NCBI RefSeq assembly: GCF_029626155.1
Contig: NZ_JARUBL010000001.1
Location: forward strand, 124,001-188,000
DNA length: 64,000 nucleotides
Reading direction: 5' to 3'
Source of the DNA: Solwaraspora sp. WMMD1047
GTDB taxonomy: Bacteria; Actinomycetota; Actinomycetes; Mycobacteriales; Micromonosporaceae
The notes beneath the pieces were generated by a model. The model was not told the origin of the DNA. It did no database searches and worked only from the letters and a program-made list of their open reading frames with translations. A program made the position numbers and the translations under genes. Positions 1-64,000 of this stretch are shown here, piece by piece; position 1 is the stretch's first letter; each line of letters begins with the position of its first letter.

Positions 1-366
1 CATCAGGCAGTGCAGCACCCCGTCGAACTCCTTGACCAGGATGCCGAGCACCCCGATCTCCGGCTGGTTGATGATGGGTCGGGACCAGTCCGACGTGCCG
101 CCGTCGCGGACCCCGACCCCCTCGATCGCGAAGAACTTCCCGCTCTCGTGGACCAGATTGCCGCCGTCGGGCCGGAAATGCCACTTGTCCAGTTCGGAGA
201 ACGGGATGGTGACCACCTCGAACCGGCCGGCGCGGTGCCGGTCGGCCCACCATTCGTGAAAGGCCAGTCCGGCCGAGATCGCCGGATCGGCGGCGAGTGC
301 CGAGAGGGTGAACTGCGCCGCGGTGTCCAGTGCGGTGCCATCCGGATAGGCGAGTTGATTGGTCAC
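1..366 (-). CDS. NDP-hexose 2,3-dehydratase, N-terminal part (runs off left edge)
   Basis: Only the first 122 codons are in the window. Family members remove water across C2 and C3 of TDP-4-keto-6-deoxyglucose, the first step to 2-deoxysugars. The visible protein has the family pattern: a segment reading FHEWWADRH, then DKWHF, HESGKFFAIEG near residues 75-86 and the stretch WSRPIINQPEIGVLGILVKEF near residues 94-114. The GTG start at 364-366 is preceded by GGAAGGAG with good spacing. It lies 30 bp downstream of the aminotransferase gene on the same strand, so the two are probably co-transcribed. The rest of the gene, normally about 450 residues in all, lies beyond base 1. Confidence 0.88.
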   Translation of the reverse strand, partial: MTNQLAYPDGTALDTAAQFTLSALAADPAISAGLAFHEWWADRHRAGRFEVVTIPFSELDKWHFRPDGGNLVHESGKFFAIEGVGVRDGGTSDWSRPIINQPEIGVLGILVKEFDGVLHCLM

Positions 367-396
367 CTTGATCTCCTTCCGCTCACAGCGATGCGT

Positions 397-1506
397 TCAC
401 AGCGACGCCAGTACGCGGCGCAGCGCGTCGATAACCTTTTCCTGGTCCTGAATCGAGAGTGAGGGGTACATCGGAAGGGAGAAGATCTCCTTGGCGGCGG
501 CCTCGGTGACCGGGAACGCGCCCGTCGGGTAGCCGAGGTGGGCGAAGCCGGTCATCGTGTGCACCGGCCACGGGTAGCTGATGTTCAACGAGATGTCGTA
601 CGCCTTCAGCGCCTCGATGATCCTGTCGCGCTGCGGGTGCCGGACGACGTACACGTAGTAGACGTGGTCGTTGCCCGGGGCGACCGTCGGCAGCACGATC
701 TCGGTGTCGGCCAGCGCCTCGGCGTACCGGTCGGCGACCGCCCGCCGGTCGGCGAGGTAGCCGTCGAGCCGGGTCAGCTTGCGGCTGAGGATCTCGGCGT
801 GCACCTCGTCGAGCCGGCTGTTGTGCCCGGGGGTCTCGACCACGTAGTACTGGTCCTTCATGCCGTAGTAGCGCAGCCGGCGCAGCCGGCTCTCCACCTC
901 GGCGTCGTCGGTGATGACCGCCCCTCCGTCGCCGTACGCGCCGAGCACCTTGGTGGGGTAGAACGAGAAGGCGGCGGCCCGCCCCATCGAGCCGGCGATG
1001 GTGCCGTGGTGGCGGGCACCGTGCGCCTGGGCGCAGTCCTCGAAGATCACCAGACCGTGCTTGTCGGCCAGCGCCTTCAGCGGCGCCATGTCGACACACT
1101 GGCCGTACAGGTGCACCGGCAGCAGGCAGCGGGTGCGCTCGGTGATGGCGGCCTCGACCTGGGCGACGTCCATCAGGTAGGTGTCGGGGTGCACGTCGAC
1201 GAAGACCGGCGTCGCGCCCACCGAGTCGATGGCGAGGATGGTCGGGGCGGCGGTGTTCGACACCGTGATCACCTCGTCGCCGGGACCGACCCCGACCGAC
1301 TGCAGGCCGAGCACGATGGCGTCGGTGCCGTTGTCGACGCCGACGCAGTGCGCCAGGCCGTGGTATTCGGCGAACGCCGCCTCGAACTTGCGGACGCTAC
1401 GTCCCAGCACGAGTTGACCGGAGCGGAACACGCTGTCGACGGCATCGAGGATGTCGTCCCGCTCCTTCTCGTACTCCTGCAGATAGCCCCATACGTAAAG
1501 GGTCAT
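397..1506 (-). CDS. TDP-3-keto-6-deoxyhexose 3-aminotransferase (DegT/DnrJ/EryC1 family, TylB-like)
   Basis: A PLP-dependent sugar aminotransferase that should install the C3 amino group on a TDP-ketohexose. The protein follows TylB/DesV-type enzymes almost end to end: [12 protein letters not shown] at the start, [21 protein letters not shown] and EDCAQAHGA. The PLP lysine is K186 in [15 protein letters not shown]. The ending has [19 protein letters not shown] place the start at the ATG of 1504-1506 because it has a GAGGTGA site about eight bases upstream and matches the usual family N-terminus. An in-frame upstream start at 1539 is possible. Together with the N,N-dimethyltransferase at 14419 it indicates a 3-dimethylamino sugar. 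Confidence 0.93.
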
Positions 1507-1583
1507 GTTCGGCGTCACCTCGGGGGTCGTTTCGGGCACGGATCATCGGGTGGAACTCGGGTCGAGCGGTGGCACGCGGTGGG

Positions 1584-3332
1584 CTACGGGTGGAACTCGC
1601 CGCGCAGGTACTGGTCGCGGCAGGTGCCGCGGCGGATCTTCCCGCTGCTCGTCCGGGCCAGCAGGCCGCGCCGCACCAGGACGAGGTCGTGGACGTCGAC
1701 GCCGTGTCGCCGGGTCACCTCGCGGCGCAGCGCGGCCCGGGTCGCGTCCCGGGCGGCCGGCTCCGCGCCGAGCAGGTCCCGGTTCGCCTCCAGCAGGACG
1801 ATCAGCCGTTCGGTGCCGTCCAGGTCGACGGCGAAGGCGGCGGCCAGGCCCGGGTTCGGTTCCCCGACGGCCTGCTGCACGGTGATCTCGATGTCGTCCG
1901 GGTAGTGGTTGCGTCCCCGCACGATGACGAGATCCTTGAGCCGGCCGGTCACGTGCAGCCGGCCGTCCAGAAGAAAACCCAGGTCACCGGTACGCAACCA
2001 GGGTCCGTCGTCGGTGTCGTCCGCGGCGGCGGGGCGGAGCCGGCCGGCGAACACCTCGGCCGTGCGGTCCGGGCGGGCCCAGTAGCCGTCGGCGACGTTC
2101 GGTCCGCGTACCCAGATCTCGCCGATCTCGCCGTCGGCCAGCCGGTGGTGCGCGGCCGGGTCGACCACCCGGACCGAGACCCCGGTCCGGGGCAGGCCGC
2201 AGGAGACGAGTCGGACCGTGTCGGGCGTGCCGTCCGGGCGCGGCTCGGCCCGGCCGGCGGCCAGCGCGGCCCGGTCGAAGTGCCGGTCGACCGTTCCCTC
2301 GTCCAGCGGCGGGGCGGTCACCGGCAGGGTCGCCTCGGCCAGGCCGTAGCAGGGGGTCGGCGCGGTGGGCCGCAGCCCGCAGTCGGCGAACGCGGCGACG
2401 AAGGCGTCCACCGCCTCGGCCCGCACCGGTTCGGCCGCGACGGTGAGCAGCCGCAGCGAACTCAGGTCGAGGGTGCGTTTCTGCTCGTCGGTGACCCGGT
2501 TGACGCACTGGGCCAGGCTGAAGTTGGGGGTGATGCTCCAGTCCACCTGGTAGTCGGAGATCGTCCGCAGCCAGCGGTACGGGTCCTGGACGAACGCCAT
2601 CGGGCTGATGTGCACCGTGTGCGAGCCGGCCGCGAGCGGGTTGAGCAGCCCGCAGACCAGGCCGAAGTCGTGGAAGAACGGCACCCAGCTGGCGGTCACC
2701 GCGGAGTCCGGGAAGTGGTCGCGGATCTGGCGGTTGGCGGCCGACAGGTTGCGCTGGCTGATCCGCACGCCGGCCGGGGCGCCGGTCGAGCCGGAGGTGT
2801 ACTGCAGGTAGGCCAACGCCTCCGGGGCCAGCTCGGGCGGCCGCCAGTCCGCGCCCGCCGGCGCACCGTCCTGGTCGCCGGCGGGCGGGTCGTCCGCGTA
2901 CAGCAGGTGCCGGGGCGGGCGGTCGAGGTCGGCCAGGACCTGGCGGACCGACGGCGCCGCCCGGCCGGTGGTGATCACGCCCTCCGGTCGGCAGTCGGAG
3001 ATGACCGCCCGCAGCCGGGCCCGGTCCCGGACCACCTCGGGGGCGTGCAGCGGCACGCCGACCACGCCGGCGTAGAGACAGGCCAGAAACCCGATCACGT
3101 ACGCCGGTTCGTGCGGGCAGAGCACCGCCACCCGGTCGGTCGGTCCGCAGTGCCGCTGCAGCCGGGCGGCGAGTGCCCGTACCCGCCGGTCGAGCTCGCC
3201 GTAGGTGAGCGTGGTCGGGACCCCGTCGCGCCGGCCGGAGGCGCTCGGCACCCGGTAGTCGACGAACGTCATCGCCGGCGCCTCCGCGCGCTCGCGCGCC
3301 GTCCGGGCGATCGCCTCGAACAGGTGCTCCAC
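1584..3332 (-). CDS. Fatty acyl-AMP ligase / acyl-CoA synthetase-like adenylating enzyme (ANL superfamily)
   Basis: A 582-residue adenylating enzyme. It has the ATP motif YTSGSTGAPAGV, the HDFGLVCGLLNPL region typical of fatty acyl-AMP ligases, the PCYGLAEATL motif, LRTGDLGF, and the C-terminal catalytic lysine in SSGKIRR. Enzymes of this group activate a fatty or aromatic acid as the acyl adenylate and pass it to a carrier protein. The start is the GTG at 3330-3332, preceded by AGGAAGGGAA; the reading frame stays open further upstream but there overlaps the LmbU gene in another frame. In this cluster it probably loads a starter acid or an acyl side chain. Its carrier partner is not obvious, since the nearest small carrier-like protein (6497) lacks the active serine. 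Confidence 0.87.
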   Translation of the reverse strand: MEHLFEAIARTARERAEAPAMTFVDYRVPSASGRRDGVPTTLTYGELDRRVRALAARLQRHCGPTDRVAVLCPHEPAYVIGFLACLYAGVVGVPLHAPEVVRDRARLRAVISDCRPEGVITTGRAAPSVRQVLADLDRPPRHLLYADDPPAGDQDGAPAGADWRPPELAPEALAYLQYTSGSTGAPAGVRISQRNLSAANRQIRDHFPDSAVTASWVPFFHDFGLVCGLLNPLAAGSHTVHISPMAFVQDPYRWLRTISDYQVDWSITPNFSLAQCVNRVTDEQKRTLDLSSLRLLTVAAEPVRAEAVDAFVAAFADCGLRPTAPTPCYGLAEATLPVTAPPLDEGTVDRHFDRAALAAGRAEPRPDGTPDTVRLVSCGLPRTGVSVRVVDPAAHHRLADGEIGEIWVRGPNVADGYWARPDRTAEVFAGRLRPAAADDTDDGPWLRTGDLGFLLDGRLHVTGRLKDLVIVRGRNHYPDDIEITVQQAVGEPNPGLAAAFAVDLDGTERLIVLLEANRDLLGAEPAARDATRAALRREVTRRHGVDVHDLVLVRRGLLARTSSGKIRRGTCRDQYLRGEFHP

Positions 3333-3403
3333 GGACTTCCCTTCCTGCCTGCGCGGTCGATCGACTGAGACGGTCCCGGGTCCGGCGAGCGGCCGCGCAG
3401 GCG

Positions 3404-4069
3404 TCAGGCGACGCCCTGCCGGGTTTCCAGGGCCCGGCTGGCGGCGTGGTCGAGGATGTTGAACATCCAGGCCAGCAGGTCCAGCTCCTCGCTCTTGGCC
3501 GCCTCCTGCCAGCGGCGCTTCTGGTCGGCGATCACGTTCATCTGGATGTGGATGACCTCCCGCGTCCGGTGCTCCGGGTCGCGGCTGGCCTTGAGTTGGC
3601 GGCGCAGTTCGTTGCGCGACCAGGAGCACCGTTCGGCCTCGTCCAGCCACTTGTCCTGCTCGGCCTCGGAGAGGCTGGCCACCTCGGCGTGGTGCTGGAA
3701 GCTGAGCTTGTTGCGGCGCCGGGCGGGGCTGAACTGCCGGGCCACCCAGGCGTAGTTGCGCAGCGTCTGGTAGTCCAGCGAGGTCTCGGCGATGGCCCGC
3801 TTGTAGCGGCCGGGGTACTGGGCCTGGCCGTAGATGAGCCAGTCGCCGAGCCACCAGCCCGAGGCGTCGGTGACGATGAAGATCTGCCGGCCCAGATGCC
3901 GCCAGGCATCGATGGACATACCCTGCGGGATGTAGAGGGAGGTCCGGCGCTTCGCGGCCGTACCGTCGATAGAAAGCCGGGAGACCTCGCCGGGGATCGA
4001 AGCTCCTCGACTCGGCGCCGATGGGGCCATTTCCACCACGAGATTGCCGCCGCCGTTTCTGTTCGACAT
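3404..4069 (-). CDS. LmbU-family pathway regulator
   Basis: A 221-residue homologue of LmbU, the lincomycin pathway regulator (NovE and similar proteins of other clusters belong to the family). Diagnostic segments are SLYIPQGMSIDAWRHLG near residues 45-61, WWLGDWLIYGQAQYPGRYKRA, LDYQTLRNYAWVARQF, LSFQHHAEVASL and WSRNELRRQL. Known members are DNA-binding cluster activators. I chose the ATG at 4067-4069 because GAGGGG lies seven bases upstream. A GTG 15 bases earlier is in frame. The gene sits inside the minus-strand operon between rmlA and the acyl-AMP ligase. An 11-bp-phased direct repeat lies about 65-85 bp upstream and is a candidate operator. Confidence 0.9.
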   Translation of the reverse strand: MSNRNGGGNLVVEMAPSAPSRGASIPGEVSRLSIDGTAAKRRTSLYIPQGMSIDAWRHLGRQIFIVTDASGWWLGDWLIYGQAQYPGRYKRAIAETSLDYQTLRNYAWVARQFSPARRRNKLSFQHHAEVASLSEAEQDKWLDEAERCSWSRNELRRQLKASRDPEHRTREVIHIQMNVIADQKRRWQEAAKSEELDLLAWMFNILDHAASRALETRQGVA

Positions 4070-4132
4070 CCGCACACCCCTCACATGAATTGGCGTCAGT
4101 GGGATCGCATTCTGCCGGCGTCGACTGGACGC

Positions 4133-4152
4133 GCTCTAGACGTGCTCTATAC
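4133..4152. promoter_or_regulatory. Tandem 9-mer repeat upstream of the lmbU-like gene
   Basis: Two copies of GCTCTAGAC / GCTCTATAC, differing at one base, begin at 4133 and 4144. The 11-bp period puts both on one face of the helix. It is unusually T/A-rich for this DNA and lies 64-83 bp upstream of the LmbU-like start codon. It may be an operator or part of a promoter. No protein can be assigned from the sequence alone. Confidence 0.35.
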
Positions 4153-4198
4153 GGCAATCGACACCTCGTCCAGGCTGCTCTGACCAGCAATAATCCCG

Positions 4199-5089
4199 TC
4201 AACGGGACGCCAGGGCGGGGGCCATTGCCCTAGCAACCTCCATTACATACCGGCCGTACGGCGAATGTCTCATTTGAATGCCTCTGTCATAACACTGATC
4301 TGCGTCGATGAATCCCATCCGGAGGGCGATTTCCTCCAGGCACGCGACCCGGACCCCCTGCCGGTTCTCCAGCACCTGGACGTACTGGCTGGCCTCCAGC
4401 AGCGACTGGTGGGTGCCGGCGTCCAGCCAGGTGAAGCCCCGGCCCAGGCCGACCAGCCGGGCCCGGCCCTCGGCCAGGTAGTGCCGGTTGATGTCGGTGA
4501 TCTCCAGTTCGCCGCGGGCCGACGGGCGCAGCCCGCGGGCCAGCTCGACCACGTCCGGCGGGTAGAAGTACAGCCCGGTGATCGCGTTGTCGGAGCGCGG
4601 TTGGAGCGGCTTCTCCTCGATCGAGATCAGCCGTCCCTCGTCGTCGACCTCGCCGATGCCGTAGCGCTGCGGGTCGATGACCGGGTAGCCGAACAGGACA
4701 CAGCCGCTCAGGTCCGTCCGGGCCGCGTGCAGCAGGTCGTGGAACCCCGCACCGTGGAACAGGTTGTCACCGAGGATGAGGGCGCACTCCTCGCCGGCTA
4801 GGTATCCTGCCCCGAGGGTGAACGCCTCCGCTATTCCCCGCGGCTCCGGCTGCGGCGTGTAGGAAATGTTCAACCCGAACTGTGAACCGTCGCCGAAGAG
4901 TTCCTGTATCGCGGGCAGGCTGGCCGGCGTCGATATGATCAGGATGTCCCTGATGCCGGCCAGCATCAAGACCGAAACGGGATAGTAGATCATCGGCTTG
5001 TCGTAGATGGGGAGCAGTTGCTTTGACGTCGCAATGGTCACCGGGTGTAGCCGGGTGCCATTCCCCCCGGCCAGGACGATGCCTTTCAT
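4199..5089 (-). CDS. rmlA: Glucose-1-phosphate thymidylyltransferase (dTDP-glucose synthase)
   Basis: The enzyme joins glucose-1-phosphate and dTTP to give dTDP-glucose, the entry to all deoxysugars of this cluster. The 296-residue protein is full length for the family. It has the nucleotide-binding N-terminus MKGIVLAGGNGTRLHPVT, the catalytic SKQLLPIYDKPMIYYP, then LILGDNLFHG, YGIGEVD, SIEEKP, FTWLDAGT and the conserved MGFID near the end. GAGGAGA lies seven bases before the ATG. The partner 4,6-dehydratase (RmlB) is not in the window, so it lies to the left or is supplied from elsewhere. Confidence 0.97.
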   Translation of the reverse strand: MKGIVLAGGNGTRLHPVTIATSKQLLPIYDKPMIYYPVSVLMLAGIRDILIISTPASLPAIQELFGDGSQFGLNISYTPQPEPRGIAEAFTLGAGYLAGEECALILGDNLFHGAGFHDLLHAARTDLSGCVLFGYPVIDPQRYGIGEVDDEGRLISIEEKPLQPRSDNAITGLYFYPPDVVELARGLRPSARGELEITDINRHYLAEGRARLVGLGRGFTWLDAGTHQSLLEASQYVQVLENRQGVRVACLEEIALRMGFIDADQCYDRGIQMRHSPYGRYVMEVARAMAPALASR

Positions 5090-5147
5090 CGGATCTCCTC
5101 ACTGTGTCCCCGAAGCCACGCCACCATACCGTCAGGGAAAGGGAAAC

Positions 5148-6419
5148 ATGCGAATCCTATTCGCTTCGATAGCCGAAAAGACCCACTTCCTGGGCATGGT
5201 GCCATTGGCCTGGGCCCTGCAGACCGCCGGTCACGAGGTCCGGGTGGCCAGCCAACCGGAAATGACCGACGTCATCACCGGAGCGGGGCTCACCGCCGTC
5301 CCGGTCGGCCGGAACCACCGCCTCTACCTGCTGTCGAAGGTGGAGAACACGGTGTCGCCGGGCAAACCGCTGTTCGACATGTCCGACGAGCGGCCGGAAC
5401 AGTTGCGGTGGGACCGGGTCCGGCCGGGCTACGAGCAACTGGTGCAGTGGTGGTGGCGGGTGGTCAACGACCCGATGGTCGACGGGCTGACCGAATACTG
5501 CCGCCAATGGCGGCCGGATCTGGTCATCTGGGAGCCGATCACCTACGCCGCGCCGGTCGCCGCCCGCGCCTGCGGCGCCGCACACGCCCGATTCATGTGG
5601 GGCTTCGACGTCTTCGGCCGGATGCGCGAGCAGTTCCGGCGACTGCGCGACGATCAGCCACCGCAGAAGCGGGCCGATCCGTTCGCCGAGTGGCTCGGCG
5701 GCCGGGCCGAGCGGCACGGGGTGGAGTTCACCGAGGAGATGGTGACCGGGCAGTTCACCATCGACTACCACCCGGAATCGGTGCGGATCGACGGCGGCGG
5801 GCACCACGTGCCGATCCGTTACGTGCCCTACAACGGCGTCTCGGTGATCCCGCCGTGGCTGCGGGTCCCGCCGGAGCGACCCCGGGTCTGCCTGACCCTC
5901 GGCACCGCGGCGGCGGAACGGCTCGGCGGCTACGAGGTGCCGGTCGCGGAGCTGCTCGACGCGCTGGGCGGCGAGGACATCGAGGTGGTGGCGACGGTCT
6001 CCGAGCGCGAACAGGCCCGGCTGGGCAGCGTTCCGGACAACGTCCGGCTGGTCTCCTTCGTACCGCTGCACGCCTTGGTGCCGACCTGCTCCGTGGTGAT
6101 CCATCACGGCGGGGGCGGTTCGTACTGCACCCCGATGCTGAACGGCGTGCCGCAGCTCATCCTCCCCAAACTCTTCGACGCCCCGCTGCGGGCCCGCAGC
6201 CTCACCGAGTACGGCGCGGGGCTGACCATCGACAGCGACGCGGCGACCGGGGCGAACGTCCGGGAGCACGTGTTGCGGCTGCTCGGCGAGCCATCGTTCC
6301 GGCAGCGCGCGAGTCGGCTCCGCGAGGAGGTGCTGGCCATGCCGACCCCCAACGAGCTGGTGCCGGAGCTGGAGCGGCTGACCGCCAAGTACCGGCCCGG
6401 TCCCGGTCAGCCGGGCTGA
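5148..6419 (+). CDS. Glycosyltransferase A (GT1, EryCIII/DesVII-like)
   Basis: A 423-residue GT-B fold transferase that should move a deoxysugar from TDP to the aglycone or a growing sugar chain. The N-terminus FASIAEKTHFLGMVPLAWAL and AGHEVRVASQPEMTDVI are typical of antibiotic glycosyltransferases. The donor-binding half has RVCLTLGTAA and the motif VIHHGGGGSY near residue 320. It is closest to glycosyltransferase D of this window (both have GGGGSY and VPPWLRVPPERPRVCL), whereas B and C have GGPGTL. The start is the ATG at 5148, preceded by AGGGAAAGGG; the frame is open upstream but this is where homology begins. No DesVIII/EryCII-type helper protein is present in the window. Confidence 0.92.
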   Translation: MRILFASIAEKTHFLGMVPLAWALQTAGHEVRVASQPEMTDVITGAGLTAVPVGRNHRLYLLSKVENTVSPGKPLFDMSDERPEQLRWDRVRPGYEQLVQWWWRVVNDPMVDGLTEYCRQWRPDLVIWEPITYAAPVAARACGAAHARFMWGFDVFGRMREQFRRLRDDQPPQKRADPFAEWLGGRAERHGVEFTEEMVTGQFTIDYHPESVRIDGGGHHVPIRYVPYNGVSVIPPWLRVPPERPRVCLTLGTAAAERLGGYEVPVAELLDALGGEDIEVVATVSEREQARLGSVPDNVRLVSFVPLHALVPTCSVVIHHGGGGSYCTPMLNGVPQLILPKLFDAPLRARSLTEYGAGLTIDSDAATGANVREHVLRLLGEPSFRQRASRLREEVLAMPTPNELVPELERLTAKYRPGPGQPG

Positions 6420-6449
6420 CCGCCCCCGGTGGGCCGGCGCCGGCTGTCT

Positions 6450-6481
6450 CGCTGGCGGGACGTGACCCGTCACCGCCAGCG
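6450..6481. terminator. Hairpin between convergent genes
   Basis: CGCTGGCGGGACG pairs with CGTC-A-CCGCCAGCG around a short loop, giving a 13-bp stem with one bulged base. It lies in the 77-bp gap between glycosyltransferase A and the convergent carrier-like gene, where a bidirectional terminator is expected. There is no U-tract, as is common in actinomycetes. Confidence 0.55.
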
Positions 6482-6496
6482 GGGTGGCGGCCCGGA

Positions 6497-6823
6497 TCAG
6501 GACTGCCCGTCAGCCGACCCGGAGCCGGCCAGCTCATCGACGAACTCGATGAAATCCTCGACGGTGGTGCCGGTGAACCGGTGCATCTGGGCCAGGATGG
6601 GGGCGTTGATCGCGCTCTCCAGCGACAGGACCAGACTGATGAAATGATCCTGGCCGAGGTCGCTCATCTGGGCCTCGGCGGGTGGCTTGCCGCCGCCGGT
6701 CGCCTCGTTCCAGACCCGGGTGACCTCGCTCCTGATCCAGGTGTCGGTGTCGAAATGGGCAATGGGATCAAAATCCAGCATAGGGTCGACGTCCCGTGCC
6801 GATCTGAAACTCTCCATACTCAT
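6497..6823 (-). CDS. Carrier-protein-like protein lacking the phosphopantetheine serine
   Basis: A 108-residue protein whose second half looks like an acyl carrier protein: helix I (WIRSEVTRVWNEA), then SDLGQDHFISLVLSLES, and a final helix TVEDFIEFVDELAG. In true carriers the middle motif is DLGxDSL. Here the serine position is histidine (H60), so the 4'-phosphopantetheine arm cannot be attached in the usual way. The codons read GAT CAT TTC. The ATG at 6821-6823 has AAGGAG eight bases upstream; the ATG two codons later is an alternative. The gene stands alone, divergent from the sugar ketoreductase operon. It may be a scaffold or an inactive partner of the ketosynthase or acyl-AMP ligase. The carrier fold is inferred from motif alignment only. 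Confidence 0.72.
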   Translation of the reverse strand: MSMESFRSARDVDPMLDFDPIAHFDTDTWIRSEVTRVWNEATGGGKPPAEAQMSDLGQDHFISLVLSLESAINAPILAQMHRFTGTTVEDFIEFVDELAGSGSADGQS

Positions 6824-7042
6824 CGGAAACACTCCTTCTCGGTACGGCCGAATGCGACTGGCGCGCCTTCCCCGTAGGCCGCTGCATCGTACGCTCCGGA
6901 TGCCCGACGTCGAGTCGGCCCTATTCCGTCCGGTCGAATCCGCTATTCGGCCGGCCCGGTGTGCGCGACCTTGACAGCTAACCGGCAATCACTACACGAT
7001 CGCACCGTCCACACCTTGGGGGCGCCACCCGATAGGGGAGCC
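6824..7042. promoter_or_regulatory. Divergent promoter region with TTGACA box
   Basis: A 219-bp gap between two divergent starts. TTGACA at 6972-6977 followed after 16 bases by TACACG at 6994-6999 is a weak sigma-70-like promoter for the ketoreductase operon. A GCTAAC element (6978-6983) overlaps the spacer. The same hexamer recurs upstream of glycosyltransferase D and of the SARP gene. Confidence 0.4.
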
Positions 7043-8041
7043 ATGCCATTGCAACTTCACCGCAGCGAGGTCTCCCCACTCGGGCTCGGTGTCCTGGGCT
7101 GCGCCGCGATCGCCACCAAACGCGTTCTGCCGGCGGCGGCGCTCACCGACGGAATCGAACTGGTGGCGGTGGCGAGTCGGACTCCGGCGAAGGCCGAAGC
7201 GGTGCGCGCGCGGTTCGGCGGTCGGGTCGTCGAGGGATACGACCAGCTACTGGAACAGCCCGACATCGATGTCGTCTACGTGCCGCTGCCCTGTGGCCTG
7301 CACGCCGAGTGGATCGAACGCGCGTTGACCGCCGGCAAGCACGTGCTCGCCGAGAAGCCGCTCACCACCAGCCACGAGGAGACCGCCCGACTGGTCGGCC
7401 TGGCCAAGGCGAACGGGCTGGTGCTGCGGGAGAACTACATGTTCCTGCACCACAGCCAGCATGCCTTCGTCCGGGACCTGGTGACCGCCGGCGCGATCGG
7501 TGAGCTGCGTACCTTCTCGTCGACGTTCGCCATCCCGCCCCGGCCGGCCGACGACATCCGGTACCGCCGCGAACTCGGCGGCGGCGCACTGCTCGACGTG
7601 GCCGGCTATCCGATCCGGGCCGCCCAGCTCTTCCTCGGCTCCGAGATCGAGGTGGTCGGAGCGATCCTGCGGCCCGACCCGGCGGTCCAGGTCGACGTCG
7701 GCGGCGCGGTGCTGCTGCGCCGGCCGGACGGGGTGACCGCACAGCTCACCTTCGGTCTGGACCACCTCTACACGTCCAACTACGAACTCTTCGGCAGCAC
7801 CGGCCGGATCTCGGTGGACCACGTCTTCACGCCCCCGGCCGGCTACCGGCCGTCGGTGCGGGTGGACCAGCAGAACTACCACGAACGCCGGTCCCTGGAG
7901 CCCGACGACCAGTTCGTGAACTCGCTTACCGCGTTCGTCGACGCGGTGCGCACCCCGGGGGGTGCGGTAAGCGACGAGACCATCGTTACCCAGGCGAAGC
8001 TCGTCGACCAGGTGCGGCGGCTGGCTGGTGACCGGGACTGA
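7043..8041 (+). CDS. TDP-hexose 3-ketoreductase (Gfo/Idh/MocA family)
   Basis: A 332-residue NAD(P)-dependent oxidoreductase. It should reduce the 3-keto group left by the 2,3-dehydratase and so complete 2-deoxygenation. The Rossmann start is GLGVLGCAAIATKRVLPAA. VYVPLPCGLHAEW and the catalytic lysine motif LAEKPLTTS follow, and the family signature GGALLDVAGYPI lies near residue 190. The start is the ATG at 7043 with GGGGAG just upstream. It leads a plus-strand run: 17 bp downstream begins the 3-dehydratase, then two glycosyltransferases. KijD10-type and similar ketoreductases are the closest functional match I can name. Confidence 0.9.
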   Translation: MPLQLHRSEVSPLGLGVLGCAAIATKRVLPAAALTDGIELVAVASRTPAKAEAVRARFGGRVVEGYDQLLEQPDIDVVYVPLPCGLHAEWIERALTAGKHVLAEKPLTTSHEETARLVGLAKANGLVLRENYMFLHHSQHAFVRDLVTAGAIGELRTFSSTFAIPPRPADDIRYRRELGGGALLDVAGYPIRAAQLFLGSEIEVVGAILRPDPAVQVDVGGAVLLRRPDGVTAQLTFGLDHLYTSNYELFGSTGRISVDHVFTPPAGYRPSVRVDQQNYHERRSLEPDDQFVNSLTAFVDAVRTPGGAVSDETIVTQAKLVDQVRRLAGDRD

Positions 8042-8058
8042 GCGAGAGGCGAACGGCC

Positions 8059-9363
8059 ATGACCGTCAACAAGAATCAGATCCTGGAGCAGGTACGCGAG
8101 TACCACGCCAGCAAGGGCGGGACCGGTGAGTTCGTGCCGGGGCAGACCCGGATTCTCGCCTCCGGCGCGGTGCTCGACGAGTCCGACCGGGTCGCCCTGG
8201 TCGAGGCGGCCCTCGACATGCGGATCGCGGCCGGGGTGAGCTCGACCGCCTTCGAGCGCGAGTTCGGCCGCTACTTCGGCCTGCGCAAGGCGCACCTGAC
8301 GAACTCCGGGTCGTCGGCGAACCTGCTGGCGCTCAGCGCGTTGACCACCCCGCCGCTGGAGGACCAGCGGCTGCGGCCCGGCGACGAGGTGGTCACCGTC
8401 GCCGCCGGCTTCCCCACCACGGTGAACCCGATCCTGCAGAACGGCCTGGTGCCGGTCTTCGTCGACATCGAGCTGGGCACCTACAACACCACGCCGGACC
8501 GGGTGGCCGCCGCGATCGGGCCGAAGACCCGGGCCATCATGATCGCCCACACGCTCGGCAACCCCTACCAGGCGAAGGAGATCGCGCAGCTCGCCGCCGA
8601 CCGGGGCCTCTGGTTCATCGAGGACAACTGCGACGCGGTCGGGTCCTACTACGACGGCCGGCTCTGCGGGACCTTCGGTGACATGGCGACGGTCAGCTTC
8701 TACCCCGCCCACCACATCACCATGGGCGAGGGCGGCTGCGTGCTCACCGGTGACCTGGCGCTCGCCCGGTTGGTCGAGTCGATGCGCGACTGGGGCCGGG
8801 ACTGCTGGTGCCAGCCGGGTGAGGACAACCGCTGCTTCAAGCGGTTCGACCAGCAACTGGGCACCCTGCCGCACGGCTACGACCACAAGTACGTCTTCTC
8901 CACCGTCGGCTACAACCTCAAGACCACCGACCTGCAGGCCGCGCTCGGGTTGAGCCAGCTCAAGCGGGTGGACGAGTTCGGGGCGGCCCGCCGGCGCAAC
9001 TGGACCCGGTTGCGGGAGGCCCTCGACGGGCTGCCCGGCCTGGTGCTGCCGGAGGCGACCGTACGCAGCGACCCGAGCTGGTTCGGTTTCGTGCTGACCG
9101 TGCTGCCGGACGCGCCGTTCCGCCGCGACGCGTTGGTGGCCTTCCTGGAGGACCGGCGGATCAGCACCCGCGGCCTGTTCGGCGGCAACCTGACCCGGCA
9201 CCCGGCGTACGCCGACGGGCCGCACCGGGTGCACGGCGACCTGACCAACAGCGACATCATCACCGAGCAGACGTTCTGGGTCGGCGTCTACCCGGGCCTC
9301 ACCAGCGAGATGATCGACTACATCGCGCAGAGCATCCGCGACTTCGTGGCCAAGAACTCCTGA
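8059..9363 (+). CDS. NDP-4-keto-6-deoxyhexose 3-dehydratase, PMP and [2Fe-2S] dependent (E1/SpnQ type)
   Basis: A 434-residue member of the DegT fold that removes the C3 hydroxyl to give a 3,6-dideoxy or, after 2-deoxygenation, a 2,3,6-trideoxy sugar. Two features separate it from aminotransferases. The usual PLP lysine is replaced by histidine in SFYPAHHITMGEGG (H218/H219). Four cysteines at 191, 249, 251 and 259 fit the C-X57-C-X-C-X7-C iron-sulfur motif known from E1. RfbH, SpnQ and UrdQ belong to this group. Such enzymes need a reductase or ferredoxin partner, and none is visible here. The start ATG at 8059 follows GAGAGGCG, 17 bp after the ketoreductase stop. Confidence 0.93.
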   Translation: MTVNKNQILEQVREYHASKGGTGEFVPGQTRILASGAVLDESDRVALVEAALDMRIAAGVSSTAFEREFGRYFGLRKAHLTNSGSSANLLALSALTTPPLEDQRLRPGDEVVTVAAGFPTTVNPILQNGLVPVFVDIELGTYNTTPDRVAAAIGPKTRAIMIAHTLGNPYQAKEIAQLAADRGLWFIEDNCDAVGSYYDGRLCGTFGDMATVSFYPAHHITMGEGGCVLTGDLALARLVESMRDWGRDCWCQPGEDNRCFKRFDQQLGTLPHGYDHKYVFSTVGYNLKTTDLQAALGLSQLKRVDEFGAARRRNWTRLREALDGLPGLVLPEATVRSDPSWFGFVLTVLPDAPFRRDALVAFLEDRRISTRGLFGGNLTRHPAYADGPHRVHGDLTNSDIITEQTFWVGVYPGLTSEMIDYIAQSIRDFVAKNS

Positions 9364-9411
9364 CCCGCGTCGTCGCCGTACCGTCACAACGATTCCCGGT
9401 CGAGGAGAGCC

Positions 9412-10719
9412 ATGCGCGTGCTGTTGACCAGCCATGCCGAGAAGACGCACTTCATGAGCATGGTGCCGTTGGCGTGGGCGTTGCAGGCGGCGGGACACGA
9501 GGTGCGGGTGGCGAGCCAGCCCGTGCTGACGGAGGTCATCACCAACGCCGGGCTGACCGCCGTCCCGGTCGGCAAGGACCATCTGCTGGACGCGATGATC
9601 GAGGCGAACAAGACCGTCCCCGACGCGCCGGACTTCGAGCTGTGCCAGATCGATCCCGACGCGCTGACCTGGGAACACGTCCGGTGGGGCTACAGCGACG
9701 TGGTGCCGTGGTGGTGGCGCGTGGTGAACGATCCGATGATCGGGGACCTGACGGAGTTCTGCCGGCAGTGGAAGCCGGACCTGGTGCTGTGGGAGCCGCT
9801 CACCTTCGCCGGAGCGGTGGCCGCCACCGCGTGCGGAGCGGTGCACGGCCGGCTGATGTGGAGCGTCGACGTCTTCGCCCGGATGCGCGGGCACTTCCTG
9901 CGGCTGCAGGCCGAGCAGCCGCCGGACAAGCGGGAGGACATCCTGGGACGCTGGCTGGGCTCCCGGGTGGCCCGCCACGGCGGCGCGTTCGACGAGGTGC
10001 TGACCACCGGCTACTTCACCGTCGATCCGATCCCGGATTCGCTGCGGTTCGACTCCGGGCTCGGCCTGGACCTGGACCTGCGCTACGTCCAGCAGCGGTA
10101 CGTGCCGTACAACGGCCCGTCGGTCGTCCCCGACTGGCTGCGGCAGGGGCGGGAGAGCCTGGACCGGCCGCGGGTCGCGCTGACGCTCGGCACCTCCGCC
10201 ATCGAGCGGTTCGACGGGTACGGGGTGTCGGTCGGCGAGCTGCTGGAGTCGCTGGCGGACCTGGACGTCGAGGTGGTGGCCACGCTGCCCCGGCGGGAGC
10301 GGGACGTGCTCGGCGGCCGGGTTCCGGACAACGTCCGGATGGTGGCGTTCGCGCCGTTGAACGCGCTGGCCGCGACCTGCTCGGTGGTGATCAACCACGG
10401 CGGTCCGGGCACCCTCTTCACCACCCTGATGAACAGCGTCCCGCAGCTCGTGGTGCCGAACATGTTCGACGAGCCGCTGCTGGCGAACTGGGTCGCGGCC
10501 CAGGGGGCCGGGTTGGCGGTTCCGCCGGCCGAGGTGACGGGGGAGCGGGTCCGGGCCGGGGTCGAGCGGCTGCTCGGTGACCCGTCGTTCGCGGCCGGCG
10601 CGCGCGGCCTGCGCGAGCAGATGCTGGCGCTGCCGACCCCGAACGACGTGGTGCCGGAGCTGGAGAAGCTGACCGAGGTGTACCGGGACGAGGCGCTGGC
10701 CGCCCGGGGCGGGCAGTGA
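9412..10719 (+). CDS. Glycosyltransferase B (GT1, EryCIII/DesVII-like)
   Basis: A 435-residue antibiotic glycosyltransferase. It starts MRVLLTSHAEKTHFMSMVPL and has WWWRVVNDPMIGDLTEFC, LWEPLTFAGAVAATACGA, the RVALTLGTS strand of the C-domain and the donor motif VINHGGPGTLFTT. It is very similar to glycosyltransferase C next to it (shared FAPLNALAATCSVVINHGGPGT and PQLVVPNMFDEPLLA). This points to a local duplication and to related donor or acceptor sugars. The ATG at 9412 is preceded by GAGGAGAG. It is co-directional with the dehydratase 48 bp upstream. Confidence 0.92.
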   Translation: MRVLLTSHAEKTHFMSMVPLAWALQAAGHEVRVASQPVLTEVITNAGLTAVPVGKDHLLDAMIEANKTVPDAPDFELCQIDPDALTWEHVRWGYSDVVPWWWRVVNDPMIGDLTEFCRQWKPDLVLWEPLTFAGAVAATACGAVHGRLMWSVDVFARMRGHFLRLQAEQPPDKREDILGRWLGSRVARHGGAFDEVLTTGYFTVDPIPDSLRFDSGLGLDLDLRYVQQRYVPYNGPSVVPDWLRQGRESLDRPRVALTLGTSAIERFDGYGVSVGELLESLADLDVEVVATLPRRERDVLGGRVPDNVRMVAFAPLNALAATCSVVINHGGPGTLFTTLMNSVPQLVVPNMFDEPLLANWVAAQGAGLAVPPAEVTGERVRAGVERLLGDPSFAAGARGLREQMLALPTPNDVVPELEKLTEVYRDEALAARGGQ

Positions 10720-10751
10720 ACCGCCGCCGGCGGCGGACCTGAGGGGGCAGC

Positions 10752-12047
10752 ATGCGCGTCCTGTTCACCGCGTACGCCGAGAAGACGCACTTCATGAGCA
10801 TGGTGCCGCTGGCGTGGGCGCTGCAGACCGCGGGGCACGAGGTCCGGGTGATGAGCCACCCGGAGCTGACCGAGGTGATCACCGGCGCCGGGCTCACCGC
10901 GGTGCCGGTGAGCCGGGACCACCCGCTCTACCGGGTCAAGCGGATGGAGACCAGCCAGCGGCTCGACGTACCGTTGCTGGACCTGGCCGACCGCGACCTG
11001 GGCCGGTACGACTGGGCCGACCTGCGCGACGGCTACCGCCACCTGGTGCCCTGGTGGTGGCGGATGGTCAACGATCCGATGATCGCCGACGTGACCGAGT
11101 TCTGCCTGGCCTGGAAGCCGGATCTGGTGCTCTGGGAGCCGATCACCTACGCCGGTGCGGTCGGGGCCACCGCCTCGGGCGCCGTGCACGCCCGGGTGAT
11201 GTGGAGCGTGGACGTGTTCGCCCGGATGCGCCGGCACTTCCGCCGGCTGCACGACGCGCAGCCGCCCGGTGAGCGGGAGGACGTGCTGGCCCGCTGGCTG
11301 GGCTCCCGGGTGGCCCGGTTCGGCGCGGAGTTCTCCGAGGTGCTGACGACCGGCCACTTCACCGTCGACACCATTCCCGACTCGCTGCGCCACGACCCGG
11401 CGCTGGGACTGGAGCTGGACCTGCGCTACCTGCCGACCCGGTACGTGCCGTACAACGGTCGGTCGGCCGTCCCGTCGTGGCTGCGGCAGCGGCGGTCGGA
11501 GCTGCCCCGGCCCCGGGTGGCGCTGACCCTGGGCACCACCGCGACCGAACGGTTCGACGGCTACGCGGTGTCGGTCGCCGACCTGCTGGACGCGCTGGCC
11601 GACCTCGACGTCGAGGTGGTGGCGACGCTGCCGCAACGCGAGCAGGAGGCGTTGGGGCGGGTGCCGGCCAATGTCCGGCTGGTGACGTTCGCGCCGTTGA
11701 ACGCGCTGGCCGCCACCTGCTCGGTGGTGATCAACCACGGCGGGCCGGGGACGCTGTTCACCACCGCACTGCACAGCGTCCCCCAGCTGGTGGTGCCGAA
11801 CATGTTCGACGAGCCATTGCTGGCCGGCTGGCTGGCCGGTCAGGGGGCGGGGCTGGCGATCCCCCGGACGGAGGCGACCGGCCCCCGGGTCCGGGAGGCG
11901 GTGCGGCGGCTGCTGGACGACCCCGCGCTGGCGGCCGGGGCGCGGGGGCTGCGTGCGCAGATGCTGGCGATGCCGGCGCCGAACGACGTGGTGCCGGAGC
12001 TGGAGAAGCTGACCGAGCTGTACCGGGACGAGGCCCGCGGCCGCTGA
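10752..12047 (+). CDS. Glycosyltransferase C (GT1, EryCIII/DesVII-like)
   Basis: A 431-residue paralogue of glycosyltransferase B, 32 bp downstream of it and on the same strand. It shares the AEKTHFMSMVPLAWALQ start, WWWRMVNDPMIADVTEFC, LWEPITYAGAVGATASGA and VINHGGPGTLFTT. The acceptor-facing N-terminal half differs more from B than the donor half does, as expected if both use similar TDP-sugars on different acceptors. The ATG at 10752 follows GAGGGGG. It converges with the 4-ketoreductase; both stop codons lie in one hairpin. Confidence 0.92.
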   Translation: MRVLFTAYAEKTHFMSMVPLAWALQTAGHEVRVMSHPELTEVITGAGLTAVPVSRDHPLYRVKRMETSQRLDVPLLDLADRDLGRYDWADLRDGYRHLVPWWWRMVNDPMIADVTEFCLAWKPDLVLWEPITYAGAVGATASGAVHARVMWSVDVFARMRRHFRRLHDAQPPGEREDVLARWLGSRVARFGAEFSEVLTTGHFTVDTIPDSLRHDPALGLELDLRYLPTRYVPYNGRSAVPSWLRQRRSELPRPRVALTLGTTATERFDGYAVSVADLLDALADLDVEVVATLPQREQEALGRVPANVRLVTFAPLNALAATCSVVINHGGPGTLFTTALHSVPQLVVPNMFDEPLLAGWLAGQGAGLAIPRTEATGPRVREAVRRLLDDPALAAGARGLRAQMLAMPAPNDVVPELEKLTELYRDEARGR

Positions 12048-12075
12048 CGGGCCGGCCCTGACCGGGCCGGGTCAG
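12044..12075. terminator. Bidirectional hairpin overlapping two stop codons
   Basis: CTGAC (12044-12048) and CCGGCCC (12052-12058) pair with GGGCCGG (12064-12070) and GTCAG (12071-12075), with three unpaired G on the left arm. The stop codons of glycosyltransferase C and of the convergent reductase both fall in the outer stem. A compact bidirectional terminator is the simplest reading. Confidence 0.5.
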
Positions 12076-12836
12076 CCGTCGCCGGGTGCCGGGCCGACCA
12101 GCCCGGCCCGCTCGAAGTAGCGGTCGATGACCTCCTGGTAGTAGGTCGGGCCGAAGCCGAGGTCGGCGACCGACGGCAGGATCCGCCGCAGCTTCTCGAC
12201 CGAGACCCAGTGCGGGGCGTCCACCTGGACGTAGCGCCGGTCGGCGAAGACGCCGAGCCGGGCCTCGATGTGGTCGATGATCAGGCTCACCGGCACCGAC
12301 TCGCCCGACGCGACGTTTATCACCTCGCCGCTGACCCCGGCGGCCAGCAGCCGGTCGATGATCTGGATCAGGTCGGCCACGTCCAGCAGGTCCCGGCGGG
12401 CCCCCTGGTAGACGGTGACGCGGCCGGAGAGGATCTGCTGCACCAGCGCCGGAATCAGCCGGTCGTCGCGCCCGTGCGGACCGACCACATAGGTCAGACG
12501 CAGGGTGAGGTGCCGGACACCGGACGCCTGGATCCGGTGTTCCAGGGCGAGCTTGTGCCGGCCGTAGTCGGTCGGCGGGTGGATCGGCAGATCCTCCCGG
12601 CCCTGGCAGCCCCGGCCGCCGTAGAGCCCGACGGCGGCGGTGGAGAAGAAGACCAGCAGCCGGTCGTCGGCCCGGCACCGGGCGATCGTCTCGTCGACGA
12701 GCGCGGTCTCCCGCGCGTACTCCGAATCGGGGTTCTCCGGTAGCGGTACGCCGGCGGCCAGCACGGTGGCCTCCGGGTGCGCACCGGCCAACGGCGCCAG
12801 GTGTCGCGCGATGAATCCGGTCCCGATGATTTCCAT
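12072..12836 (-). CDS. NDP-4-ketohexose 4-ketoreductase (SDR, NAD-dependent epimerase/dehydratase family)
   Basis: A 254-residue extended SDR protein that probably reduces the 4-keto group of a TDP-deoxysugar and fixes the C4 configuration. It has a shortened Rossmann start (MEIIGTGFIARHLAPL), VFFSTAAVGLYG, the catalytic YGRHK (YxxxK) and LRLTYVVGPHGRDDRLIP. The lead glycine motif GTGFIA is a compressed form of the usual GxxGxxG, as in several antibiotic sugar ketoreductases. The ATG at 12834-12836 has GAGGCGG upstream. It is transcribed towards the glycosyltransferases and divergently from glycosyltransferase D. Confidence 0.8.
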   Translation of the reverse strand: MEIIGTGFIARHLAPLAGAHPEATVLAAGVPLPENPDSEYARETALVDETIARCRADDRLLVFFSTAAVGLYGGRGCQGREDLPIHPPTDYGRHKLALEHRIQASGVRHLTLRLTYVVGPHGRDDRLIPALVQQILSGRVTVYQGARRDLLDVADLIQIIDRLLAAGVSGEVINVASGESVPVSLIIDHIEARLGVFADRRYVQVDAPHWVSVEKLRRILPSVADLGFGPTYYQEVIDRYFERAGLVGPAPGDG

Positions 12837-13024
12837 GCCGCGCCGCCTCGGTTTCGACCAGTCGCCGTTGATTGTCCGGCGACACCGGCTGTTCGCCGGA
12901 TATTCTGCGCATTGCAAATTACGCGTCGGCCCGCAGTGGCCGACGTGTCCCGCCAGCGAGACTAGAAGAGGTGTTTCCGGGCCGTCCAGCGAGCCGGCCG
13001 TACGGTTCGGCTTTCGCCGTTGAT

Positions 13025-13053
13025 CGGGTAACGTCCCGGGCCGTCGGCTAACG
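13025..13053. promoter_or_regulatory. CGG(G/C)TAACG direct repeat upstream of glycosyltransferase D
   Basis: CGGGTAACG (13025-13033) and CGGCTAACG (13045-13053) are exactly 20 bp apart, two helical turns, in the 251-bp divergent region before glycosyltransferase D. Direct repeats on one helix face are the normal binding site of SARP regulators. The same CTAAC core occurs as a 10-bp-phased repeat next to the SARP gene (17411-17427). Assignment to that SARP is an inference. Confidence 0.4.
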
Positions 13054-13087
13054 GCCGAATGGGTCTTCATCGGAAAGGAAAGACCGA

Positions 13088-14389
13088 ATGCGCGTGCTGT
13101 TCGCCACCTACGCCGAGAAGACGCACTTCTTCCTGATGGCGCCCCTGGCCTGGGCAATGCAGACGGCCGGCCACGAGGTGCGGGTGGCGAGCCAGCCGGA
13201 GATGACCGACGTCATCACCCGGGCCGGGCTGACCGCGGTGCCGGTCGGAAAGGACCACAGTTTCTTCCGGGTGATGCGTACGTATCCGATCTTTGACCCG
13301 CGCCGGGACCGGGTGCCCCCGTTCGGTATCGCCGAGCTGCCACCCGAGGAACTGACCTGGGAATATCTCGCCTGGGGTTATGAGCAGATCGTGCCGTGGT
13401 GGTTCCGGCTCATCAACGACTCGATGGTCGACGACCTGGTCACCCTCTGCCGGACCTGGAAACCCGATCTGGTGATCTGGGACCAGACCACCTTCGCCGC
13501 CTCCATCGCGGCGACCGCCTCCGGCGCGGTGCATGCCCGTCTGATGTGGAGTGTCGACCTCTTCGCCCGGATGCGCAGCCACTTCCTGCGGCTGGGTGCC
13601 GACCGGCCGTCCGACGACCGGGCCGACGCGCTGGCCCGCTGGCTGGGCGCCTCGGTGGGCCGGTACGGCGGCACGTTCGCCGAGGAGATGACGAGCGGCC
13701 ACTTCACCATCGACTTCTTCCCGGACTCCCTGCGGCTGGACCCGGACCTCGACCTGAACCTGGACCTGCACTACCTGCCGATGCGGTACGTGCCGTACAA
13801 CGGGGTCTCGGTGGTGCCGCCGTGGCTGCGGGTGCCGCCGGAGCGGCCCCGGGTCTGCCTCACCCTGGGCACCGCCGCGACCGAACGCTTCGACGGCTAT
13901 TCCGTACCCGTGGGTGAGCTGCTGGAATCGATCGCCGAGTTGGACATCGAGGTGGTCGCCACGCTGCCGCAGCGGCAGCAGGAGGAGTTGGGACCGGTCC
14001 CGGAAAACGTCCGGTTGGTCACCTACGTCCCGTTGCACGCGTTGGCGCCGACCTGTTCGGCGGTGATCAACCACGGTGGCGGTGGCTCCTACAGCACCAC
14101 CGTGCTGGCCGGCATCCCGCAGCTGGTCCTCTACAACTTCCTGGACGCCCCGGTCCGGGCCCGGCATCTGGTCAAGCAGGGCGCCGGGCTGGCGATGCAC
14201 ACCAGCGAGGTGACCGGGGAGCGGGTCCGGGACGCGGTCGCGCGGCTGGTCGGAGAGCCGTCGTTCGCCGCCGGTGCCGGCCGGCTGCGGGCCGAGCTGC
14301 TCGCCCTGCCGACGCCGAACCAGCTCGTCGGAGAGCTGGAGCGGTTGACCGAGACGTATCGCGCCGGCGCCCAGGTGCCGGTCGGCTAG
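13088..14389 (+). CDS. Glycosyltransferase D (GT1, EryCIII/DesVII-like)
   Basis: A 433-residue antibiotic glycosyltransferase, the fourth in the cluster. It has AEKTHFFLMAPLAWAMQ, WWFRLINDSMVDDLVTLC, IWDQTTFAASIAATASGA, VPPWLRVPPERPRVCLTLGTAA and the donor motif VINHGGGGSYSTT. The last two place it with glycosyltransferase A and apart from B and C. The ATG at 13088 follows GGAAAGGAAAG. The N,N-dimethyltransferase begins 30 bp downstream on the same strand, which suggests that D may transfer the dimethylamino sugar. That pairing is inference only. Confidence 0.92.
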   Translation: MRVLFATYAEKTHFFLMAPLAWAMQTAGHEVRVASQPEMTDVITRAGLTAVPVGKDHSFFRVMRTYPIFDPRRDRVPPFGIAELPPEELTWEYLAWGYEQIVPWWFRLINDSMVDDLVTLCRTWKPDLVIWDQTTFAASIAATASGAVHARLMWSVDLFARMRSHFLRLGADRPSDDRADALARWLGASVGRYGGTFAEEMTSGHFTIDFFPDSLRLDPDLDLNLDLHYLPMRYVPYNGVSVVPPWLRVPPERPRVCLTLGTAATERFDGYSVPVGELLESIAELDIEVVATLPQRQQEELGPVPENVRLVTYVPLHALAPTCSAVINHGGGGSYSTTVLAGIPQLVLYNFLDAPVRARHLVKQGAGLAMHTSEVTGERVRDAVARLVGEPSFAAGAGRLRAELLALPTPNQLVGELERLTETYRAGAQVPVG

Positions 14390-14418
14390 CGGCCCGGCCG
14401 CGAGAAAGGAGCCACCAG

Positions 14419-15132
14419 ATGTACGACGCGCGGCTAACTGACGTTTACGACGCGATCTACCAGGCCCGGGGCAAGGACTACCCCGCCGAGGCGGCGCAGG
14501 TGGCCGGGCTGGCCCGGCAGCGGCACCCGGCGGCGACCTCGCTGCTCGACGTGGCCTGCGGCACCGGTGCGCACCTGGCCGCGTTCGCCGACGTCTTCGA
14601 CCAGGTCGAGGGGTTGGAGTACTCGGCCGACATGATCGAGGCGGCCCGACGCCGGCTGCCGGGAGTGCCGCTGCACCTCGGCGACATGCGCGATTTCCAC
14701 CTCGACCGCACGTTCGACGTGGTGACCTGCATGTTCAGCTCGATCGCCTACATGGCCGACGACGCCGAGCTGACCGCGGCCCTCACCCGGATGGCGGCCC
14801 ACCTGGTCCCGGGTGGGGTGGTGGTGATCGAGCCGTGGTGGTTCCCGGAGACCTTCCTGCCCGGCTATGTCGCCGGTGACGCGGCCACCGTGGACGGCCG
14901 GACCATCGCCCGGGTCTCGCACACCGTCCGGGACGGGGCGGTCAGCCGGATGGCCGCCCACTACCTGGTCGCGGATGCCGACAGCGGGGTGCGGCACTTC
15001 GTGGTGGAGCACGTGAACACCCTGTTCAGCCGGGAACGCTACGAACTGGCGTTCAAGTCGGCCGGCCTCGGTGTCGAGTACCTGCCGGGTGGGCCGTCCG
15101 GGCGCGGGCTCTTCGTCGCGGTGCGGGACTGA
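14419..15132 (+). CDS. TDP-3-aminohexose N,N-dimethyltransferase (DesVI/TylM1-like)
   Basis: A 237-residue SAM-dependent methyltransferase. It has the SAM loop LLDVACGTGAHL near residues 42-53, LEYSADMIEAARRRLP, the family-specific DFHLDRTFDVVTCMFSSIAYM and IEPWWFPETFLPGYV. Proteins with this layout methylate the amino group of TDP-3-amino-3,6-dideoxyhexoses twice. It fits with the TylB-like aminotransferase at the left end and predicts a dimethylamino sugar such as a mycaminose, desosamine or rhodosamine relative. The ATG at 14419 has AAAGGAG with good spacing. Confidence 0.93.
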   Translation: MYDARLTDVYDAIYQARGKDYPAEAAQVAGLARQRHPAATSLLDVACGTGAHLAAFADVFDQVEGLEYSADMIEAARRRLPGVPLHLGDMRDFHLDRTFDVVTCMFSSIAYMADDAELTAALTRMAAHLVPGGVVVIEPWWFPETFLPGYVAGDAATVDGRTIARVSHTVRDGAVSRMAAHYLVADADSGVRHFVVEHVNTLFSRERYELAFKSAGLGVEYLPGGPSGRGLFVAVRD

Positions 15133-15157
15133 GCGGGTGACCGGTACGGGTGCGGCG

Positions 15158-17314
15158 TCAGCCGGTCATCCGGTCGGCGCCGGCCGGCGTCCGGGCGGCG
15201 AGGAAGCGCTGCACCACGAGGTAGAGCTGGCGGGACAGGTGGTGGGCGCCGAACTCCGGGCCCAGACCCGCGGCCGTGACCAGGTTCGGCAGCTCGACCT
15301 CGAACCAGCGGGCCGCCTCCTCGGGCGAACTGACGCCGAACGTCACCGCCATGCCGAAGGCCGATCCGTCCGCGTCGCCGACCGCGGCCAGCAACTGCTG
15401 TTTGCCGTGCATCATCGCCAGCGCCCGGTTCGCGGCGGCCAGGTAGAAGGCGAGCATCCGCCGGACCACGGTCTGCCGGTGCGGATAGGAATCCTCCGCC
15501 GCCGCGAGTTCGGTGGCGTACGCGTGCATCAGCTCGTGACATCGGTAGCGGTCCGGCCCGGCCTCCTCCAGCAGGTGCGCGCAGACCAGGGCGTACAGCG
15601 ACTGGCGGGCGCAGTTGGCGCTGGCGTCCAACATCGCCGCGGCGGCGGCCAGGCTGATCTCGGCGCCGCCGTGCAGTCCGAGGGTGCGGAACATCCGGGC
15701 CGCCTCCATCGGCAGCGCTCGGTAGGACCAGGAGAAGAGGCTGCGGATCGAGGAGGACGAGTCGCCGTCGGCGTCCAACCGGTCCAGCAGGTTCTGGCCG
15801 TCGACCAGCTCCTGGATGGAGTCGGCGCAGGCCAGCCCCGAGCTGGTGACGATCCGTTCGGCGGCGATCCGGAGCGCGACCGGCAGGCCGCAGCAGGCCC
15901 GGACAGCCTCGGCCAGGCCGGCGGTGTCGCTCGGACCGACCGACGGGCCGATGATCCGCCGCATCAGGGTCATCCCGTCGTCGCGCGGCATGCCGCGCAG
16001 GGTCATCCGCTGCGCGCCGTCCCGGGCGGCCAGGCCGGAGAGCCGGTTGCGGCTGGTCACGAGTACGACGCAGGACCTGCCGCCGGGCAGCAGCGGTCGG
16101 ATCTGGGCGGCGGACTCGGCGTTGTCCAGCACGATCAGCAGCCGTTTGGAGGAGACCATCGTCCGGTAGCGACCGGCCTGCCGCTCCAGGTCCACCGAGC
16201 CGGGATCGTCCGGCACGGGTGCCCCGCCGAGGGCGGACACCAGGTGGTTGAGCGCTTCGACGGGCGGCGTGGGCCGGCCGGACTCGGAGAAGCCGTTCAG
16301 GTTGAGGAAGAGCTGCCCGTCACCGAACCGGTGGGCCAACTCGTGCGCGAACCGGACCGCCAGGGCGGTTTTGCCCACGCCGGGTGCCCCGTTGATCAAC
16401 ACGATCGCGGCCTCGTGCTGCGCCTCTGCCTCGGCCACCAGGGCGTGCAGCTGCTCCAGCTCGGTCCGCCGCCCGGTGAACGGCGGGACGACCCGGGGCA
16501 GCTGGGCGGGGGCGGCCTCGCCGATCTCGATCGGCGGCTCGCCCGGCTCGGGTTCGGCGCCGGTCGCGAGCAGGGCGGGATCGTTGCGGAGGATCTGCTG
16601 GTGGCAACGCTGCAGGTCGTCGCTGGGCTCGATGCCGAGTTCCCTGATCAGCAGAGTGCGGACGTCGCGGAAGTCGGCGAGTGCGTCGACCCGCCGGCCG
16701 GACCGGAAGAAGGCGACCATCCGCAGGTAGCGCAGCCGCTCCCGGAGCGGGTAGCGGCGGACCAGTTCGGTCAGCTCGCCGATCACCTCGGCGTGCCGGC
16801 CGAGCTCGATGAGGATGGCGATGCGCTCCTCCATCGCGGTGAACTGCAGTTCGGCCAGCCGGGTCCGTTCCGCCTCGGCGAACGGACCTACCGCGCCACC
16901 GAATGCGGTACCGTGCCAGAGCGCGAGCGCCGCGTCCAACTCCCGCACGGCGCCGCTGCCGCCCAGCTGTCGGGCACGTTCGAGCTGGTCCCCGAAGACG
17001 TGCACGTCCACCTGGCAGGGATCGAGCTGGAGCGAGTAGCCGGATCCGACGTGCACCAGCAGGTCCGACGGCGCTCGGCTGGGACGGCGGGGTTCGAGCC
17101 GGCGGCGTAGCCGGGCGACGTAGGTGTAGACGCTGCTCTCCACTGTGGCCGGGTGATTGGCACCCCAGACCGCGTCGATGAGTTCCTCGCGGCTGACCAC
17201 CTGCCGGGCGCGGGTGGCGAGCACCGCGAAGAGCGCCTTCTGCCGGGGCGAGCCGAGGTCGACGTCGCCGCCATCGCCGCTGGCCCGGACGGAGCCGAGC
17301 AATCTCACCTGCAC
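15158..17314 (-). CDS. SARP-family transcriptional regulator with BTAD and NB-ARC domains (AfsR-like)
   Basis: A large pathway regulator of about 718 residues. An OmpR-type winged-helix domain occupies roughly residues 5-85, with GSPRQKALFAVLA and VESSVYTYVARLRRRL. A bacterial transcriptional activation domain follows to about residue 250 (FAEAERTRLAELQ, RELGIEPSDDLQ). An NTPase domain has Walker A NGAPGVGKT near residues 308-316 and LLIVLDNA as Walker B. The rest resembles the AfsR C-terminal region without clear TPR repeats. I prefer the GTG at 17312-17314 (VQVRLLGSV, with GGGTGG upstream) to a TTG four codons earlier. It is divergent from the ketosynthase operon across 472 bp containing CTAACAG repeats. 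It probably activates cluster operons. Confidence 0.92.
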   Translation of the reverse strand: MQVRLLGSVRASGDGGDVDLGSPRQKALFAVLATRARQVVSREELIDAVWGANHPATVESSVYTYVARLRRRLEPRRPSRAPSDLLVHVGSGYSLQLDPCQVDVHVFGDQLERARQLGGSGAVRELDAALALWHGTAFGGAVGPFAEAERTRLAELQFTAMEERIAILIELGRHAEVIGELTELVRRYPLRERLRYLRMVAFFRSGRRVDALADFRDVRTLLIRELGIEPSDDLQRCHQQILRNDPALLATGAEPEPGEPPIEIGEAAPAQLPRVVPPFTGRRTELEQLHALVAEAEAQHEAAIVLINGAPGVGKTALAVRFAHELAHRFGDGQLFLNLNGFSESGRPTPPVEALNHLVSALGGAPVPDDPGSVDLERQAGRYRTMVSSKRLLIVLDNAESAAQIRPLLPGGRSCVVLVTSRNRLSGLAARDGAQRMTLRGMPRDDGMTLMRRIIGPSVGPSDTAGLAEAVRACCGLPVALRIAAERIVTSSGLACADSIQELVDGQNLLDRLDADGDSSSSIRSLFSWSYRALPMEAARMFRTLGLHGGAEISLAAAAAMLDASANCARQSLYALVCAHLLEEAGPDRYRCHELMHAYATELAAAEDSYPHRQTVVRRMLAFYLAAANRALAMMHGKQQLLAAVGDADGSAFGMAVTFGVSSPEEAARWFEVELPNLVTAAGLGPEFGAHHLSRQLYLVVQRFLAARTPAGADRMTG

Positions 17315-17410
17315 AGTGCCACCCAATGCATGTGCCCCCGCTTCAGCCGATGCGGCAAGATGCGTACGCTCGAACGGGCCTGCCGACCCGTCCTCCCCCC
17401 GGAGTAGCGA

Positions 17411-17456
17411 CTAACAGAGGCTAACAGCAACGAGCTAGCGTGGCCGGTTTTGTTAG
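17411..17456. promoter_or_regulatory. CTAACAG tandem repeat and inverted copy in the SARP-ketosynthase gap
   Basis: CTAACAG occurs at 17411-17417 and 17421-17427, a 10-bp period, and TGTTAG (the inverted core) at 17451-17456. The stretch lies about 97-142 bp upstream of the SARP start in an A/T-richer part of the 472-bp divergent region. The remainder of the region (17457-17786) holds a further A/T-rich patch near 17500-17535 that may contain the ketosynthase promoter; I see no gene in it. Heptamer direct repeats are typical SARP sites, so autoregulation is plausible. Confidence 0.42.
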
Positions 17457-17786
17457 TGAGGCAGTTACATATTCACATCGCCTGCGGGCCTGCCCTGTCA
17501 TACCGTTCTTAGTCCGTTTTGGAGCTATAAAAAGCCATCTGACGTTTGCGGTGGGCCGGCCCCATCCGCCTCCTCGGCGACCCACCGCGGCCGCGGTTGA
17601 CACCGGCGTACGAGGCTCGCCATGCTCCTCTGACCAGCCGGTCATCGCAGGTGGAGCCGGTTGCGACAGGCGCGGGTGGCCGGTCGTCGCCGGCCCGCGC
17701 CGGGCCCGCCGATCCCCCCTCGGCGGCGGCCCGCAAGGCCCGTGACAGTGCCGTCAGCTTCCTCTCCCCTTTGCGAGGTGCCCGTC

Positions 17787-19043
17787 GTGGAAGAGCCCGG
17801 AACCCACGCCCGCCGGGTGGTCGTCACCGGCCTCGGCGCGATAACACCGGTTGGTTTGAGTTGGCCGGAAACCTGGTCGAACCTGGTCGACGGCCGCAGC
17901 GGCATCAACACCCTCAGTGAGCTCGAGGTGACCGACCTGCCGGTGCGGATCGGCGGCGAGGTGCGTGACTTCCGCGCTGGCGAGCACCTGCCGGCGCCAC
18001 TTGTGCACCGCACCACCCGCACCGTGCAGCTGGCGCTGGCCGCCGCCGGACTCGCCCTGCGCGACGCCGACCTGGAGATCGACGCCGACCTCGCGCCCAG
18101 GGTCGGCGTCCTGCTCGGGTCGGTGGGCACCCCCACCGCCGCGGTCCTCAGCGCGAACGCCGCCTTCACCGCCCGCGGTTTCAAGGGCATCAGCCCGTAC
18201 GCCTTCGCCGGCACCGGCATCGTCAGCCCGGCCGCCGAGGTCGCGCTGCACATCGGCGCGGAGGGACCCGGCGCCGGGCTGGCCACCGCCTGCGCGACCG
18301 GCGGCAGCTGCCTCGGCGAGGCGATGTGGATGATCCGAACGGGACGCGCCGACGTGATGGTCGCCGGCGGCGCGGACGACACCCTCACCCGGTTCGATCT
18401 CGCGACCGCGGCCCGGGCGAACGCGCTGTCCCGCCGCAACGACGACCCCGAGGGGGCCTCCCGCCCCTTCGACCGGGAGCGGGACGGTTTCGTGATGAGC
18501 GCCGGGGCCGGCCTGCTGGTGTTGGAGGAGGCCGAGCACGCGGTGCGCCGCGGCGCGCGGATCCACGGCGAGCTCGTCGGCTACGGGTCGAGCACCGACG
18601 CGTACCACCTCGCCGCGCCCCGGCCCGACGGGGTCGCCGTGGAGCGGGCGATGCGGGCGGCGCTGGCGGAGGCGCGGATCGGACCGGGCTCGGTGGACTA
18701 CGTCAACGCCCACGGCACCAGCACCCAACTCAACGACGCGACCGAGGTCGCCGTCCTCCGGCGGGTCTTCGGCGAGCACGCCACCTCGGTACCGGTCAGC
18801 TCGACCAAGAGCATGACCGGGCACATGCTGGCGGCGGCCGGCGCCATCGAGGCGATGGTGATGATCGAGACCTGCCGTACCGGGGTGGTGCCGCCGACCA
18901 TCAACTGCGATGATCCCGAGGATCCGGCGATGAACTTCGTGCCGCACAAGGCACAGGAACACGCGGTCGAGACCGCGATGAGCAACTCCTTCGGCTTCGG
19001 CGGCCACAACGTCGTACTGATCGCGCGGCGATGGCGCCCGTGA
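17787..19043 (+). CDS. Beta-ketoacyl-ACP synthase (KAS II/FabF type)
   Basis: A 418-residue condensing enzyme. The active-site cysteine is C169 in ATACATGGS. The two histidines are H309 in NAHGTST and H346 in KSMTGHMLAAAGA, with K341 in between, so the catalytic set is complete. The C-terminal GFGGHN motif is present. It is a single ketosynthase without a chain-length-factor partner. With the following ACP, adenylating enzyme, tyrosine ammonia-lyase and ketoreductase it forms a small fatty-acid-like module that probably extends an activated aromatic or acyl starter with malonyl units. The GTG at 17787-17789 has GAGGTG six bases upstream. Confidence 0.92.
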   Translation: MEEPGTHARRVVVTGLGAITPVGLSWPETWSNLVDGRSGINTLSELEVTDLPVRIGGEVRDFRAGEHLPAPLVHRTTRTVQLALAAAGLALRDADLEIDADLAPRVGVLLGSVGTPTAAVLSANAAFTARGFKGISPYAFAGTGIVSPAAEVALHIGAEGPGAGLATACATGGSCLGEAMWMIRTGRADVMVAGGADDTLTRFDLATAARANALSRRNDDPEGASRPFDRERDGFVMSAGAGLLVLEEAEHAVRRGARIHGELVGYGSSTDAYHLAAPRPDGVAVERAMRAALAEARIGPGSVDYVNAHGTSTQLNDATEVAVLRRVFGEHATSVPVSSTKSMTGHMLAAAGAIEAMVMIETCRTGVVPPTINCDDPEDPAMNFVPHKAQEHAVETAMSNSFGFGGHNVVLIARRWRP

Positions 19044-19195
19044 CGATCCGGGGGCGCCGGTAGGAATACGTCGGCGTCTCGCCGGCGGGACAACCAATGA
19101 GCTGCGCATTCTTGCTGGGTGGCTTGTTGAATGGCCATACCGTAGTTAATGTGCTGGCCGTAGCTGCCGGCACCCTGGCGACGCGGGAGAATCGA

Positions 19196-19471
19196 ATGTC
19201 CGCTGATATGACCACCACCTCCGGTGTGGATCCCGAACAACTCTCCCAGCTGTCCGAAATCATCGAGCGCGTGGCCGGGGTACCGGCCGCCGAGGTGAGC
19301 CCGGAGAAATCGCTCGTGGAAGACCTCGGCCTCGATTCGCTGGCCATCGTCGCGGTCGTCTTCGCGCTTGAGGAAAGCACCTCGGGTGACATTCCCGAGG
19401 AGTCGTTGGCGGGCGCGGTCACGGTAGGGGACCTCCTGCTCCTGGCCAGCCAGGCGAGCTCGCAGAATTGA
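19196..19471 (+). CDS. Acyl carrier protein
   Basis: A 91-residue carrier protein. The phosphopantetheine serine is S48 in EDLGLDSLAIVAVVFALEE, so unlike the protein at 6497 it is competent for priming. The ATG at 19196 has GGGAGA six bases upstream. The frame stays open upstream, but that part carries no carrier homology. It lies between the ketosynthase (152 bp upstream) and the adenylating enzyme (53 bp downstream) and is likely the tether for the aromatic acyl chain made by this operon. Confidence 0.92.
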   Translation: MSADMTTTSGVDPEQLSQLSEIIERVAGVPAAEVSPEKSLVEDLGLDSLAIVAVVFALEESTSGDIPEESLAGAVTVGDLLLLASQASSQN

Positions 19472-19524
19472 TTTAACAACCCCCGTCCGATCCGCGCGGG
19501 ACAATTGTCGGGACTGAGGGCCTC

Positions 19525-20678
19525 GTGACGTACAAAGAGTTGACGGGCTTCGATCTCCTTTCGGCCGGCTCCACGGCGGACGAGACCACGGATCAACCGT
19601 GGCTGGTCCGCTGGGATCTCGCCACGGACGTCGAGCGACTGGTACTTGACACCCTGCCGGCCACAATGGACTTCTGGACCTCGGGCAGCACCGGACCCAG
19701 CCAGTGCTGGCGGCGTACCCGGGAGCAGTTGTGGGCCGAGGCCGGCCTGCTGGCCGACCTGCTGGCCGACGACCGGCCGACCGCGGTCGTGTCGTTCGCG
19801 CCGCCCCGGCACGTCTACGGGATGCTCGCCAGCGTCCTGGTGCCGGCCCGGCTCGGGCTGCCGGTCTGGTATCGCCCCAGGTACTTCGGTGCGATGCCGC
19901 CCCAGGAACTGGTCGACCCGGACGGCAGCACCGTCCGGCTGGACCGCTGGGCGGTGGTGGCGGTGCCGTGGACGTTCTCGATCCTGAGCCGGCACCTGCC
20001 CTGGGTCCGGGCGGCCGACCGGGTCAGCATCCTGCACAGCTCCGCCATGGTGCCCGCGTCGGCCGGCGACCTGCTGGCCGAACTCGACCCGGGCCAGGCC
20101 CGCATCGTCGAGATCTTCGGCTCCACCGAGGCCGGCGGGGTGGCCACCCGCGAGTGGGACAGCTCGGACCCGCCCTGGCAGCTCTTCGCCGACGTCGACC
20201 TGGTGACGACGCCTGATCCGGACGGCGAGGATGGGGACACCGAGGTGCCGCTGGTGATCCGCAGTCCCCGGCTGGCCCACCGGCCCGGCGCCGAGGCGCC
20301 GGCCACCTGGCAACTCGACGACTTCGTCGAGCCGATCGACGAACGCCGGTACCGGTTCGCGGGACGGCGGTCCCGACTGGTGAAGGTCAACGGCCGGCGG
20401 ATCAACCTGGACCTGCTCCAGGAGTCCCTGCGGACCAGGCTGCGCTGCGCCGACCTGGCCTTCCTCCCGGTCACCGACGCCACCAGCGGCGAGCACCTGG
20501 ACCTGCTGGTGGTGCCGGAACCCGGACAGCCGCTGACCATGACCGAGGTACACACGGCCGTCTCACAGCTCGAGGTGCGGCCCCGACAGGTGCACCTCGT
20601 CGACCGGATCGACCGATCCGAGACGGGCAAGCTGCGCCGGCTCCAACCACCGCTCACCTCCGGAACGGGAGCAGACTC

Positions 20679-20682
<4 letters not shown>
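19525..20682 (+). CDS. Short ANL-superfamily adenylating enzyme (acyl-CoA synthetase-like)
   Basis: A 385-residue AMP-binding protein, well short of the usual 500 or more residues because most of the N-terminal subdomain is missing. The ATP loop reads FWTSGSTGPSQCW near residues 50-62, without the usual lysine. VEIFGSTEAGG is the adenine motif. RFAGRRSRLVKVNGRRIN is the hinge region. The C-terminal catalytic lysine is in SETGKLRRL. The start is GTG 19525 after GAGGG, and the stop overlaps the start of the ammonia-lyase gene as GTGA. In context it could load p-coumarate onto the ACP. Compact relatives occur in aryl-polyene-type clusters. Activity despite the altered ATP loop is unproven. Confidence 0.78.
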
Positions 20683-22919
<2,237 letters not shown>

Positions 22920-22920
<1 letters not shown>

Positions 22921-24614
22921 TGCACACCGCGCCGCCTCCAGACGACACCACTCGCCCCGAGCCGGCCACGCCCGCACCGGCCACATCGGTCTCGCCCGAG
23001 CTGGTCCAAGCGGCCCCACCTGACTCCGCCGCGCCCGAGCCGGCCGCGCCTGAGCCGGCCGCGCCTGAGCCGGCCGCGCCTGAGCCGGCCCCACCCGTGC
23101 CGGCCGCGCTGGGGCTGGTCGCGTCGGAGCCGGCTGGGTCTGTGTCGGCCGCGCTGGTGCCGGCCGCGTCGGACGATCTGCCGCCGTTCGCCCGCTGGCC
23201 GGTGCTGGCGCTCGGTGCGGCGGTGGGGGCCGTGCTCCTGCTGACCAGCGGCCGGTACGGCTACTTCGGCGACGAGCTCTACTTTCTGGCCGCCGGGCAG
23301 CGGCTGAGCTGGGGGTACGCCGATCAGCCGCCGCTACTGCCGCTGCTGGCCCGGGCCGCCGACGAGCTGGCCGGCGGTTCGCTGCTCGCGTTGCGTACCC
23401 CGTCGATGGTCTTGACGGTGCTCGGCATCGTGCTGACCGCGCTCATCGCCCGGGAGTTGGGCGGCGGGCGGCGGGCCCAGGTGCTGGCGGCCGCGGCGTT
23501 TCCCACCTCGGGCTTTCTGCTGTCGGCCGGGCACCTGCTCTACACGGCCACCGTGGACGTCTTCGGTTGGACGCTTGTGACCTGGCTGCTGGTGCGCTGG
23601 ACGCGGACCCGCCGGGATCCGCTGCTGGTCGGGGTGGGCGCGGCGGTCGCCGTCACCCTCCAGGCTAAGTACCTGATCGTCGCGCTCTGCGTGGTGGCGG
23701 TGGGTTGCCTGCTCGCGGTCGGTCCGCGGGCCGCGCTGCGCCGCCCGGCGCTCTGGCTGGGCGCCGGCCTGGCGGCGGTCTCGGCGGTGCCGGGCCTGAT
23801 CTGGCAGGCCACCAACGGCTGGCCGCAGCTGCGGATGGGCCAGGTGATCGCCGCCGAGAGCGGCGAGAGCGGCCGGCTGTTCTTCCTGCCGGGCCTGCTG
23901 CTCACCGCCGGCCTACTGGTCGGCGCGGTACTACTCTGTTATGGACAGTGGCGGCTGCTGCGGGCCGACCGGCTGCGCGACTACCGCTATCTGGGCTGGA
24001 CGACCCTGCTGCTCGCGGTCGTGTTTCTCGCCGCCGGCGGGCGGCCGTACTACCTGGCCGGCGTGTTCCCGCTGCTGTGGGCGGTGGCGGCGGTGGAGTT
24101 GCAGGAGCGGCGCCCGGCCCGCTGGTGGCGCTGGATCCCGAGCCGTCCGGTGTACGCGCTGTCCATGCTCTTCGCCCTCAACTCGTTGCCCGTGGTGCCG
24201 GCGAGCTGGCATTCCGACAACGCCGACCTGGTGACCCGGGGGAGTCTCGGCTGGCCGGAGCTGGCCGACACGGTGGCCGGCGCCTACCGGGCGCTCCCGG
24301 CCGAACAGCAGGCCGGCGCGGTGCTGGTCGCCGACAACTACTGGCGGGCCAGCGCGCTGGAATGGTTCGGCCCGGACCGCGGCCTACCCCCGACCTACAG
24401 CGCAAACCGGGGGTACGCCTACTTCGGCGCGCCCCCCGACGACTCCGGACTGGTGCTCTTCGTCGGGGACGACCCCGGCGAGCTGCGGGAGCACTTCGGC
24501 TCCGCTCAGCAGGTGGCGTCGGTGCGCAGCCCCGGCGTGACGCACACCGTCTGGCTCTGCGCCGACCGCCAGCGCCCGTGGTCGCAGATCTGGCCCACCT
24601 ACCGCGACCTGTGA
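22920..24614 (+). CDS. GT39-type membrane glycosyltransferase (ArnT/PMT superfamily)
   Basis: A 564-residue integral membrane protein. The first 75 residues are a Pro/Ala/Glu-rich tail with a 15-bp DNA repeat (23041-23085) giving AAPEP units. About ten hydrophobic helices follow. The loop after the first helix reads YGYFGDELYFLAAGQRL and YADQPPLLPLL, the acidic-residue signature of dolichyl/polyprenyl-phosphate-sugar mannosyltransferase-like enzymes. Such proteins use lipid-linked sugars on the outer face of the membrane. It is translationally coupled to the ketoreductase (ATGA), so it is transcribed with the cluster operon, though its role in the product is unknown. Similar genes are common outside clusters, so its position may be incidental. 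Confidence 0.8.
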
Positions 24615-24736
24615 CCCGACCTGGGTGAGTAAACGTGATCGTGGGCAGGCCGTGATCCGCTGACCCGCGGTCCGGTCACTGTCGGGAGCGCCGACGTTGA
24701 GACGATTCGTTGTCGCCCCAGCGCAATGCCAGGAAG

Positions 24737-26149
24737 TTAAGTGCTTTCCGGGCCGGGTTTGGTGAGGTTGGTGGTGTAGGTGGCTGTGGTTGATGCTGGT
24801 TCGGTTCGTTTCTTGCCGCGGTAGGGCGAGGTAGGGCGTTTGACCGCTCGGGGGCTGGAGCGTGACCGGCGTGGGCCGGTCTGATCGTCTAGGAGTTCGT
24901 CAGCGACCGTGATCAGTGCGCTGGTGAGGTCCCGGCTGGTGGTGATCGCGGTGTTGATGACGTGTCGACGTGCCAGGCGTAGGCAGGTCAGGAACGGTAG
25001 TCGGTCGGGGTCGAGGTGATGCTCGGCGGCGGTCGTGGTGATCAGGTCCCGTAACGCTTGGTAGACGATGAGATGAGCCCACATCTCCTGCCGGACACCG
25101 GTGGGATCGTGGGAACGTAGTACGACCTTCGACCCTCGCTGGTGGGTCTTGAGGTTCTGGTAGCTGTTCTCTGTTTCCCAGCGTTGGTGGTAGCAGTCGA
25201 TCAGCTGTCCCGCGGTGATGTCCTGCGGGCAGAGTAGGTTGGTGACCAGCCGGTACCGCTCGGTCCGGCATGCCGTCACGCCGTGTCGGTTGGTGGTGGC
25301 GACCGTGACGGTGTACTCGATCACCCGGACGGTGATGACCGGTTCGGTGCCCCGCCGCCGCCCTGGTGGGGGTTTGATGACTGATATCCAAGATCCATCT
25401 GGCAGTGCCCTTACCACGGGCAGGTGGCGGTTGGACTTCATCCGCCAGAGCAGTCCTGCGCCGGTGGCCTCCGCTGCCCGCCACAGGTCATAGCCGTGAA
25501 AGTTCCGGTCAGCGACGAGCAGCATGTCTTCCCGTAGCAGGGGAAGCAGGGCGCGGGCCTGGACCATTTCCGCTTCGCGGCCGAACGACGCACCGATGAC
25601 CGCATGCGTGCCACACTCGATCAACGTCAACAGCCACAGCCGTGGGTAGCCCGCCGTGTTGCCACCGCCACCCGCATCACGACCAAAAGCGGCCTCATTG
25701 GCGGGACTGTCGGCCGTCTGCAGCTTGGTGCCGTCCCAGGCCACGACCCGCCGTCCGGCCACGAACACGCCGGGCATGCCCGGCTCGCCCCGCGCCCCGG
25801 CCACCCGCTCGAACAGATATCTCAGAGGCGCCTCCCCCAACCGCTGACGGGCCTGAGAAAACGCCGAGGTGGTAGGGGTGATCCTGGCCAACGCGGGCCA
25901 GCCCGAAACCAGCAACCGCCACACCTGCCGGTAGCCGTCCGTACTGAACAGGCACATCGCCAACACAAACAACACCACCACCCGAGCCGGCAGCAGACGT
26001 ACCCGCCGCTGAGTGACTCCGGTCGCCGCTACCGCCTCATCGATGAGCTCTCGCGGCACCGACTGTGACAGCACGCCCAGCCCGATGTGTTGCCACGCGG
26101 CGCCCGCACCAAGCCGCGGCAACGCATCCATGGAAGAATCCCCGGACAA
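24737..26149 (-). CDS. IS4-family transposase
   Basis: A 470-residue DDE transposase. It has an N-terminal IS4-type domain (RVRLLPARVVVLFVLAMCLFS, TTSAFSQARQRLG). The catalytic core includes VAWDGTKLQTADS and LLVADRNFHGYDLW. The IS4 YREK-like region is CYHQRWETENSYQNLKTHQRG. The tail is basic. The TTG at 26147-26149 has AGGAG five bases upstream; an ATG at 26129-26131 with a weaker GGGG site is the alternative. The AGGAG and the TTG lie in one arm of a 14-bp inverted repeat. The frame is intact throughout, so the protein should be functional. Confidence 0.93.
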   Translation of the reverse strand: MSGDSSMDALPRLGAGAAWQHIGLGVLSQSVPRELIDEAVAATGVTQRRVRLLPARVVVLFVLAMCLFSTDGYRQVWRLLVSGWPALARITPTTSAFSQARQRLGEAPLRYLFERVAGARGEPGMPGVFVAGRRVVAWDGTKLQTADSPANEAAFGRDAGGGGNTAGYPRLWLLTLIECGTHAVIGASFGREAEMVQARALLPLLREDMLLVADRNFHGYDLWRAAEATGAGLLWRMKSNRHLPVVRALPDGSWISVIKPPPGRRRGTEPVITVRVIEYTVTVATTNRHGVTACRTERYRLVTNLLCPQDITAGQLIDCYHQRWETENSYQNLKTHQRGSKVVLRSHDPTGVRQEMWAHLIVYQALRDLITTTAAEHHLDPDRLPFLTCLRLARRHVINTAITTSRDLTSALITVADELLDDQTGPRRSRSSPRAVKRPTSPYRGKKRTEPASTTATYTTNLTKPGPEST

Positions 26150-26205
26150 CGAAGCTCCTGTATGAATTTAGATCTTGGTCGATCCACGTTCTACAGGAGC
26201 TTCGT
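26149..26205 (-). promoter_or_regulatory. Hairpin that can hide the transposase ribosome binding site
   Basis: Positions 26149-26162 and 26192-26205 are a perfect 14-bp inverted repeat around a 29-base loop, just inside the right end of the IS. In RNA read through from outside, the stem would cover AGGAG and the first base of the TTG start. A transcript starting inside the loop would leave them free. IS10 and IS50 use the same logic to block expression from outside promoters. Confidence 0.6.
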
Positions 26206-26295
26206 CTTATTCAGGCACGTGACACACCCTTAACTTCCTGGCATTGCGCCCCAGCGACATCAGAACGTCTCAACGCGCTGCCCCGGACCGGTCTG

Positions 26296-26472
26296 TTACC
26301 GGTTGGCCAGGAAGCGGACCAGGCTGTGGACGATCAGGAAGGCGGCCACCAGGCCCCACCCGACCAGCACGCCGAGCAGCGCGCTGTCCAGGAAGAGCAG
26401 GCCGATTCCGACCCCGGTCGGCAGCGCGGTCATCAGCAGAGTGGACCAGCCCTTGGCGCTTAGACTCTCCAT
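26296..26472 (-). CDS. Small two-helix membrane protein, function unknown
   Basis: A 58-residue protein with two hydrophobic segments, LLMTALPTGVGIGLLFL and LLGVLVGWGLVAAFLIVHSLV, and a short basic end. I do not recognise a family. The ATG at 26470-26472 has GGAG seven bases upstream; an ATG four codons earlier lacks a site. The gene ends 39 bp from the IS target duplication, so the insertion left the coding region intact but may have cut its former downstream neighbour or terminator. The roughly 200 bp upstream to the next gene show nothing further. Confidence 0.6.
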   Translation of the reverse strand: MESLSAKGWSTLLMTALPTGVGIGLLFLDSALLGVLVGWGLVAAFLIVHSLVRFLANR

Positions 26473-26674
26473 AATGGACTCCATTCAGATCGGCTGCCGA
26501 CCGCATATGCGGTCGCGCGGCTGGCGCCGCCGTTGGTTGCCGCACCCGGTCCCCGGGTGCCGAGAAGGCCACGACCGACCACAGTGACGGCCGGCTGGCG
26601 TACGCTCCGACCAGCGGTCGAAGTCCGCACCGATGCTAGCGGATCAACCCGGGTCGCCCCAGTCTTCGCGGCGC

Positions 26675-27766
26675 TCAGCGCCGGGCATCCGGGACCCGGC
26701 CGTAGAGCCGGGCCACCTCCGCGAAGGCTGCCTTGCGCTCCCAGGCTGGCGGCTCCCCCTCGGCAGCCGGCAGCGCCCGGACGATCCCGAAGCTTGCCTT
26801 GTCGAGATCCTCGGCCGGGTCGGTCGAATACGTGTAGAGCGGCTCGATGAACTCGAAGACGTAGCTGCCGTACACCCGCTCGGCCTCGAAGATCCCGACC
26901 AGCTCGGCCAGGTAGTCGGCCTGCACCCGTTCGTCCCGGCGCGGGTTGCGCCGCAGCTTCAGCTTGGGCCGGCTGGCCTCTCCCGTCGGGGGTTCGGCCA
27001 GGTCTGCGATGTGGTCGCCCCCGCCGCCGAGCCGGTCGGCCCCCTCGTACGGGCAGCAGCCGAACTCGACGATCACGATCGGCTTCCGGTAGCGGTGGAA
27101 CCCGCGCAGGTCACTGACATATCGCGACTTGTTGGACTTGTCGCGGTAGTAGTTCAGACCGACCACGTCGAAGTCGCTCCAGTTGACGCTCTCCCACGTC
27201 CCGGCGCCGTAACCGATCCGGCCACCGAAGTTGGCCCGGGCGACCTTGCGCAGCCGGCCCAGTACCACGTTCAGCCGCAGGTTCCACCAGGGCAGCAGCA
27301 CCCAGAGCCAGCCCAACCGCATGGCGCGGCGCAGGAAGTCCCGGCCCGGGATGATGCCCGCCATGAAGACCGTCAGCTCGCAGCCGACGTTGAAGCTCAC
27401 CTCGCCGTACTGGCGGCGCAGCTCCTCGGCCGCCACCGCCATCTCCGCCACCCCGGCGATCGTGGTGGCCTGGTCGGCGTCGATCAGTCGTGGCTGGATC
27501 CACACCAGCAGGCCCAGCTCCCGGGCGATCCGGCCGGCCCGCACCAACCGGTCCCGGTCCGACCCGAACAGGTTCACCGCGTTGCAGTGCAACTCGTCCC
27601 GGATCACCGTCAGCTCGTCGCGGATCATCTCGTCGGTGAGCACCTCACGGGAGAGCATGCCGGGCACATAACTGGTGCCGACGTCGTAACAGATCCCGCG
27701 TTCGGTGAAACCCTGATAGTCCTCGGCCGGCTGCTGGTCCTGCGTCGATGCCTGCTGATCCTCCAT
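26675..27766 (-). CDS. TIM-barrel glycoside hydrolase-like protein
   Basis: A 363-residue cytoplasmic protein without signal peptide. The pattern of strands and motifs suggests a glycosidase-type (beta/alpha)8 barrel: VNLFGSD, LLVWIQPRLIDA, VSFNVGCELTVFMAG with a candidate acid residue, WSDFDVVGLNYYRD, and IVIVEFGCCPYEGA with a candidate nucleophile glutamate near residue 232, then YVFEFIEPLYTY. These resemble GH5/GH-A clan strand ends, but I cannot name a family or substrate. The ATG at 27764-27766 has AGGAAGG upstream. It stands alone, co-directional with but not coupled to its neighbours. Confidence 0.6.
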   Translation of the reverse strand: MEDQQASTQDQQPAEDYQGFTERGICYDVGTSYVPGMLSREVLTDEMIRDELTVIRDELHCNAVNLFGSDRDRLVRAGRIARELGLLVWIQPRLIDADQATTIAGVAEMAVAAEELRRQYGEVSFNVGCELTVFMAGIIPGRDFLRRAMRLGWLWVLLPWWNLRLNVVLGRLRKVARANFGGRIGYGAGTWESVNWSDFDVVGLNYYRDKSNKSRYVSDLRGFHRYRKPIVIVEFGCCPYEGADRLGGGGDHIADLAEPPTGEASRPKLKLRRNPRRDERVQADYLAELVGIFEAERVYGSYVFEFIEPLYTYSTDPAEDLDKASFGIVRALPAAEGEPPAWERKAAFAEVARLYGRVPDARR

Positions 27767-27846
27767 TGGACCTTCCTGTTCGGCGTGACCACCATTGTCG
27801 CGTACCAGGTAAAGCCTGGCCGGCTTATGGCGGTCGCCGATCGGGC

Positions 27847-28374
27847 TCAGGTTCCGGTCGAACCCAGCCGGCGGGCCTCGGCGATCGCCGCCTCGACGTG
27901 CTGCCGGGTGCTGCCGGTGCGCTGCGTCACCTGCATCAGGACGTCCTTGACACTGCTCAGGGCGGAGAGCATCGGCCCCGGCTGCCCGCCCTGCAGCACG
28001 GTGGCCACCAGACGCTGCGCCTCGTCCACCTTGGCGATGGCGCCGGCCGTCGCGTCCCGGGCGCCGTCGACACTGTTCTGGATCGGCGCCAGCCCGGCGA
28101 TCGTCTCCTGCGGGGTGGCCTGATGGGGTACGGCCGCCGTCGCTCTCGCCGCGTCGCCGAGCGAGCCGGCCAGCCCGCCGAGCTGGCCCTGCAGCTCGGC
28201 GATCGCGTTGCGGACACTTGTCAGCCCGGCGGCCACGGCGACGAAGCCGGCGCCGGCCGCCCGTACCGCCGCCTCCTGGGCCTGGTTGTCCGCGCTGGCG
28301 GCCTGCCCCCGCGCCCGCTCGACCCCGGTCAGCAGCGCCCGCAGTTCACCCGTGATCTTCTCCAGTTCCGACAC
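27847..28374 (-). CDS. Alanine-rich helical (coiled-coil-like) protein of unknown function
   Basis: About 175 residues, almost all predicted helix, rich in Ala, Gln and Leu (ITGELRALLTGVERARGQA, RNAIAELQGQLGGLAGSLGDA, AAIAEARRLGS). There is no signal peptide, no membrane segment and no catalytic motif. Similar short helical proteins occur throughout actinobacteria without known roles. The GTG at 28372-28374 is chosen because the helix begins there and the divergent acetyltransferase starts 85 bp away. The ribosome binding site is weak, so the start is uncertain. Confidence 0.6.
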   Translation of the reverse strand: MSELEKITGELRALLTGVERARGQAASADNQAQEAAVRAAGAGFVAVAAGLTSVRNAIAELQGQLGGLAGSLGDAARATAAVPHQATPQETIAGLAPIQNSVDGARDATAGAIAKVDEAQRLVATVLQGGQPGPMLSALSSVKDVLMQVTQRTGSTRQHVEAAIAEARRLGSTGT

Positions 28375-28458
28375 GCTGCCGAGTCTGCCAAGCCGACCGC
28401 CCCAGGTGTGGGACCTCCCGGCCCGCCGGGTGCCGCCGTCCTGGGTACCGTCGTCGCC

Positions 28459-28944
28459 ATGGAGATCAGGGTCGCCACCGGGGACGACTGGCCACGCATC
28501 TGGCCGTTCTTCGAGCGGATCGTCGCGGAGGGCGAGACGTACGCGTACCCGGATGGCCTCTCCTCGGACGCGGCCCGGCGGCTGTGGATGGAGCCGGCGC
28601 CCGGTCGGACGGTGGTGGCCGTCGACGGAGAGACCGTGCTGGGGTCGGCCAAGATGGGGCCGAACCGGCCGGGTCGGGGCGCGCACATCGCGACCGCGAG
28701 CTTCATGGTCGACCCGCAGCGGCAGGGGCGCGGGGTCGGCCGGGCGCTCGGCCGGTACGTGGTCGACGCGGCGCGCGCCGACGGCTACCACGGCATCCAG
28801 TTCAACGCGGTCGTCGAGACGAACACCGCCGCCGTCGCGCTCTGGCGATCACTCGGCTTCGAGGTCCTGGCCACCGTCCCCGAGGCATTCGACCACGCCC
28901 GCCACGGCCTCGTCGGCCTACACGTCATGTACCAGCGACTCTGA
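28459..28944 (+). CDS. GNAT-family N-acetyltransferase
   Basis: A 161-residue acetyltransferase with IRVATGDDWPRIWPFFERI at the start, FMVDPQRQGRGVGRALGRYVVD as the acetyl-CoA (R/Q-x-x-G-x-G) motif, NAVVETNTAAVALWRSLGFEVLATVPEAF as motif B, and HVMYQRL at the end. The substrate cannot be read from sequence; related enzymes acetylate amino acids, small amines or antibiotics such as phosphinothricin. The ATG is at 28459. A long hairpin follows 40 bp after the stop. Confidence 0.85.
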   Translation: MEIRVATGDDWPRIWPFFERIVAEGETYAYPDGLSSDAARRLWMEPAPGRTVVAVDGETVLGSAKMGPNRPGRGAHIATASFMVDPQRQGRGVGRALGRYVVDAARADGYHGIQFNAVVETNTAAVALWRSLGFEVLATVPEAFDHARHGLVGLHVMYQRL

Positions 28945-28984
28945 CCGGCCGCTGTTCTCCGGCTGCCAGCGCTGGCGGGGTAGC

Positions 28985-29048
28985 AAGATCGGAAGGACAT
29001 TCAGCACGCTCTGGGCGGCGATTGCGTGCTCAATGTCCTTTCGATCTT
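28985..29048. terminator. 24-bp near-perfect inverted repeat after the acetyltransferase
   Basis: 28985-29008 (AAGATCGGAAGGACATTCAG then CACG) pairs with 29025-29048 at 22 of 24 positions around a 16-base loop. It ends in TT on the right. It is well placed as a bidirectional terminator between the acetyltransferase and minus-strand sequences, but is longer than a terminator needs to be. Confidence 0.55.
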
Positions 29049-29330
29049 GAGCATGCGACCGCCATGGTTGGTCCTCGGGCTGCTGGCGCTGGTGGCCGGT
29101 ACTCCTTGATCCACGCCTCAACCTCGGACCGGTCCCAGACGGCCAGCGGCGATCGATCAGGTCGGCGAGTTGGAGTCGAGCCTCGATCACCGCATCCGAT
29201 CCAACCCGATGGCACCACGCCTCGACATGGGCGGGATCGGTGGAGACGGCGATGTTAGCCCTGTCATCGGAACGCAGTCCTGCGAATTTGTGCCTACCGG
29301 GAGGCCGAACAGCGACGCGCCGGCCGGCGC
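29030..29330 (-). pseudogene. Possible decayed minus-strand gene
   Basis: Two adjoining frames look protein-like. The upstream one, with no start codon and a stop just before it, reads HKFAGLRSDDRANIAVSTDP, then AHVEAW and IEARLQLADLID. One frame away, from about 29155 downwards, it continues as RSPLAVWDRSEVEAWIKEYR. A single-base frameshift would join them into a chain with the look of a small DNA-binding protein. I do not recognise the family. This may be chance in GC-rich DNA. The hairpin at 28985-29048 abuts its 3' end. Confidence 0.25.
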
Positions 29331-29349
29331 TTCAGTGCCCCGGTGTGGC

Positions 29350-29517
29350 TCATGACCCGGTGGCTTCCGCGCGCTGTCCACCCCCGGGGCACTCCTCGGG
29401 CGGGGCGTAGGCGCGGATGGTGCCGTTGTGCCGAGCAGCTTCTCCGTCAGCCGTGAGGGCTACGATGCGCTTACAGACGGGGCACCGGCCCCGCCGGCGC
29501 GGCGGGCGCTGGCTCAC
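29350..29517 (-). CDS. 55-residue zinc-ribbon-like protein
   Basis: A short gene with a basic start (SQRPPRRRGR), then CPVCKRIVALTADGEAARH, then YAPPEECPGGGQR. One CxxC plus a later His and Cys suggest a small metal-binding finger. Short actinobacterial proteins with a CxxC followed by a distant H and a CxGGG end are common, with unknown function. GGGGAGG lies four bases before the GTG at 29515-29517. The GTG overlaps the stop of a possible 18-codon leader frame (29514-29570) as GTGA. Nothing else is clear in 29518-29610. Confidence 0.55.
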   Translation of the reverse strand: MSQRPPRRRGRCPVCKRIVALTADGEAARHNGTIRAYAPPEECPGGGQRAEATGS

Positions 29518-29613
29518 CCGGCCTCCCCGGGGCGGCGGTTGCCGGTCTCCAGTTTCATCTGCCGAGCCATGCTCCCATCGTCACCAACTGATGCAAGACG
29601 CTGGCAGATAGCA

Positions 29614-29646
29614 AGATCCCCACCGCGTTTCCGCTGGTGGGGATCT
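29614..29646 (-). terminator. Terminator of the tRNA array
   Basis: AGATCCCCACC and GGTGGGGATCT form a perfect 11-bp stem around an 11-base loop. It starts 24 bp beyond the 3' end of tRNA-Phe in the direction of transcription, the place for a terminator of the Glu-Asp-Phe transcript. Confidence 0.7.
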
Positions 29647-29669
29647 CTGTAGCCCGGCGAAAGGCTATG

Positions 29670-29743
29670 TGGCCAGGGGCGGGGTCGAACCGCCGACCTT
29701 CCGATTTTCAGTCGGACGCTCGTACCAACTGAGCTACCTGGCC
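29670..29743 (-). tRNA. tRNA-Phe (GAA)
   Basis: Read on the minus strand, the acceptor stem GGCCAGG pairs with CCTGGCC. The D arm is TAGCTCAGTTGGTA. The anticodon stem-loop is CCGA-CTGAAAA-TCGG with GAA at its centre. The T loop is GGTTCGACCCC. The discriminator base is A. The 3' CCA is not encoded. It is the third gene of a minus-strand array after Glu and Asp. Confidence 0.96.
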
Positions 29744-29779
29744 GGGTGCTCGGCTCATGTTACCTGCCCAGCCTTTCCG

Positions 29780-29853
29780 CGGTCCTGACGGGACTTGAAC
29801 CCGCGACCTCCGCCTTGACAGGGCGGCGAGCACTCCAACTGCTCCACAGGACC
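29780..29853 (-). tRNA. tRNA-Asp (GTC)
   Basis: The acceptor stem GGTCCTG pairs with CAGGACC. The D arm contains GAGCAGTTGGAG. The anticodon stem-loop is CCGCC-CTGTCAA-GGCGG with GTC. The T arm is GCGGGTTCAAGTCCCGT. The discriminator is G, the identity base of tRNA-Asp. Confidence 0.96.
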
Positions 29854-29881
29854 TAGCTCTTGCTTCCGGCCGGGCCGGTCG

Positions 29882-29954
29882 TGCCCCCAACGGGATTCGA
29901 ACCCGTGCTACCGCCTTGAAAGGGCGGCGTCCTGGGCCACTAGACGATGAGGGC
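29882..29954 (-). tRNA. tRNA-Glu (TTC)
   Basis: The acceptor stem GCCCTCA pairs with TGGGGGC including one G-T pair. The D arm is CGTCTAGTGGCC. The anticodon stem-loop is CCGCC-CTTTCAA-GGCGG with TTC. The T arm is ACGGGTTCGAATCCCGT. The discriminator is A. It is the first gene of the array. Confidence 0.96.
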
Positions 29955-30079
29955 GGCTCCGCAATCATCGCACATGGCGAATCATGCGGCAGTGCTCCCA
30001 CCGGCCCCGCCGGAGGCTCCGAAAGCATACGTGACGCCCGGCAGGTCGGCCAAACCGGTATCACCCTGGCCAGGGGTGA

Positions 30080-30895
30080 TCACTTCAGCCGCAGGATGCC
30101 GTACTTGGCGCGCAGCGAACGGAGCATCCCCGGGCAGGCGCCGACGGTGCCGCTGCGGTCGCCGCCGCCGTCGTGCAGCAGCACGATCGAGCCCGGCCGG
30201 GCCTGGTTGGCGACCCGCTTGGCGATCACGGCCGCGCCCGGTTTCTCCCAGTCTGCCGGGTCGACGTCCCAGTGCAGGGCGGCCATCCCCTGCTCCCGGG
30301 CGACCTTGATCACCGCCGGCGTCCACTTCCCGCCGGGCTGCCGGTACCAGTCGATCTCGGCTCCCGGAACGGCCTGCTGGATCTGCCGGTTGGTCCGGGC
30401 CAGGTCGCTGGCGATCTCCGGCTCCGGCTTCTCGCCGAGCTTGAGGTCGTGCTGCCAGCTGTGGTTGCAGAGCGAGTGGCCCTCCCGGACGATCCGGACG
30501 ACGAGCGCGGGGTGACTGCGTACCTTCGACCCGACCAGGCAGAAGGTCGCCTTGACCTTGGCCGCCCGCAGCGAGTCCAGCACCTTGGGCGTCCACTGCG
30601 GGTCCGGCCCGTCGTCGAAGGTGACGGCGACCTGCTTCTTCCCGGTGAGCCGCTGGGTGCCGTGCGGGCCGACCTTCCCCCGGGGGGCGGGCTTGGTGGC
30701 GGGAGCGGGCGTCGGGTCGGCGACGTCGGGCGGATCCGCCGGTACGGACTCGGGCGGCAGGTTCGGGACGGTGGCGGCCGGTCGGGTCAGCCAGGGCTGG
30801 GCGTCGGTGTCGGATCGGAGGGCGGTGGTGGCGTACCCGCCGGTCAGCATCACCAGCAGGGCCACGCCGCCGACGAATGCGGGGCGTTTCGGCAT
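30080..30895 (-). CDS. Secreted or membrane-anchored polysaccharide deacetylase (NodB homology, CE4)
   Basis: A 271-residue enzyme. An N-terminal hydrophobic segment (FVGGVALLVMLTGG) acts as signal or anchor, followed by a Pro-rich linker to about residue 75. The NodB domain has VAVTFDDGPDPQW (first Asp pair) and LCNHSWQHDL (metal-binding His pair). WYRQPGGKW and IVLLHDGGGDRSGT complete the core. It should remove N-acetyl groups from a cell-wall or surface glycan outside the cell. The ATG at 30893-30895 has GGGAG six bases upstream. It is a single gene 77 bp beyond the MerR gene. Confidence 0.92.
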   Translation of the reverse strand: MPKRPAFVGGVALLVMLTGGYATTALRSDTDAQPWLTRPAATVPNLPPESVPADPPDVADPTPAPATKPAPRGKVGPHGTQRLTGKKQVAVTFDDGPDPQWTPKVLDSLRAAKVKATFCLVGSKVRSHPALVVRIVREGHSLCNHSWQHDLKLGEKPEPEIASDLARTNRQIQQAVPGAEIDWYRQPGGKWTPAVIKVAREQGMAALHWDVDPADWEKPGAAVIAKRVANQARPGSIVLLHDGGGDRSGTVGACPGMLRSLRAKYGILRLK

Positions 30896-30972
30896 GCATA
30901 CTCCCGAGAGGGGATCGGGACGGCGCAGGGGGCCACGCTAACGCAAATCCGCCTCGGAGTTGAGCCCCGGGG

Positions 30973-31896
30973 TTAGCTGGCGGTCGAGCGCCGGGGCGGT
31001 TCGAGCGCGGCGAGTAGCAGCTCGACCGCCTCGCCGAGGCCGGTCGGCCGGAGCACTCCGGCGGGCACCCCGGCCCGCCAGCCCGGGCCGGCGGCCAGCA
31101 CCACCGGGGGGCGGTGCCGGCCGGCGAGCAGGGTGGCGAGCTGCCCGGGATCGCCGGTGGCGCGGGAGTGCGACCAGACGACCACCGAGGTCGGCCCGGT
31201 TCGGTTGACGGCCTCGGCCAGCGCCGTCGGCGGCACCCGGGCGCCGAGCAGCCGGCAACCGGCGCCCGCCTCGGCGAGCGCCGCGGCGAGCGCCTCCAGC
31301 GGCAGGGTGTGGTGCTCCTCGTCGGCGCAGGCGAGCAGGATCCGGGGCGGGTGCGGCCCGGCCGGCGGTCGGGTGACGGTGGCGAAGACCGCCGACACCG
31401 AGCGGGACAGCAGGTGCTCCACCTCGATCAGCCCGTCGGTGCTGGCGTGCCGTTCGCCGATCCCGGCCAGTACCGGGCGGAGCACGTCATCCCAGGCGGC
31501 GACCACTCCCGCGGTGGAGATCGCGCGTTCGATCGCCGACACCATGCCGATGGCGTCCATCCGCATCGCGGCCCGGGCCAGTCCCCGGGCGGCGGGTCCG
31601 GCCCGGCCGACCGGGATGGTGGAGCCGCCGCCGTCGCGGGCGGTCGACACCACCGGGGTGGCGGTCGCCGACGCGTGCCGGGCCCAGCGGGCGGCCTCGG
31701 CGGGGCTGACTCCGTCGGCGGTGAGCCGCCGCATGATCTCCAGCCGGGCCAGGTCCGCCGGGGTGTACCGCCGGTGGTGGCCCGGGACGTGTCCGCTCGG
31801 CCCCAGCCCGTACCGCTGGTGCCAGGTGCGCAGCGTGGTGACGGCGACGCCGAGCCGGCGTGCCACGGCCCCCGCGCTCAGGCCGTCATCGCTCAC
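30973..31896 (-). CDS. MerR-family regulator with B12-binding domain (LitR/CarH-like)
   Basis: A 307-residue regulator. A MerR winged helix spans residues 6-70 (AGAVARRLGVAVTTLRTWHQRYG, HRRYTPADLARLEIM). A four-helix segment and a cobalamin-binding-like domain follow. Known CarH proteins have W-x9-EH in the helix bundle; here the EH is kept (VEHLLS, near residue 158) but the W is H (GERHAS). The lower-ligand histidine appears conserved in ADEEHHTLPL near residue 195. Relatives are light-sensing repressors of carotenoid genes using adenosylcobalamin. It overlaps idi by 11 bp at the end of the crtE-crtI-idi operon, so it probably controls these genes and itself. Light sensing is inferred. Confidence 0.82.
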   Translation of the reverse strand: MSDDGLSAGAVARRLGVAVTTLRTWHQRYGLGPSGHVPGHHRRYTPADLARLEIMRRLTADGVSPAEAARWARHASATATPVVSTARDGGGSTIPVGRAGPAARGLARAAMRMDAIGMVSAIERAISTAGVVAAWDDVLRPVLAGIGERHASTDGLIEVEHLLSRSVSAVFATVTRPPAGPHPPRILLACADEEHHTLPLEALAAALAEAGAGCRLLGARVPPTALAEAVNRTGPTSVVVWSHSRATGDPGQLATLLAGRHRPPVVLAAGPGWRAGVPAGVLRPTGLGEAVELLLAALEPPRRSTAS

Positions 31897-32485
31897 CCGA
31901 CCGCTCCGGAACAGGTTCGGCCGACCGCTCCGGGACGGGATCGACCGGGGCGGCCTCGATGAACCGGTCGAGCACCCCGGCCAGCCAGGGGGCGTACGAC
32001 GAAGGGTCGGCGGCCAGCTCGGCCCGCAGCGCGACCGGGTCCGCCCAACGCAGCTCGGCGACCTCCTCCGGGTCGGGCCGCAGCGTCGCGCCGGGCGGCA
32101 GGGCGCCGCGCAGGACGTGGTCGTACTCGTACTCCACCCGGCCGGTGGCCGGGTCGGTGGCCTGGTAGCGGTGCACCCCCACCTCGGTCAGCTCGACCGG
32201 CGGGGCGCCGAGCTCCTCGTCGAGGCGCCGGTTGGCGGCGGCCGGCAACGACTGGCCGGGGGCCGGATGACCGCAGCAGGAGTTCGCCCAGCGCAGCGGG
32301 AACCGGGTCTTGGTGGCCGCCCGGCGCTGCAGCAGGATCCGGCCGTCGTCGTCGACGAGCAGCACCGAGAACGCCCGGTGCAGCAGACCGGGTGCCTGGT
32401 GTGCCTCCTCGACGGTGCGTTCCCCGACCGGCCGGCCGGCGTCGTCGACCAGTTCGACCAGGTGTTGTTCCCGGGACGGGTTCAC
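31886..32485 (-). CDS. idi: Isopentenyl-diphosphate delta-isomerase, type I
   Basis: A 199-residue Nudix-fold isomerase that interconverts IPP and DMAPP for the prenyl synthase next door. It has HRAFSVLLVDDDGRILLQRRA, the active-site cysteine in WANSCCGHPAPGQ, the Nudix-like RRLDEELG, and EYEYDHVLRG with the second catalytic glutamate. The GTG at 32483-32485 overlaps the crtI stop as GTGA, and its end overlaps the MerR gene, so four genes are tightly coupled. The last 20 residues are a low-complexity VPERS tail. Confidence 0.95.
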   Translation of the reverse strand: MNPSREQHLVELVDDAGRPVGERTVEEAHQAPGLLHRAFSVLLVDDDGRILLQRRAATKTRFPLRWANSCCGHPAPGQSLPAAANRRLDEELGAPPVELTEVGVHRYQATDPATGRVEYEYDHVLRGALPPGATLRPDPEEVAELRWADPVALRAELAADPSSYAPWLAGVLDRFIEAAPVDPVPERSAEPVPERSGER

Positions 32486-33963
32486 GCGGCCGCTCCCGTC
32501 ACCCGGGCGGCGGCCAACTTGCCGGAGATCAACACCATCGGTACGCCCACCCCGGGCTGGGTGCCGGAGCCGACGAAGACCACGTTCTCCAGCTTGCGGT
32601 GCAGGTTCGTCGGCCGGAACGGGCCGGTCTGCAGGAAGTTGTGGGCGGCGGCGAACGGGGTCCCGGCGGCCATCCCGGCGTCGGCCCAGTCGGCCGGGGT
32701 GACGGTGCGCAGCACCTCCACGCCGTCCCGGAAGCCGACGTAGCCGCGGTCCTCCAGGGTCCGCATCAGCTGCTCCGAGTACCAGCGGGGCAGGTCGCCG
32801 CGCCAGTCCAGCTCGGCTCGGTCAAGGTTGGGCACCGGGGCGAGCACGTAGTAGGACTGTCGGCCCTCCGGCACCACGGTCGGGTCGGTCCGGCTGGGGT
32901 TGGTGACCAGCAGCGACGGGTCGGTCATCAGCTCGCCCCGGCGGATCAGCTCGTCGAAGGTGCCCTTCCAGGCCCGGCCGAAGTGGATGTTGTGGTGGGC
33001 GATCTTCCGGTACGCCTGCCGCGAGCCGACGTGCAGCACCACGCAGGACGGGGAGTAGCGCAGCCGGCGCTGCCGGGCCGGCGGCAGCAGGTCGCGGTAG
33101 GCGATCGGCAGGTCGGGGTTGAGCACCACGACGTCGGCCGGCACCCGCTCGTCCTGGTCGGTGATCACCGCGACGGCCCGGCCGGCGGACGTCTCGACCC
33201 GGTTGACGGTGGTGTCGTACCGGATCTGGACGCCGTGTTTCTCGGCGGCGCCGGCCATGCCGCGGGCGACCGCGTGGATGCCGCCGCGGGGGAAGTAGAC
33301 CCCGGCGACGGAGTCGAGGTACGCGATGACGGCGTAGATGGCGAGCGCGTCGTGTGGGGCGAGGCCGGCGTACATGGCCTGGAAGGAGAAGATCCGGCGG
33401 GTCCGCGGGTCGGCGAAGAACTGGTTGATCTTCGTCTGGAGGCGCCGGAACGCGCCGGCGGTGAGCAGTCGGAGCAGGTTGGCGTTGAGCAGGTCGATCG
33501 GCGAGTCGAGGTTGCGGTCGATGAAGTCGGCCCGCTCCAGCCGCCACAGGTCCCGGGCGTAGTCGACGAACCGCAGGTAACCGTCGGCCTCCCGGGGGCC
33601 GCAGACCCGGGAGATCTCGGCCGCCATCCGGGTAGTGTCGGTGATCACGTCCAGCGTGGAGCCGTCCGGGTAGTGCGCCCGGTAGGCCGGGTCGAGTGGC
33701 TGCAGTTCCAGCCAGTCGGGGAGCCGCTCGCCCACCGCGTCCAGCGCCTCGGCGATCAGGTCGGGCATGGTCAGCACCGTCGGCCCGGTGTCGAACTCGT
33801 AGCCGTCCACGGAGAGCCGTCCGGCCCGGCCGCCCGGCACCGGTTCGCGTTCCAGGATGGTGACCTGCCGTCCGCTGCCGGCCAGGTGCAATGCGCAGGC
33901 CAGCCCGCCGAGGCCGGCGCCGACGATCACCACCCGGTCGGTCCGTCCACTCACCGTCCGCAC
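32482..33963 (-). CDS. crtI: Phytoene desaturase
   Basis: A 493-residue FAD-dependent desaturase that converts phytoene towards lycopene. The FAD motif is VVIVGAGLGGLACALHLA near residue 10. PGGRAGRL and YEFDTGPTVLTMP follow. The C-terminal bacterial-type phytoene desaturase signature is VGSGTQPGVGVPMVLISGKLAA. GGAGGTGA lies five bases before the GTG at 33961-33963, which decides the start over an upstream ATG. It is followed by idi with a GTGA overlap and preceded by crtE with a 60-bp gap. Confidence 0.96.
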   Translation of the reverse strand: MRTVSGRTDRVVIVGAGLGGLACALHLAGSGRQVTILEREPVPGGRAGRLSVDGYEFDTGPTVLTMPDLIAEALDAVGERLPDWLELQPLDPAYRAHYPDGSTLDVITDTTRMAAEISRVCGPREADGYLRFVDYARDLWRLERADFIDRNLDSPIDLLNANLLRLLTAGAFRRLQTKINQFFADPRTRRIFSFQAMYAGLAPHDALAIYAVIAYLDSVAGVYFPRGGIHAVARGMAGAAEKHGVQIRYDTTVNRVETSAGRAVAVITDQDERVPADVVVLNPDLPIAYRDLLPPARQRRLRYSPSCVVLHVGSRQAYRKIAHHNIHFGRAWKGTFDELIRRGELMTDPSLLVTNPSRTDPTVVPEGRQSYYVLAPVPNLDRAELDWRGDLPRWYSEQLMRTLEDRGYVGFRDGVEVLRTVTPADWADAGMAAGTPFAAAHNFLQTGPFRPTNLHRKLENVVFVGSGTQPGVGVPMVLISGKLAAARVTGAAA

Positions 33964-34023
33964 CCGATCACCTCCCGAAGATCCCCGTGCCGCCGCCGTC
34001 ACCGGTGTGTCGGCGTCCCGAAA

Positions 34024-35205
34024 TCATGCCTGGCGTTGCGTGGCGGCCGTCGCGAGGCCGGTGAGCGCCTGGCGCGCGGCGGCTCTGACCGGCGCGTCCC
34101 GCAACACGGTCAGCGCCTCGGCCACCCGCTCGTCGATCATCTTCTGGACGTGCCGGACCGCGCCGGTGGCCGCCACCAACTCGGCCAGCCGGGCCACCTC
34201 GTCGCCGGCCTCGGCGTCGGTGGCGCCGGCCAGCCGGGTCGGTGCGGCGTCCAACTCCGCCCGCTGGTCGCCGGTGGCCAGCTCGCGGGCCAGCATCAGC
34301 AGCGCGGTCGGCTTGCCGGTCCGCAGGTCGTCGCCGGCCGGTTTGCCGGTGGTGGCCGGGTCGCCGTAGACGCCGAGCAGGTCGTCGCGGAGTTGGAACG
34401 CTTCGCCGACGGCGAGCCCGTACTGCAGGTACGCCTCGGTGGCCGGGGTGCCGGGGGTGTGGCCGGCGAGGGCGGCGCCGAACAGCAGCGGGTGCGCGAC
34501 GGTGTAGCTGGCCGTCTTGTAGCGGGCCACCCGCAGCGCCCGATCCACCGACCAGTTGCGGGTGTCGGTCTCGCCGAGGACGTCGAGGTACTGCCCGGCC
34601 ACGGTCTCCACCCGCATCTGGTCGTAGCAGCGCCGGGCCGCCAGCACGGTGCCGGCGGGCAGCGCGGTGTGGCCGAGCAGCCGGTCGGCCCAGACCAGGC
34701 AGAGGTCACCGACCAGGATCGCGCCGGCCTGCCCGAACCGGTCGGCGTCGCCGGTGCGGTCGCTGGCGGCGTGCCGCTCGGTGAGCGTCCGGTGGGCGGT
34801 GGGCCGGCCCCGCCGGGTGGCCGACCCGTCCATCACGTCGTCGTGCACCAGCGCGAAGGTGTGCAGCAGCTCCAGCGCGGCGAGCGCGGGCAGGATCGGG
34901 GTGAGGGACTCGTCGGCACCGGCGAGGCCGTGCCATCCCCAGTACGCGAACCTGGGCCGCAGCCGCTTGCCGCCGCCGAGCACGCAGTCCTGGGCCACCT
35001 GGGCGAAGTCGCCGAGCGCCGGGTCGACCTCCCGTAGCGCGCCGCTCTCGCCGATCAGGAAGGCCCGCAGGGTGGTCTCGACCGCCGCCGTGAGCTCGGC
35101 ATCGAGCACGTCGACGTCGGCGGCCAGCGGTGGTCGGGGCGCCTCGCGGAGCGCGCTGCCCGCAACCGCTTCCGCAACCGCATCGTTGGCCACCTGGCTG
35201 ACCAT
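34024..35205 (-). CDS. crtE: Geranylgeranyl diphosphate synthase (polyprenyl synthetase)
   Basis: A 393-residue trans-prenyltransferase that makes the C20 precursor. It has GGGKRLRPRF near residue 78, the first Asp-rich motif LVHDDVMDGSATRRGRPT (DDxxD) and the second, FQLRDDLLGVYGD (DDxxGxxxD). The N-terminus is longer than usual by about 30 residues. It heads the minus-strand carotenoid operon and is divergent from crtB across about 100 bp. Confidence 0.95.
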   Translation of the reverse strand: MVSQVANDAVAEAVAGSALREAPRPPLAADVDVLDAELTAAVETTLRAFLIGESGALREVDPALGDFAQVAQDCVLGGGKRLRPRFAYWGWHGLAGADESLTPILPALAALELLHTFALVHDDVMDGSATRRGRPTAHRTLTERHAASDRTGDADRFGQAGAILVGDLCLVWADRLLGHTALPAGTVLAARRCYDQMRVETVAGQYLDVLGETDTRNWSVDRALRVARYKTASYTVAHPLLFGAALAGHTPGTPATEAYLQYGLAVGEAFQLRDDLLGVYGDPATTGKPAGDDLRTGKPTALLMLARELATGDQRAELDAAPTRLAGATDAEAGDEVARLAELVAATGAVRHVQKMIDERVAEALTVLRDAPVRAAARQALTGLATAATQRQA

Positions 35206-35304
35206 ACCCTAGGCTTACGAGTTGCGTCGATTTCTGCGTCGATTCATCGGGTGGACCGACAGCGCCCGGGGGATCAGCAAACGGTGGACAGTGGAGGCGA
35301 ACCC
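35206..35304. promoter_or_regulatory. Divergent crtE-crtB promoter region with TGCGTCGATT repeat
   Basis: The short region between the divergent carotenoid genes contains TGCGTCGATT at 35223-35232 and 35235-35244, a 12-bp-spaced direct repeat in the most A/T-rich part. It is the obvious place for the operator of the MerR/B12 regulator encoded at the end of the crtE operon. The GGAGG of the crtB start is at its right edge. Confidence 0.42.
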
Positions 35305-36531
35305 GTGGACGACAGCCTGAACGCGGCCTACGAACGCTGTCGTGAGCTGCACAAACATCACGGCCGCACCTACTATCTCGCGACCCGGCTGCTGCCCGCC
35401 TGGAAACGGCGGCACGTGCACGCGCTCTACGGCTTCACCCGCTACGCGGACGAGATCGTCGACCGGACCGAGGACCTGCCGCCGGCCGAACGGGCGGCCC
35501 GGCTCACCGACTGGTCGGACCGGTTCGTCGCCGGCCTGCGCGGCGCCGCCGTGGACGACCCGCTGCTGCCCGCCGTGCTGCACACCATCGCCGTCTTCGA
35601 CCTGGACCGGGAGGACTTCGCCTCCTTCCTGCGCAGCATGGCGATGGACCTGACCGTCACCAGCTACCGCAGCTACGACGACCTGCTCGACTACATGGAG
35701 GGCTCGGCCGCCGTCATCGGCACCATGATGCTGCCGATCCTCGGCTCCGCCGACCGGGCGGCGGCCCGCGAACCGGCCCGCCAGCTCGGCTTCGCGTTCC
35801 AGCTCACCAACTTCATCCGCGACGTCGCCGAGGACCTGGCCCGCGGCCGCACCTACCTGCCCGACGAGGACCTCGCCAAGTTCGAGGTGACCCGCGACGA
35901 CCTGGCCGCCGCCGCCGAGCGCCGGACGGCCACCCCGAAGATCAAAGACCTGATCGAGTACGAGGTCAGCCGCGCCCAGGCGCACTACGCCGCCGCCGCC
36001 CCGGGGGTCGTGCTGTTGAACCCGACCTCGCAGACCTGCATCCGGACCGCCTACCGGCTCTACGGCGGCATCCTCGACGAGGTGGCTGCCGCCGACTACG
36101 ACGTCTTCACCCGGCGGGCCACCGTCCTGCGCCGCCGCCGCGCCGCCGAGGTGGCCCGCGCCCTGCTCACCCCCGCCGGCACCCCGGTCACCATCCCGGG
36201 TCCGGCGCTCGACGGCTCCGCGCCGGGTCCGGCGTCGGGCGGGTCCGTGTCGGGTTCGGCGCCCGGGTCGGCGTCGGGCGGGTCCGTGTCGGGTTCGGCG
36301 CCCGGGTCGGCGTCGGGCGGGTCCGTGTCGGGTTCGGCGCCCGGGTCGGCGTCGGGATCGGCGCCTGCCGGCTCTTCGCCGGGTCCGGCGCTCGATGGCG
36401 CCGCGTCGGGGTCGGCGTCGGGCGGGTCGACCTCGGCGGCCGCCGAGAGCGGTGGCCGGGCGCGATCGGCGGCTGCCCGCGTACCCCCGGGGGTGGCCGG
36501 GGAGGGCGATCAGTCGGCGCCGGGCCGGTGA
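35305..36531 (+). CDS. crtB: Phytoene synthase with a low-complexity C-terminal tail
   Basis: A 408-residue protein. The first 300 residues are a squalene/phytoene synthase: YYLATRLLPAWKRRHVHALYGF, the Asp motif YADEIVDRTED, then YMEGSAAVIG and FQLTNFIRDVAEDLARGRTYLP with the second Asp motif. It joins two geranylgeranyl diphosphates to phytoene. The last 100 residues are Gly/Ser/Ala/Pro-rich, encoded partly by three exact 39-bp repeats, and do not belong to the family. GGAGG lies seven bases before the GTG at 35305. The stop overlaps the photolyase start as GTGA. Confidence 0.95.
   Translation: MDDSLNAAYERCRELHKHHGRTYYLATRLLPAWKRRHVHALYGFTRYADEIVDRTEDLPPAERAARLTDWSDRFVAGLRGAAVDDPLLPAVLHTIAVFDLDREDFASFLRSMAMDLTVTSYRSYDDLLDYMEGSAAVIGTMMLPILGSADRAAAREPARQLGFAFQLTNFIRDVAEDLARGRTYLPDEDLAKFEVTRDDLAAAAERRTATPKIKDLIEYEVSRAQAHYAAAAPGVVLLNPTSQTCIRTAYRLYGGILDEVAAADYDVFTRRATVLRRRRAAEVARALLTPAGTPVTIPGPALDGSAPGPASGGSVSGSAPGSASGGSVSGSAPGSASGGSVSGSAPGSASGSAPAGSSPGPALDGAASGSASGGSTSAAAESGGRARSAAARVPPGVAGEGDQSAPGR
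36241..36357 (+). repeat. Three tandem 39-bp repeats inside crtB
   Basis: A 39-bp unit beginning GGGTCCGTGTCGGGTTCGGC is repeated three times (36241-36279, 36280-36318, 36319-36357). The first two copies are identical; the third differs only at its last base. In frame it encodes a 13-residue Gly/Ser/Val/Ala/Pro unit (GSVSGSAPGSASG). Since the period is a multiple of three, gain or loss of a unit keeps the frame. Confidence 0.92.
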
Positions 36532-37733
36532 GTGCGCGCACCGCGGTGGTCCTGTTCACCCGCGACCTGCGGGTGCGCGACCAGCCGGCGCTGGCGACCG
36601 CCGGCGCGAACTTCGAGCGGGTGGTGCCGCTGTTCATGCTGGACCCGGCGCTGGCCGGCCGGTCACCGAACCGGGACCGGTTCCTGCACCAGTGCCTGGT
36701 CGACCTCCGCGAAACGCTGCGCGGGCTCGGCGGTGACCTGGTGCTGCGGCACGGTGATCCGGTGGCCGAGACGATCCGGCTCGCCACCGAGGTGGGCGCC
36801 GAGGGGGTGGCGGTCTCCGCCGACGTCAGCCACTACGCCCGGCGCCGGGAGGCCCGGCTGCGCGCCGAGTGCGAACGGCACCGGATCGCGCTGCGCGTCT
36901 TCGGTGGCCTCACCGTGGTCGACCCCGGCGAGCTGACCCCGGGCGGCGGCGACCACTACCGGGTGTTCAGCCCCTACTTCCGCCGCTGGGTGGCGGCGAA
37001 GTGGCGCGACGAGGTGGCCGCACCGACGGCCGTCGCGCTGCCGACCGGAGTCGCGGTCGGCCGGCTGCCCGCGGCGCCGACCGGCGAGTCGCCCCGGGCC
37101 GCCGCGGGTGGCGAGACCGTGGGCCGGCGCCGGCTGCGCGACTGGTTGCCCACCCTGGACCGGTATGACGACCTGCACGACGACCTGGCCGGCGACGGCA
37201 CCTCCCGACTCAGCCCGTACCTGCGGTTCGGCTGCCTGTCGCCGCTGTCGGTGGCGCTGGCGGCCGGCGAGCGCGAGGGGCCGTTCGCCCGGCAGCTCTG
37301 CTGGCGCGACTTCTACTATCAGGTGGCCTGGGCGTTCCCGGACATCGGCCGCCGGCCCTACCGGCCCGGCGCGCGCGACGACTGGGGCTACGACACCGGC
37401 ACGCTCGACGCCTGGGCGCACGGGCGGACGGGGGTGTCGCTTGTGGACGCCGGGATGCGGCAGCTGCGCGAGGAGGGCTGGATGCACAACCGGGCCCGGC
37501 TGGTCACCGCCTCCTACCTGACCAAACAGCTCGGGCAGGACTGGCGGGACGGCCAGCGGGTCTTCTTCCGCTGGCTGCTCGACGGCGACGTGCCGAACAA
37601 CTCCGGGAACTGGCAGTGGGTGGCCGGCACCGGCAACGACACCCGGCCGTACCGGCGCTTCAACCCCGACCGGCAGGCGGAGCGGTACGACCCGGCCGGG
37701 GAGTACCGCCGACGGCACGGTGTAGTGGACTGA
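36528..37733 (+). CDS. phr: Deoxyribodipyrimidine photolyase (CPD photolyase, class I)
   Basis: A 401-residue flavoprotein that repairs UV-made pyrimidine dimers using blue light. It has the N-terminal Rossmann domain VLFTRDLRVRDQPAL, RLSPYLRFGCLSPLSVA, the FAD-binding core FARQLCWRDFYYQVAW, the segments DAGMRQLREEGWMHNRARL and VASYLTKQ-like TASYLTKQLGQDW, and NNSGNWQWVAGTGND near the end. The GTG start overlaps the crtB stop, so repair and carotenoid synthesis are co-expressed. This supports light control of the locus. Confidence 0.96.
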   Translation: MSARTAVVLFTRDLRVRDQPALATAGANFERVVPLFMLDPALAGRSPNRDRFLHQCLVDLRETLRGLGGDLVLRHGDPVAETIRLATEVGAEGVAVSADVSHYARRREARLRAECERHRIALRVFGGLTVVDPGELTPGGGDHYRVFSPYFRRWVAAKWRDEVAAPTAVALPTGVAVGRLPAAPTGESPRAAAGGETVGRRRLRDWLPTLDRYDDLHDDLAGDGTSRLSPYLRFGCLSPLSVALAAGEREGPFARQLCWRDFYYQVAWAFPDIGRRPYRPGARDDWGYDTGTLDAWAHGRTGVSLVDAGMRQLREEGWMHNRARLVTASYLTKQLGQDWRDGQRVFFRWLLDGDVPNNSGNWQWVAGTGNDTRPYRRFNPDRQAERYDPAGEYRRRHGVVD

Positions 37734-37899
37734 CCGCTGTGTGACTGCTCAGTTATAAGTTTTCTTTAGGCGTGCTTGAAGAGCCGCTGATATCTCCCGG
37801 CTGGGTTGGTATCTCCATGAACCGATCCCTACGGTATTGCGTGCGGCACCTCGGCGTGACCCCGGTCCGAGTTCGCAGCAAACAGTCGGAGGTACGGAT

Positions 37900-39252
37900 A
37901 TGCGTCGGTCCAACCACGATCGCCCGTCAGCCGGTCGTGGGCCCGGCCGTCGCGCCGCGGTCGCCATCGTCACCCTGGCCGCGTTCGGCGGCCTGGTCGG
38001 CATCAGCCAGGCAGCCCTGGCCCAGACCAACCCCCCATCGCCCGGCGCCGCCGAAGGTAGCGCGACCCCGAGCGAGGCCGCCCCGAGCAGCGCCGCGCCG
38101 AGTAGCCCCGCCCCGGGTGACGCCGCCCCGAGCAGCGCCGCGCCGACCGCCAGCCCCGGCGGACTGGAGATCCTCGGCAACAACTGCGACAACAGCGACC
38201 TGGAGGCGCACACCGGCTTCCAGGACGGCAACCGGTGCGTCTCGACCGCCTTCGGCGAGGTGGGCGACGCGGCGAATAACCCGACGCTGCTGATCGCCGA
38301 GGCGCCCCGCCGGGTCACCGCCGGTGAGCAGTTCCAGCTTGAGGTGAGCACCCGCAACCTGGTGCGGGACCGGTTCCTGCCGGCCGCGCGCGGCGGGTAC
38401 TACGTCGAATCGTCCCTGCTCACCGACGAGGGTCTGGTCCGGGGACACTTCCACACCGCGTGCCGGATCCTCGACAGCACCGACGCGGCGGTCGACCCGT
38501 CGCCGGTGCCGGCGTTCTTCGTGGCGACCGAGGACGGTGGCGGCGGTGCCGAGTCCGACACGGTGACCATCACGGTGCCGGGGCTGCCGGCCGGTGTCGC
38601 GCAGTGCGCGTCGTGGGCGGGGGACGGCTCGCACCGCATCCCGATGATGGCGCGGGCCAACCAGATCCCGGCGATCGACTCCGTCCGCATCGAGGTCCAG
38701 CCGGGCGAGGAGCCGCCGGCCGAGGACCCGCCCGCTGAGGAGCCCCCGGCCGAGGAGCCGCCCGCTGAGGAGCCGCCGGCTGAGGAGCCGCCGGCTGAGG
38801 AGCCGCCCGCTGAGGAGCCGGGTGGGGAGCAGCCGCCGGCCGAGCAGCCCGACGACGAGGAGCCGCCGGCCGAGCAGCCCGGTGGCGAGCAGCCGCCCGC
38901 TGAGCAGCCCGACGACGAGCAGCCGCCCGCTGAGCAGCCCGACGACGAGCAGCCGCCCGCCGAGCAGCCCGACGACGAGAAGCCGCCGGCCGAGCAGCCG
39001 GACGACGAGCAGCCGCCCGCGGCGGAGGCGCCCGCTCCGGACGAGACGACCGAGGCGCCCGCGCCGCCGGCCGACGACCTGGCCACCCTCGACCAGGTCG
39101 CGGACAACGGCGCCGACGATGACGGCGGCAACCTCGCGTTCACCGGCGTGAACACCTTCGTCATCGGCGGTGCCGGGGTGGCCCTGCTCGTCGCCGGCGT
39201 GGTGATCCTGCTGATGACCCGGCGGCGGCAGTACCGGCCCGGCCGGCACTGA
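37900..39252 (+). CDS. Sortase-anchored surface protein with LAFTG motif and Pro/Glu repeats
   Basis: A 450-residue exported protein. A signal peptide (RRAAVAIVTLAAFGGLVGISQAALA) is followed by a Pro/Ser/Ala stretch and a globular part (residues about 85-265) with several cysteines and no family I recognise. Long PPAEEP/PDDEQ repeats reach to about residue 395. The C-terminus is a wall-sorting signal: LAFTG, a hydrophobic helix and RRRQYRPGRH. LAxTG-type motifs are used by class E sortases of high-GC actinobacteria. The acidic Pro-rich part would span the wall. GGAGG lies seven bases before the ATG at 37900. The 166-bp gap before it shows no hairpin. Confidence 0.87.
   Translation: MRRSNHDRPSAGRGPGRRAAVAIVTLAAFGGLVGISQAALAQTNPPSPGAAEGSATPSEAAPSSAAPSSPAPGDAAPSSAAPTASPGGLEILGNNCDNSDLEAHTGFQDGNRCVSTAFGEVGDAANNPTLLIAEAPRRVTAGEQFQLEVSTRNLVRDRFLPAARGGYYVESSLLTDEGLVRGHFHTACRILDSTDAAVDPSPVPAFFVATEDGGGGAESDTVTITVPGLPAGVAQCASWAGDGSHRIPMMARANQIPAIDSVRIEVQPGEEPPAEDPPAEEPPAEEPPAEEPPAEEPPAEEPPAEEPGGEQPPAEQPDDEEPPAEQPGGEQPPAEQPDDEQPPAEQPDDEQPPAEQPDDEKPPAEQPDDEQPPAAEAPAPDETTEAPAPPADDLATLDQVADNGADDDGGNLAFTGVNTFVIGGAGVALLVAGVVILLMTRRRQYRPGRH
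38699..39030 (+). repeat. Degenerate tandem repeat encoding PPAEE / PDDEQ units
   Basis: From about 38699 to 39030 the DNA repeats GAGGAGCCGCC(G/C)GC(C/T) and then GAGCAGCCCGACGAC with small changes. It encodes the acidic proline-rich wall-spanning part of the LAFTG protein. Copy number could vary between strains. Confidence 0.8.
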
Positions 39253-39266
39253 CCCCACGGCGCTGT

Positions 39267-39297
39267 GGCCCCGCTCACCGATTCGGTGGGCGGGGCC
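39267..39297 (+). terminator. Hairpin after the LAFTG gene
   Basis: GGCCCCGCTCACCG and CGGTGGGCGGGGCC pair over 14 positions (one G-T pair) around a three-base loop, 14 bp after the stop codon. It is a strong rho-independent-like stem without a U-run. Confidence 0.7.
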
Positions 39298-39365
39298 GCA
39301 GCCGTTCATCGACCCGGCCACCCGGCGGGTGGCCGGGCGTTCCCGGGCTGCGGCATGCTGGCGGG

Positions 39366-40736
39366 ATGACGGAACCGGAGCGGGTGGATGTGGTCGTCGT
39401 CGGGCTCGGCGTGGGTGGCGAGGAGGTGGCCGGCCGGCTGGCCGAGGCCGGCCTGGCGGTGGTGGGCGTCGAACACAACCTGGTCGGCGGCGAATGCCCG
39501 TACTGGGGCTGCATCCCGAGCAAGATGATGATCCGGGCCGGCAACGCGCTGGCCGAGGCGCGCCGGGTCGACGACCTGGCCGGCCGGGCCCGGGTCGAGC
39601 CGGACTGGACCCCGGTGGCGACCCGGATCCGCGAGGTGGCCACCGCCGACTGGGACGACACCGCCGCCGTCGAACGCTTCACCGGCAAGGGCGGCCGGTT
39701 CGTCCGGGGCACCGGAACGCTCGACGGCCCCGGTCGGGTCCGGGTCGGCGACGCGGTGTTCGAGGCGTCCCGGGCGGTGGTGCTCGGCACCGGCACGGCA
39801 GCCGTGGTGCCGCCGATCGACGGGCTCGCCGACACGCCGTACTGGACAAACCGGGAGGCGATCGAGGCGAAGGAGCTGCCCGGTTCGCTGGTGATCCTCG
39901 GCGCCGGGGCGATCGGGCTGGAGCTGGCCCAGGTGTTCGCCCGGTTCGGCTGCCGGGTCACCATCGTCGAGCCCGGCGACCGGGTGCTGGCGGTCGAGGA
40001 GCCGGAGTCCTCCGAGCTGGCCGCCGCCGCGCTGCGCTCCGACGGCGTCGAGATCCGCTGCGGGGTCCGGGCCAACCGGGTCGAGTACGGCGACGGTGGC
40101 TTCACCGTGCACCTCACCGGGGGCGAGCCCGCCCACGGCGACCGGCTGCTGGTGGCCACCGGCCGGTCGGCGCGGCTGGGCGGCCTCGGCCTGGCCAGCG
40201 TCGGGGTGGACGCCGACCAGCGGTTCCTCGGCGTCGACGACCGGCTGCGGGTGGCTGGCGCGGACGGGCTCTGGGCGGTCGGCGACGTGACCGGCAAGGG
40301 TCCCTTCACCCACACCGCGATGTACCAGGCCGGTATCGCGGTCCGGGACATCCTCGGCGAGCCGGGGCCGCCGGCCGACTACCACGCGTTGCCGCGGGTG
40401 ACCTTCACCGATCCGGAGATCGGCGCGGTCGGCCTGACCGAACGGCAGGCCCGGGAGCGCGGCATCCCGGTGCGGACCGGCCACACCACGCTGAGCAGCT
40501 CGTCCCGGGGCTTCATCCACGGCCCCGGCAACGCCGGCTTCATCAAGGTGGTCGCCGACGCAGACCGGGGCGTCCTGGTCGGGGCGACCTCGGCCGGCCC
40601 GTCCGGCGGCGAGGTGCTCGGCGCGTTGGCGGTCGCGGTGCAGGCCGGCGTCCCGGTGGAGACCCTGCGGCACACCATGTACGCCTACCCGACCTTCCAC
40701 CGCGCCATCGGCGACGCCGTACGCGACCTGGGGTGA
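39366..40736 (+). CDS. FAD-dependent pyridine nucleotide-disulfide oxidoreductase
   Basis: A 456-residue flavoprotein of the lipoamide dehydrogenase/mercuric reductase group. The FAD site is DVVVVGLGVGGEEVAGRLA and the redox disulfide is GGECPYWGCIPSK. The NAD(P) site is SLVILGAGAIGLELAQVFARFG. GLWAVGDVTGKGPFTHTAMYQ follows, and the dimer interface carries VTFTDPEIGAVGLTE. The usual His-x4-Glu catalytic pair near the C-terminus is altered (YPTFHRAI), so it is not a standard lipoamide dehydrogenase. The substrate is unknown. The sigma factor gene follows closely. Confidence 0.9.
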   Translation: MTEPERVDVVVVGLGVGGEEVAGRLAEAGLAVVGVEHNLVGGECPYWGCIPSKMMIRAGNALAEARRVDDLAGRARVEPDWTPVATRIREVATADWDDTAAVERFTGKGGRFVRGTGTLDGPGRVRVGDAVFEASRAVVLGTGTAAVVPPIDGLADTPYWTNREAIEAKELPGSLVILGAGAIGLELAQVFARFGCRVTIVEPGDRVLAVEEPESSELAAAALRSDGVEIRCGVRANRVEYGDGGFTVHLTGGEPAHGDRLLVATGRSARLGGLGLASVGVDADQRFLGVDDRLRVAGADGLWAVGDVTGKGPFTHTAMYQAGIAVRDILGEPGPPADYHALPRVTFTDPEIGAVGLTERQARERGIPVRTGHTTLSSSSRGFIHGPGNAGFIKVVADADRGVLVGATSAGPSGGEVLGALAVAVQAGVPVETLRHTMYAYPTFHRAIGDAVRDLG

Positions 40737-40799
40737 TGAGTTCGCGCGGCCGCACCCGTCACACCTATGACGGATCTGACGAGGTGGAAGGCTGACGTG

Positions 40800-41798
40800 A
40801 TGGGTGCGGACCTGCGGTCGAACGAGACAGGTGGGAGCGGGCTGGGCGCGGTCGACGAGCCGGGCTTCTCGCGGCTGGCGCAGCGGCACCGGCGGGAGCT
40901 GCACGTGCACTGCTACCGGATGCTCGGGTCGTTCGAGGACGCCGAGGACACCGTGCAGGAGACGTTCCTGCGCGCCTGGCGGCGGCGGGAGACCTTCGAG
41001 GGACGGTCGACGTTCCGGGCCTGGCTGTACCGGATCGCCACCAACGCCTGCCTGGACCTGCTCGCCAAGCGGCGGCCGGAACCGGCGACCGGGGGCGAGG
41101 TGCGGTGGTTGCAGCCGTACCCGGACCGGCTGCTCGACGAACTGCCCGCTGGCGACGCGGACGAGCCGGAGGCCGTCGCCGTGGCCCGGGAGACCATCGA
41201 GCTGGCGTACCTGGTCGCGGTCCAGCACCTCGCGCCGCGCCCGCGGGCCGTGCTGATCCTGCGGGACGTGGTCGGCTGGCCGGCGAAGGACGTGGCGGAG
41301 CTGCTCGGCGACTCGGTCAACTCGGTCAACAGCGCGCTGCAGCGGGCCCGCGCCGGCATGCGGGAGCACCTGCCCGCCGAGCGGCAGGACTGGACCGGCA
41401 GCGACGAGGACGCCGGAACCCGCGAGCTGGTACGCCGCTTCACCGACGCCAGCGTGGCCACCGACATCGACCGGCTGGCCACGCTGCTCCGCGACGACGT
41501 CCGCTGCTCGATGCCGCCCACGCCGGGGCTGTACGTCGGCCGCGACGCGGTGCTGAACAACTGGGTCGACGACGGCTTCCCGGGCATGACCGGCCTGCGC
41601 GCGGTACCCACCACCGCCAACCGGCAGCCCGCCGTCGCCTTCTACCACTGGCGGCAGTCCGAGGGCGCGTACCTGCCGCTGACCCTCGACGTCCTGCGGG
41701 TCACCGGCGGCGCGATCACCGAGATCGTCACGTTCCACGCCGACCGGTTCCCGCGGTTCGGCCTGCCGGAGCGCCTGCCCGCGGACGGGACCGAGTAG
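40800..41798 (+). CDS. ECF sigma factor with SnoaL-like C-terminal domain (SigG/ECF56-like)
   Basis: A sigma factor of about 332 residues. Region 2 is FSRLAQRHRRELHVHCYRMLG, EDAEDTVQETFLRAWRR and STFRAWLYRIATNACLDLL. Region 4 is LAPRPRAVLILRDVVGWPAKDVAELL. From about residue 200 a SnoaL_2-like domain follows, which in this ECF group replaces an anti-sigma factor. I place the start at ATG 40800 (or GTG 40797) because GGAAGG is 5-8 bases upstream. An ATG at 40767 is in frame without a site. It ends at a perfect hairpin facing the convergent MFS gene. Confidence 0.88.
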   Translation: MGADLRSNETGGSGLGAVDEPGFSRLAQRHRRELHVHCYRMLGSFEDAEDTVQETFLRAWRRRETFEGRSTFRAWLYRIATNACLDLLAKRRPEPATGGEVRWLQPYPDRLLDELPAGDADEPEAVAVARETIELAYLVAVQHLAPRPRAVLILRDVVGWPAKDVAELLGDSVNSVNSALQRARAGMREHLPAERQDWTGSDEDAGTRELVRRFTDASVATDIDRLATLLRDDVRCSMPPTPGLYVGRDAVLNNWVDDGFPGMTGLRAVPTTANRQPAVAFYHWRQSEGAYLPLTLDVLRVTGGAITEIVTFHADRFPRFGLPERLPADGTE

Positions 41799-41884
41799 CG
41801 ACCTTCACCGGCAATATGACTGGGTTCGTTCGTGAACTCCGGGCAAACCTGCGTCCGGCCGGCGGCGAACCGTTGACGATCTGA

Positions 41885-41925
41885 GCGCTACTGCTGTTAC
41901 CGGTGAGGTTTAACAGCAGTAGCGC
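41885..41925. terminator. Perfect 15-bp hairpin between convergent genes
   Basis: GCGCTACTGCTGTTA (41885-41899) and TAACAGCAGTAGCGC (41911-41925) are exact inverted copies around an 11-base loop. They lie in the 159-bp gap between the sigma factor and the convergent MFS transporter, so a bidirectional terminator is likely. No other feature is seen in this gap. Confidence 0.75.
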
Positions 41926-41957
41926 CCAGATCAACAAGAGGATCGCGGTTGGGCCGG

Positions 41958-43247
41958 TCAATGGCTGCGCGGCTCGGCGTTCTCCTGTTGTGGGTGCGGG
42001 GGGAGGGTGCGGTGGTGATGGCGGTGGCGCAGGACGACCCAGGCGGCCACCGCGCCGACGGCCACGGTGGCCAGGCCGGCGGCGAGGATCGTCGCGCGGG
42101 CGCCCAGGCCGGTGACCAGCGGGCCGCCGACCATGGTGCCGAGCGGAACGGAGAGCATCGCCAGCGCCGAGTACGCGGCCAGCACCTGAGCCCGGGTCCG
42201 GTCGTCCGTCGACCGCTGCAGCATCGCCATCGTGGTCGCCGGAAAGGGCGCCCAGATCAGCCCGCCCAGGGCGAACGCGGCCAGCGCGACCCCGGTCGGC
42301 GCGCCGAAGCCGAGCGGCAGCAGGGCGGCCCCCCACCCGATCACGATGCCGATCGTGGTCGGCCAGAGCCGCCACCGGCGCAGGTAGCCGGCCGCGAAGC
42401 CGCCGATCACCGCCCCGACCCCGAAGACCGTCCAGAACGCGGCCAGCGCACCGGCCGAGCCGAGCTCCCTGGCCGCGTGGATCGGCAACGCCACCTGCAC
42501 CGGCCCGTACAGGAAAAAGAACGCGAAGACCAGGGTGACCAGCCCGAGCAGCCGCCGGTCGGCGCGGATCAACGCGAACCCGGCCAGCCGGGCCGTCGGC
42601 CGGTCCTCCGGCGCGGCCCGTGCCGTTCGCGGCACACCGAACGCGTAGCTCAGCGCCAGCACGGCGAAGGTCGCCGCGTCGATCGTGATCACCAGGACCG
42701 GACCGCCGAACGCGATGACGATCGCCGCCAGCGCCGGCCCGAACAGCCCGGAGGTCTCGCCGAGCAGGCTGATCAGGGCGTTGCCGGCCAGCCGGTGTCG
42801 CTCGGGCAGCAACTCGGCCACCAGGGTGAACCGGCCGGCCGACCCCCACGCGCTCAACAACGCGGAGAGGCCGAGCAGGGTCACGTAGAGCCAGATCTCC
42901 AGCACCCCGGCGAGGTAGCAGATCGGGATCAGGAACAGCCCGGCCGCCCGTAGGGTGGCGTCCCAGGCCGCGAGCTGGGCACCGGACCGACCGGCCAGCA
43001 GCCGGCCGAACAGCACCGTCCCCAGCACCCCGGGCAGGGTGTACGCGGCCACCGCGGCGGCGACCCAGAGGCCGGCCGCCCGCCCGGGTGCGAGTTGGAT
43101 GGCCAGCCAGCTCACCGCCAGCAGGCTCATCGCGTCGCCGAGGTAGGAAAGGGTGAAGCCCGGCAGCAACCGGCGCAGCACCGGGTGCGCGACCACCGGT
43201 CGGTACGGCGTCGACCGGACGGCGCGGGACAGCACAGCCAGGATCAC
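41958..43247 (-). CDS. MFS transporter (probable drug/macrolide efflux type)
   Basis: About 429 residues with roughly twelve hydrophobic helices: LPGFTLSYLGDAMSLLAVSWLAIQLA, VLGTVLFGRLLAGRSGAQL with the helix 2-3 loop, LVAELLPERHRLAGNAL, and the second-half AAFWTVFGVGAVIGGFAAGYLRRW. A His-rich tail follows. The pattern fits the MFS group of macrolide and multidrug exporters. The GTG at 43245-43247 starts the longest form; a GTG at 43235 has a better ribosome site. It could export a toxic product, but it is 17 kb from the cluster and nothing else ties it to it. Confidence 0.83.
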   Translation of the reverse strand: MILAVLSRAVRSTPYRPVVAHPVLRRLLPGFTLSYLGDAMSLLAVSWLAIQLAPGRAAGLWVAAAVAAYTLPGVLGTVLFGRLLAGRSGAQLAAWDATLRAAGLFLIPICYLAGVLEIWLYVTLLGLSALLSAWGSAGRFTLVAELLPERHRLAGNALISLLGETSGLFGPALAAIVIAFGGPVLVITIDAATFAVLALSYAFGVPRTARAAPEDRPTARLAGFALIRADRRLLGLVTLVFAFFFLYGPVQVALPIHAARELGSAGALAAFWTVFGVGAVIGGFAAGYLRRWRLWPTTIGIVIGWGAALLPLGFGAPTGVALAAFALGGLIWAPFPATTMAMLQRSTDDRTRAQVLAAYSALAMLSVPLGTMVGGPLVTGLGARATILAAGLATVAVGAVAAWVVLRHRHHHRTLPPHPQQENAEPRSH

Positions 43248-43435
43248 CGCCGAAGCATTCCAGCGGGTACGCCCCGGCGACCAGTGGCTACGCTCCGAGC
43301 GGAAGGCCGGCCCTGGCCTGGTGCCGCCCCTGGTCCGGTGCCGGCCGGTGGGCGGGCACCGGGCTTTGCGGGACGTGGCTAGAATTCACGAACGCGCCCG
43401 GAGGGCGTTTTCCACCGAGGACGGAGGAGAACACG

Positions 43436-44293
43436 GTGACGGATGAAGAGTGGGCGCCGACCGGCGTCGACACCAGCGTCCCCAGTGTCGCCCGGGTCTA
43501 CGACTTCTTCCTCGGTGGCAAGGACAACTTCGCCATCGATCGGATGGTGGCCGAAAAGGCCAACGAGATCACTCCGGACGGCGCGAAGGCCGGACGCGCC
43601 AACCGCGCCTTCCTCCGCCGGGTGGTTCGGCATCTGGTGGCTGACCAGGGGATCACCCAGTTCATCGACGTCGGTTCGGGGTTGCCGACGCAGGGGAATG
43701 TGCATCAGATCGCCAAGGAGTCGAATCCGCAGGCGAAGGTGGTGTATGTCGACAATGATCCGATCGTGTTGGCGCACGGTCGGGCGTTGCTCGCTGACGG
43801 TGGTTCTGCGACGGTGATCCAGGCGGATCTGCGGGAGCCGAACGCGATTCTGGAGCATCCGGAGGTGCGTCGGTTCATCGACTTCGATCGGCCGGTCGGT
43901 TTGTTGCTCTTCGCGATCCTGCACCATCTCTCCGACGACGAGGACCCGGCCGGCGTCACCCGGACGCTCATCGACGCGTTGCCGCCGGGTAGTTGGGTGG
44001 CGATCTCGCACTTCCGGGACCCGGGCGAGGCGCACCCGGATGCGTCGGCCAGGGCGCGGGAGGTCGAGAAGCTGTTCAACCAGACGCTCGGCACCGGACG
44101 GTGGCGCAGTGACCAGGAGATCCTCACCTACCTGGACGGTCTCGACGTGGTTGAGCCGGGACTGGTGCCACTGCCCGACTGGCGTCCCGACGCCGGCGAT
44201 CCGCCGTCGGAGCAGACCTACACGTACCACACCTTCGTCGGTGTGTTGGCGCGGAAGCCGGGCGTATCCAGCGAGGATGGAGGTGCGGGATGA
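43436..44293 (+). CDS. SAM-dependent methyltransferase, PF04672 type, copy 1
   Basis: A 285-residue member of the actinobacterial S-adenosyl methyltransferase family formerly called DUF574. Typical parts are PSVARVYDFFLGGKDNFAIDR, RANRAFLRRVVRHL, the SAM motif QFIDVGSGLPTQGNVHQIA, VVYVDNDPIVLAHGRALL, and FAILHHLSDDEDP. The substrate is unknown for the family; members often occur near antibiotic or developmental genes. GGAGGAGA lies five bases before the GTG at 43436. It overlaps copy 2 (ATGA). Bases 43610-43899 are identical to the second copy, including silent sites. Confidence 0.9.
   Translation: MTDEEWAPTGVDTSVPSVARVYDFFLGGKDNFAIDRMVAEKANEITPDGAKAGRANRAFLRRVVRHLVADQGITQFIDVGSGLPTQGNVHQIAKESNPQAKVVYVDNDPIVLAHGRALLADGGSATVIQADLREPNAILEHPEVRRFIDFDRPVGLLLFAILHHLSDDEDPAGVTRTLIDALPPGSWVAISHFRDPGEAHPDASARAREVEKLFNQTLGTGRWRSDQEILTYLDGLDVVEPGLVPLPDWRPDAGDPPSEQTYTYHTFVGVLARKPGVSSEDGGAG
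43610..43899 (+). repeat. 290-bp exact duplicate shared by the two methyltransferase genes
   Basis: 43610-43899 equals 44464-44753 at every base, with an offset of 854 bp. It covers the SAM-binding core. Third codon positions here contain many more T than the flanking coding sequence (for example GTG TAT GTC, TCG AAT, GGT). Both copies share this odd composition, which points to recent gene conversion or duplication. Confidence 0.93.
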
Positions 44294-45117
44294 CCGACGA
44301 GGAATGGGTGCCCACCGGCGTCGACCCCACTGTCCCCAGCGTCGCCCGGGTTTACGACTGGATGCTCGGCGGCAAGGACAACTTCGCCGTGGACCGGATG
44401 GTGGCCCAGAAGGCGCTGGAGATCACTCCGGACGGTCCCGAGGCCGGCCGCGCCGGTCGGGCGTTCCTCCGCCGGGTGGTTCGGCATCTGGTGGCTGACC
44501 AGGGGATCACCCAGTTCATCGACGTCGGTTCGGGGTTGCCGACGCAGGGGAATGTGCATCAGATCGCCAAGGAGTCGAATCCGCAGGCGAAGGTGGTGTA
44601 TGTCGACAATGATCCGATCGTGTTGGCGCACGGTCGGGCGTTGCTCGCTGACGGTGGTTCTGCGACGGTGATCCAGGCGGATCTGCGGGAGCCGAACGCG
44701 ATTCTGGAGCATCCGGAGGTGCGTCGGTTCATCGACTTCGATCGGCCGGTCGGCTTGTTGCTCTTCGCCATCCTGCACCACCTCTCCGATGAAGAAGACC
44801 CGGCCGGAATCGCCAGGATGATGATCGACGCGTTGCCGTCCGGCAGTTGGGTGGCGATCTCGCATTTCCGGGACCCGGGCGAGGCGCACCCGGACGCGTC
44901 CCGCAAGGCGCGGGAGGTCGAGAAGCTGTTCAACCAGACGCTCGGCACCGGACGGTGGCGCACCGACGACGAGATCCTCACCTACCTGGACGGCCTCGAA
45001 CTGGCCGAACCGGGCCTGGTGCCGGTGGCGGACTGGCGGCCCGACCCCGACGAGCCGCCCTCGGAGCAGACCGACACCTACCACACCTTCGCCGGCGCAC
45101 TGGCCCGCAAGCCGTGA
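44290..45117 (+). CDS. SAM-dependent methyltransferase, PF04672 type, copy 2
   Basis: A 275-residue tandem paralogue of the preceding gene, translationally coupled by an ATGA overlap. The ends have diverged (DWMLGGKDNFAVDR, TYLDGLELAEPGLVPVADW), but the SAM-binding core is identical at DNA level over 290 bp. Both copies keep all visible motifs, so both may be active, perhaps as a heterodimer or on different substrates. A 20-bp hairpin follows directly. Confidence 0.9.
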   Translation: MTDEEWVPTGVDPTVPSVARVYDWMLGGKDNFAVDRMVAQKALEITPDGPEAGRAGRAFLRRVVRHLVADQGITQFIDVGSGLPTQGNVHQIAKESNPQAKVVYVDNDPIVLAHGRALLADGGSATVIQADLREPNAILEHPEVRRFIDFDRPVGLLLFAILHHLSDEEDPAGIARMMIDALPSGSWVAISHFRDPGEAHPDASRKAREVEKLFNQTLGTGRWRTDDEILTYLDGLELAEPGLVPVADWRPDPDEPPSEQTDTYHTFAGALARKP

Positions 45118-45122
45118 CCTGT

Positions 45123-45176
45123 CGCCGCTGACCCGGCCGGGCGGGCCGCCGACGAGGCCCGGCCGGGTCAGCGGCG
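45123..45176. terminator. Perfect 20-bp hairpin between convergent genes
   Basis: 45123-45142 and 45157-45176 are exact inverted copies (CGCCGCTGACCCGGCCGGGC on the left) around a 14-base loop. It begins six bases after the methyltransferase stop and includes the stop codon of the convergent two-helix protein, so it should terminate both transcripts. Confidence 0.75.
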
Positions 45177-45479
45177 GGCGCGAGCAGACCAGCGGGCGAT
45201 CCTCGCCCAGGACCAGATCGTGTCGGCGACGATGACGAAGGTCCAGATCCGGCTCGCCTGCAGCGGCCAGCCGCCGCCCATGTTCCCGGTGACGATCTCC
45301 TCCCAGGTCAGCTGGCCGGTCAGCGCCGCGTACGGCCAGGAGTGCCCCAGCAACGCCAGCACTACCTGCGCGACCAGGTAGAGCGCGAGGTGCGCCAACC
45401 AGCGTCGTCGCTCGGTGGCGATGGCTTCGTCGACCGGACCGGATACGCGGGCTCGGGTGGGATCGGGCTGGGTGGCCAT
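45168..45479 (-). CDS. 2TM-domain membrane protein
   Basis: A 103-residue protein with two hydrophobic helices, HLALYLVAQVVLALLGHSWPYAAL and IWTFVIVADTIWSWARIARW, separated by a short loop. This matches the small 2TM domain family found beside transcription regulators in many bacteria; the function is unknown. I use the ATG at 45477-45479. A longer reading from 45563 adds a region without similarity to the family. Confidence 0.68.
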   Translation of the reverse strand: MATQPDPTRARVSGPVDEAIATERRRWLAHLALYLVAQVVLALLGHSWPYAALTGQLTWEEIVTGNMGGGWPLQASRIWTFVIVADTIWSWARIARWSARARR

Positions 45480-45606
45480 ACCGTCACCAGACCATGCGGA
45501 CGCGGCCGGGTCGTCCTCCCGGAAGCGGAAACCCCGGTACCCCGAAGGGACCACCCCCGGCACCTCAACTGCCGATGCCGCCGCCGGAGTGGGAGCAGCT
45601 TGGCGG

Positions 45607-46647
45607 TCAGCTGCCGGTGTGCACCGCCCGCCGGGACGGGCGCAGCTTGGCGGTCGCCGTGCCGGCGCCGGTGGCGATCCCCATCAGCAGCTCGTGGACG
45701 GTCTGCCGGGCGTCGTGGCGGGGCCGCCAGCCGAGCTCGTCCCGGGCCCGCGAACAGTCGACGATCGGCGCCGACGCGGTCAGGTCCAGCCAGCCCGGCT
45801 CGGTCGGCACGATCCGGGCCCGCCAGGCCGCCCGCACCGCCAGCCGCAGCGCGACCATCGGCGTCGGAACCGGCATGGCGCCGAGCTCCTCGGCGAGCAG
45901 CGGGCCGTCGAGCACCGGCTCGGTGGCCAGGTTGAACGGCCCGACCAGGTCGCTGCGCAGCGCCAACAGGTACGCCTCGGCGGCGTCATCGGCGTGCAGC
46001 ACCTGCCCGCGAAGCTGGCGGTGCCGGGGGATCACCGGCAACCGGCCGGTCCGCAGCAGCGAGGTCGGCGCCAGCCGGCCGATGAAGTAACGGGTGATCT
46101 CGGAGCCGGCGTCCCGTTGGAAGACCAGCGCCTTGCGTAGCCGGGTCACCAGCAACTCCGGATGCTCCCGCTCGTACCGGTCGAGCAGCGCCTCCACCGC
46201 GGCCTTGTCCACGCTGTAGCCGGAGCTGCCGACCCCGGTCGTCGGCCAGCTCTCGTCCACCCGCCGATCCTTCGGACCCGGCGAGTACGCGGCCACCGAG
46301 GAGGCGTACACCAGCTTCCTGATGCCCGCGTCGAGCATCGCGGTGAGCAGGTGACGGGTGCCGCCGAGGTTGGTCCGGCGCAGCCGGGCCCTGCGGTGAC
46401 TGGGCTGGATCCGCCAGGCGAGGTGGACGACCGCGTCCACGCCGGCCAGCAGTTCGGTGAGCGGCTTCAGGCAGGCCGGGTCGCCGAGGTCCAGCGCGTG
46501 CCAGCGCACCCCCTGGTACGGGGGGCCGGCGTCCGGGCGGGGTGTCCGGCGGGCGATGCCGATCACCTCGATGTCCGGTTCGTCGGACAGCCGGCGCAGC
46601 AGGGCGGTGCCGACGTTGCCGGTGGCTCCGGTGATCACGATCCGCAT
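45607..46647 (-). CDS. NAD-dependent epimerase/dehydratase (extended SDR)
   Basis: A 346-residue protein with the Rossmann motif VITGATGNVGTALLRRL, then VDAVVHLAW, LVYASSVAAYSPG and the catalytic YSVDKAAVEALLD (YxxxK). LRKALVF, VLHADDAAEAYLLAL and PFNLATEPVLDG complete the fold. The substrate is probably a nucleotide sugar or similar, but context gives no pathway. GAGGCGG precedes the ATG at 46645-46647. It is divergent from the Rieske protein. Confidence 0.88.
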   Translation of the reverse strand: MRIVITGATGNVGTALLRRLSDEPDIEVIGIARRTPRPDAGPPYQGVRWHALDLGDPACLKPLTELLAGVDAVVHLAWRIQPSHRRARLRRTNLGGTRHLLTAMLDAGIRKLVYASSVAAYSPGPKDRRVDESWPTTGVGSSGYSVDKAAVEALLDRYEREHPELLVTRLRKALVFQRDAGSEITRYFIGRLAPTSLLRTGRLPVIPRHRQLRGQVLHADDAAEAYLLALRSDLVGPFNLATEPVLDGPLLAEELGAMPVPTPMVALRLAVRAAWRARIVPTEPGWLDLTASAPIVDCSRARDELGWRPRHDARQTVHELLMGIATGAGTATAKLRPSRRAVHTGS

Positions 46648-46747
46648 CCCCGCCTCTACCCGGCCGGCGGCCGGACATGCCCGAACGGGTCGGCTGGTGC
46701 TCGACGCCCGCCGGTTTGTCGGCGCGGAGACCGGGAAGCCGCAACGG

Positions 46748-47599
46748 GTGCGAGCAGCGTTGACGAGAATCGAGCGGGCCGCCCGGCTGGACGGGGCAGC
46801 CGACCAGCTCCAGCGGCGGGTGTGGTCGACCTTCCGGTCGCAGCGGGTCCGTGACCTGCTGCACGGCGTCTGGCTCGGGCATCCGCTGCACCCCGCGCTG
46901 GCCCAGGTCCCGATCGGGGCGTGGACCAGCGCGGCGATCCTCGACCTGCTGCCCGGCCCGCGGCGGCCGGCCACCGTGCTGGTCGCGGTCGGGGTGGCGG
47001 CCGCGGTTCCGGCGGCGGCGGCCGGGGCGAACGACTGGGCGGAGCTCTCCCGGGACCAGCGCCGGGTCGGGCTGGTCCACGCCGCCGCGAACGCGGTGGG
47101 CACGGTCTGCTACGCCGGCTCGCTGGTGGCGCGGCTTGCCGGGCGGCACCGCGCCGGTCGTACCCTCGGATTTCTCGGGCTGGCCGCGGTGAACGGCGGC
47201 GCGTACCTCGGCGGTCATCTGGCGTACAAGCAGGCGGCCGGCGTCAACCAGGGCGTACCGGAGCTGCACCAGATGTCGGACGGCTGGCGCCCGGTCGCCG
47301 ACCTGGCCGCCATCCCCGAGGCCACCCTGGTCACCCGGAAGGTCGACGACGTCGCGGTGGTGGTCTACCGGGACGGCGACGAGGTGACGGTGATGCTGGA
47401 GCGCTGCGCCCACCAGGGCGGGCCGCTCGGCAGCGGGGAGGTGGCCCGGGTGGATGGCCGCACCTGCGTGATCTGCCCCTGGCACGGCAGCACCTTCGAG
47501 CTCGGCGGCGGTGAGGTGATTCACGGACCGGCCGGCACCGACCAGCAGGTGCTACCGACCCGGGTGATCGGCGGCACCCTGCACACCCGCCTGCCCTGA
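46748..47599 (+). CDS. DUF2231 membrane domain fused to a Rieske [2Fe-2S] domain
   Basis: A 283-residue protein. Residues about 35-160 form the DUF2231-type membrane domain (HGVWLGHPLHPALAQVPIGAWTSAAILD, VLVAVGVAAAVPAAAAGANDW, two or three more helices). Residues about 180-283 form a Rieske domain with the ligand sets CAHQGGPLG and CPWHGSTF (C-x-H, C-x-x-H). It is probably an electron carrier at the membrane. The GTG at 46748 has GGGAAG nine bases upstream; the frame is open earlier but overlaps the divergent gene. The end overlaps the convergent MFS gene by 48 bp. Confidence 0.87.
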   Translation: MRAALTRIERAARLDGAADQLQRRVWSTFRSQRVRDLLHGVWLGHPLHPALAQVPIGAWTSAAILDLLPGPRRPATVLVAVGVAAAVPAAAAGANDWAELSRDQRRVGLVHAAANAVGTVCYAGSLVARLAGRHRAGRTLGFLGLAAVNGGAYLGGHLAYKQAAGVNQGVPELHQMSDGWRPVADLAAIPEATLVTRKVDDVAVVVYRDGDEVTVMLERCAHQGGPLGSGEVARVDGRTCVICPWHGSTFELGGGEVIHGPAGTDQQVLPTRVIGGTLHTRLP

Positions 47600-48790
47600 C
47601 TGGTCCCGGGCCAGCAGCGGCTCGGCGAGCAGGACCGCCAGCGCCGCGGCGAGCAGCACGACCCCCACCAGGGGGGTGGCACGCACCCCGGCCACCGGTA
47701 GCAGCACGCCGCCGAGCAGGGCACCACCGGCGATGCCCGCGTTGAAGGCGGCGCCGTTCGCCGCCGACGCGACCTCGGTGCTGCCGGGGGCGATGTGCAT
47801 GATCCGGCTCTGCATCGCGGTCGGGACGGCGGCCAGCGACATCCCGGTCAACCCGACCAGGCCGACCGCCGCCGGCTGGGCGGCACCGAACAGGTAGAGC
47901 CCCGCCAGCGCGGTCATCGCCGTGGCCACCGGCGCGATCACCGCTGGGCGGGGGTGCCGGTCGGCGAGCGCGCCGGCCGCGAGCGTCCCGAACACCCCGG
48001 CCGCCCCGAAAACCAGGAGCAGCAGGCTCACCGTTTCCAACGCGAACCCGCTGACCTCGGTCAGGAACGCGACCACATACGTGTACGCGGTGAACAGGCC
48101 GGTCACCGCCAGCGCGGTCACCACCAGCACCACCACGAAGCGGCGCCGGTCCGGTTCCGTGCCGGTGGCCGAGTGCCCCTGCCCGGCCGGCGTGGTCGGC
48201 AGCAGCGTCGCGATGCTCACCAGGGCGAGCAGGCCGAGCCCGCTCAGCGCCAGGAAGGCAGCCCGCCAGCCGGCCTGCTGGCCCAGCCAGGTGCCGGCCG
48301 GCACGCCGAGCACCGCGGCGAGCGACCCGCCCGAGTACGCGACCGCGATCACCCGACTGCGGACCCGGGGCGGGAACAGCCCGCTGGCGGTCGCCGCGAT
48401 CACCCCCCAGAACACCGACTGGGCGAGCGCCGTGACCACCCGGGCGACCAGCAGCAGCCAGTACGTCGAGGAGGCCACCGAGAGCAGGGTGGCCAGCACG
48501 AAGACGGTCAACAACCCGGACAGCAGGAAGCGGCGCGGAATCCGCAGGGTCAGCCGGGTCAGCGGCACCGACACCACGGCCACCGTCAACCCGTACCCGG
48601 TGACCAGCAGGCCCACCGCGGACAGCGAGGTCTGCAGGTCGGCCGCGATCAGCGGGAGCAGACCGATCGGCAGGTTCTCGGTGGTGACGAAGGCGAACGC
48701 GCCGAGGGCGAGGGCGCCCACCACGGCCGCGCCGCGCAGGGTCACCCCGGCGGGAGCGGGGGCGACGGCGGTCGGGGTGGCTGCGGGCAC
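47552..48790 (-). CDS. MFS transporter (DHA1, arabinose/drug efflux type)
   Basis: A 412-residue protein with about twelve helices. It has FVTTENLPIGLLPLIAADL in helix 1, typical of AraJ/Cml-type exporters, then VTGYGLTVAVVSVPLTRL, RVVTALAQSVFWGVIAATA and SRVIAVAYSGGSLAAVLGVPAGTWLG (motif C region). LVGVVLLAAALAVLLAEP lies near the end. The GTG at 48788-48790 follows GGAGA and fits the family start. It should exchange protons for a drug or sugar. No regulator adjoins it. Confidence 0.87.
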   Translation of the reverse strand: MPAATPTAVAPAPAGVTLRGAAVVGALALGAFAFVTTENLPIGLLPLIAADLQTSLSAVGLLVTGYGLTVAVVSVPLTRLTLRIPRRFLLSGLLTVFVLATLLSVASSTYWLLLVARVVTALAQSVFWGVIAATASGLFPPRVRSRVIAVAYSGGSLAAVLGVPAGTWLGQQAGWRAAFLALSGLGLLALVSIATLLPTTPAGQGHSATGTEPDRRRFVVVLVVTALAVTGLFTAYTYVVAFLTEVSGFALETVSLLLLVFGAAGVFGTLAAGALADRHPRPAVIAPVATAMTALAGLYLFGAAQPAAVGLVGLTGMSLAAVPTAMQSRIMHIAPGSTEVASAANGAAFNAGIAGGALLGGVLLPVAGVRATPLVGVVLLAAALAVLLAEPLLARDQSGQAGVQGAADHPGR

Positions 48791-48903
48791 CTGCCGGATT
48801 CTCCGCCGTCCCCGCCGACCTGCCCAGCCAATTAGCCTGGGCAGTGGCCGGGATCGCACCCGGCGGCCGGGGAGCCCTGGCCAGGAGCCCCGGCCGGATG
48901 GGG

Positions 48904-49998
48904 TCAGCCGCGTGGCCGCCGGAACCGGTTGCGGTGCCGCCCGACCTCGATCTCGCCGCTCTGGCCCACCGACTGCCGGCGCAGCCCGAGCACCGCGCCG
49001 ATCTGGGCGCCGATGATGCTGGCGGCGGCGATCACCGCGGAGACCGCCAACGGCCGGTTCATCTCGCCCGGATCACCGGACCGGGCCGCTCCGCTGGCGT
49101 ACGTGGTGCGGCCGTCGCCCGCGGTGCGGCCGTCGTCGTCGCTCGGCGGCCGGACCGGCGGGGCCGGCGACTCCGGCGGTGCCGTCGGTTCGGCCGCGTC
49201 GGCCCCCGGTCGCCCGGCCCGGTCCTGATCGGCAGGCGGCGGCGGGGGCGGCGGTACCCGGACCAGCCCGGTGGCGTGCGGGCGCAGGCCGTGGTCGCGG
49301 GCGTCCGCCGGCATCTTCAGCAGCTGGCCGGGTTGGATCCGGTCCGGGTTGCGGATCTTGTTGAGCTTCGCCAGCTCCGGATACTGGTCGAAGTCGCCCA
49401 GGTAGCGGTCGGCGATGTGGCCCAGGTAGTCACCCCGCTCCACCCGGTAGACCGGATCAGCCGGCTCGGTGTTGTTGCTGGCCTGGTTGACCAGCCAGTG
49501 CGGCGCCCGCACCGCGGTCGCCGGCGGCGCCGGGCGGGCGACGGCCGGCGCGCTGACCGCCGGCGCCGCCGGCGGCGCGTAGTGCGGTGCGGTCATCGTG
49601 CTCGCGGCGGTGGCCGCCGGGCTGGCGACCAGAATCAGCGCCACCGACCCGACCAGCGCGGCCGCCGCCCGCTGCTGCCGGCTCAGCCCGGGCAGCCGGA
49701 TCGCCGGCCGGCCGATCATCCGGGCCGGCAGCTCCACGAGTACGGAGAGCGCGAACGTCGCCCAGCCGGCCCAGCCGAGCAGCGCCAGCGCCCGCAGGAA
49801 GAGCTGGCCGTCGTCGCGGCTGGTCAGGGTGGTGCCGATCTCGCTGAGCGTCGGAACGTGGTCGGGCAGCGGGTTGCCGGCGAAGGCCAGCAACGCGATC
49901 GGGCCGCCGGCCAGCACGGCGACCAGGACGGCGAGGGCGCCGAGACCGGTGAAGAACTGGCCGGTCCGCCGGGCCGCCGAGACGCGCGGGGTGGGCAT
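48904..49998 (-). CDS. Membrane protein with extracellular LysM domain, end of the Tad operon
   Basis: A 364-residue protein. Helices lie at about residues 18-40 and 68-88, with a third segment around 112-130. A Pro/Ala linker leads to a LysM domain near residues 184-230 (YRVERGDYLGHIADRYLG, RIQPGQLLKMP) that should bind peptidoglycan. A Pro-rich region follows, then a late helix (VSAVIAAASIIGAQIGAVLG) and a basic tail. It may anchor the pilus machine to the wall. AGGAGG lies directly before the ATG at 49996-49998. It is last in the minus-strand Tad operon. Confidence 0.82.
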   Translation of the reverse strand: MPTPRVSAARRTGQFFTGLGALAVLVAVLAGGPIALLAFAGNPLPDHVPTLSEIGTTLTSRDDGQLFLRALALLGWAGWATFALSVLVELPARMIGRPAIRLPGLSRQQRAAAALVGSVALILVASPAATAASTMTAPHYAPPAAPAVSAPAVARPAPPATAVRAPHWLVNQASNNTEPADPVYRVERGDYLGHIADRYLGDFDQYPELAKLNKIRNPDRIQPGQLLKMPADARDHGLRPHATGLVRVPPPPPPPADQDRAGRPGADAAEPTAPPESPAPPVRPPSDDDGRTAGDGRTTYASGAARSGDPGEMNRPLAVSAVIAAASIIGAQIGAVLGLRRQSVGQSGEIEVGRHRNRFRRPRG

Positions 49999-50020
49999 CG
50001 CTGCCTCCTAGGGCGAGGGG

Positions 50021-50452
50021 TTACACGTCAGAGGTGGTGAGTAGTCGTGCGGTGGAGGTGCCGGTGACCTCGATCGTGTCGGGGAACCCGAACAGATCGA
50101 GGAAGATCGTGTCGTAGTCGACCGTGACGACGACGGTGATGTCCTGCTCGCCCGGTTCGTCGAAGCTGACGCTCACCAGCTCCGCGCCGTCGACGTCGGA
50201 GACGTAGGTGGTGACGGCCTGGGTGGCCGCCGCCTCGTCGAGCACCTTCTCGCCGCCGGCGATCGCGGACGCCAGGTCGATGGCCTGGCCGCCGGCCCGG
50301 GCCGCCTCGGCGGCGACGTTCGCGGCCCGCTGGGCCGCCTGCAGCCGGCCGGCGCCGTCGTAGGTGAGGCCGATGACCATCAACAGTCCGCCCAGCGCCA
50401 CGGCGAGCAGCAGGCTCACCCGGCCGGCGTCCCGCGCGGCATGCTCGCCCAT
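50021..50452 (-). CDS. Tad-locus pseudopilin-like protein (TadF/TadG-like)
   Basis: A 143-residue protein. A short start is followed by a glycine and one hydrophobic helix (AGRVSLLLAVALGGLLMVIGLTYDGAG), then a helical AQRAANVAAEAARAGGQA segment and a small C-terminal domain. TadE/F-type proteins have this shape. The glutamate normally five residues after the cleavage glycine is missing. The ATG overlaps the stop of the preceding TadE gene (ATGA), so it belongs to the same operon. Confidence 0.75.
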   Translation of the reverse strand: MGEHAARDAGRVSLLLAVALGGLLMVIGLTYDGAGRLQAAQRAANVAAEAARAGGQAIDLASAIAGGEKVLDEAAATQAVTTYVSDVDGAELVSVSFDEPGEQDITVVVTVDYDTIFLDLFGFPDTIEVTGTSTARLLTTSDV

Positions 50453-50946
50453 CAGTCGCTCCGGGCCCGGTAGCGGTCCAGCGGCGAGGTGAAGGTGGCC
50501 TCCATCGACGCGCCGTCGTCCATGTCGAACCCCGCGATCGTGATGTCCAGATAGGAGACGAAGCAGGAGACGGTGACCGTCACCGACGCGTCCTGGCCGG
50601 GCAGGCTGCCGAACGCCTCGTCGAAGCCCACCTCGTCGCCCCCGACATGCCCGGTGAAGTCCAACGTCGGCTCGTCCGCGCAGGAGAGCCCGGTCCAGTC
50701 GAGCTGGGCGGCGGCCGCCTCGGCGGCGGCGGTCTTGGCCTCGTCGGCGTCCCGGGCGATGGAGGCCGCCCGCGCCGCGTCGTGCGCCGCGAAGTCGATC
50801 GCCTGGCCGGCCACGGCCGCCCGCCCGACCATCCCGGCCAGCACGATCAGCCAGATGAAGACCGGCGCGAGGATCGCCACCTCCACGGAGGCGGAGCCTT
50901 GCTCCCTCGACCTCGCCGCCGCGGCGGCCCACCGTCGGGCCGTCAT
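50452..50946 (-). CDS. TadE-family pseudopilin
   Basis: A 164-residue protein with REQGSASVEVAILAPVFIWLIVLAGMVGRA. This is a prepilin-type site with cleavage after Gly, Glu at position 5 and a hydrophobic helix. AHDAARAASIARD and a cysteine-containing C-domain follow. TadE-like proteins are minor pilins or assembly factors processed by the prepilin peptidase. It overlaps both neighbours by four bases. Confidence 0.85.
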   Translation of the reverse strand: MTARRWAAAAARSREQGSASVEVAILAPVFIWLIVLAGMVGRAAVAGQAIDFAAHDAARAASIARDADEAKTAAAEAAAAQLDWTGLSCADEPTLDFTGHVGGDEVGFDEAFGSLPGQDASVTVTVSCFVSYLDITIAGFDMDDGASMEATFTSPLDRYRARSD

Positions 50947-51386
50947 GGCGGGGTGAACCGTTCCACGGTGCCGTGCGCGGTCTGCGAGATGTCCGGCATC
51001 GGCAGGAACGGGATGATCGTCAGCGCCTCGCCCTCGACGGTGGCGCTGACCTCGGCGGTGTCCGGGCTGACCGTCACCGCCACGTCCCAGTCGACCAGCC
51101 AGTCGCCGGCCTGGTCGAGGAAGCTCTCGGCCTGCGTCTCGCCGACCCCGGCCGGCGCCTGATAGGCCCGCTGCGCGTTCACCGCCTGCTGAGCGGCGTG
51201 CATGGCGGTGGTGCGGGCCAGGAACCAGGCGGCGGTCTGGATCGAACCGAACAGCAGCACCAGGATCGCCGGCATCAGGATGGCCAACTCCACCGGGTTC
51301 GCCCCCCGGTCCCGGCCGTGGCACGCCACCGCGCGCCGCACCGCGTACGCGATGCGGCGCCCGGTGGGCCACGTCCGGTGCGGCAC
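50943..51386 (-). CDS. TadE-family pseudopilin
   Basis: A 147-residue protein with RDRGANPVELAILMPAILVLLFGSIQTA. The cleavage glycine is followed by a residue pattern with Glu at position 5 and a hydrophobic helix, then the TadE-typical MHAAQQAVNAQRAYQA. The C-terminal half is a small beta-rich domain. The GTG at 51384-51386 lies two bases downstream of the preceding small pilin-like gene. Confidence 0.85.
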   Translation of the reverse strand: MPHRTWPTGRRIAYAVRRAVACHGRDRGANPVELAILMPAILVLLFGSIQTAAWFLARTTAMHAAQQAVNAQRAYQAPAGVGETQAESFLDQAGDWLVDWDVAVTVSPDTAEVSATVEGEALTIIPFLPMPDISQTAHGTVERFTPP

Positions 51387-51388
51387 GG

Positions 51389-51613
51389 CTACCCGCCGTC
51401 CCCGCCAGGTCCTTCGCCCACACCGGGGATCTCACCCATCCAGTCGGTGACGGCGGTCTCGGCCAGCAGGACCAGCGCGAGGGCGATGATCGCCAGGCCG
51501 GCGATGATGACGGCGGTGGGAACCGGGCTGTCACCCCGGTCGCGTTCGGCGGTGACCCGCAGCTCGGTCAGTCGGGTGCGTAAGGCGTCGAAGAGGTCGA
51601 GGGGGAATCTCAC
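51389..51613 (-). CDS. Small pilin-like membrane protein (candidate Flp-type major pilin)
   Basis: A 74-residue protein with a charged start, then DRGDSPVPTAVIIAGLAIIALALVLLAETAV and a short acidic, glycine-rich end. Size, position between TadC and the TadE genes, and a Gly before the hydrophobic helix fit a Flp pilin. However, the Glu5 typical of pilins is proline here. No other gene of the window looks like the major pilin. AAGGAG lies seven bases before the GTG at 51611-51613. Confidence 0.62.
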   Translation of the reverse strand: MRFPLDLFDALRTRLTELRVTAERDRGDSPVPTAVIIAGLAIIALALVLLAETAVTDWMGEIPGVGEGPGGDGG

Positions 51614-51655
51614 GGATGGCTCCTTTCTCGATGATCTGGGGGAGGGCTACCTGGG

Positions 51656-52534
51656 TCAGATGCGAGCCAGGAAGGGGTAGATGACGAAGCCGATCAGGAC
51701 GAAGACGAGCAGGGACCCGGGGATGTCCAGCCGGCTGGTGACCGCCTCGGCCCGGGCCAGGTTGTCGGTGCGGATCTGATCGCGCAGCGAGTCGGCACGG
51801 CCTCGCAGGGTGTCGTGTACCTGGGCGCCCTCGGTGCCGGAGGACTGCATGATGGCGCCCACGTCGCCGAGTTCCGGGACGCCGATCTTCTCGGCCAGAT
51901 CCCGCAACTCGTCCCAGGGGGAGTGCATCTGCAACTGGGCCAGCCGCAGCGCCTCCCGGATCCGTTCGAACACCCAGCCGTCGCAGACCGCCGCCGCCCG
52001 TTCCAGCGCCTGGACGGGACCGTGCGCGGCGGAGAGCTGCAGGGCGACCAGGTCGAGATAGGTGCAGACGGCCGCGCTGAACTCCCGGCGGGCGGTGGCG
52101 GCCCGGCTCAACACGTCGCGGTGGGCGACCAGCATGGCCAGCAGGCCGAGGCCCAGCCCCGCCACGGCCGGCACCACCACCGGCGGTCGGTGGCCGGCGA
52201 CGTACACCAGCGTGGTGGCGATGATCGGGGCGGCCAGGCCGATCAGGCCGGAGAGGACCAGCGAGAGGGCGTACTGCTCGGGGGTCCGGCCGATCAGCGC
52301 GAGCTGCCGGTGCGGCGGGCGCAGCCAGCGGGCCACCCCGGTGAGCCAGTCGAGTTCACCGCCCGCGGAGACCGACGACCGGGCGGTGCCAACGGTCACC
52401 GGCGGGTGCAGCCGCCGCAGCGCCGGCCCGAGCGCCGGGGTGGCCGGCAGCGCCTCACGGACCAGCAGGAACAGGCCGAGTCCCACCGTCGCTCCGGCGA
52501 CCACACTGAGCGCCAGCTGCCAGTTGAGGATCAC
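51656..52534 (-). CDS. Type II/IV secretion F domain protein, TadC-like
   Basis: A 292-residue inner-membrane platform protein with an N-terminal helix (LALSVVAGATVGLGLFLLV), two central helices, a cytoplasmic T2SSF domain (FSAAVCTYLDLVALQLSAAHGPVQALERAA, GTEGAQVHDTLRGRADSLR) and a C-terminal helix (LLVFVLIGFVIYPFL). With TadB it forms the platform that turns with the TadA motor. The GTG at 52532-52534 overlaps the tadB stop. Confidence 0.88.
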   Translation of the reverse strand: MILNWQLALSVVAGATVGLGLFLLVREALPATPALGPALRRLHPPVTVGTARSSVSAGGELDWLTGVARWLRPPHRQLALIGRTPEQYALSLVLSGLIGLAAPIIATTLVYVAGHRPPVVVPAVAGLGLGLLAMLVAHRDVLSRAATARREFSAAVCTYLDLVALQLSAAHGPVQALERAAAVCDGWVFERIREALRLAQLQMHSPWDELRDLAEKIGVPELGDVGAIMQSSGTEGAQVHDTLRGRADSLRDQIRTDNLARAEAVTSRLDIPGSLLVFVLIGFVIYPFLARI

Positions 52535-53439
52535 GCCACCACCTCCTCGGCCGGCGGCGGGGAGAGGAACCGGGTCGGCGTCGGCGGCAGGCTCATCGCC
52601 CGCACCCACACCAGCAGGGCGATGAAGCAGACGCCGAGCACCACCATCACCACCTGGCCGACCGGGGTGCCGTACGGATGCATGTAGCCGGGGTTCAACA
52701 GCCCGTAGCCGAGCACCAGCAGGGTCATCCCGGTGAGGAACCGCACCGCGAAGCGCGGCTGGGTCCGCTTCGCCTCCACCTCGCGGCGGGTGGCGACCTC
52801 GGAGGCCGCCGCCGACGCGATCGAGGCGAGCACGTCGCCGAGCCGCTCACCCCGGTCGGTGATGTGCAGGATCAGCGCGGCGACCACCTGGTCGGCGACC
52901 GGGTCGCCGATCTCGTCGGCGAAGGCCAGCAGCGCGGAGCGGCCCAGCCAGCCGGCCTGCAGCCGGGCGGCGAGCTGGCGTACCTCCGGCTCGATCTCCG
53001 CCGGCGCGGTGGCGACCGTACCGATGATGGCCTGCTGCAACCCCTGGCCGGTGCCGGAGACGTCCTTGAGCCGCCGGGTCCACTCACCGACCGCCTCGAT
53101 CCGGGCGATCGCCCGCTGCTCGGCCCTGCCGACGCTGAACAGCCACGGCGCGCCGGGCACCGCCACCGCCACCAGCAGCCCGACCATCGGCAACCCGGTC
53201 AGCAGGAAGGCCAGCGCACCGGCCAGCGCGGCGAACGCCAGCAGGGTCTGGTGGGCCCGCTGGTCGCGCCTGGTGGTGCCCGAGCCGAGCCAGAGCCGCC
53301 GCACCGAGCCGCCGAGCCGGGACGGCGGGCCGGGCGGCCGGGTGGTGCCGACCAGCGCGACGATCGCCAGCACCAGCCCGGTCACGCAGGCGACCCCGCT
53401 GAGCACCGCGATCAGTTCGATGTTGGCGGGCAGGTTCAT
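52531..53439 (-). CDS. Type II/IV secretion F domain protein, TadB-like
   Basis: A 302-residue membrane protein with helices near residues 8-30 and 65-97. A T2SSF domain follows (RIEAVGEWTRRLKDVSGTGQGLQQAI, ITDRGERLGDVLASIASAAASEVATRREVEAKRTQ) and two C-terminal helices. It pairs with TadC as the platform of the Tad pilus machine. The ATG overlaps the tadA stop (ATGA) and the stop overlaps the tadC start (GTGA). Confidence 0.9.
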   Translation of the reverse strand: MNLPANIELIAVLSGVACVTGLVLAIVALVGTTRPPGPPSRLGGSVRRLWLGSGTTRRDQRAHQTLLAFAALAGALAFLLTGLPMVGLLVAVAVPGAPWLFSVGRAEQRAIARIEAVGEWTRRLKDVSGTGQGLQQAIIGTVATAPAEIEPEVRQLAARLQAGWLGRSALLAFADEIGDPVADQVVAALILHITDRGERLGDVLASIASAAASEVATRREVEAKRTQPRFAVRFLTGMTLLVLGYGLLNPGYMHPYGTPVGQVVMVVLGVCFIALLVWVRAMSLPPTPTRFLSPPPAEEVVA

Positions 53440-55616
53440 GGCGCCAACCTGGTGTTGCGCGGCCGGCGCCAGGCGCCGGTCCGGGCCTCGATGTAGCGGC
53501 TGAGCAGGCGTACGTCGTACCCGACCCGCAGCAGCTGCTCGCGGATGCGCTCCGGCAGGTGCATCGGGATGGCCCGGCCGTCCGGGCCGGGACCGAAGAC
53601 CGTGGTGGTGGTGATCCGGCTGCTGTCGCCCACGCCGATCACCTCCTCGACGTGCGAGATGAAGCGGTGCTTGCGGCCGCCGATCGCGGTCTCGTCCTCG
53701 ATGGTGACGTAGACGATCAGGTCGAGGGCGTTGCCGGCCATCCGGCGGGCCTGCTCCACGGTCATCTCCCGGCCGTGGGCCAGCGCCAGCTCGATGATCC
53801 GCTCGCTCACCCCGTGCGGGGTACGGGCGTGGATGGTGCACATCGAGCCCCGGCTGGTCGTCATCGCCTGCAGCATCGGCACGATCTCGCGGGACCGGAC
53901 CTCGCCGACGATGATCCGCAGTACGCCCATCCGCAGCGCCACCGGGATCAGGTCGGCGATCGTCACCTCACCGGCCGGGCGGCCGTCCAGTCCGCGTTCG
54001 CCGTGGCCCTCGCGGGACTCGAAGCTCATCACCGCCCGGTGCTTGAGCCGGCGCCGGGCCGGCAGCAGCTCCCGGCTCTCCTCCAGCAGCACGTACGGCT
54101 CGTCCGGCGGGATCTCGTCCATCAGCGCCCGGATGACGGTGGTCTTGCCGGCCCCGGCCAGCCCGGCGACCATGATGTTGAGCCCGGCCCGCATGGCGGC
54201 CCGCAGGAAGTCGCGGATCAGCACGTCGAGCATCTCGTCCAGGTCGCCGCGCGCCCCGCAGAGCTCGTCGAGCGTGACGTCGAGGGTGTTGTGCTTGCGG
54301 ATCACCGCGTACGGGCGGTGACTGACCAGGAAGACCGCGGCCAACCGGCTGCCGTCGGGCAGTTGCAGGTCCAGGGTCGGCTTGGAGGTCGACAGCGACC
54401 GTTCGGTGGAGCCGGCCCGCCGGGCGGCGGCCTGCAGGATCTCCACCATCTCCTCGTCGCTGTCGGCGATCGGGTCGCCCCAGTCGACGCCGCCGCCGCG
54501 CCGGGTGATCCGGACCAGGTCGCAGCCGAGGATGTGCACCTCCTCGATGGTGTCGTCGACCAGCAGGGTCTGCAGCCGGCCGAGCCCGACCAGTTCGGCG
54601 GTGACCTGGTCGAGCAGGCTGCGTTCGTCGCTGGCCAGGATCGGGGTGCCGGCCCGGCGGGCCGCGTCGGCGTACTCGGCGACCACCGCCACGGCCAGCC
54701 GGCCGCGCTCGGCGTCCTCCTCGGCGGGGGTGTACGCCCGGCCGCGCTGCCAGACCGTGAGCCGTTCGCTCAGCTCCCGGCGGAGCTGGCGGACCAGCGC
54801 GAAGTCGACCCGGGCGCGCAGCGGCGGCGCACCGTCGGCCGGGGCGGCGTACCCGTTCGGGGCGGTCGCGGCCGGCGCCGCGTGCTGCGGTCCCGGCCCG
54901 AGTTGTCGCGGGACCGGGTCGGCGTGCCGGGGGGCCGGTTCGTTGTGCTGCGGGGCCTGCCGGGGGTACGGCGGACCTGGTTCCGGGTGCCAGGGATGCC
55001 CGGCGTGCTCCGGCGGTCGCGCCGGCCCGTGCCCGGTGCCCGGACCGTTCGCCGGCGGCCGCCCGGTCGGCGGGGCGTACGCGACCTGGCGAGCGGCGGT
55101 GGAATGGCCGTTGGGGGCGGACCGCCCGGTGGTCGGCGCTGCGCCGTCGTCCGCCCGGTTCGCGGTCGTCGGGTGATGGCCGGTCGGCGCGCCGTGCGCC
55201 GGGGTGGCGGTGCGGACGGGCGCCGCCTGACCGGGCGGTGCCGGGTACCGGACCAGGTTGGCCGGGTGAGCTGAGCGCGCCGCACCCGGCAACGGTGCAC
55301 TGTGCACCGACTGGCCGTCAGAGTTCGGCTGGCCGGCGTAGTTCGGCTGGCCGGCGTAGTTCGGTTGGCCGCCGTAGTTCGGCTGACTTCCGTGGGCCGG
55401 CAGGTTGCCGAGGGCGGGCCGGTTGCCGAGAGCCGACTGGCCGCCGTGGGGCGGTTGGCTTCCGGGCGCGGAAGGGCCGGGATGTGGCGGTTGGTCGTCG
55501 GGGTTCGCCGGGGTGCCGGGGGCGGCGCGCAGTGGCGGCGGGCCGAGCGGGGGCGTGGTCGAGGTGGCGCTGTCGTCGGGGACCCGTGGGTCGCTGGAAA
55601 CCGGCTCAAACCGCAT
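53436..55616 (-). CDS. Tad pilus assembly ATPase (TadA/CpaF) with a long disordered N-terminus
   Basis: A 726-residue protein. Residues 1-270 are Pro/Gly/Asn-rich and probably disordered, with repeats such as GQPNYAGQPNYAG around residues 80-100. The remaining 450 residues are a type II/IV secretion ATPase: RVDFALVRQLRRELSERL, then IEEVHILGCDLVRITRRGG, Walker A AGLAGAGKTTVI near residue 485, an Asp box LLEESREL, Walker B-like RMGVLRIIVGEVRSREIVPML and the His box GSMCTIHARTPHGV. It powers pilus extension. AGGAGG precedes the ATG. Ordinary CpaF proteins lack this long N-terminal extension. Confidence 0.93.
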   Translation of the reverse strand: MRFEPVSSDPRVPDDSATSTTPPLGPPPLRAAPGTPANPDDQPPHPGPSAPGSQPPHGGQSALGNRPALGNLPAHGSQPNYGGQPNYAGQPNYAGQPNSDGQSVHSAPLPGAARSAHPANLVRYPAPPGQAAPVRTATPAHGAPTGHHPTTANRADDGAAPTTGRSAPNGHSTAARQVAYAPPTGRPPANGPGTGHGPARPPEHAGHPWHPEPGPPYPRQAPQHNEPAPRHADPVPRQLGPGPQHAAPAATAPNGYAAPADGAPPLRARVDFALVRQLRRELSERLTVWQRGRAYTPAEEDAERGRLAVAVVAEYADAARRAGTPILASDERSLLDQVTAELVGLGRLQTLLVDDTIEEVHILGCDLVRITRRGGGVDWGDPIADSDEEMVEILQAAARRAGSTERSLSTSKPTLDLQLPDGSRLAAVFLVSHRPYAVIRKHNTLDVTLDELCGARGDLDEMLDVLIRDFLRAAMRAGLNIMVAGLAGAGKTTVIRALMDEIPPDEPYVLLEESRELLPARRRLKHRAVMSFESREGHGERGLDGRPAGEVTIADLIPVALRMGVLRIIVGEVRSREIVPMLQAMTTSRGSMCTIHARTPHGVSERIIELALAHGREMTVEQARRMAGNALDLIVYVTIEDETAIGGRKHRFISHVEEVIGVGDSSRITTTTVFGPGPDGRAIPMHLPERIREQLLRVGYDVRLLSRYIEARTGAWRRPRNTRLAP

Positions 55617-56406
55617 GCGGCACCTCCTGGCTGGACGGCCAGCTCAGCCGCGCGCGGCGCCGGTCCATCAGGGTGCGTACCGGCACTTCGAGGGAGTCGG
55701 CGGCCCGCATCAGCGGCCGTCCGCCGCGCACGGTGCCGCCGTGGCTGAGCACCTCGGCGGTACGCGGGTCGTGCGGCAGTTGGGCGATCACCGGCAGCCC
55801 GAGGGCCTTGCTGACCTCGCCGCGGCCGTGGCCGTCGCCGACCAGCAGCAGCCGCAGCGATCCGGCCGGCACCCGGTGGTCGGCGAAGTCCCGTTCGATC
55901 GCGTTCACCGTGGCCCGGGCGCTGGACAGGTGCGGCAGGTGGGCGGAGGTGACCACCAGCACCACCGAGGCGGCCCGCAGCAGCGGCCACGGCGGGGCGA
56001 CCACCTGCAGCCGCCCACAGTCGACAATCACGTCGTACGCGGGTTGGCCCTTCTCCAGTTCGACGAAGAAGTCGGCGAACCGCTGCCAGAGCGGGGTGAC
56101 GCTGCCGGCCTGGACCGGGTCGACCACCCCGGGCAGCAGCAGCCGTTCCCGCTTGGGCGCGTCCAGGTCGACCAGCTGCGACCAGAACGCCTCTTCGAGG
56201 TTGCCGTCGCGCAGTTCGCCGACGGCCAGCTCGCCGATGCCGCGCGGGCCGTCCAGCGCACCGCCGAGGTAGCCGGCGAGGATCGAACCGCCGGCCGGGT
56301 CGCACTCGGCCAGCACGACCCGGTGGTGCCAGGTGAGCGTGCAGGCCAGCGCCGCCGTGGTGACCCCGGGGGAGCCCTTGGCGGCGACGAGCGCGATGAT
56401 CGCCAC
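55606..56406 (-). CDS. CpaE/TadZ-like ParA-family ATPase
   Basis: A 266-residue MinD/ParA-type protein that in Tad systems helps place the machine. It starts VAIIALVAAKGSPGVTTAAL, a deviant Walker A with the signature lysine. VVLAECDPAGGSILAGYLG, YDVIVDCGRLQVVAPP as Walker B region and SVVLVVTSAHLPHL follow. The GTG at 56404-56406 lies two bases after the preceding stop, and its end overlaps the tadA start by 11 bp. Confidence 0.85.
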   Translation of the reverse strand: MAIIALVAAKGSPGVTTAALACTLTWHHRVVLAECDPAGGSILAGYLGGALDGPRGIGELAVGELRDGNLEEAFWSQLVDLDAPKRERLLLPGVVDPVQAGSVTPLWQRFADFFVELEKGQPAYDVIVDCGRLQVVAPPWPLLRAASVVLVVTSAHLPHLSSARATVNAIERDFADHRVPAGSLRLLLVGDGHGRGEVSKALGLPVIAQLPHDPRTAEVLSHGGTVRGGRPLMRAADSLEVPVRTLMDRRRARLSWPSSQEVPHAV

Positions 56407-56408
56407 GG

Positions 56409-57065
56409 TCAGGCCGCCGCGTCCAGCACGACGGCGACCCGGTTCTGGTCGGCCAGCGCCACCACCGCCGGTACGTCCTTGGTGGCCAGCGCCAGGTAGA
56501 GCACGACGTCGCCGCGTTCCGGGGTGGCGGTGTCGATGATCGTCGCCTCGAACCGGGTGCCGGGCGCGTTGCTGGTCTCGTTGCGGCCGGGCGTGCTGAA
56601 CAGCACCACCTTGTCGCCGGGGCGCAGCTTCTTGGCCGGTACCGCGCTGACCCCGAGGCCGAGGGCGAGCTGCTGCTGGTCGGGGCCGAGCAGCGGTTGG
56701 TCGGTGAGCTGGGCCATGGTGAGCAGGGTGCCCGGGGTGAGAGTGACGGCGGCCCGCATGCCGACCACCTCGGCGAGCCGGCTCGCCGACACCGGTGAGA
56801 GCCCCTGCCCGCCGGAGACCTCGACGGTCATCACGTGGTCGGCGGTCAGCACGGTGCCGACCGGCACGTCCTGGGCGACGGCCAGGTAGCTGCCGGTGGC
56901 CCGGACCGAGGTGACCGCGAACGCCGACCCGAGGCCGCCGAGCGCGATCAGCAGGACCGCGAGGCCGAGCAGGCCGGGGCGCATCCGGCGCTGCCGGACC
57001 ACCTTGGGTGGGGCGACCGGCGAGTCGACCGGCCCGGGCGTGCTGCGGGTACTGGCCACGGTCAC
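56409..57065 (-). CDS. SAF-domain protein (CpaB/RcpC-like)
   Basis: A 218-residue protein with a short cytoplasmic start, one membrane helix (LLGLAVLLIALGGLGSAFAVTSV) and an outer SAF domain (YLAVAQDVPVGTVLTADHV, VGMRAAVTLTPGTLLT). A second conserved part contains KLRPGDKVVLFSTPG. CpaB-like proteins belong to Flp/Tad systems. The GTG overlaps the upstream stop as GTGA and has AGGTGGTGA upstream. Confidence 0.85.
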   Translation of the reverse strand: MTVASTRSTPGPVDSPVAPPKVVRQRRMRPGLLGLAVLLIALGGLGSAFAVTSVRATGSYLAVAQDVPVGTVLTADHVMTVEVSGGQGLSPVSASRLAEVVGMRAAVTLTPGTLLTMAQLTDQPLLGPDQQQLALGLGVSAVPAKKLRPGDKVVLFSTPGRNETSNAPGTRFEATIIDTATPERGDVVLYLALATKDVPAVVALADQNRVAVVLDAAA

Positions 57066-57988
57066 TCGGTCACCACCTGAAGCTCATCGATCTCAATCGT
57101 CGCCTCGGCGGTCAGTTCGTCGTCCGGGAACTCGCCAGTCTGGCTGCCGCTGACCCATTCGACCAGCCAGTACGACCGGGCGGTGATCTCGTAGGTCCCG
57201 GGTCGCTGGTAGCCGCGGTAGCCGCAGGGCGGTTCGCGGGTGGGATCGCCGTCGTTGAAGACGCCCTGCCGGCTCTTGACGCACTCGATCGGGGCGCTGC
57301 CGTCGCCCATCCGGTAGACGATCTTCTGGACGTTGCCGGTGATGCTGACGGTCACGCCCTGCACGGTGATGCTGTCCGACAGCTCGCCCCAGGTGCGGCG
57401 CTGCGCCTCGGCGTCCTGGTCGGTCCAGAGCCAGACCGGCAGTCCCACCAGGCCGGGGCCGTCACTGGGCGCCATTCGGATGGTCGGCCGGCGCCGATCC
57501 ACCTCCGCCCAGAGGTCCCGCGCGACGTCCGCCGGGTTCGGTGGGTCGAATCCGTCCGGCGGGGCGGCCCGGAAAACCTCGATGGTCTGTCGCGGTGGGC
57601 CCAGGCAGGTCTGGACGTAGGCGAGCTGGCCCGGTGGCACGTTGTCCGGCTGCGGCTCGGCCAGCTTGTAGTAGCAGCCGTCCGAGCTGAGCCAGCCAAA
57701 GTCGGGGTCGTAGGTGCCACCGCCGCCACCATCCCCCGGATCGCCCGGATTTCCGGGGTTGCCTGGGTTACCGGGGTTGCCAGGGTTCCACACGTGGCAG
57801 TTGGTCTGGCTTGGTGGGCACTCCGCCCCGCCCTGGGCGAGTGCGGGCGCCGGCATGGCCAGCGCGGCTCCGGCTGCCAGTGCCAGGGTGGTGCCAGCCG
57901 AGACGAGCCGACGCAGGCGCCCGTCCGCGGACCGTCGATGACGCCGCCCGGCCCTTCCGTGGCTGGTCGGTCGGGTCGCGGTCAGCAC
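57062..57988 (-). CDS. Secreted protein of the Tad operon with NPG repeats, function unknown
   Basis: A 308-residue exported protein. The signal peptide (LRRLVSAGTTLALAAGAALAMPAPALAQ) is followed by a short collagen-like (NPG)n run near residues 67-82 and a domain with paired cysteines (GCYYKL, QTCLGP, IECVKS, EPPCGYRGY). I recognise no family. Its four-base overlap with the SAF gene and seven-base overlap with the lipoprotein gene place it in the Tad operon. It may be a pilus-associated or wall protein. The GTG at 57986-57988 follows GAGGACC. Confidence 0.72.
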   Translation of the reverse strand: MLTATRPTSHGRAGRRHRRSADGRLRRLVSAGTTLALAAGAALAMPAPALAQGGAECPPSQTNCHVWNPGNPGNPGNPGNPGDPGDGGGGGTYDPDFGWLSSDGCYYKLAEPQPDNVPPGQLAYVQTCLGPPRQTIEVFRAAPPDGFDPPNPADVARDLWAEVDRRRPTIRMAPSDGPGLVGLPVWLWTDQDAEAQRRTWGELSDSITVQGVTVSITGNVQKIVYRMGDGSAPIECVKSRQGVFNDGDPTREPPCGYRGYQRPGTYEITARSYWLVEWVSGSQTGEFPDDELTAEATIEIDELQVVTE

Positions 57989-58548
57989 GGCTGGTCCTCG
58001 TGGGCGGCGCCCTCGCTGATCAGCCAGCGACCGTCCGGATATCGGGTGGCGGTGGCGGTGGCCAGATAGCGACTGTTCACCGTACCCGGGATGGCCTTCT
58101 TGTCGTCCCTGTTGACCAGCTTGTATTTGGTGGCGTCAATGCAGTCCTGGATCGAGACGGCGGCCGGGACGGAGTCGAGGGTGACCGACGTGACAGTCGG
58201 GTCGGAGATGAGCGAGCCGGTGCGCATCGCGCCGTTCTCCTTCGCATCGCGAATGGCAAGCCGAACCCGGGTCAGTAGCGGGTCGGCCAGGTATTTCTTC
58301 AGGTCAGGGTGGCGGTGATTGCCGGTCTGTTCGGCTTTCTGGGAGGCCGCGAGATAGCCGGCGTAGGCGGCGAGGGCCGCCTCGGCGGCCGCCGCCTCCT
58401 CCGCCTCGGTGTCCTGGGCCGGGGCCGACGCGCCGCTCGGGCGTTCGGTCGGGGCGGGTTCGTCGCGGGCGCAGCCGGTGGTGACGCAGGCGAGTGCCGC
58501 GATCGCGACGAGCGCGGTAGGGAGCCGGCTCGGATGCTGTGCTCGCAA
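57982..58548 (-). CDS. Lipoprotein, first gene of the Tad operon
   Basis: A 188-residue exported lipoprotein. The signal sequence SRLPTALVAIAALACVTTGC ends in a lipobox with the lipid-bearing Cys at residue 26. An Ala/Glu-rich linker follows, then a small domain (SAPAQDTEAEEAA, AAYAGYLAASQKAEQTG, DCIDATKYKLVNRDD, RYPDGRWLISEGAAHEDQPC) resembling short actinobacterial SnoaL-like secreted proteins. The TTG at 58546-58548 is chosen because GGAGAGG lies about eight bases upstream and it gives a normal signal length. An ATG at 58578 would lengthen it by ten residues. Confidence 0.75.
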   Translation of the reverse strand: MRAQHPSRLPTALVAIAALACVTTGCARDEPAPTERPSGASAPAQDTEAEEAAAAEAALAAYAGYLAASQKAEQTGNHRHPDLKKYLADPLLTRVRLAIRDAKENGAMRTGSLISDPTVTSVTLDSVPAAVSIQDCIDATKYKLVNRDDKKAIPGTVNSRYLATATATRYPDGRWLISEGAAHEDQPC

Positions 58549-59175
58549 CGTGCGTCCTCTCCTTCCACCGCTCGCCATCGATCCCACGGGTGAGGGTGGC
58601 CCCACGCCGACGCCGCCGGGTGAGGGGTCTTGCCTTCGTCGTCGGGCACGACACAGTGGGCCCGGTCGGTCTTGTCCGGATCCGGTGCCGTCCCATCCTG
58701 CATTTACTAAAGTCGATCTTCAGTTTGGTCGCCGCTCGCCGCCCTTTCGGCCGGTAGCGCCGTTGTTCTGGCCGGTAGCGCAGCCTTCAGGGGGCGAGCA
58801 TAAGCTTGCCGCCGACGAAGCAACAGAGGAAATCCGAAGGAACACGTACGGTTACGGGCGTCGTTGTCACTCAAGGTCGTGGCGGTTAGGTGGCCGGTGA
58901 TCATCGGGATCGGATCACTGGTTACCCGCCGGTTACGCGGGGGCGGACTCTCGGGGCGAATTGGCGATTTGCCGTGGCGCGAATTGCCAGGGATGAGGGT
59001 GGTGTGGTGCGGTCCGTACCCCGGTTCGGGCGGGGTCGTCGCGGTCGTGCGGGGTCGCCCGCGGCCGGCCGATCCGGCCCTTCACCGACCGTCCACACCG
59101 GCCAGTACTGTGGCCAAAATGCGATCATGAAGTTACTTAGCGTTGTGGTGATCGAGGGCGTCCGGCGGCCCGCCG
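58549..59175. other. 627-bp divergent region between the Tad operon and the prepilin peptidase
   Basis: No convincing gene is seen. A/T-richer patches lie near 58700-58730 and 58795-58880, where promoters for the Tad operon would fit. A possible 18-codon leader frame (59127-59183) has a TTA codon at position 3 and ends inside the peptidase start region (overlapping ATGGCTGA). It lacks a ribosome binding site. GGCCAGTACTGTGGCC at 59100-59115 is a short imperfect palindrome. Confidence 0.4.
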
Positions 59176-59973
59176 ATGGCTGACGCGATCGCCGCCGTGG
59201 TCGCCGCCGCCGTCGGCGCGTCACTCGGGCCGCCACTGCGGTCCCAGATCTTCCGGTACGCCGTGCCAGCCGGCGAGCCGTGGCGCACCGACTGCCCCCA
59301 CTGCGGCACCCAACTGGTCCACACTGGCCGGCCCGACCAGCCTGCGCCCGGCCAGCCTGGCGGGCTCGGCTGGTCGCGCCGGCCCAGGTGGTTGGCGGTG
59401 TCGCGGCCCACAGGTCGGTGCCCGGGTTGCGCGGAGCGGGTCGGTCCGCGTACCGGGGTGGTGGAGATCGTGGCGGCGACGGTGCTGGCGCTGCTCGCGT
59501 GGCGGGTGGACGACCCGTGGTCGTGGCCCGCGCTCGGCTGGATCGCCACGATCGGGGTGGTGCTGGCCTTCGTCGACATCGCCGTGCACCGGCTGCCGGA
59601 TCGGCTGACGCTGGCCGCCTTCGTCGGTGGCCTCGGGCTGTTCGGGATGGCGGCGCTGGCCGACGGTCGGGCCACCGAGCTGCGAACGGCGCTGGTCAGC
59701 GCGGTCGTGGTGGGGGTGGGTTACCTCGTGCTGGTGCTCGTCGCGCCGGCGGGGATGGGGCTGGGTGACGCGAAGGCCGCGTTCACCGTCGGGCTGGCGA
59801 CCGGGTGGTTCGGCTGGGCGGTGGCGTTCGTCGGAGCCGCCGCCGGCTTCGTCCTGGCCGGCTGCTACGCGACCGCGCTGCTCATCGCCCGCCGAGCCGG
59901 CCGCAAGGACCACATCCCACACGGCCCCTTCCTCCTCGCCGGCGCCCTCCTGGCGATCGCGCTCACCCGATGA
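59176..59973 (+). CDS. Prepilin peptidase (A24 family)
   Basis: A 265-residue membrane aspartic protease. The N-terminal part has two CxxC pairs (CPHC near residue 39, CPGC near residue 82), the zinc-binding pattern of the prepilin methyltransferase domain. Of the two catalytic aspartates, one is in VLAFVDIAVHRLPDRLT and the other in PAGMGLGDAKAAF (GxGD). Six to seven helices are visible. It should cleave the pilin-like proteins of the adjacent Tad operon. The gene is divergent from that operon. The ATG at 59176 has only a weak ribosome site. Confidence 0.9.
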   Translation: MADAIAAVVAAAVGASLGPPLRSQIFRYAVPAGEPWRTDCPHCGTQLVHTGRPDQPAPGQPGGLGWSRRPRWLAVSRPTGRCPGCAERVGPRTGVVEIVAATVLALLAWRVDDPWSWPALGWIATIGVVLAFVDIAVHRLPDRLTLAAFVGGLGLFGMAALADGRATELRTALVSAVVVGVGYLVLVLVAPAGMGLGDAKAAFTVGLATGWFGWAVAFVGAAAGFVLAGCYATALLIARRAGRKDHIPHGPFLLAGALLAIALTR

Positions 59974-60011
59974 ACCCAGGGGGCCGATCGCCACCAAGAT
60001 CTGCGGGCGGG

Positions 60012-60236
60012 TCAGGTGCCGAGGCGGGGGAAGGGGGTGGCGGAGAAGATGGTCTCCACCGGGACCTCGAAGTGGTGGGCGATGCGTAGGGCCAGGTGCA
60101 GGCTGGGGCTGAACTCGCCGCGTTCCAGGTAGCCCACGGTCTGGTAGTGCACGCCGAGCGCCTCGGCGAGCTGCCGGCGGGAGATGCCGCGCTCCGCGCG
60201 CAGCATCGCGATGCGGTTGTAGACCACCTCACTCAT
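60012..60236 (-). CDS. Small XRE-family regulator (HTH_3)
   Basis: A 74-residue protein made almost wholly of a helix-turn-helix: IAMLRAERGISRRQLAEALGVHYQTVGYLERGEFSPSLHLALRIAHHFEV. Short YozG/Cro-like proteins of this type often sit after ABC exporters in actinobacteria and regulate them. AGAGGG lies five bases before the ATG at 60234-60236. It is nine bases downstream of the permease gene on the same strand. Confidence 0.9.
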   Translation of the reverse strand: MSEVVYNRIAMLRAERGISRRQLAEALGVHYQTVGYLERGEFSPSLHLALRIAHHFEVPVETIFSATPFPRLGT

Positions 60237-60245
60237 GGCGCCCTC

Positions 60246-61097
60246 TCACATCGTCCGCTGCATGGCCTTCTCCCGCCGGGCCGCCACGCTGGACCCGGAC
60301 TCCCGCCGGGCCATCCGGCGCAGCACCCCCGGCGCCACGACCAGCCCCACCACCGCCCAGGCGCCGAGCACCAGCAGCGTTTCCAGATGTCGCCAGGACT
60401 GTCCGATCTCGACCACCGACAGGCTGGCCGGCAGCAGCGCGGAGCGCATCCCGAGCCCGAGCCAGTAGATCGGGAACACCTGCGCCACTCCCTGCAGCCA
60501 GCCCGGCAGGCTGGTGATCGGGTAGAAGATCCCGGAGGTGGCGATCAGGCCCATGATCGGCAGCATGATCAGGCCCATGTTGCGGGGGTTCGACAGCAGC
60601 GAGCCGAGGACCGCGCCGATCGGCATGGTGGCGACCATGCCGATCAGCAGCACCCAGGCCAGGGTCAACCAGCCGCCGGGGTTGCCCAGGTTCAGGCCGT
60701 CGAAGAGCAGCGCGCCCGGCACCAGCAGCAGCAGGATGCTGACCAGGGTCATCCCGGAGACCACCACGATCTTGCCGATCAGGTAGCCGAGCATCCCGTT
60801 GGGGGTCGCCTTGGCCCGCAGCAGGGTGCCGTCCTCCCGTTCGGTCACCAGCATCGACGCGATGCTGACCAGACCACCGAACGCCACCGTCATGCCGAGG
60901 GTGCTCGGCAGGGTCTGCGCGCCCAGTGAGAACTCCGTACCGGGCACCTTCGAGCCGCGCAGGAAGAACATCACCACCAGCAGGATCACCGTGGGGAAGA
61001 GGTATCCCCAGAGGGTCTCCGCGTTGGTGAAGGACTGCCGCAGCTCGATCCAGCCGCGCTGCTGGCCCGCCCGGGCCGCCGTCGCTATCGGGTTCAT
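60246..61097 (-). CDS. ABC-2 type transporter permease
   Basis: A 283-residue membrane protein with about six helices: YLFPTVILLVVMFFLRG, LGMTVAFGGLVSIASMLVTEREDGTLLRAKATP (conserved ABC-2 loop), VVSGMTLVSILLLLVPGALLF, WLTLAWVLLIGMVATMPIGAVLGSLL, IMLPIMGLIATSGIFYPITSLPGWL and a last helix. It pairs with the ATPase, whose stop it overlaps (ATGA), to form an exporter of drug or lipid type. Confidence 0.92.
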   Translation of the reverse strand: MNPIATAARAGQQRGWIELRQSFTNAETLWGYLFPTVILLVVMFFLRGSKVPGTEFSLGAQTLPSTLGMTVAFGGLVSIASMLVTEREDGTLLRAKATPNGMLGYLIGKIVVVSGMTLVSILLLLVPGALLFDGLNLGNPGGWLTLAWVLLIGMVATMPIGAVLGSLLSNPRNMGLIMLPIMGLIATSGIFYPITSLPGWLQGVAQVFPIYWLGLGMRSALLPASLSVVEIGQSWRHLETLLVLGAWAVVGLVVAPGVLRRMARRESGSSVAARREKAMQRTM

Positions 61098-62062
61098 CGG
61101 GCCTCCTCGAACGCCAGCGCGGCGGAGCCGCCGTGGCCGGCCTCGTGCTCGTACACCAGGGCCATGTAGGTGTCCTCCAGGCTGGCCCGGCGCACTTCCA
61201 GGTCGGTGATCTCCTCGCCGTGCTGCTGGAACAGCTCGCGGACGAACCTGGTGGCGTCGCTCGTCGAGTGGACGAACCGGTCGTCGCCCCGGCTCCAGCG
61301 CACCTCGGCGTCGGTGGCGATCCGGCGGGACAGCTGGTCCGCCGAGCCGCTGGCGATGATCCGGCCGCCGGCCAGGATGAGGATCCGGTCCGCCAGCTTC
61401 TCGGCCTCGTCCAGGTCGTGAGTGGTCAGCAGGATGGTGGTGTCGTCGGTGTCGGAGAGCCGGTGCACCAGGTCGTGGAACTCGCGCCGGGCGGCCGGGT
61501 CGAAGCCGGCGGTGGGCTCGTCCAGGAAGAGCACCTCCGGGCGGCCGACGATGCCGATCGCCACGTCCAGGCGGCGGCGCTGCCCACCGGAGAGCTGCCC
61601 GACCTTCTTGCCGGCGTGCGCGGTCAACCCGACCGCCTCCACCAGTTCGTCAGCGTCCCAGGGCCGGCGGATCCGCTCGGTGGAGTACGGGGCGTAGTAG
61701 GAGCCGAGGTGGGTCAGCAGCTCGCGGACCCGCCACTTGCTGTGGTCGCGCCAGGACTGCAGGACCACGCCGAGCCGGGCCCGCCAGCGTTCGTCGCCGT
61801 GGGCCGGGTCCACGCCGAGCACGCTGACCTGGCCGGCCGAGCGCATCCGGAAGCCCTCCAGGATCTCGATGGTCGTGGTCTTGCCGGCTCCGTTCGGGCC
61901 GAGTAGGGCCAGCACCTCGCCCCGCCCCGCGGTGAACGAGACGCCGTTGAGCACGTCCGTGGATCCGTACCGCATCCGCAGGTCGCGCACGTCGAGCGCC
62001 GCGCCCACGTCCGGCTGCGGCAGCGTACGCGGAGCGCTGCCGAGATCGTTGTCGACCGCCAC
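61094..62062 (-). CDS. ABC transporter ATP-binding protein (DrrA-like)
   Basis: A 322-residue ATPase with Walker A LLGPNGAGKTTTIEIL, Q-loop VVLQSW, signature LSGGQRRRLDVAIG, Walker B VLFLDEPTAGFDP and H-loop LLTTHDLDEAE. The C-terminal extension of about 100 residues (DAEVRWSRGDDRFV, LEVRRASLEDTYMALVYEH) is that of drug-export ATPases of the DrrA/CcmA group. The GTG at 62060-62062 has GGGAGG upstream. The frame is open earlier without similarity. It is first in a three-gene operon with permease and regulator. Confidence 0.92.
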   Translation of the reverse strand: MAVDNDLGSAPRTLPQPDVGAALDVRDLRMRYGSTDVLNGVSFTAGRGEVLALLGPNGAGKTTTIEILEGFRMRSAGQVSVLGVDPAHGDERWRARLGVVLQSWRDHSKWRVRELLTHLGSYYAPYSTERIRRPWDADELVEAVGLTAHAGKKVGQLSGGQRRRLDVAIGIVGRPEVLFLDEPTAGFDPAARREFHDLVHRLSDTDDTTILLTTHDLDEAEKLADRILILAGGRIIASGSADQLSRRIATDAEVRWSRGDDRFVHSTSDATRFVRELFQQHGEEITDLEVRRASLEDTYMALVYEHEAGHGGSAALAFEEAR

Positions 62063-62225
62063 TGACCCAATCCTCCCCGTCGTACTTCTGCCTCGGAAGA
62101 TAGCACTTATGCTACAGGTGGGCGCAACCGGGTTCCGCCGCCGCCGGCGGTCCGTTTGCTGTGGAGGGTGGCCGGGTAGTGATCGGCGTCCCTGAAAAGC
62201 ACCCCGACCTCCCAAGGAGCGAACC

Positions 62226-62375
62226 GTGTCGGTCCAGGCCGTGCTCTATCTGATCGCCATCATCCTCGTCGCGGTCTCCGCGCTGCCGTTGCGCCCGCGG
62301 GGCATCTCGCTGGCCCTGCTCGGCGCCGCCTTCGCCCTGCTGGCCTACGCCTGGCCGGTCCTCACCGACGGCTGA
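62226..62375 (+). CDS. 49-residue membrane protein
   Basis: A short gene with a clear AAGGAG seven bases before GTG 62226. The peptide has two hydrophobic helices, VLYLIAIILVAVSALPL and ISLALLGAAFALLAYAWPVL, joined by RPRG. Small membrane proteins of this shape are widespread in actinobacteria with no known role. It is divergent from the ABC operon and 116 bp before the Fn3-CBM2 gene. Confidence 0.7.
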   Translation: MSVQAVLYLIAIILVAVSALPLRPRGISLALLGAAFALLAYAWPVLTDG

Positions 62376-62491
62376 CCGGCGTCCGTCCGGCCCGGAATCG
62401 TCGATCTTTCGGCGCCGATCCCCGATAGCTATTGGTGAACCCTGACTGCATCGTTCATCATGAATATCTATCGACGGAAAGGTGAGACCCG

Positions 62492-63547
62492 ATGACGGAG
62501 AGGGACCGGTCGCCCGGTGGCCTGAACAGGTCCTGGGCGGGGGCCGCCGCGTCGGCCGCCGCCCTGGCCGTGCTCGCGGCGTTGGGCGGGGTCGGGGCGG
62601 CACCCGCCCACGCCGCCCAGGCCGACACCGAGCCGCCGAGCGCACCCGGCGCGATCGAGGTCGCGGAGATCAGCGAAACCCAGGTGCAGCTCATCTGGGC
62701 GGCGGCCACCGACAACGTCGGCGTCAGCCGGTACGAGGTGGTCCAGTTCACCGCCGACTACGGCATCGTGCGTAACACGCCCTCCAACAGCATCACCGTC
62801 ACCGGGCTCTACCCCTCCCAGACCTACACGTTCCACGTGCGGGCCTACGACGCCGCCGGCAACGGCTCGCGGTCCGCGTCGTCGCTGCGGCTGACCATGC
62901 CGCCCGGCGACGACCAGGCGCCGTCCGTGCCCGGCCAGCCCACCGTCACCAGCCTGGACGACACCTCGGTCACCCTGACCTGGCCCCGGTCGACCGACAA
63001 CATCTATGTGGCGCTCTACGAGGTGCTCCAGATCGACGACACCGGCAGCAAGGTGGTCGCGACCGCACCGCAGCACCCGCCCACCGGGCCGACCGCCCGG
63101 GTCGGCAACCTCAGCCCCGGGACGACCTACCGGTTCGCCGTCCGGGCGCGCGACGACGCCGGCAACTACTCGGCCACCTCCCAACCGGTCACCGTGACCA
63201 CCACCGGCGGCTCGACGGCGGGCTGCTCGATCGGCTACCGGATCGCCGGCGAGTGGAGCGGCGCCTTCCAGGCCGAGGTGCGGATCCACAACACCGGTTC
63301 GGTCGCGACAAACGGCTGGACGCTCACCTGGCGCTTCGCGGGCGGCCAGCGGATCCAGTACATGTGGGGCGGGGAACTGGTCGGTCAGGACAGCAGCGGC
63401 GTCACGATCCGCAACGCCAGCTGGAACGGGGCGATCCGTCCGGGCGGTGAAACCTCGATCGGGTTCGTCGCGACCCGGCCGGGCGCCAACGCGGCACCGA
63501 CCGCCTTCCAGCTCAACGGAGAGGAGTGTGCGCTGGCGGCCGGCTGA
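62492..63547 (+). CDS. Secreted Fn3-Fn3-CBM2 carbohydrate-binding protein
   Basis: A 351-residue exported protein. A signal peptide (residues about 16-42) is followed by two fibronectin type III domains (PPSAPGAIEVAEIS to LRLTMPP, and PSVPGQPTVTSLDD to TVTTTGG). The C-terminal family 2 carbohydrate-binding module spans about residues 244-348, with bordering cysteines (GCSIGYRI, GEECAL), NGWTLTWRF and NASWNGAIRPG carrying aromatic binding residues. No catalytic domain is present, so it probably binds cellulose or chitin or tethers other proteins. GAAAGGTGAG lies before the ATG. Confidence 0.88.
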   Translation: MTERDRSPGGLNRSWAGAAASAAALAVLAALGGVGAAPAHAAQADTEPPSAPGAIEVAEISETQVQLIWAAATDNVGVSRYEVVQFTADYGIVRNTPSNSITVTGLYPSQTYTFHVRAYDAAGNGSRSASSLRLTMPPGDDQAPSVPGQPTVTSLDDTSVTLTWPRSTDNIYVALYEVLQIDDTGSKVVATAPQHPPTGPTARVGNLSPGTTYRFAVRARDDAGNYSATSQPVTVTTTGGSTAGCSIGYRIAGEWSGAFQAEVRIHNTGSVATNGWTLTWRFAGGQRIQYMWGGELVGQDSSGVTIRNASWNGAIRPGGETSIGFVATRPGANAAPTAFQLNGEECALAAG

Positions 63548-63565
63548 CGGGTGCCCGGTTCGTGG

Positions 63566-64000
63566 TCATCCCTGGGCCCGGTAGATGTCGCGGAGCAGGC
63601 AGATCTCCGCGCCGTGGTGGATGGCCTCCCGGTTGATGTGCAGCACCAGCATGGCCAGGGGCGCGTCGGCGTACGGGCCCTCAGCGGGGCCGCACGGCCG
63701 GGCCAGACCGGTCGGGCCCAGCGCGCGTACGCCACCGATCCAGGTGGCGTACGCCGCGTCGAGCTGGCGCAGCGCCTCGTCGGCACTGCCGGCGTACGCG
63801 AAGATGTCGGGTTCGCAGGGCGGGCCGCCGAAGTGGTTGGCGCTGCGGAACCCGAAGACGTCGACGATGATGTGGCCCAGTCGCCAAGCGATGGTGGTGA
63901 CCGGCGGCGGGTTCGGCTCCGGCCGGGCGAACTCGATGACGTAATCGCCGGCCCCGTACGCGATCTCGGTCGGCACCTCGGCGCGGGGCCGCACGCTCCA
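63566..64000 (-). CDS. DinB-family protein, C-terminal part (runs off right edge)
   Basis: The visible 144 codons match the DinB/YfiT-like four-helix fold of actinobacteria: the opening WSVRPR continues into EVPTEIAYGAGDYVIEFA, PPPVTTIAWRLGHIIVDVFG with a metal-ligand histidine, ALRQLDAAYATWIGG, and LVLHINREAIHHGAEICLLRD with the second histidine site. A GTG at 63994 could be a start, but the codons before it (Trp-Ser) continue the family consensus, so the real start lies beyond base 64000. Such proteins are often thiol-dependent metalloenzymes; the function here is unknown. Confidence 0.87.
   Translation of the reverse strand, partial: WSVRPRAEVPTEIAYGAGDYVIEFARPEPNPPPVTTIAWRLGHIIVDVFGFRSANHFGGPPCEPDIFAYAGSADEALRQLDAAYATWIGGVRALGPTGLARPCGPAEGPYADAPLAMLVLHINREAIHHGAEICLLRDIYRAQG

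Follow-up and report, generated by a model that had tools for sequence, protein, structure and literature searches.

An intact carrier-family protein lacking the phosphopantetheine serine in a biosynthetic cluster of Solwaraspora sp. WMMD1047

We examine a small gene within a window of 64,000 nucleotides (the whole stretch of DNA that was analysed), which encodes a carrier-like protein of 108 residues, here called P0002. The original prediction had marked the frame at 6497-6823, and an open 108-residue frame does lie there, on the minus strand, which had been left unstated. The frame starts with an ATG at 6823 and its stop codon ends at 6497; an AAGGAG sequence ahead of the ATG confirms the good ribosome site that had been claimed. 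The features are listed by coordinates in the window, strand and identity, with the basis of each in brackets.

6497..6823, minus strand (read 6823 -> 6497): P0002, serine-less carrier-like protein, 108 aa (translation, family profile, model)
6650..6652, minus strand: codon of Gln58 (CAG), in the column of the prosthetic-group serine (ungapped leave-one-out profile alignment and helix register)
6644..6646, minus strand: codon of His60 (CAT), serine +2, taken as the serine site in the original prediction (sequence and profile alignment)
6755..6823, minus strand: N-terminal extension of P0002, residues 1-23, predicted disordered (nearly all pLDDT below 50)
5007..6419, plus strand: EryCIII-like glycosyltransferase, convergent with P0002 (Pfam PF21036 and PF06722)
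7043..8041, plus strand: Gfo/Idh/MocA oxidoreductase, divergent from P0002 (Pfam PF01408; start read from the sequence)
4199..5089, minus strand: nucleotidyl transferase, RmlA-like (Pfam PF00483)
1584..3338, minus strand: AMP-binding ligase, start approximate (Pfam PF00501)
17661..19043, plus strand: ketosynthase (Pfam PF00109 and PF02801)
19097..19471, plus strand: P0004, conventional acyl carrier protein (ACP) with serine, DLGLDSL (Pfam PF00550, 41 bits)

The stop of the glycosyltransferase gene, whose true start is probably downstream of 5007, lies 77 bases from the P0002 stop codon. On the other side, 219 bases separate the start codons of P0002 and the oxidoreductase. This gene order is divergent as had been described, while the divergent promoter proposed with it found no counterpart in a scan of 6380-7080 for sigma-70-type promoter and terminator consensus sequences, which returned nothing. 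Among the neighboring enzymes, the RmlA-like protein is 62-65% identical to counterparts at five other loci (L026, L056, L064, L065 and L066), and the ligase at 1584..3338, which we take to be of the fatty-acyl-AMP-ligase (FAAL) type, has a DIP2-like C-terminal match under the cut-off (19.9 of 27 bits). P0002 itself matches nothing in Pfam (at E up to 0.1) or NCBIfam.

The host genome (G000, 8.16 Mb) contains one clear relative of P0002, the paralogue P0003, which lies 19 kb off and is 31% identical over 70 residues. P0003 keeps the serine (DLDSFS), and its match to the Pfam phosphopantetheine-site family falls below the cut-off, at 17.0 of 20.8 bits. It is flanked by a GNAT-like gene on one side, with no Pfam match and a weak likeness to spermidine acetyltransferases, and by FdtA and DegT sugar genes on the other. 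Left of the window, from L004:16587 onward in the host, we also see P0005 (PF00550), a further freestanding carrier with a flavin-dependent halogenase-like gene after it; with P0005 added, the number of carrier-like genes within about 37 kb comes to at least four.

Judged by its sequence, P0002 belongs, as a diverged member, to a family of freestanding carriers that share the motif DLDSFsxVQ. The family as gathered consists of 35 distinct domain sequences, some of them near-copies, of which 32 have serine at the prosthetic-group site; the other three have glutamine (P0002), glutamate (L055) and proline (L023). Since the searches were led by serine-bearing sequences, the figure of 32 in 35 leans towards serine. 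An ordinary ACP (L012, DIDSL) was left out of the set, as were the weak matches L060 and L071-L074, two of which (L073 and L074) resemble ordinary carriers. Searches with the family profile gave matches in 28 of 341 genomes of one bacterial family (f19, E up to 1e-6), in 2 of 246 genomes of one genus (g70, E up to 1e-5) and in 7 of 300 genomes of the host's own family (E up to 1e-4). With P0003 as the only query, matches were found in 5 of 354 genomes and, in a separate set, 10 of 394. The proline variant was missed by the profile search of f19 and found with the P0003 query, so further serine-less members may exist. DLDSF-type carriers may in general be poorly annotated, as P0003, the one member tested, falls under the Pfam cut-off.

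Searches led by P0002 return far less. In 354 host-family genomes it finds the host itself, P0003 and two weak places (L006 and L007), the second being part of a long frame in which a carrier-domain stretch contains GGHS. An exact-peptide scan of genome contigs gave 87 pattern matches and no relatives, plasmids gave no match, and a three-row alignment with P0002 at its head gave 47 pattern matches in genome contigs, of which 3 were relatives, all serine-bearing. In the searched portion of public genomes, including the 354 of the host family, we find no orthologue of P0002 with the same loss of serine. A family tree leaves P0002 unplaced: the three serine-less rows and the outgroup form its longest branches, that of P0002 being extremely long, and a single origin of the serine loss in P0002, L055 and L023 is still conceivable from these sequences.

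Which residue of P0002 stands at the serine site? The motif of P0002 reads MSDLGQDHFISL, and its codons GGC CAG GAT CAT TTC contain the GAT CAT TTC originally reported. SDLGQDHF had been matched to the carrier motif SDLGxDSL, with His60 in place of the serine. We built a profile from the 32 serine-bearing relatives, with P0002 left out, and find that residues 47-99 of P0002 align to it ungapped with a score of 36 bits, whereas the conventional ACPs P0004 and P0005 score 13 bits and 1 bit. In this alignment Gln58 occupies the serine column, Gly57 and Asp59 replace the aspartate before it and the phenylalanine after it, His60 is at serine +2, and Ser63 is at serine +5, where glutamine is usual. 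The predicted structures give the same register. Helix II spans residues 57-72 in the model of P0002 and 43-57, beginning at Ser43, in that of the serine-bearing member L025 (both models built on alignments of four sequences), and this offset of 15 maps Ser43 to Gln58. The likeness to SDLGxDSL is thus a register shift of two. Keeping His60 as the serine equivalent would need a two-residue deletion within helix II, against both the leave-one-out profile and the helix register, and we reject it; histidine at serine +2 occurs in 0 of the 34 other family members, which answers the proposed check of its conservation. The broader claim stands, namely that P0002 has no serine at its prosthetic-group site.

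The change is not confined to one residue. DLDSF-type carriers have a shorter loop and the motif DL-D-S-F, seen as LDSF in DltC, and the D-S-F of this motif is absent from P0002, which has G57-Q58-D59 instead. Of 17 columns conserved in at least 85% of members, P0002 keeps nine (D55, L56, L66, L68, E69, L77, F83, G85 and F94), close to the ten kept by the glutamate variant and the eight kept by the proline variant. The eight lost include D-1, S, F+1 and Q+5, and outside the motif a Glu -> Ala and a Phe -> Val change; some are radical, as with Phe -> Asp at +1. As far as the aligned sequences tell, several of the losses cluster around the priming site, and much of the core is retained.

We now consider whether this core would still fold as a carrier. 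An AlphaFold2 model of P0002 (mean pLDDT 72, pTM 0.57) has helices at 26-42, 57-72, 76-82 and 88-101, with pLDDT of 73-88 across the ten-residue blocks from 31 to 100. With this model as the query, the best 50 rows of a Foldseek search are mostly carrier proteins, at a best E of 0.12 and with none below 0.001. In VIA-align the best Z is 8.6, and the ten best rows are carriers, as are most of the best 50; PDB 8zt4, an entry that we group with the altemicidin system described below, is among the best 50 structural rows, and one row there is a designed scaffold (8f5i_A). The comparison with ACP folds that had been suggested as a check therefore returns a predicted four-helix carrier fold. It is important to note that a Z near 8 is not decisive alone for a small helical bundle; the sequence profile points independently the same way. 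A sequence search of solved structures gave nothing meaningful with P0002 as the sole query, and with the family alignment as query ACPs were among the matches listed, at E values from 2e-4 upward. Solved ACPs (Thermotoga TM0175, PDB 1vku; E. coli ACP; DltC, PDB 4bph and 4bpf) share the four-helix fold, at Z 7 to 8.6 to P0002, and have the prosthetic-group serine that P0002 lacks.

P0002 is thus an intact serine-less member of a carrier family in a biosynthetic cluster. From its sequence we infer that it almost certainly cannot be primed by a phosphopantetheinyl transferase; if it works at all, it probably does so by binding partner proteins rather than by carrying cargo. Our best reading, behind which we put about half of our confidence, is that P0002 is a pseudo-carrier: a descendant of the DLDSF-type carriers that has kept the four-helix core, cannot be primed and docks non-covalently. 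The ancestor would have been a freestanding DLDSF-type carrier. Loss of the entire priming motif (Asp-Ser-Phe, together with the glutamine at serine +5) would abolish loading by phosphopantetheinyl transferase, and the unloaded protein would hold no acyl or aminoacyl group. Its remaining surface could still dock the enzymes served by its relatives, such as the AMP ligase, the ketosynthase, sugar-modifying enzymes or the glycosyltransferase, and most likely it would act during the sugar/acyl tailoring stage of the cluster, as an adaptor or competitor that binds non-covalently. The scaffold or decoy role first suggested for P0002 is compatible with this.

This reading is supported by the 36-bit ungapped profile match, by glutamine in the serine column and by a helix register like that of the serine-bearing control. 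It is supported further by structural rows that are carriers, by a core kept while the priming site was lost, by the intact frame, and by two other intact serine-less members with different residues (Glu and Pro) at the site. Against it, the absence of an orthologue with the same change means that there is no sign of selection for the serine-less form, and since the serine-bearing P0003 and the conventional P0004 are encoded in this region too, P0002 may be a redundant protein whose gene is in decay. The eight lost columns, some of them radical and some outside the motif as in drift, the extremely long branch with its failed placement in the tree and the weak Foldseek E-values also count against it.

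Pseudoenzymes are well known, and we know of hardly any natural freestanding pseudo-carriers; a search of the open-access literature gave no natural freestanding serine-less carrier among the matches listed. The nearest cases, as far as the excerpted sources describe them, are a truncated carrier and inactive ACP domains in polyketide synthase experiments, one set of which was mutated by design. In PUFA synthases, according to the excerpted text of PMC5067506, a construct with one inactive Ser-to-Ala domain among five gives about 250% of the output of a four-domain enzyme, and only about 30% of that of the fully active five-domain parent. A carrier domain without its serine can thus help by structure, and P0002 may matter in a similar way; the domains described in that excerpt are engineered and sit inside a megaenzyme, whereas P0002 is natural and freestanding. 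If such adaptors are real, they would escape genome mining that scores carriers by their serine, and they would be examples of how carrier docking surfaces can be reused.

The same sequence could also belong to a relic. Here P0002 would once have been the second carrier of the pathway, the position that L050 has in a sister cluster, became dispensable after P0003 and P0004 took over, lost its serine and is now drifting, a possibility that we regard as substantial while short of even. Evidence for it comes from this sister cluster, in another genome (L064 in G938). The host proteins and their counterparts there are 65% identical for an aromatic amino acid lyase, 64% for the RmlA-like protein, 55% over 408 residues for the ketosynthase, and 45% over 595 residues and 52% over 333 residues for two AMP-ligase-like genes (the first being the ligase at 1584..3338). 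The sister set also includes a P0004-like ACP, a glycosyltransferase and a gene that we presume from sequence likeness to be RmlB-like, as with the other neighbors so labelled below. Its family carrier, L050 (87 aa), keeps the serine in DLDSF and sits directly before the ketosynthase; it is the one family carrier found in G938, where the host has two, P0003 with serine and P0002 without. The very long branch of P0002, its eight missing conserved columns of 17 and the lack of an orthologue among 354 host-family genomes also speak for a relic. What a relic explains less well is the state of the gene, with its intact frame, good ribosome site, predicted fold and core GC3 of 0.92 (weak evidence, see below), and the presence of two more intact serine-less members, one of which is the only family member found in its genome. 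Two stories fit the data: either P0003 or P0004 took the task of P0002, which now drifts, or their presence freed P0002 for a non-covalent role. Were it a relic, the locus would capture the replacement of a carrier between two sister clusters.

The two other serine-less members, both with intact frames, help the non-covalent role a little. The glutamate variant L055 (LDEF, 99 aa; L058:9769-10065, plus strand, contig C61 of genome G854) lies on the same strand as an EryCIII-like glycosyltransferase gene and starts 15 bases past the stop codon of that gene; as the sole family member found in G854, it does not duplicate a serine-bearing one there. By eye, its cluster seems to hold YcaO/TfuA-type genes. 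The proline variant L023 makes up the C-terminal portion of a longer frame (L056:9574-10998, minus strand, contig C225 of genome G390), whose N-terminal part we take by eye to be a luciferase-type monooxygenase. A same-strand gene for an EryCIII-like glycosyltransferase follows closely downstream of this frame, and G390 has a serine-bearing family member on another contig.

Gene neighbors differ between the two kinds of member. An EryCIII-like glycosyltransferase gene lies within 1.5 kb of 3 of 3 serine-less members vs 7 of 32 serine-bearing ones, and a GNAT-like gene within 1.5 kb of 0 of 3 vs 26 of 32, in counts where the members are related and some loci are short contigs that ended early. 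Hypergeometric figures of 0.013 for the GNAT-like gene and, by hand, about 0.018 for the glycosyltransferase (3 of 3 given 10 of 35) are rough and post hoc. The pairing of a GNAT-like gene with a DLDSF-type carrier is itself a recurrent arrangement (26 loci, for example L025:9299-10186 and L005:3316-4240). Such carriers, among them P0003, L024 of Glycomyces fuscus and L025 of Streptomonospora nanhaiensis, share with P0002 a homologous domain, the helix register (in the one modelled) and glycosylation-rich clusters; they have the serine and the GNAT-like gene, and P0002 has neither. The excerpted text of PMC6331615 describes GNAT enzymes of altemicidin biosynthesis, SbzI and SbzC, that take an acyl group from the carriers SbzG/SbzK, a precedent that by analogy suggests that the GNAT-paired serine members may hand over an acyl or aminoacyl group; P0002 has neither the GNAT neighbor nor the serine. 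SbzG was not among the matches listed in our sequence searches (the best 60 of 76 and 18). Of the six serine-bearing members without a GNAT-like gene, four (L022/L026 of Nocardiopsis sp. MG754419, L050, L052 and L054) adjoin RmlA- or RmlB-like genes. P0002 is likewise near an RmlA-like gene and has no GNAT-like gene within 1.5 kb; these carriers keep DSF where P0002 has GQD.

A stronger version of the non-covalent role would make the serine-less members a class: the family would have lost serine more than once, and pseudo-carriers would be kept to act as non-covalent adaptors of EryCIII-type glycosyltransferases or of linked sugar enzymes, one of them joined to a luciferase-type monooxygenase-like part. 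We think this unlikely. A related proposal, that P0002 binds, activates or stabilizes the neighboring EryCIII-type glycosyltransferase, strikes us as a little more doubtful again. In macrolide pathways, P450-like helper proteins of the EryCII/DesVIII kind activate or stabilize glycosyltransferases; those have a P450-like fold and P0002 has a predicted carrier fold. The proposal draws on the glycosyltransferase beside all three serine-less members, with L055 and L023 on the same strand as theirs. It is weakened by resting on gene adjacency in three cases picked out post hoc, in glycosyltransferase-rich clusters with some loci at contig ends, by a hand-calculated chance figure from non-independent sequences, and by the fact that P0002 and its glycosyltransferase are convergent, on opposite strands.

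That P0002 is still loaded with cargo or a prosthetic group elsewhere, for example at His60 or Ser63, is highly improbable: Ser63 and Ser67 are in helix II and His60 is near the site, yet Ser63 lies well within the helix, the recognition motif is lost too, and we know of no transferase that modifies a helix-internal serine or histidine.

We give equally little credence to the idea that a normal serine is hidden by a mistake in sequencing or assembly, or by a local frameshift that is compensated nearby. Serine-bearing homologues had been named as evidence that would point to mutation or to such an error, and they do exist (32 of the 34 other members). The best compensating pair of indels gains about 5 bits of profile score; the same best score is reached in 9 of 100 synonymous recodings, no better than chance, so the frameshift is not supported. 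The CAG of Gln58 is at least two substitutions from any serine codon and the neighboring motif codons differ as well. With all three lines of evidence an error is unlikely, in keeping with the original statement that this is not a reading error, and the relatives suggest instead mutation away from a serine-bearing ancestor. GC3 is 0.92 in core codons 26-100 and 0.60 in residues 1-25; 0.92 is reached by 94 of 114 in-frame stretches of cluster genes and also by 86 of 570 off-frame stretches, so GC3 is weak support for the frame.

Several further genes lie around this cluster. The product of window 3404-4084 (minus strand) has no Pfam match and counterparts 48-56% identical in L024, L025, L058, L068 and L075; it is presumably an LmbU-like regulator. 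Left of the window, the host has a RamC/LanC-like lanthipeptide synthetase gene with an adjoining GNAT gene (L004:6109-9944), and, by eye, the sister cluster in L076 seems to have such a pair at its side. An IS4-type transposase gene (24737-26149, minus strand) stands beside the right part of the cluster. Farther on, the neighboring plus-strand genes at 43436-44293 and 44290-45117 encode products that start almost alike (TDEEWxPTGVD) and are probably a tandem duplicate.
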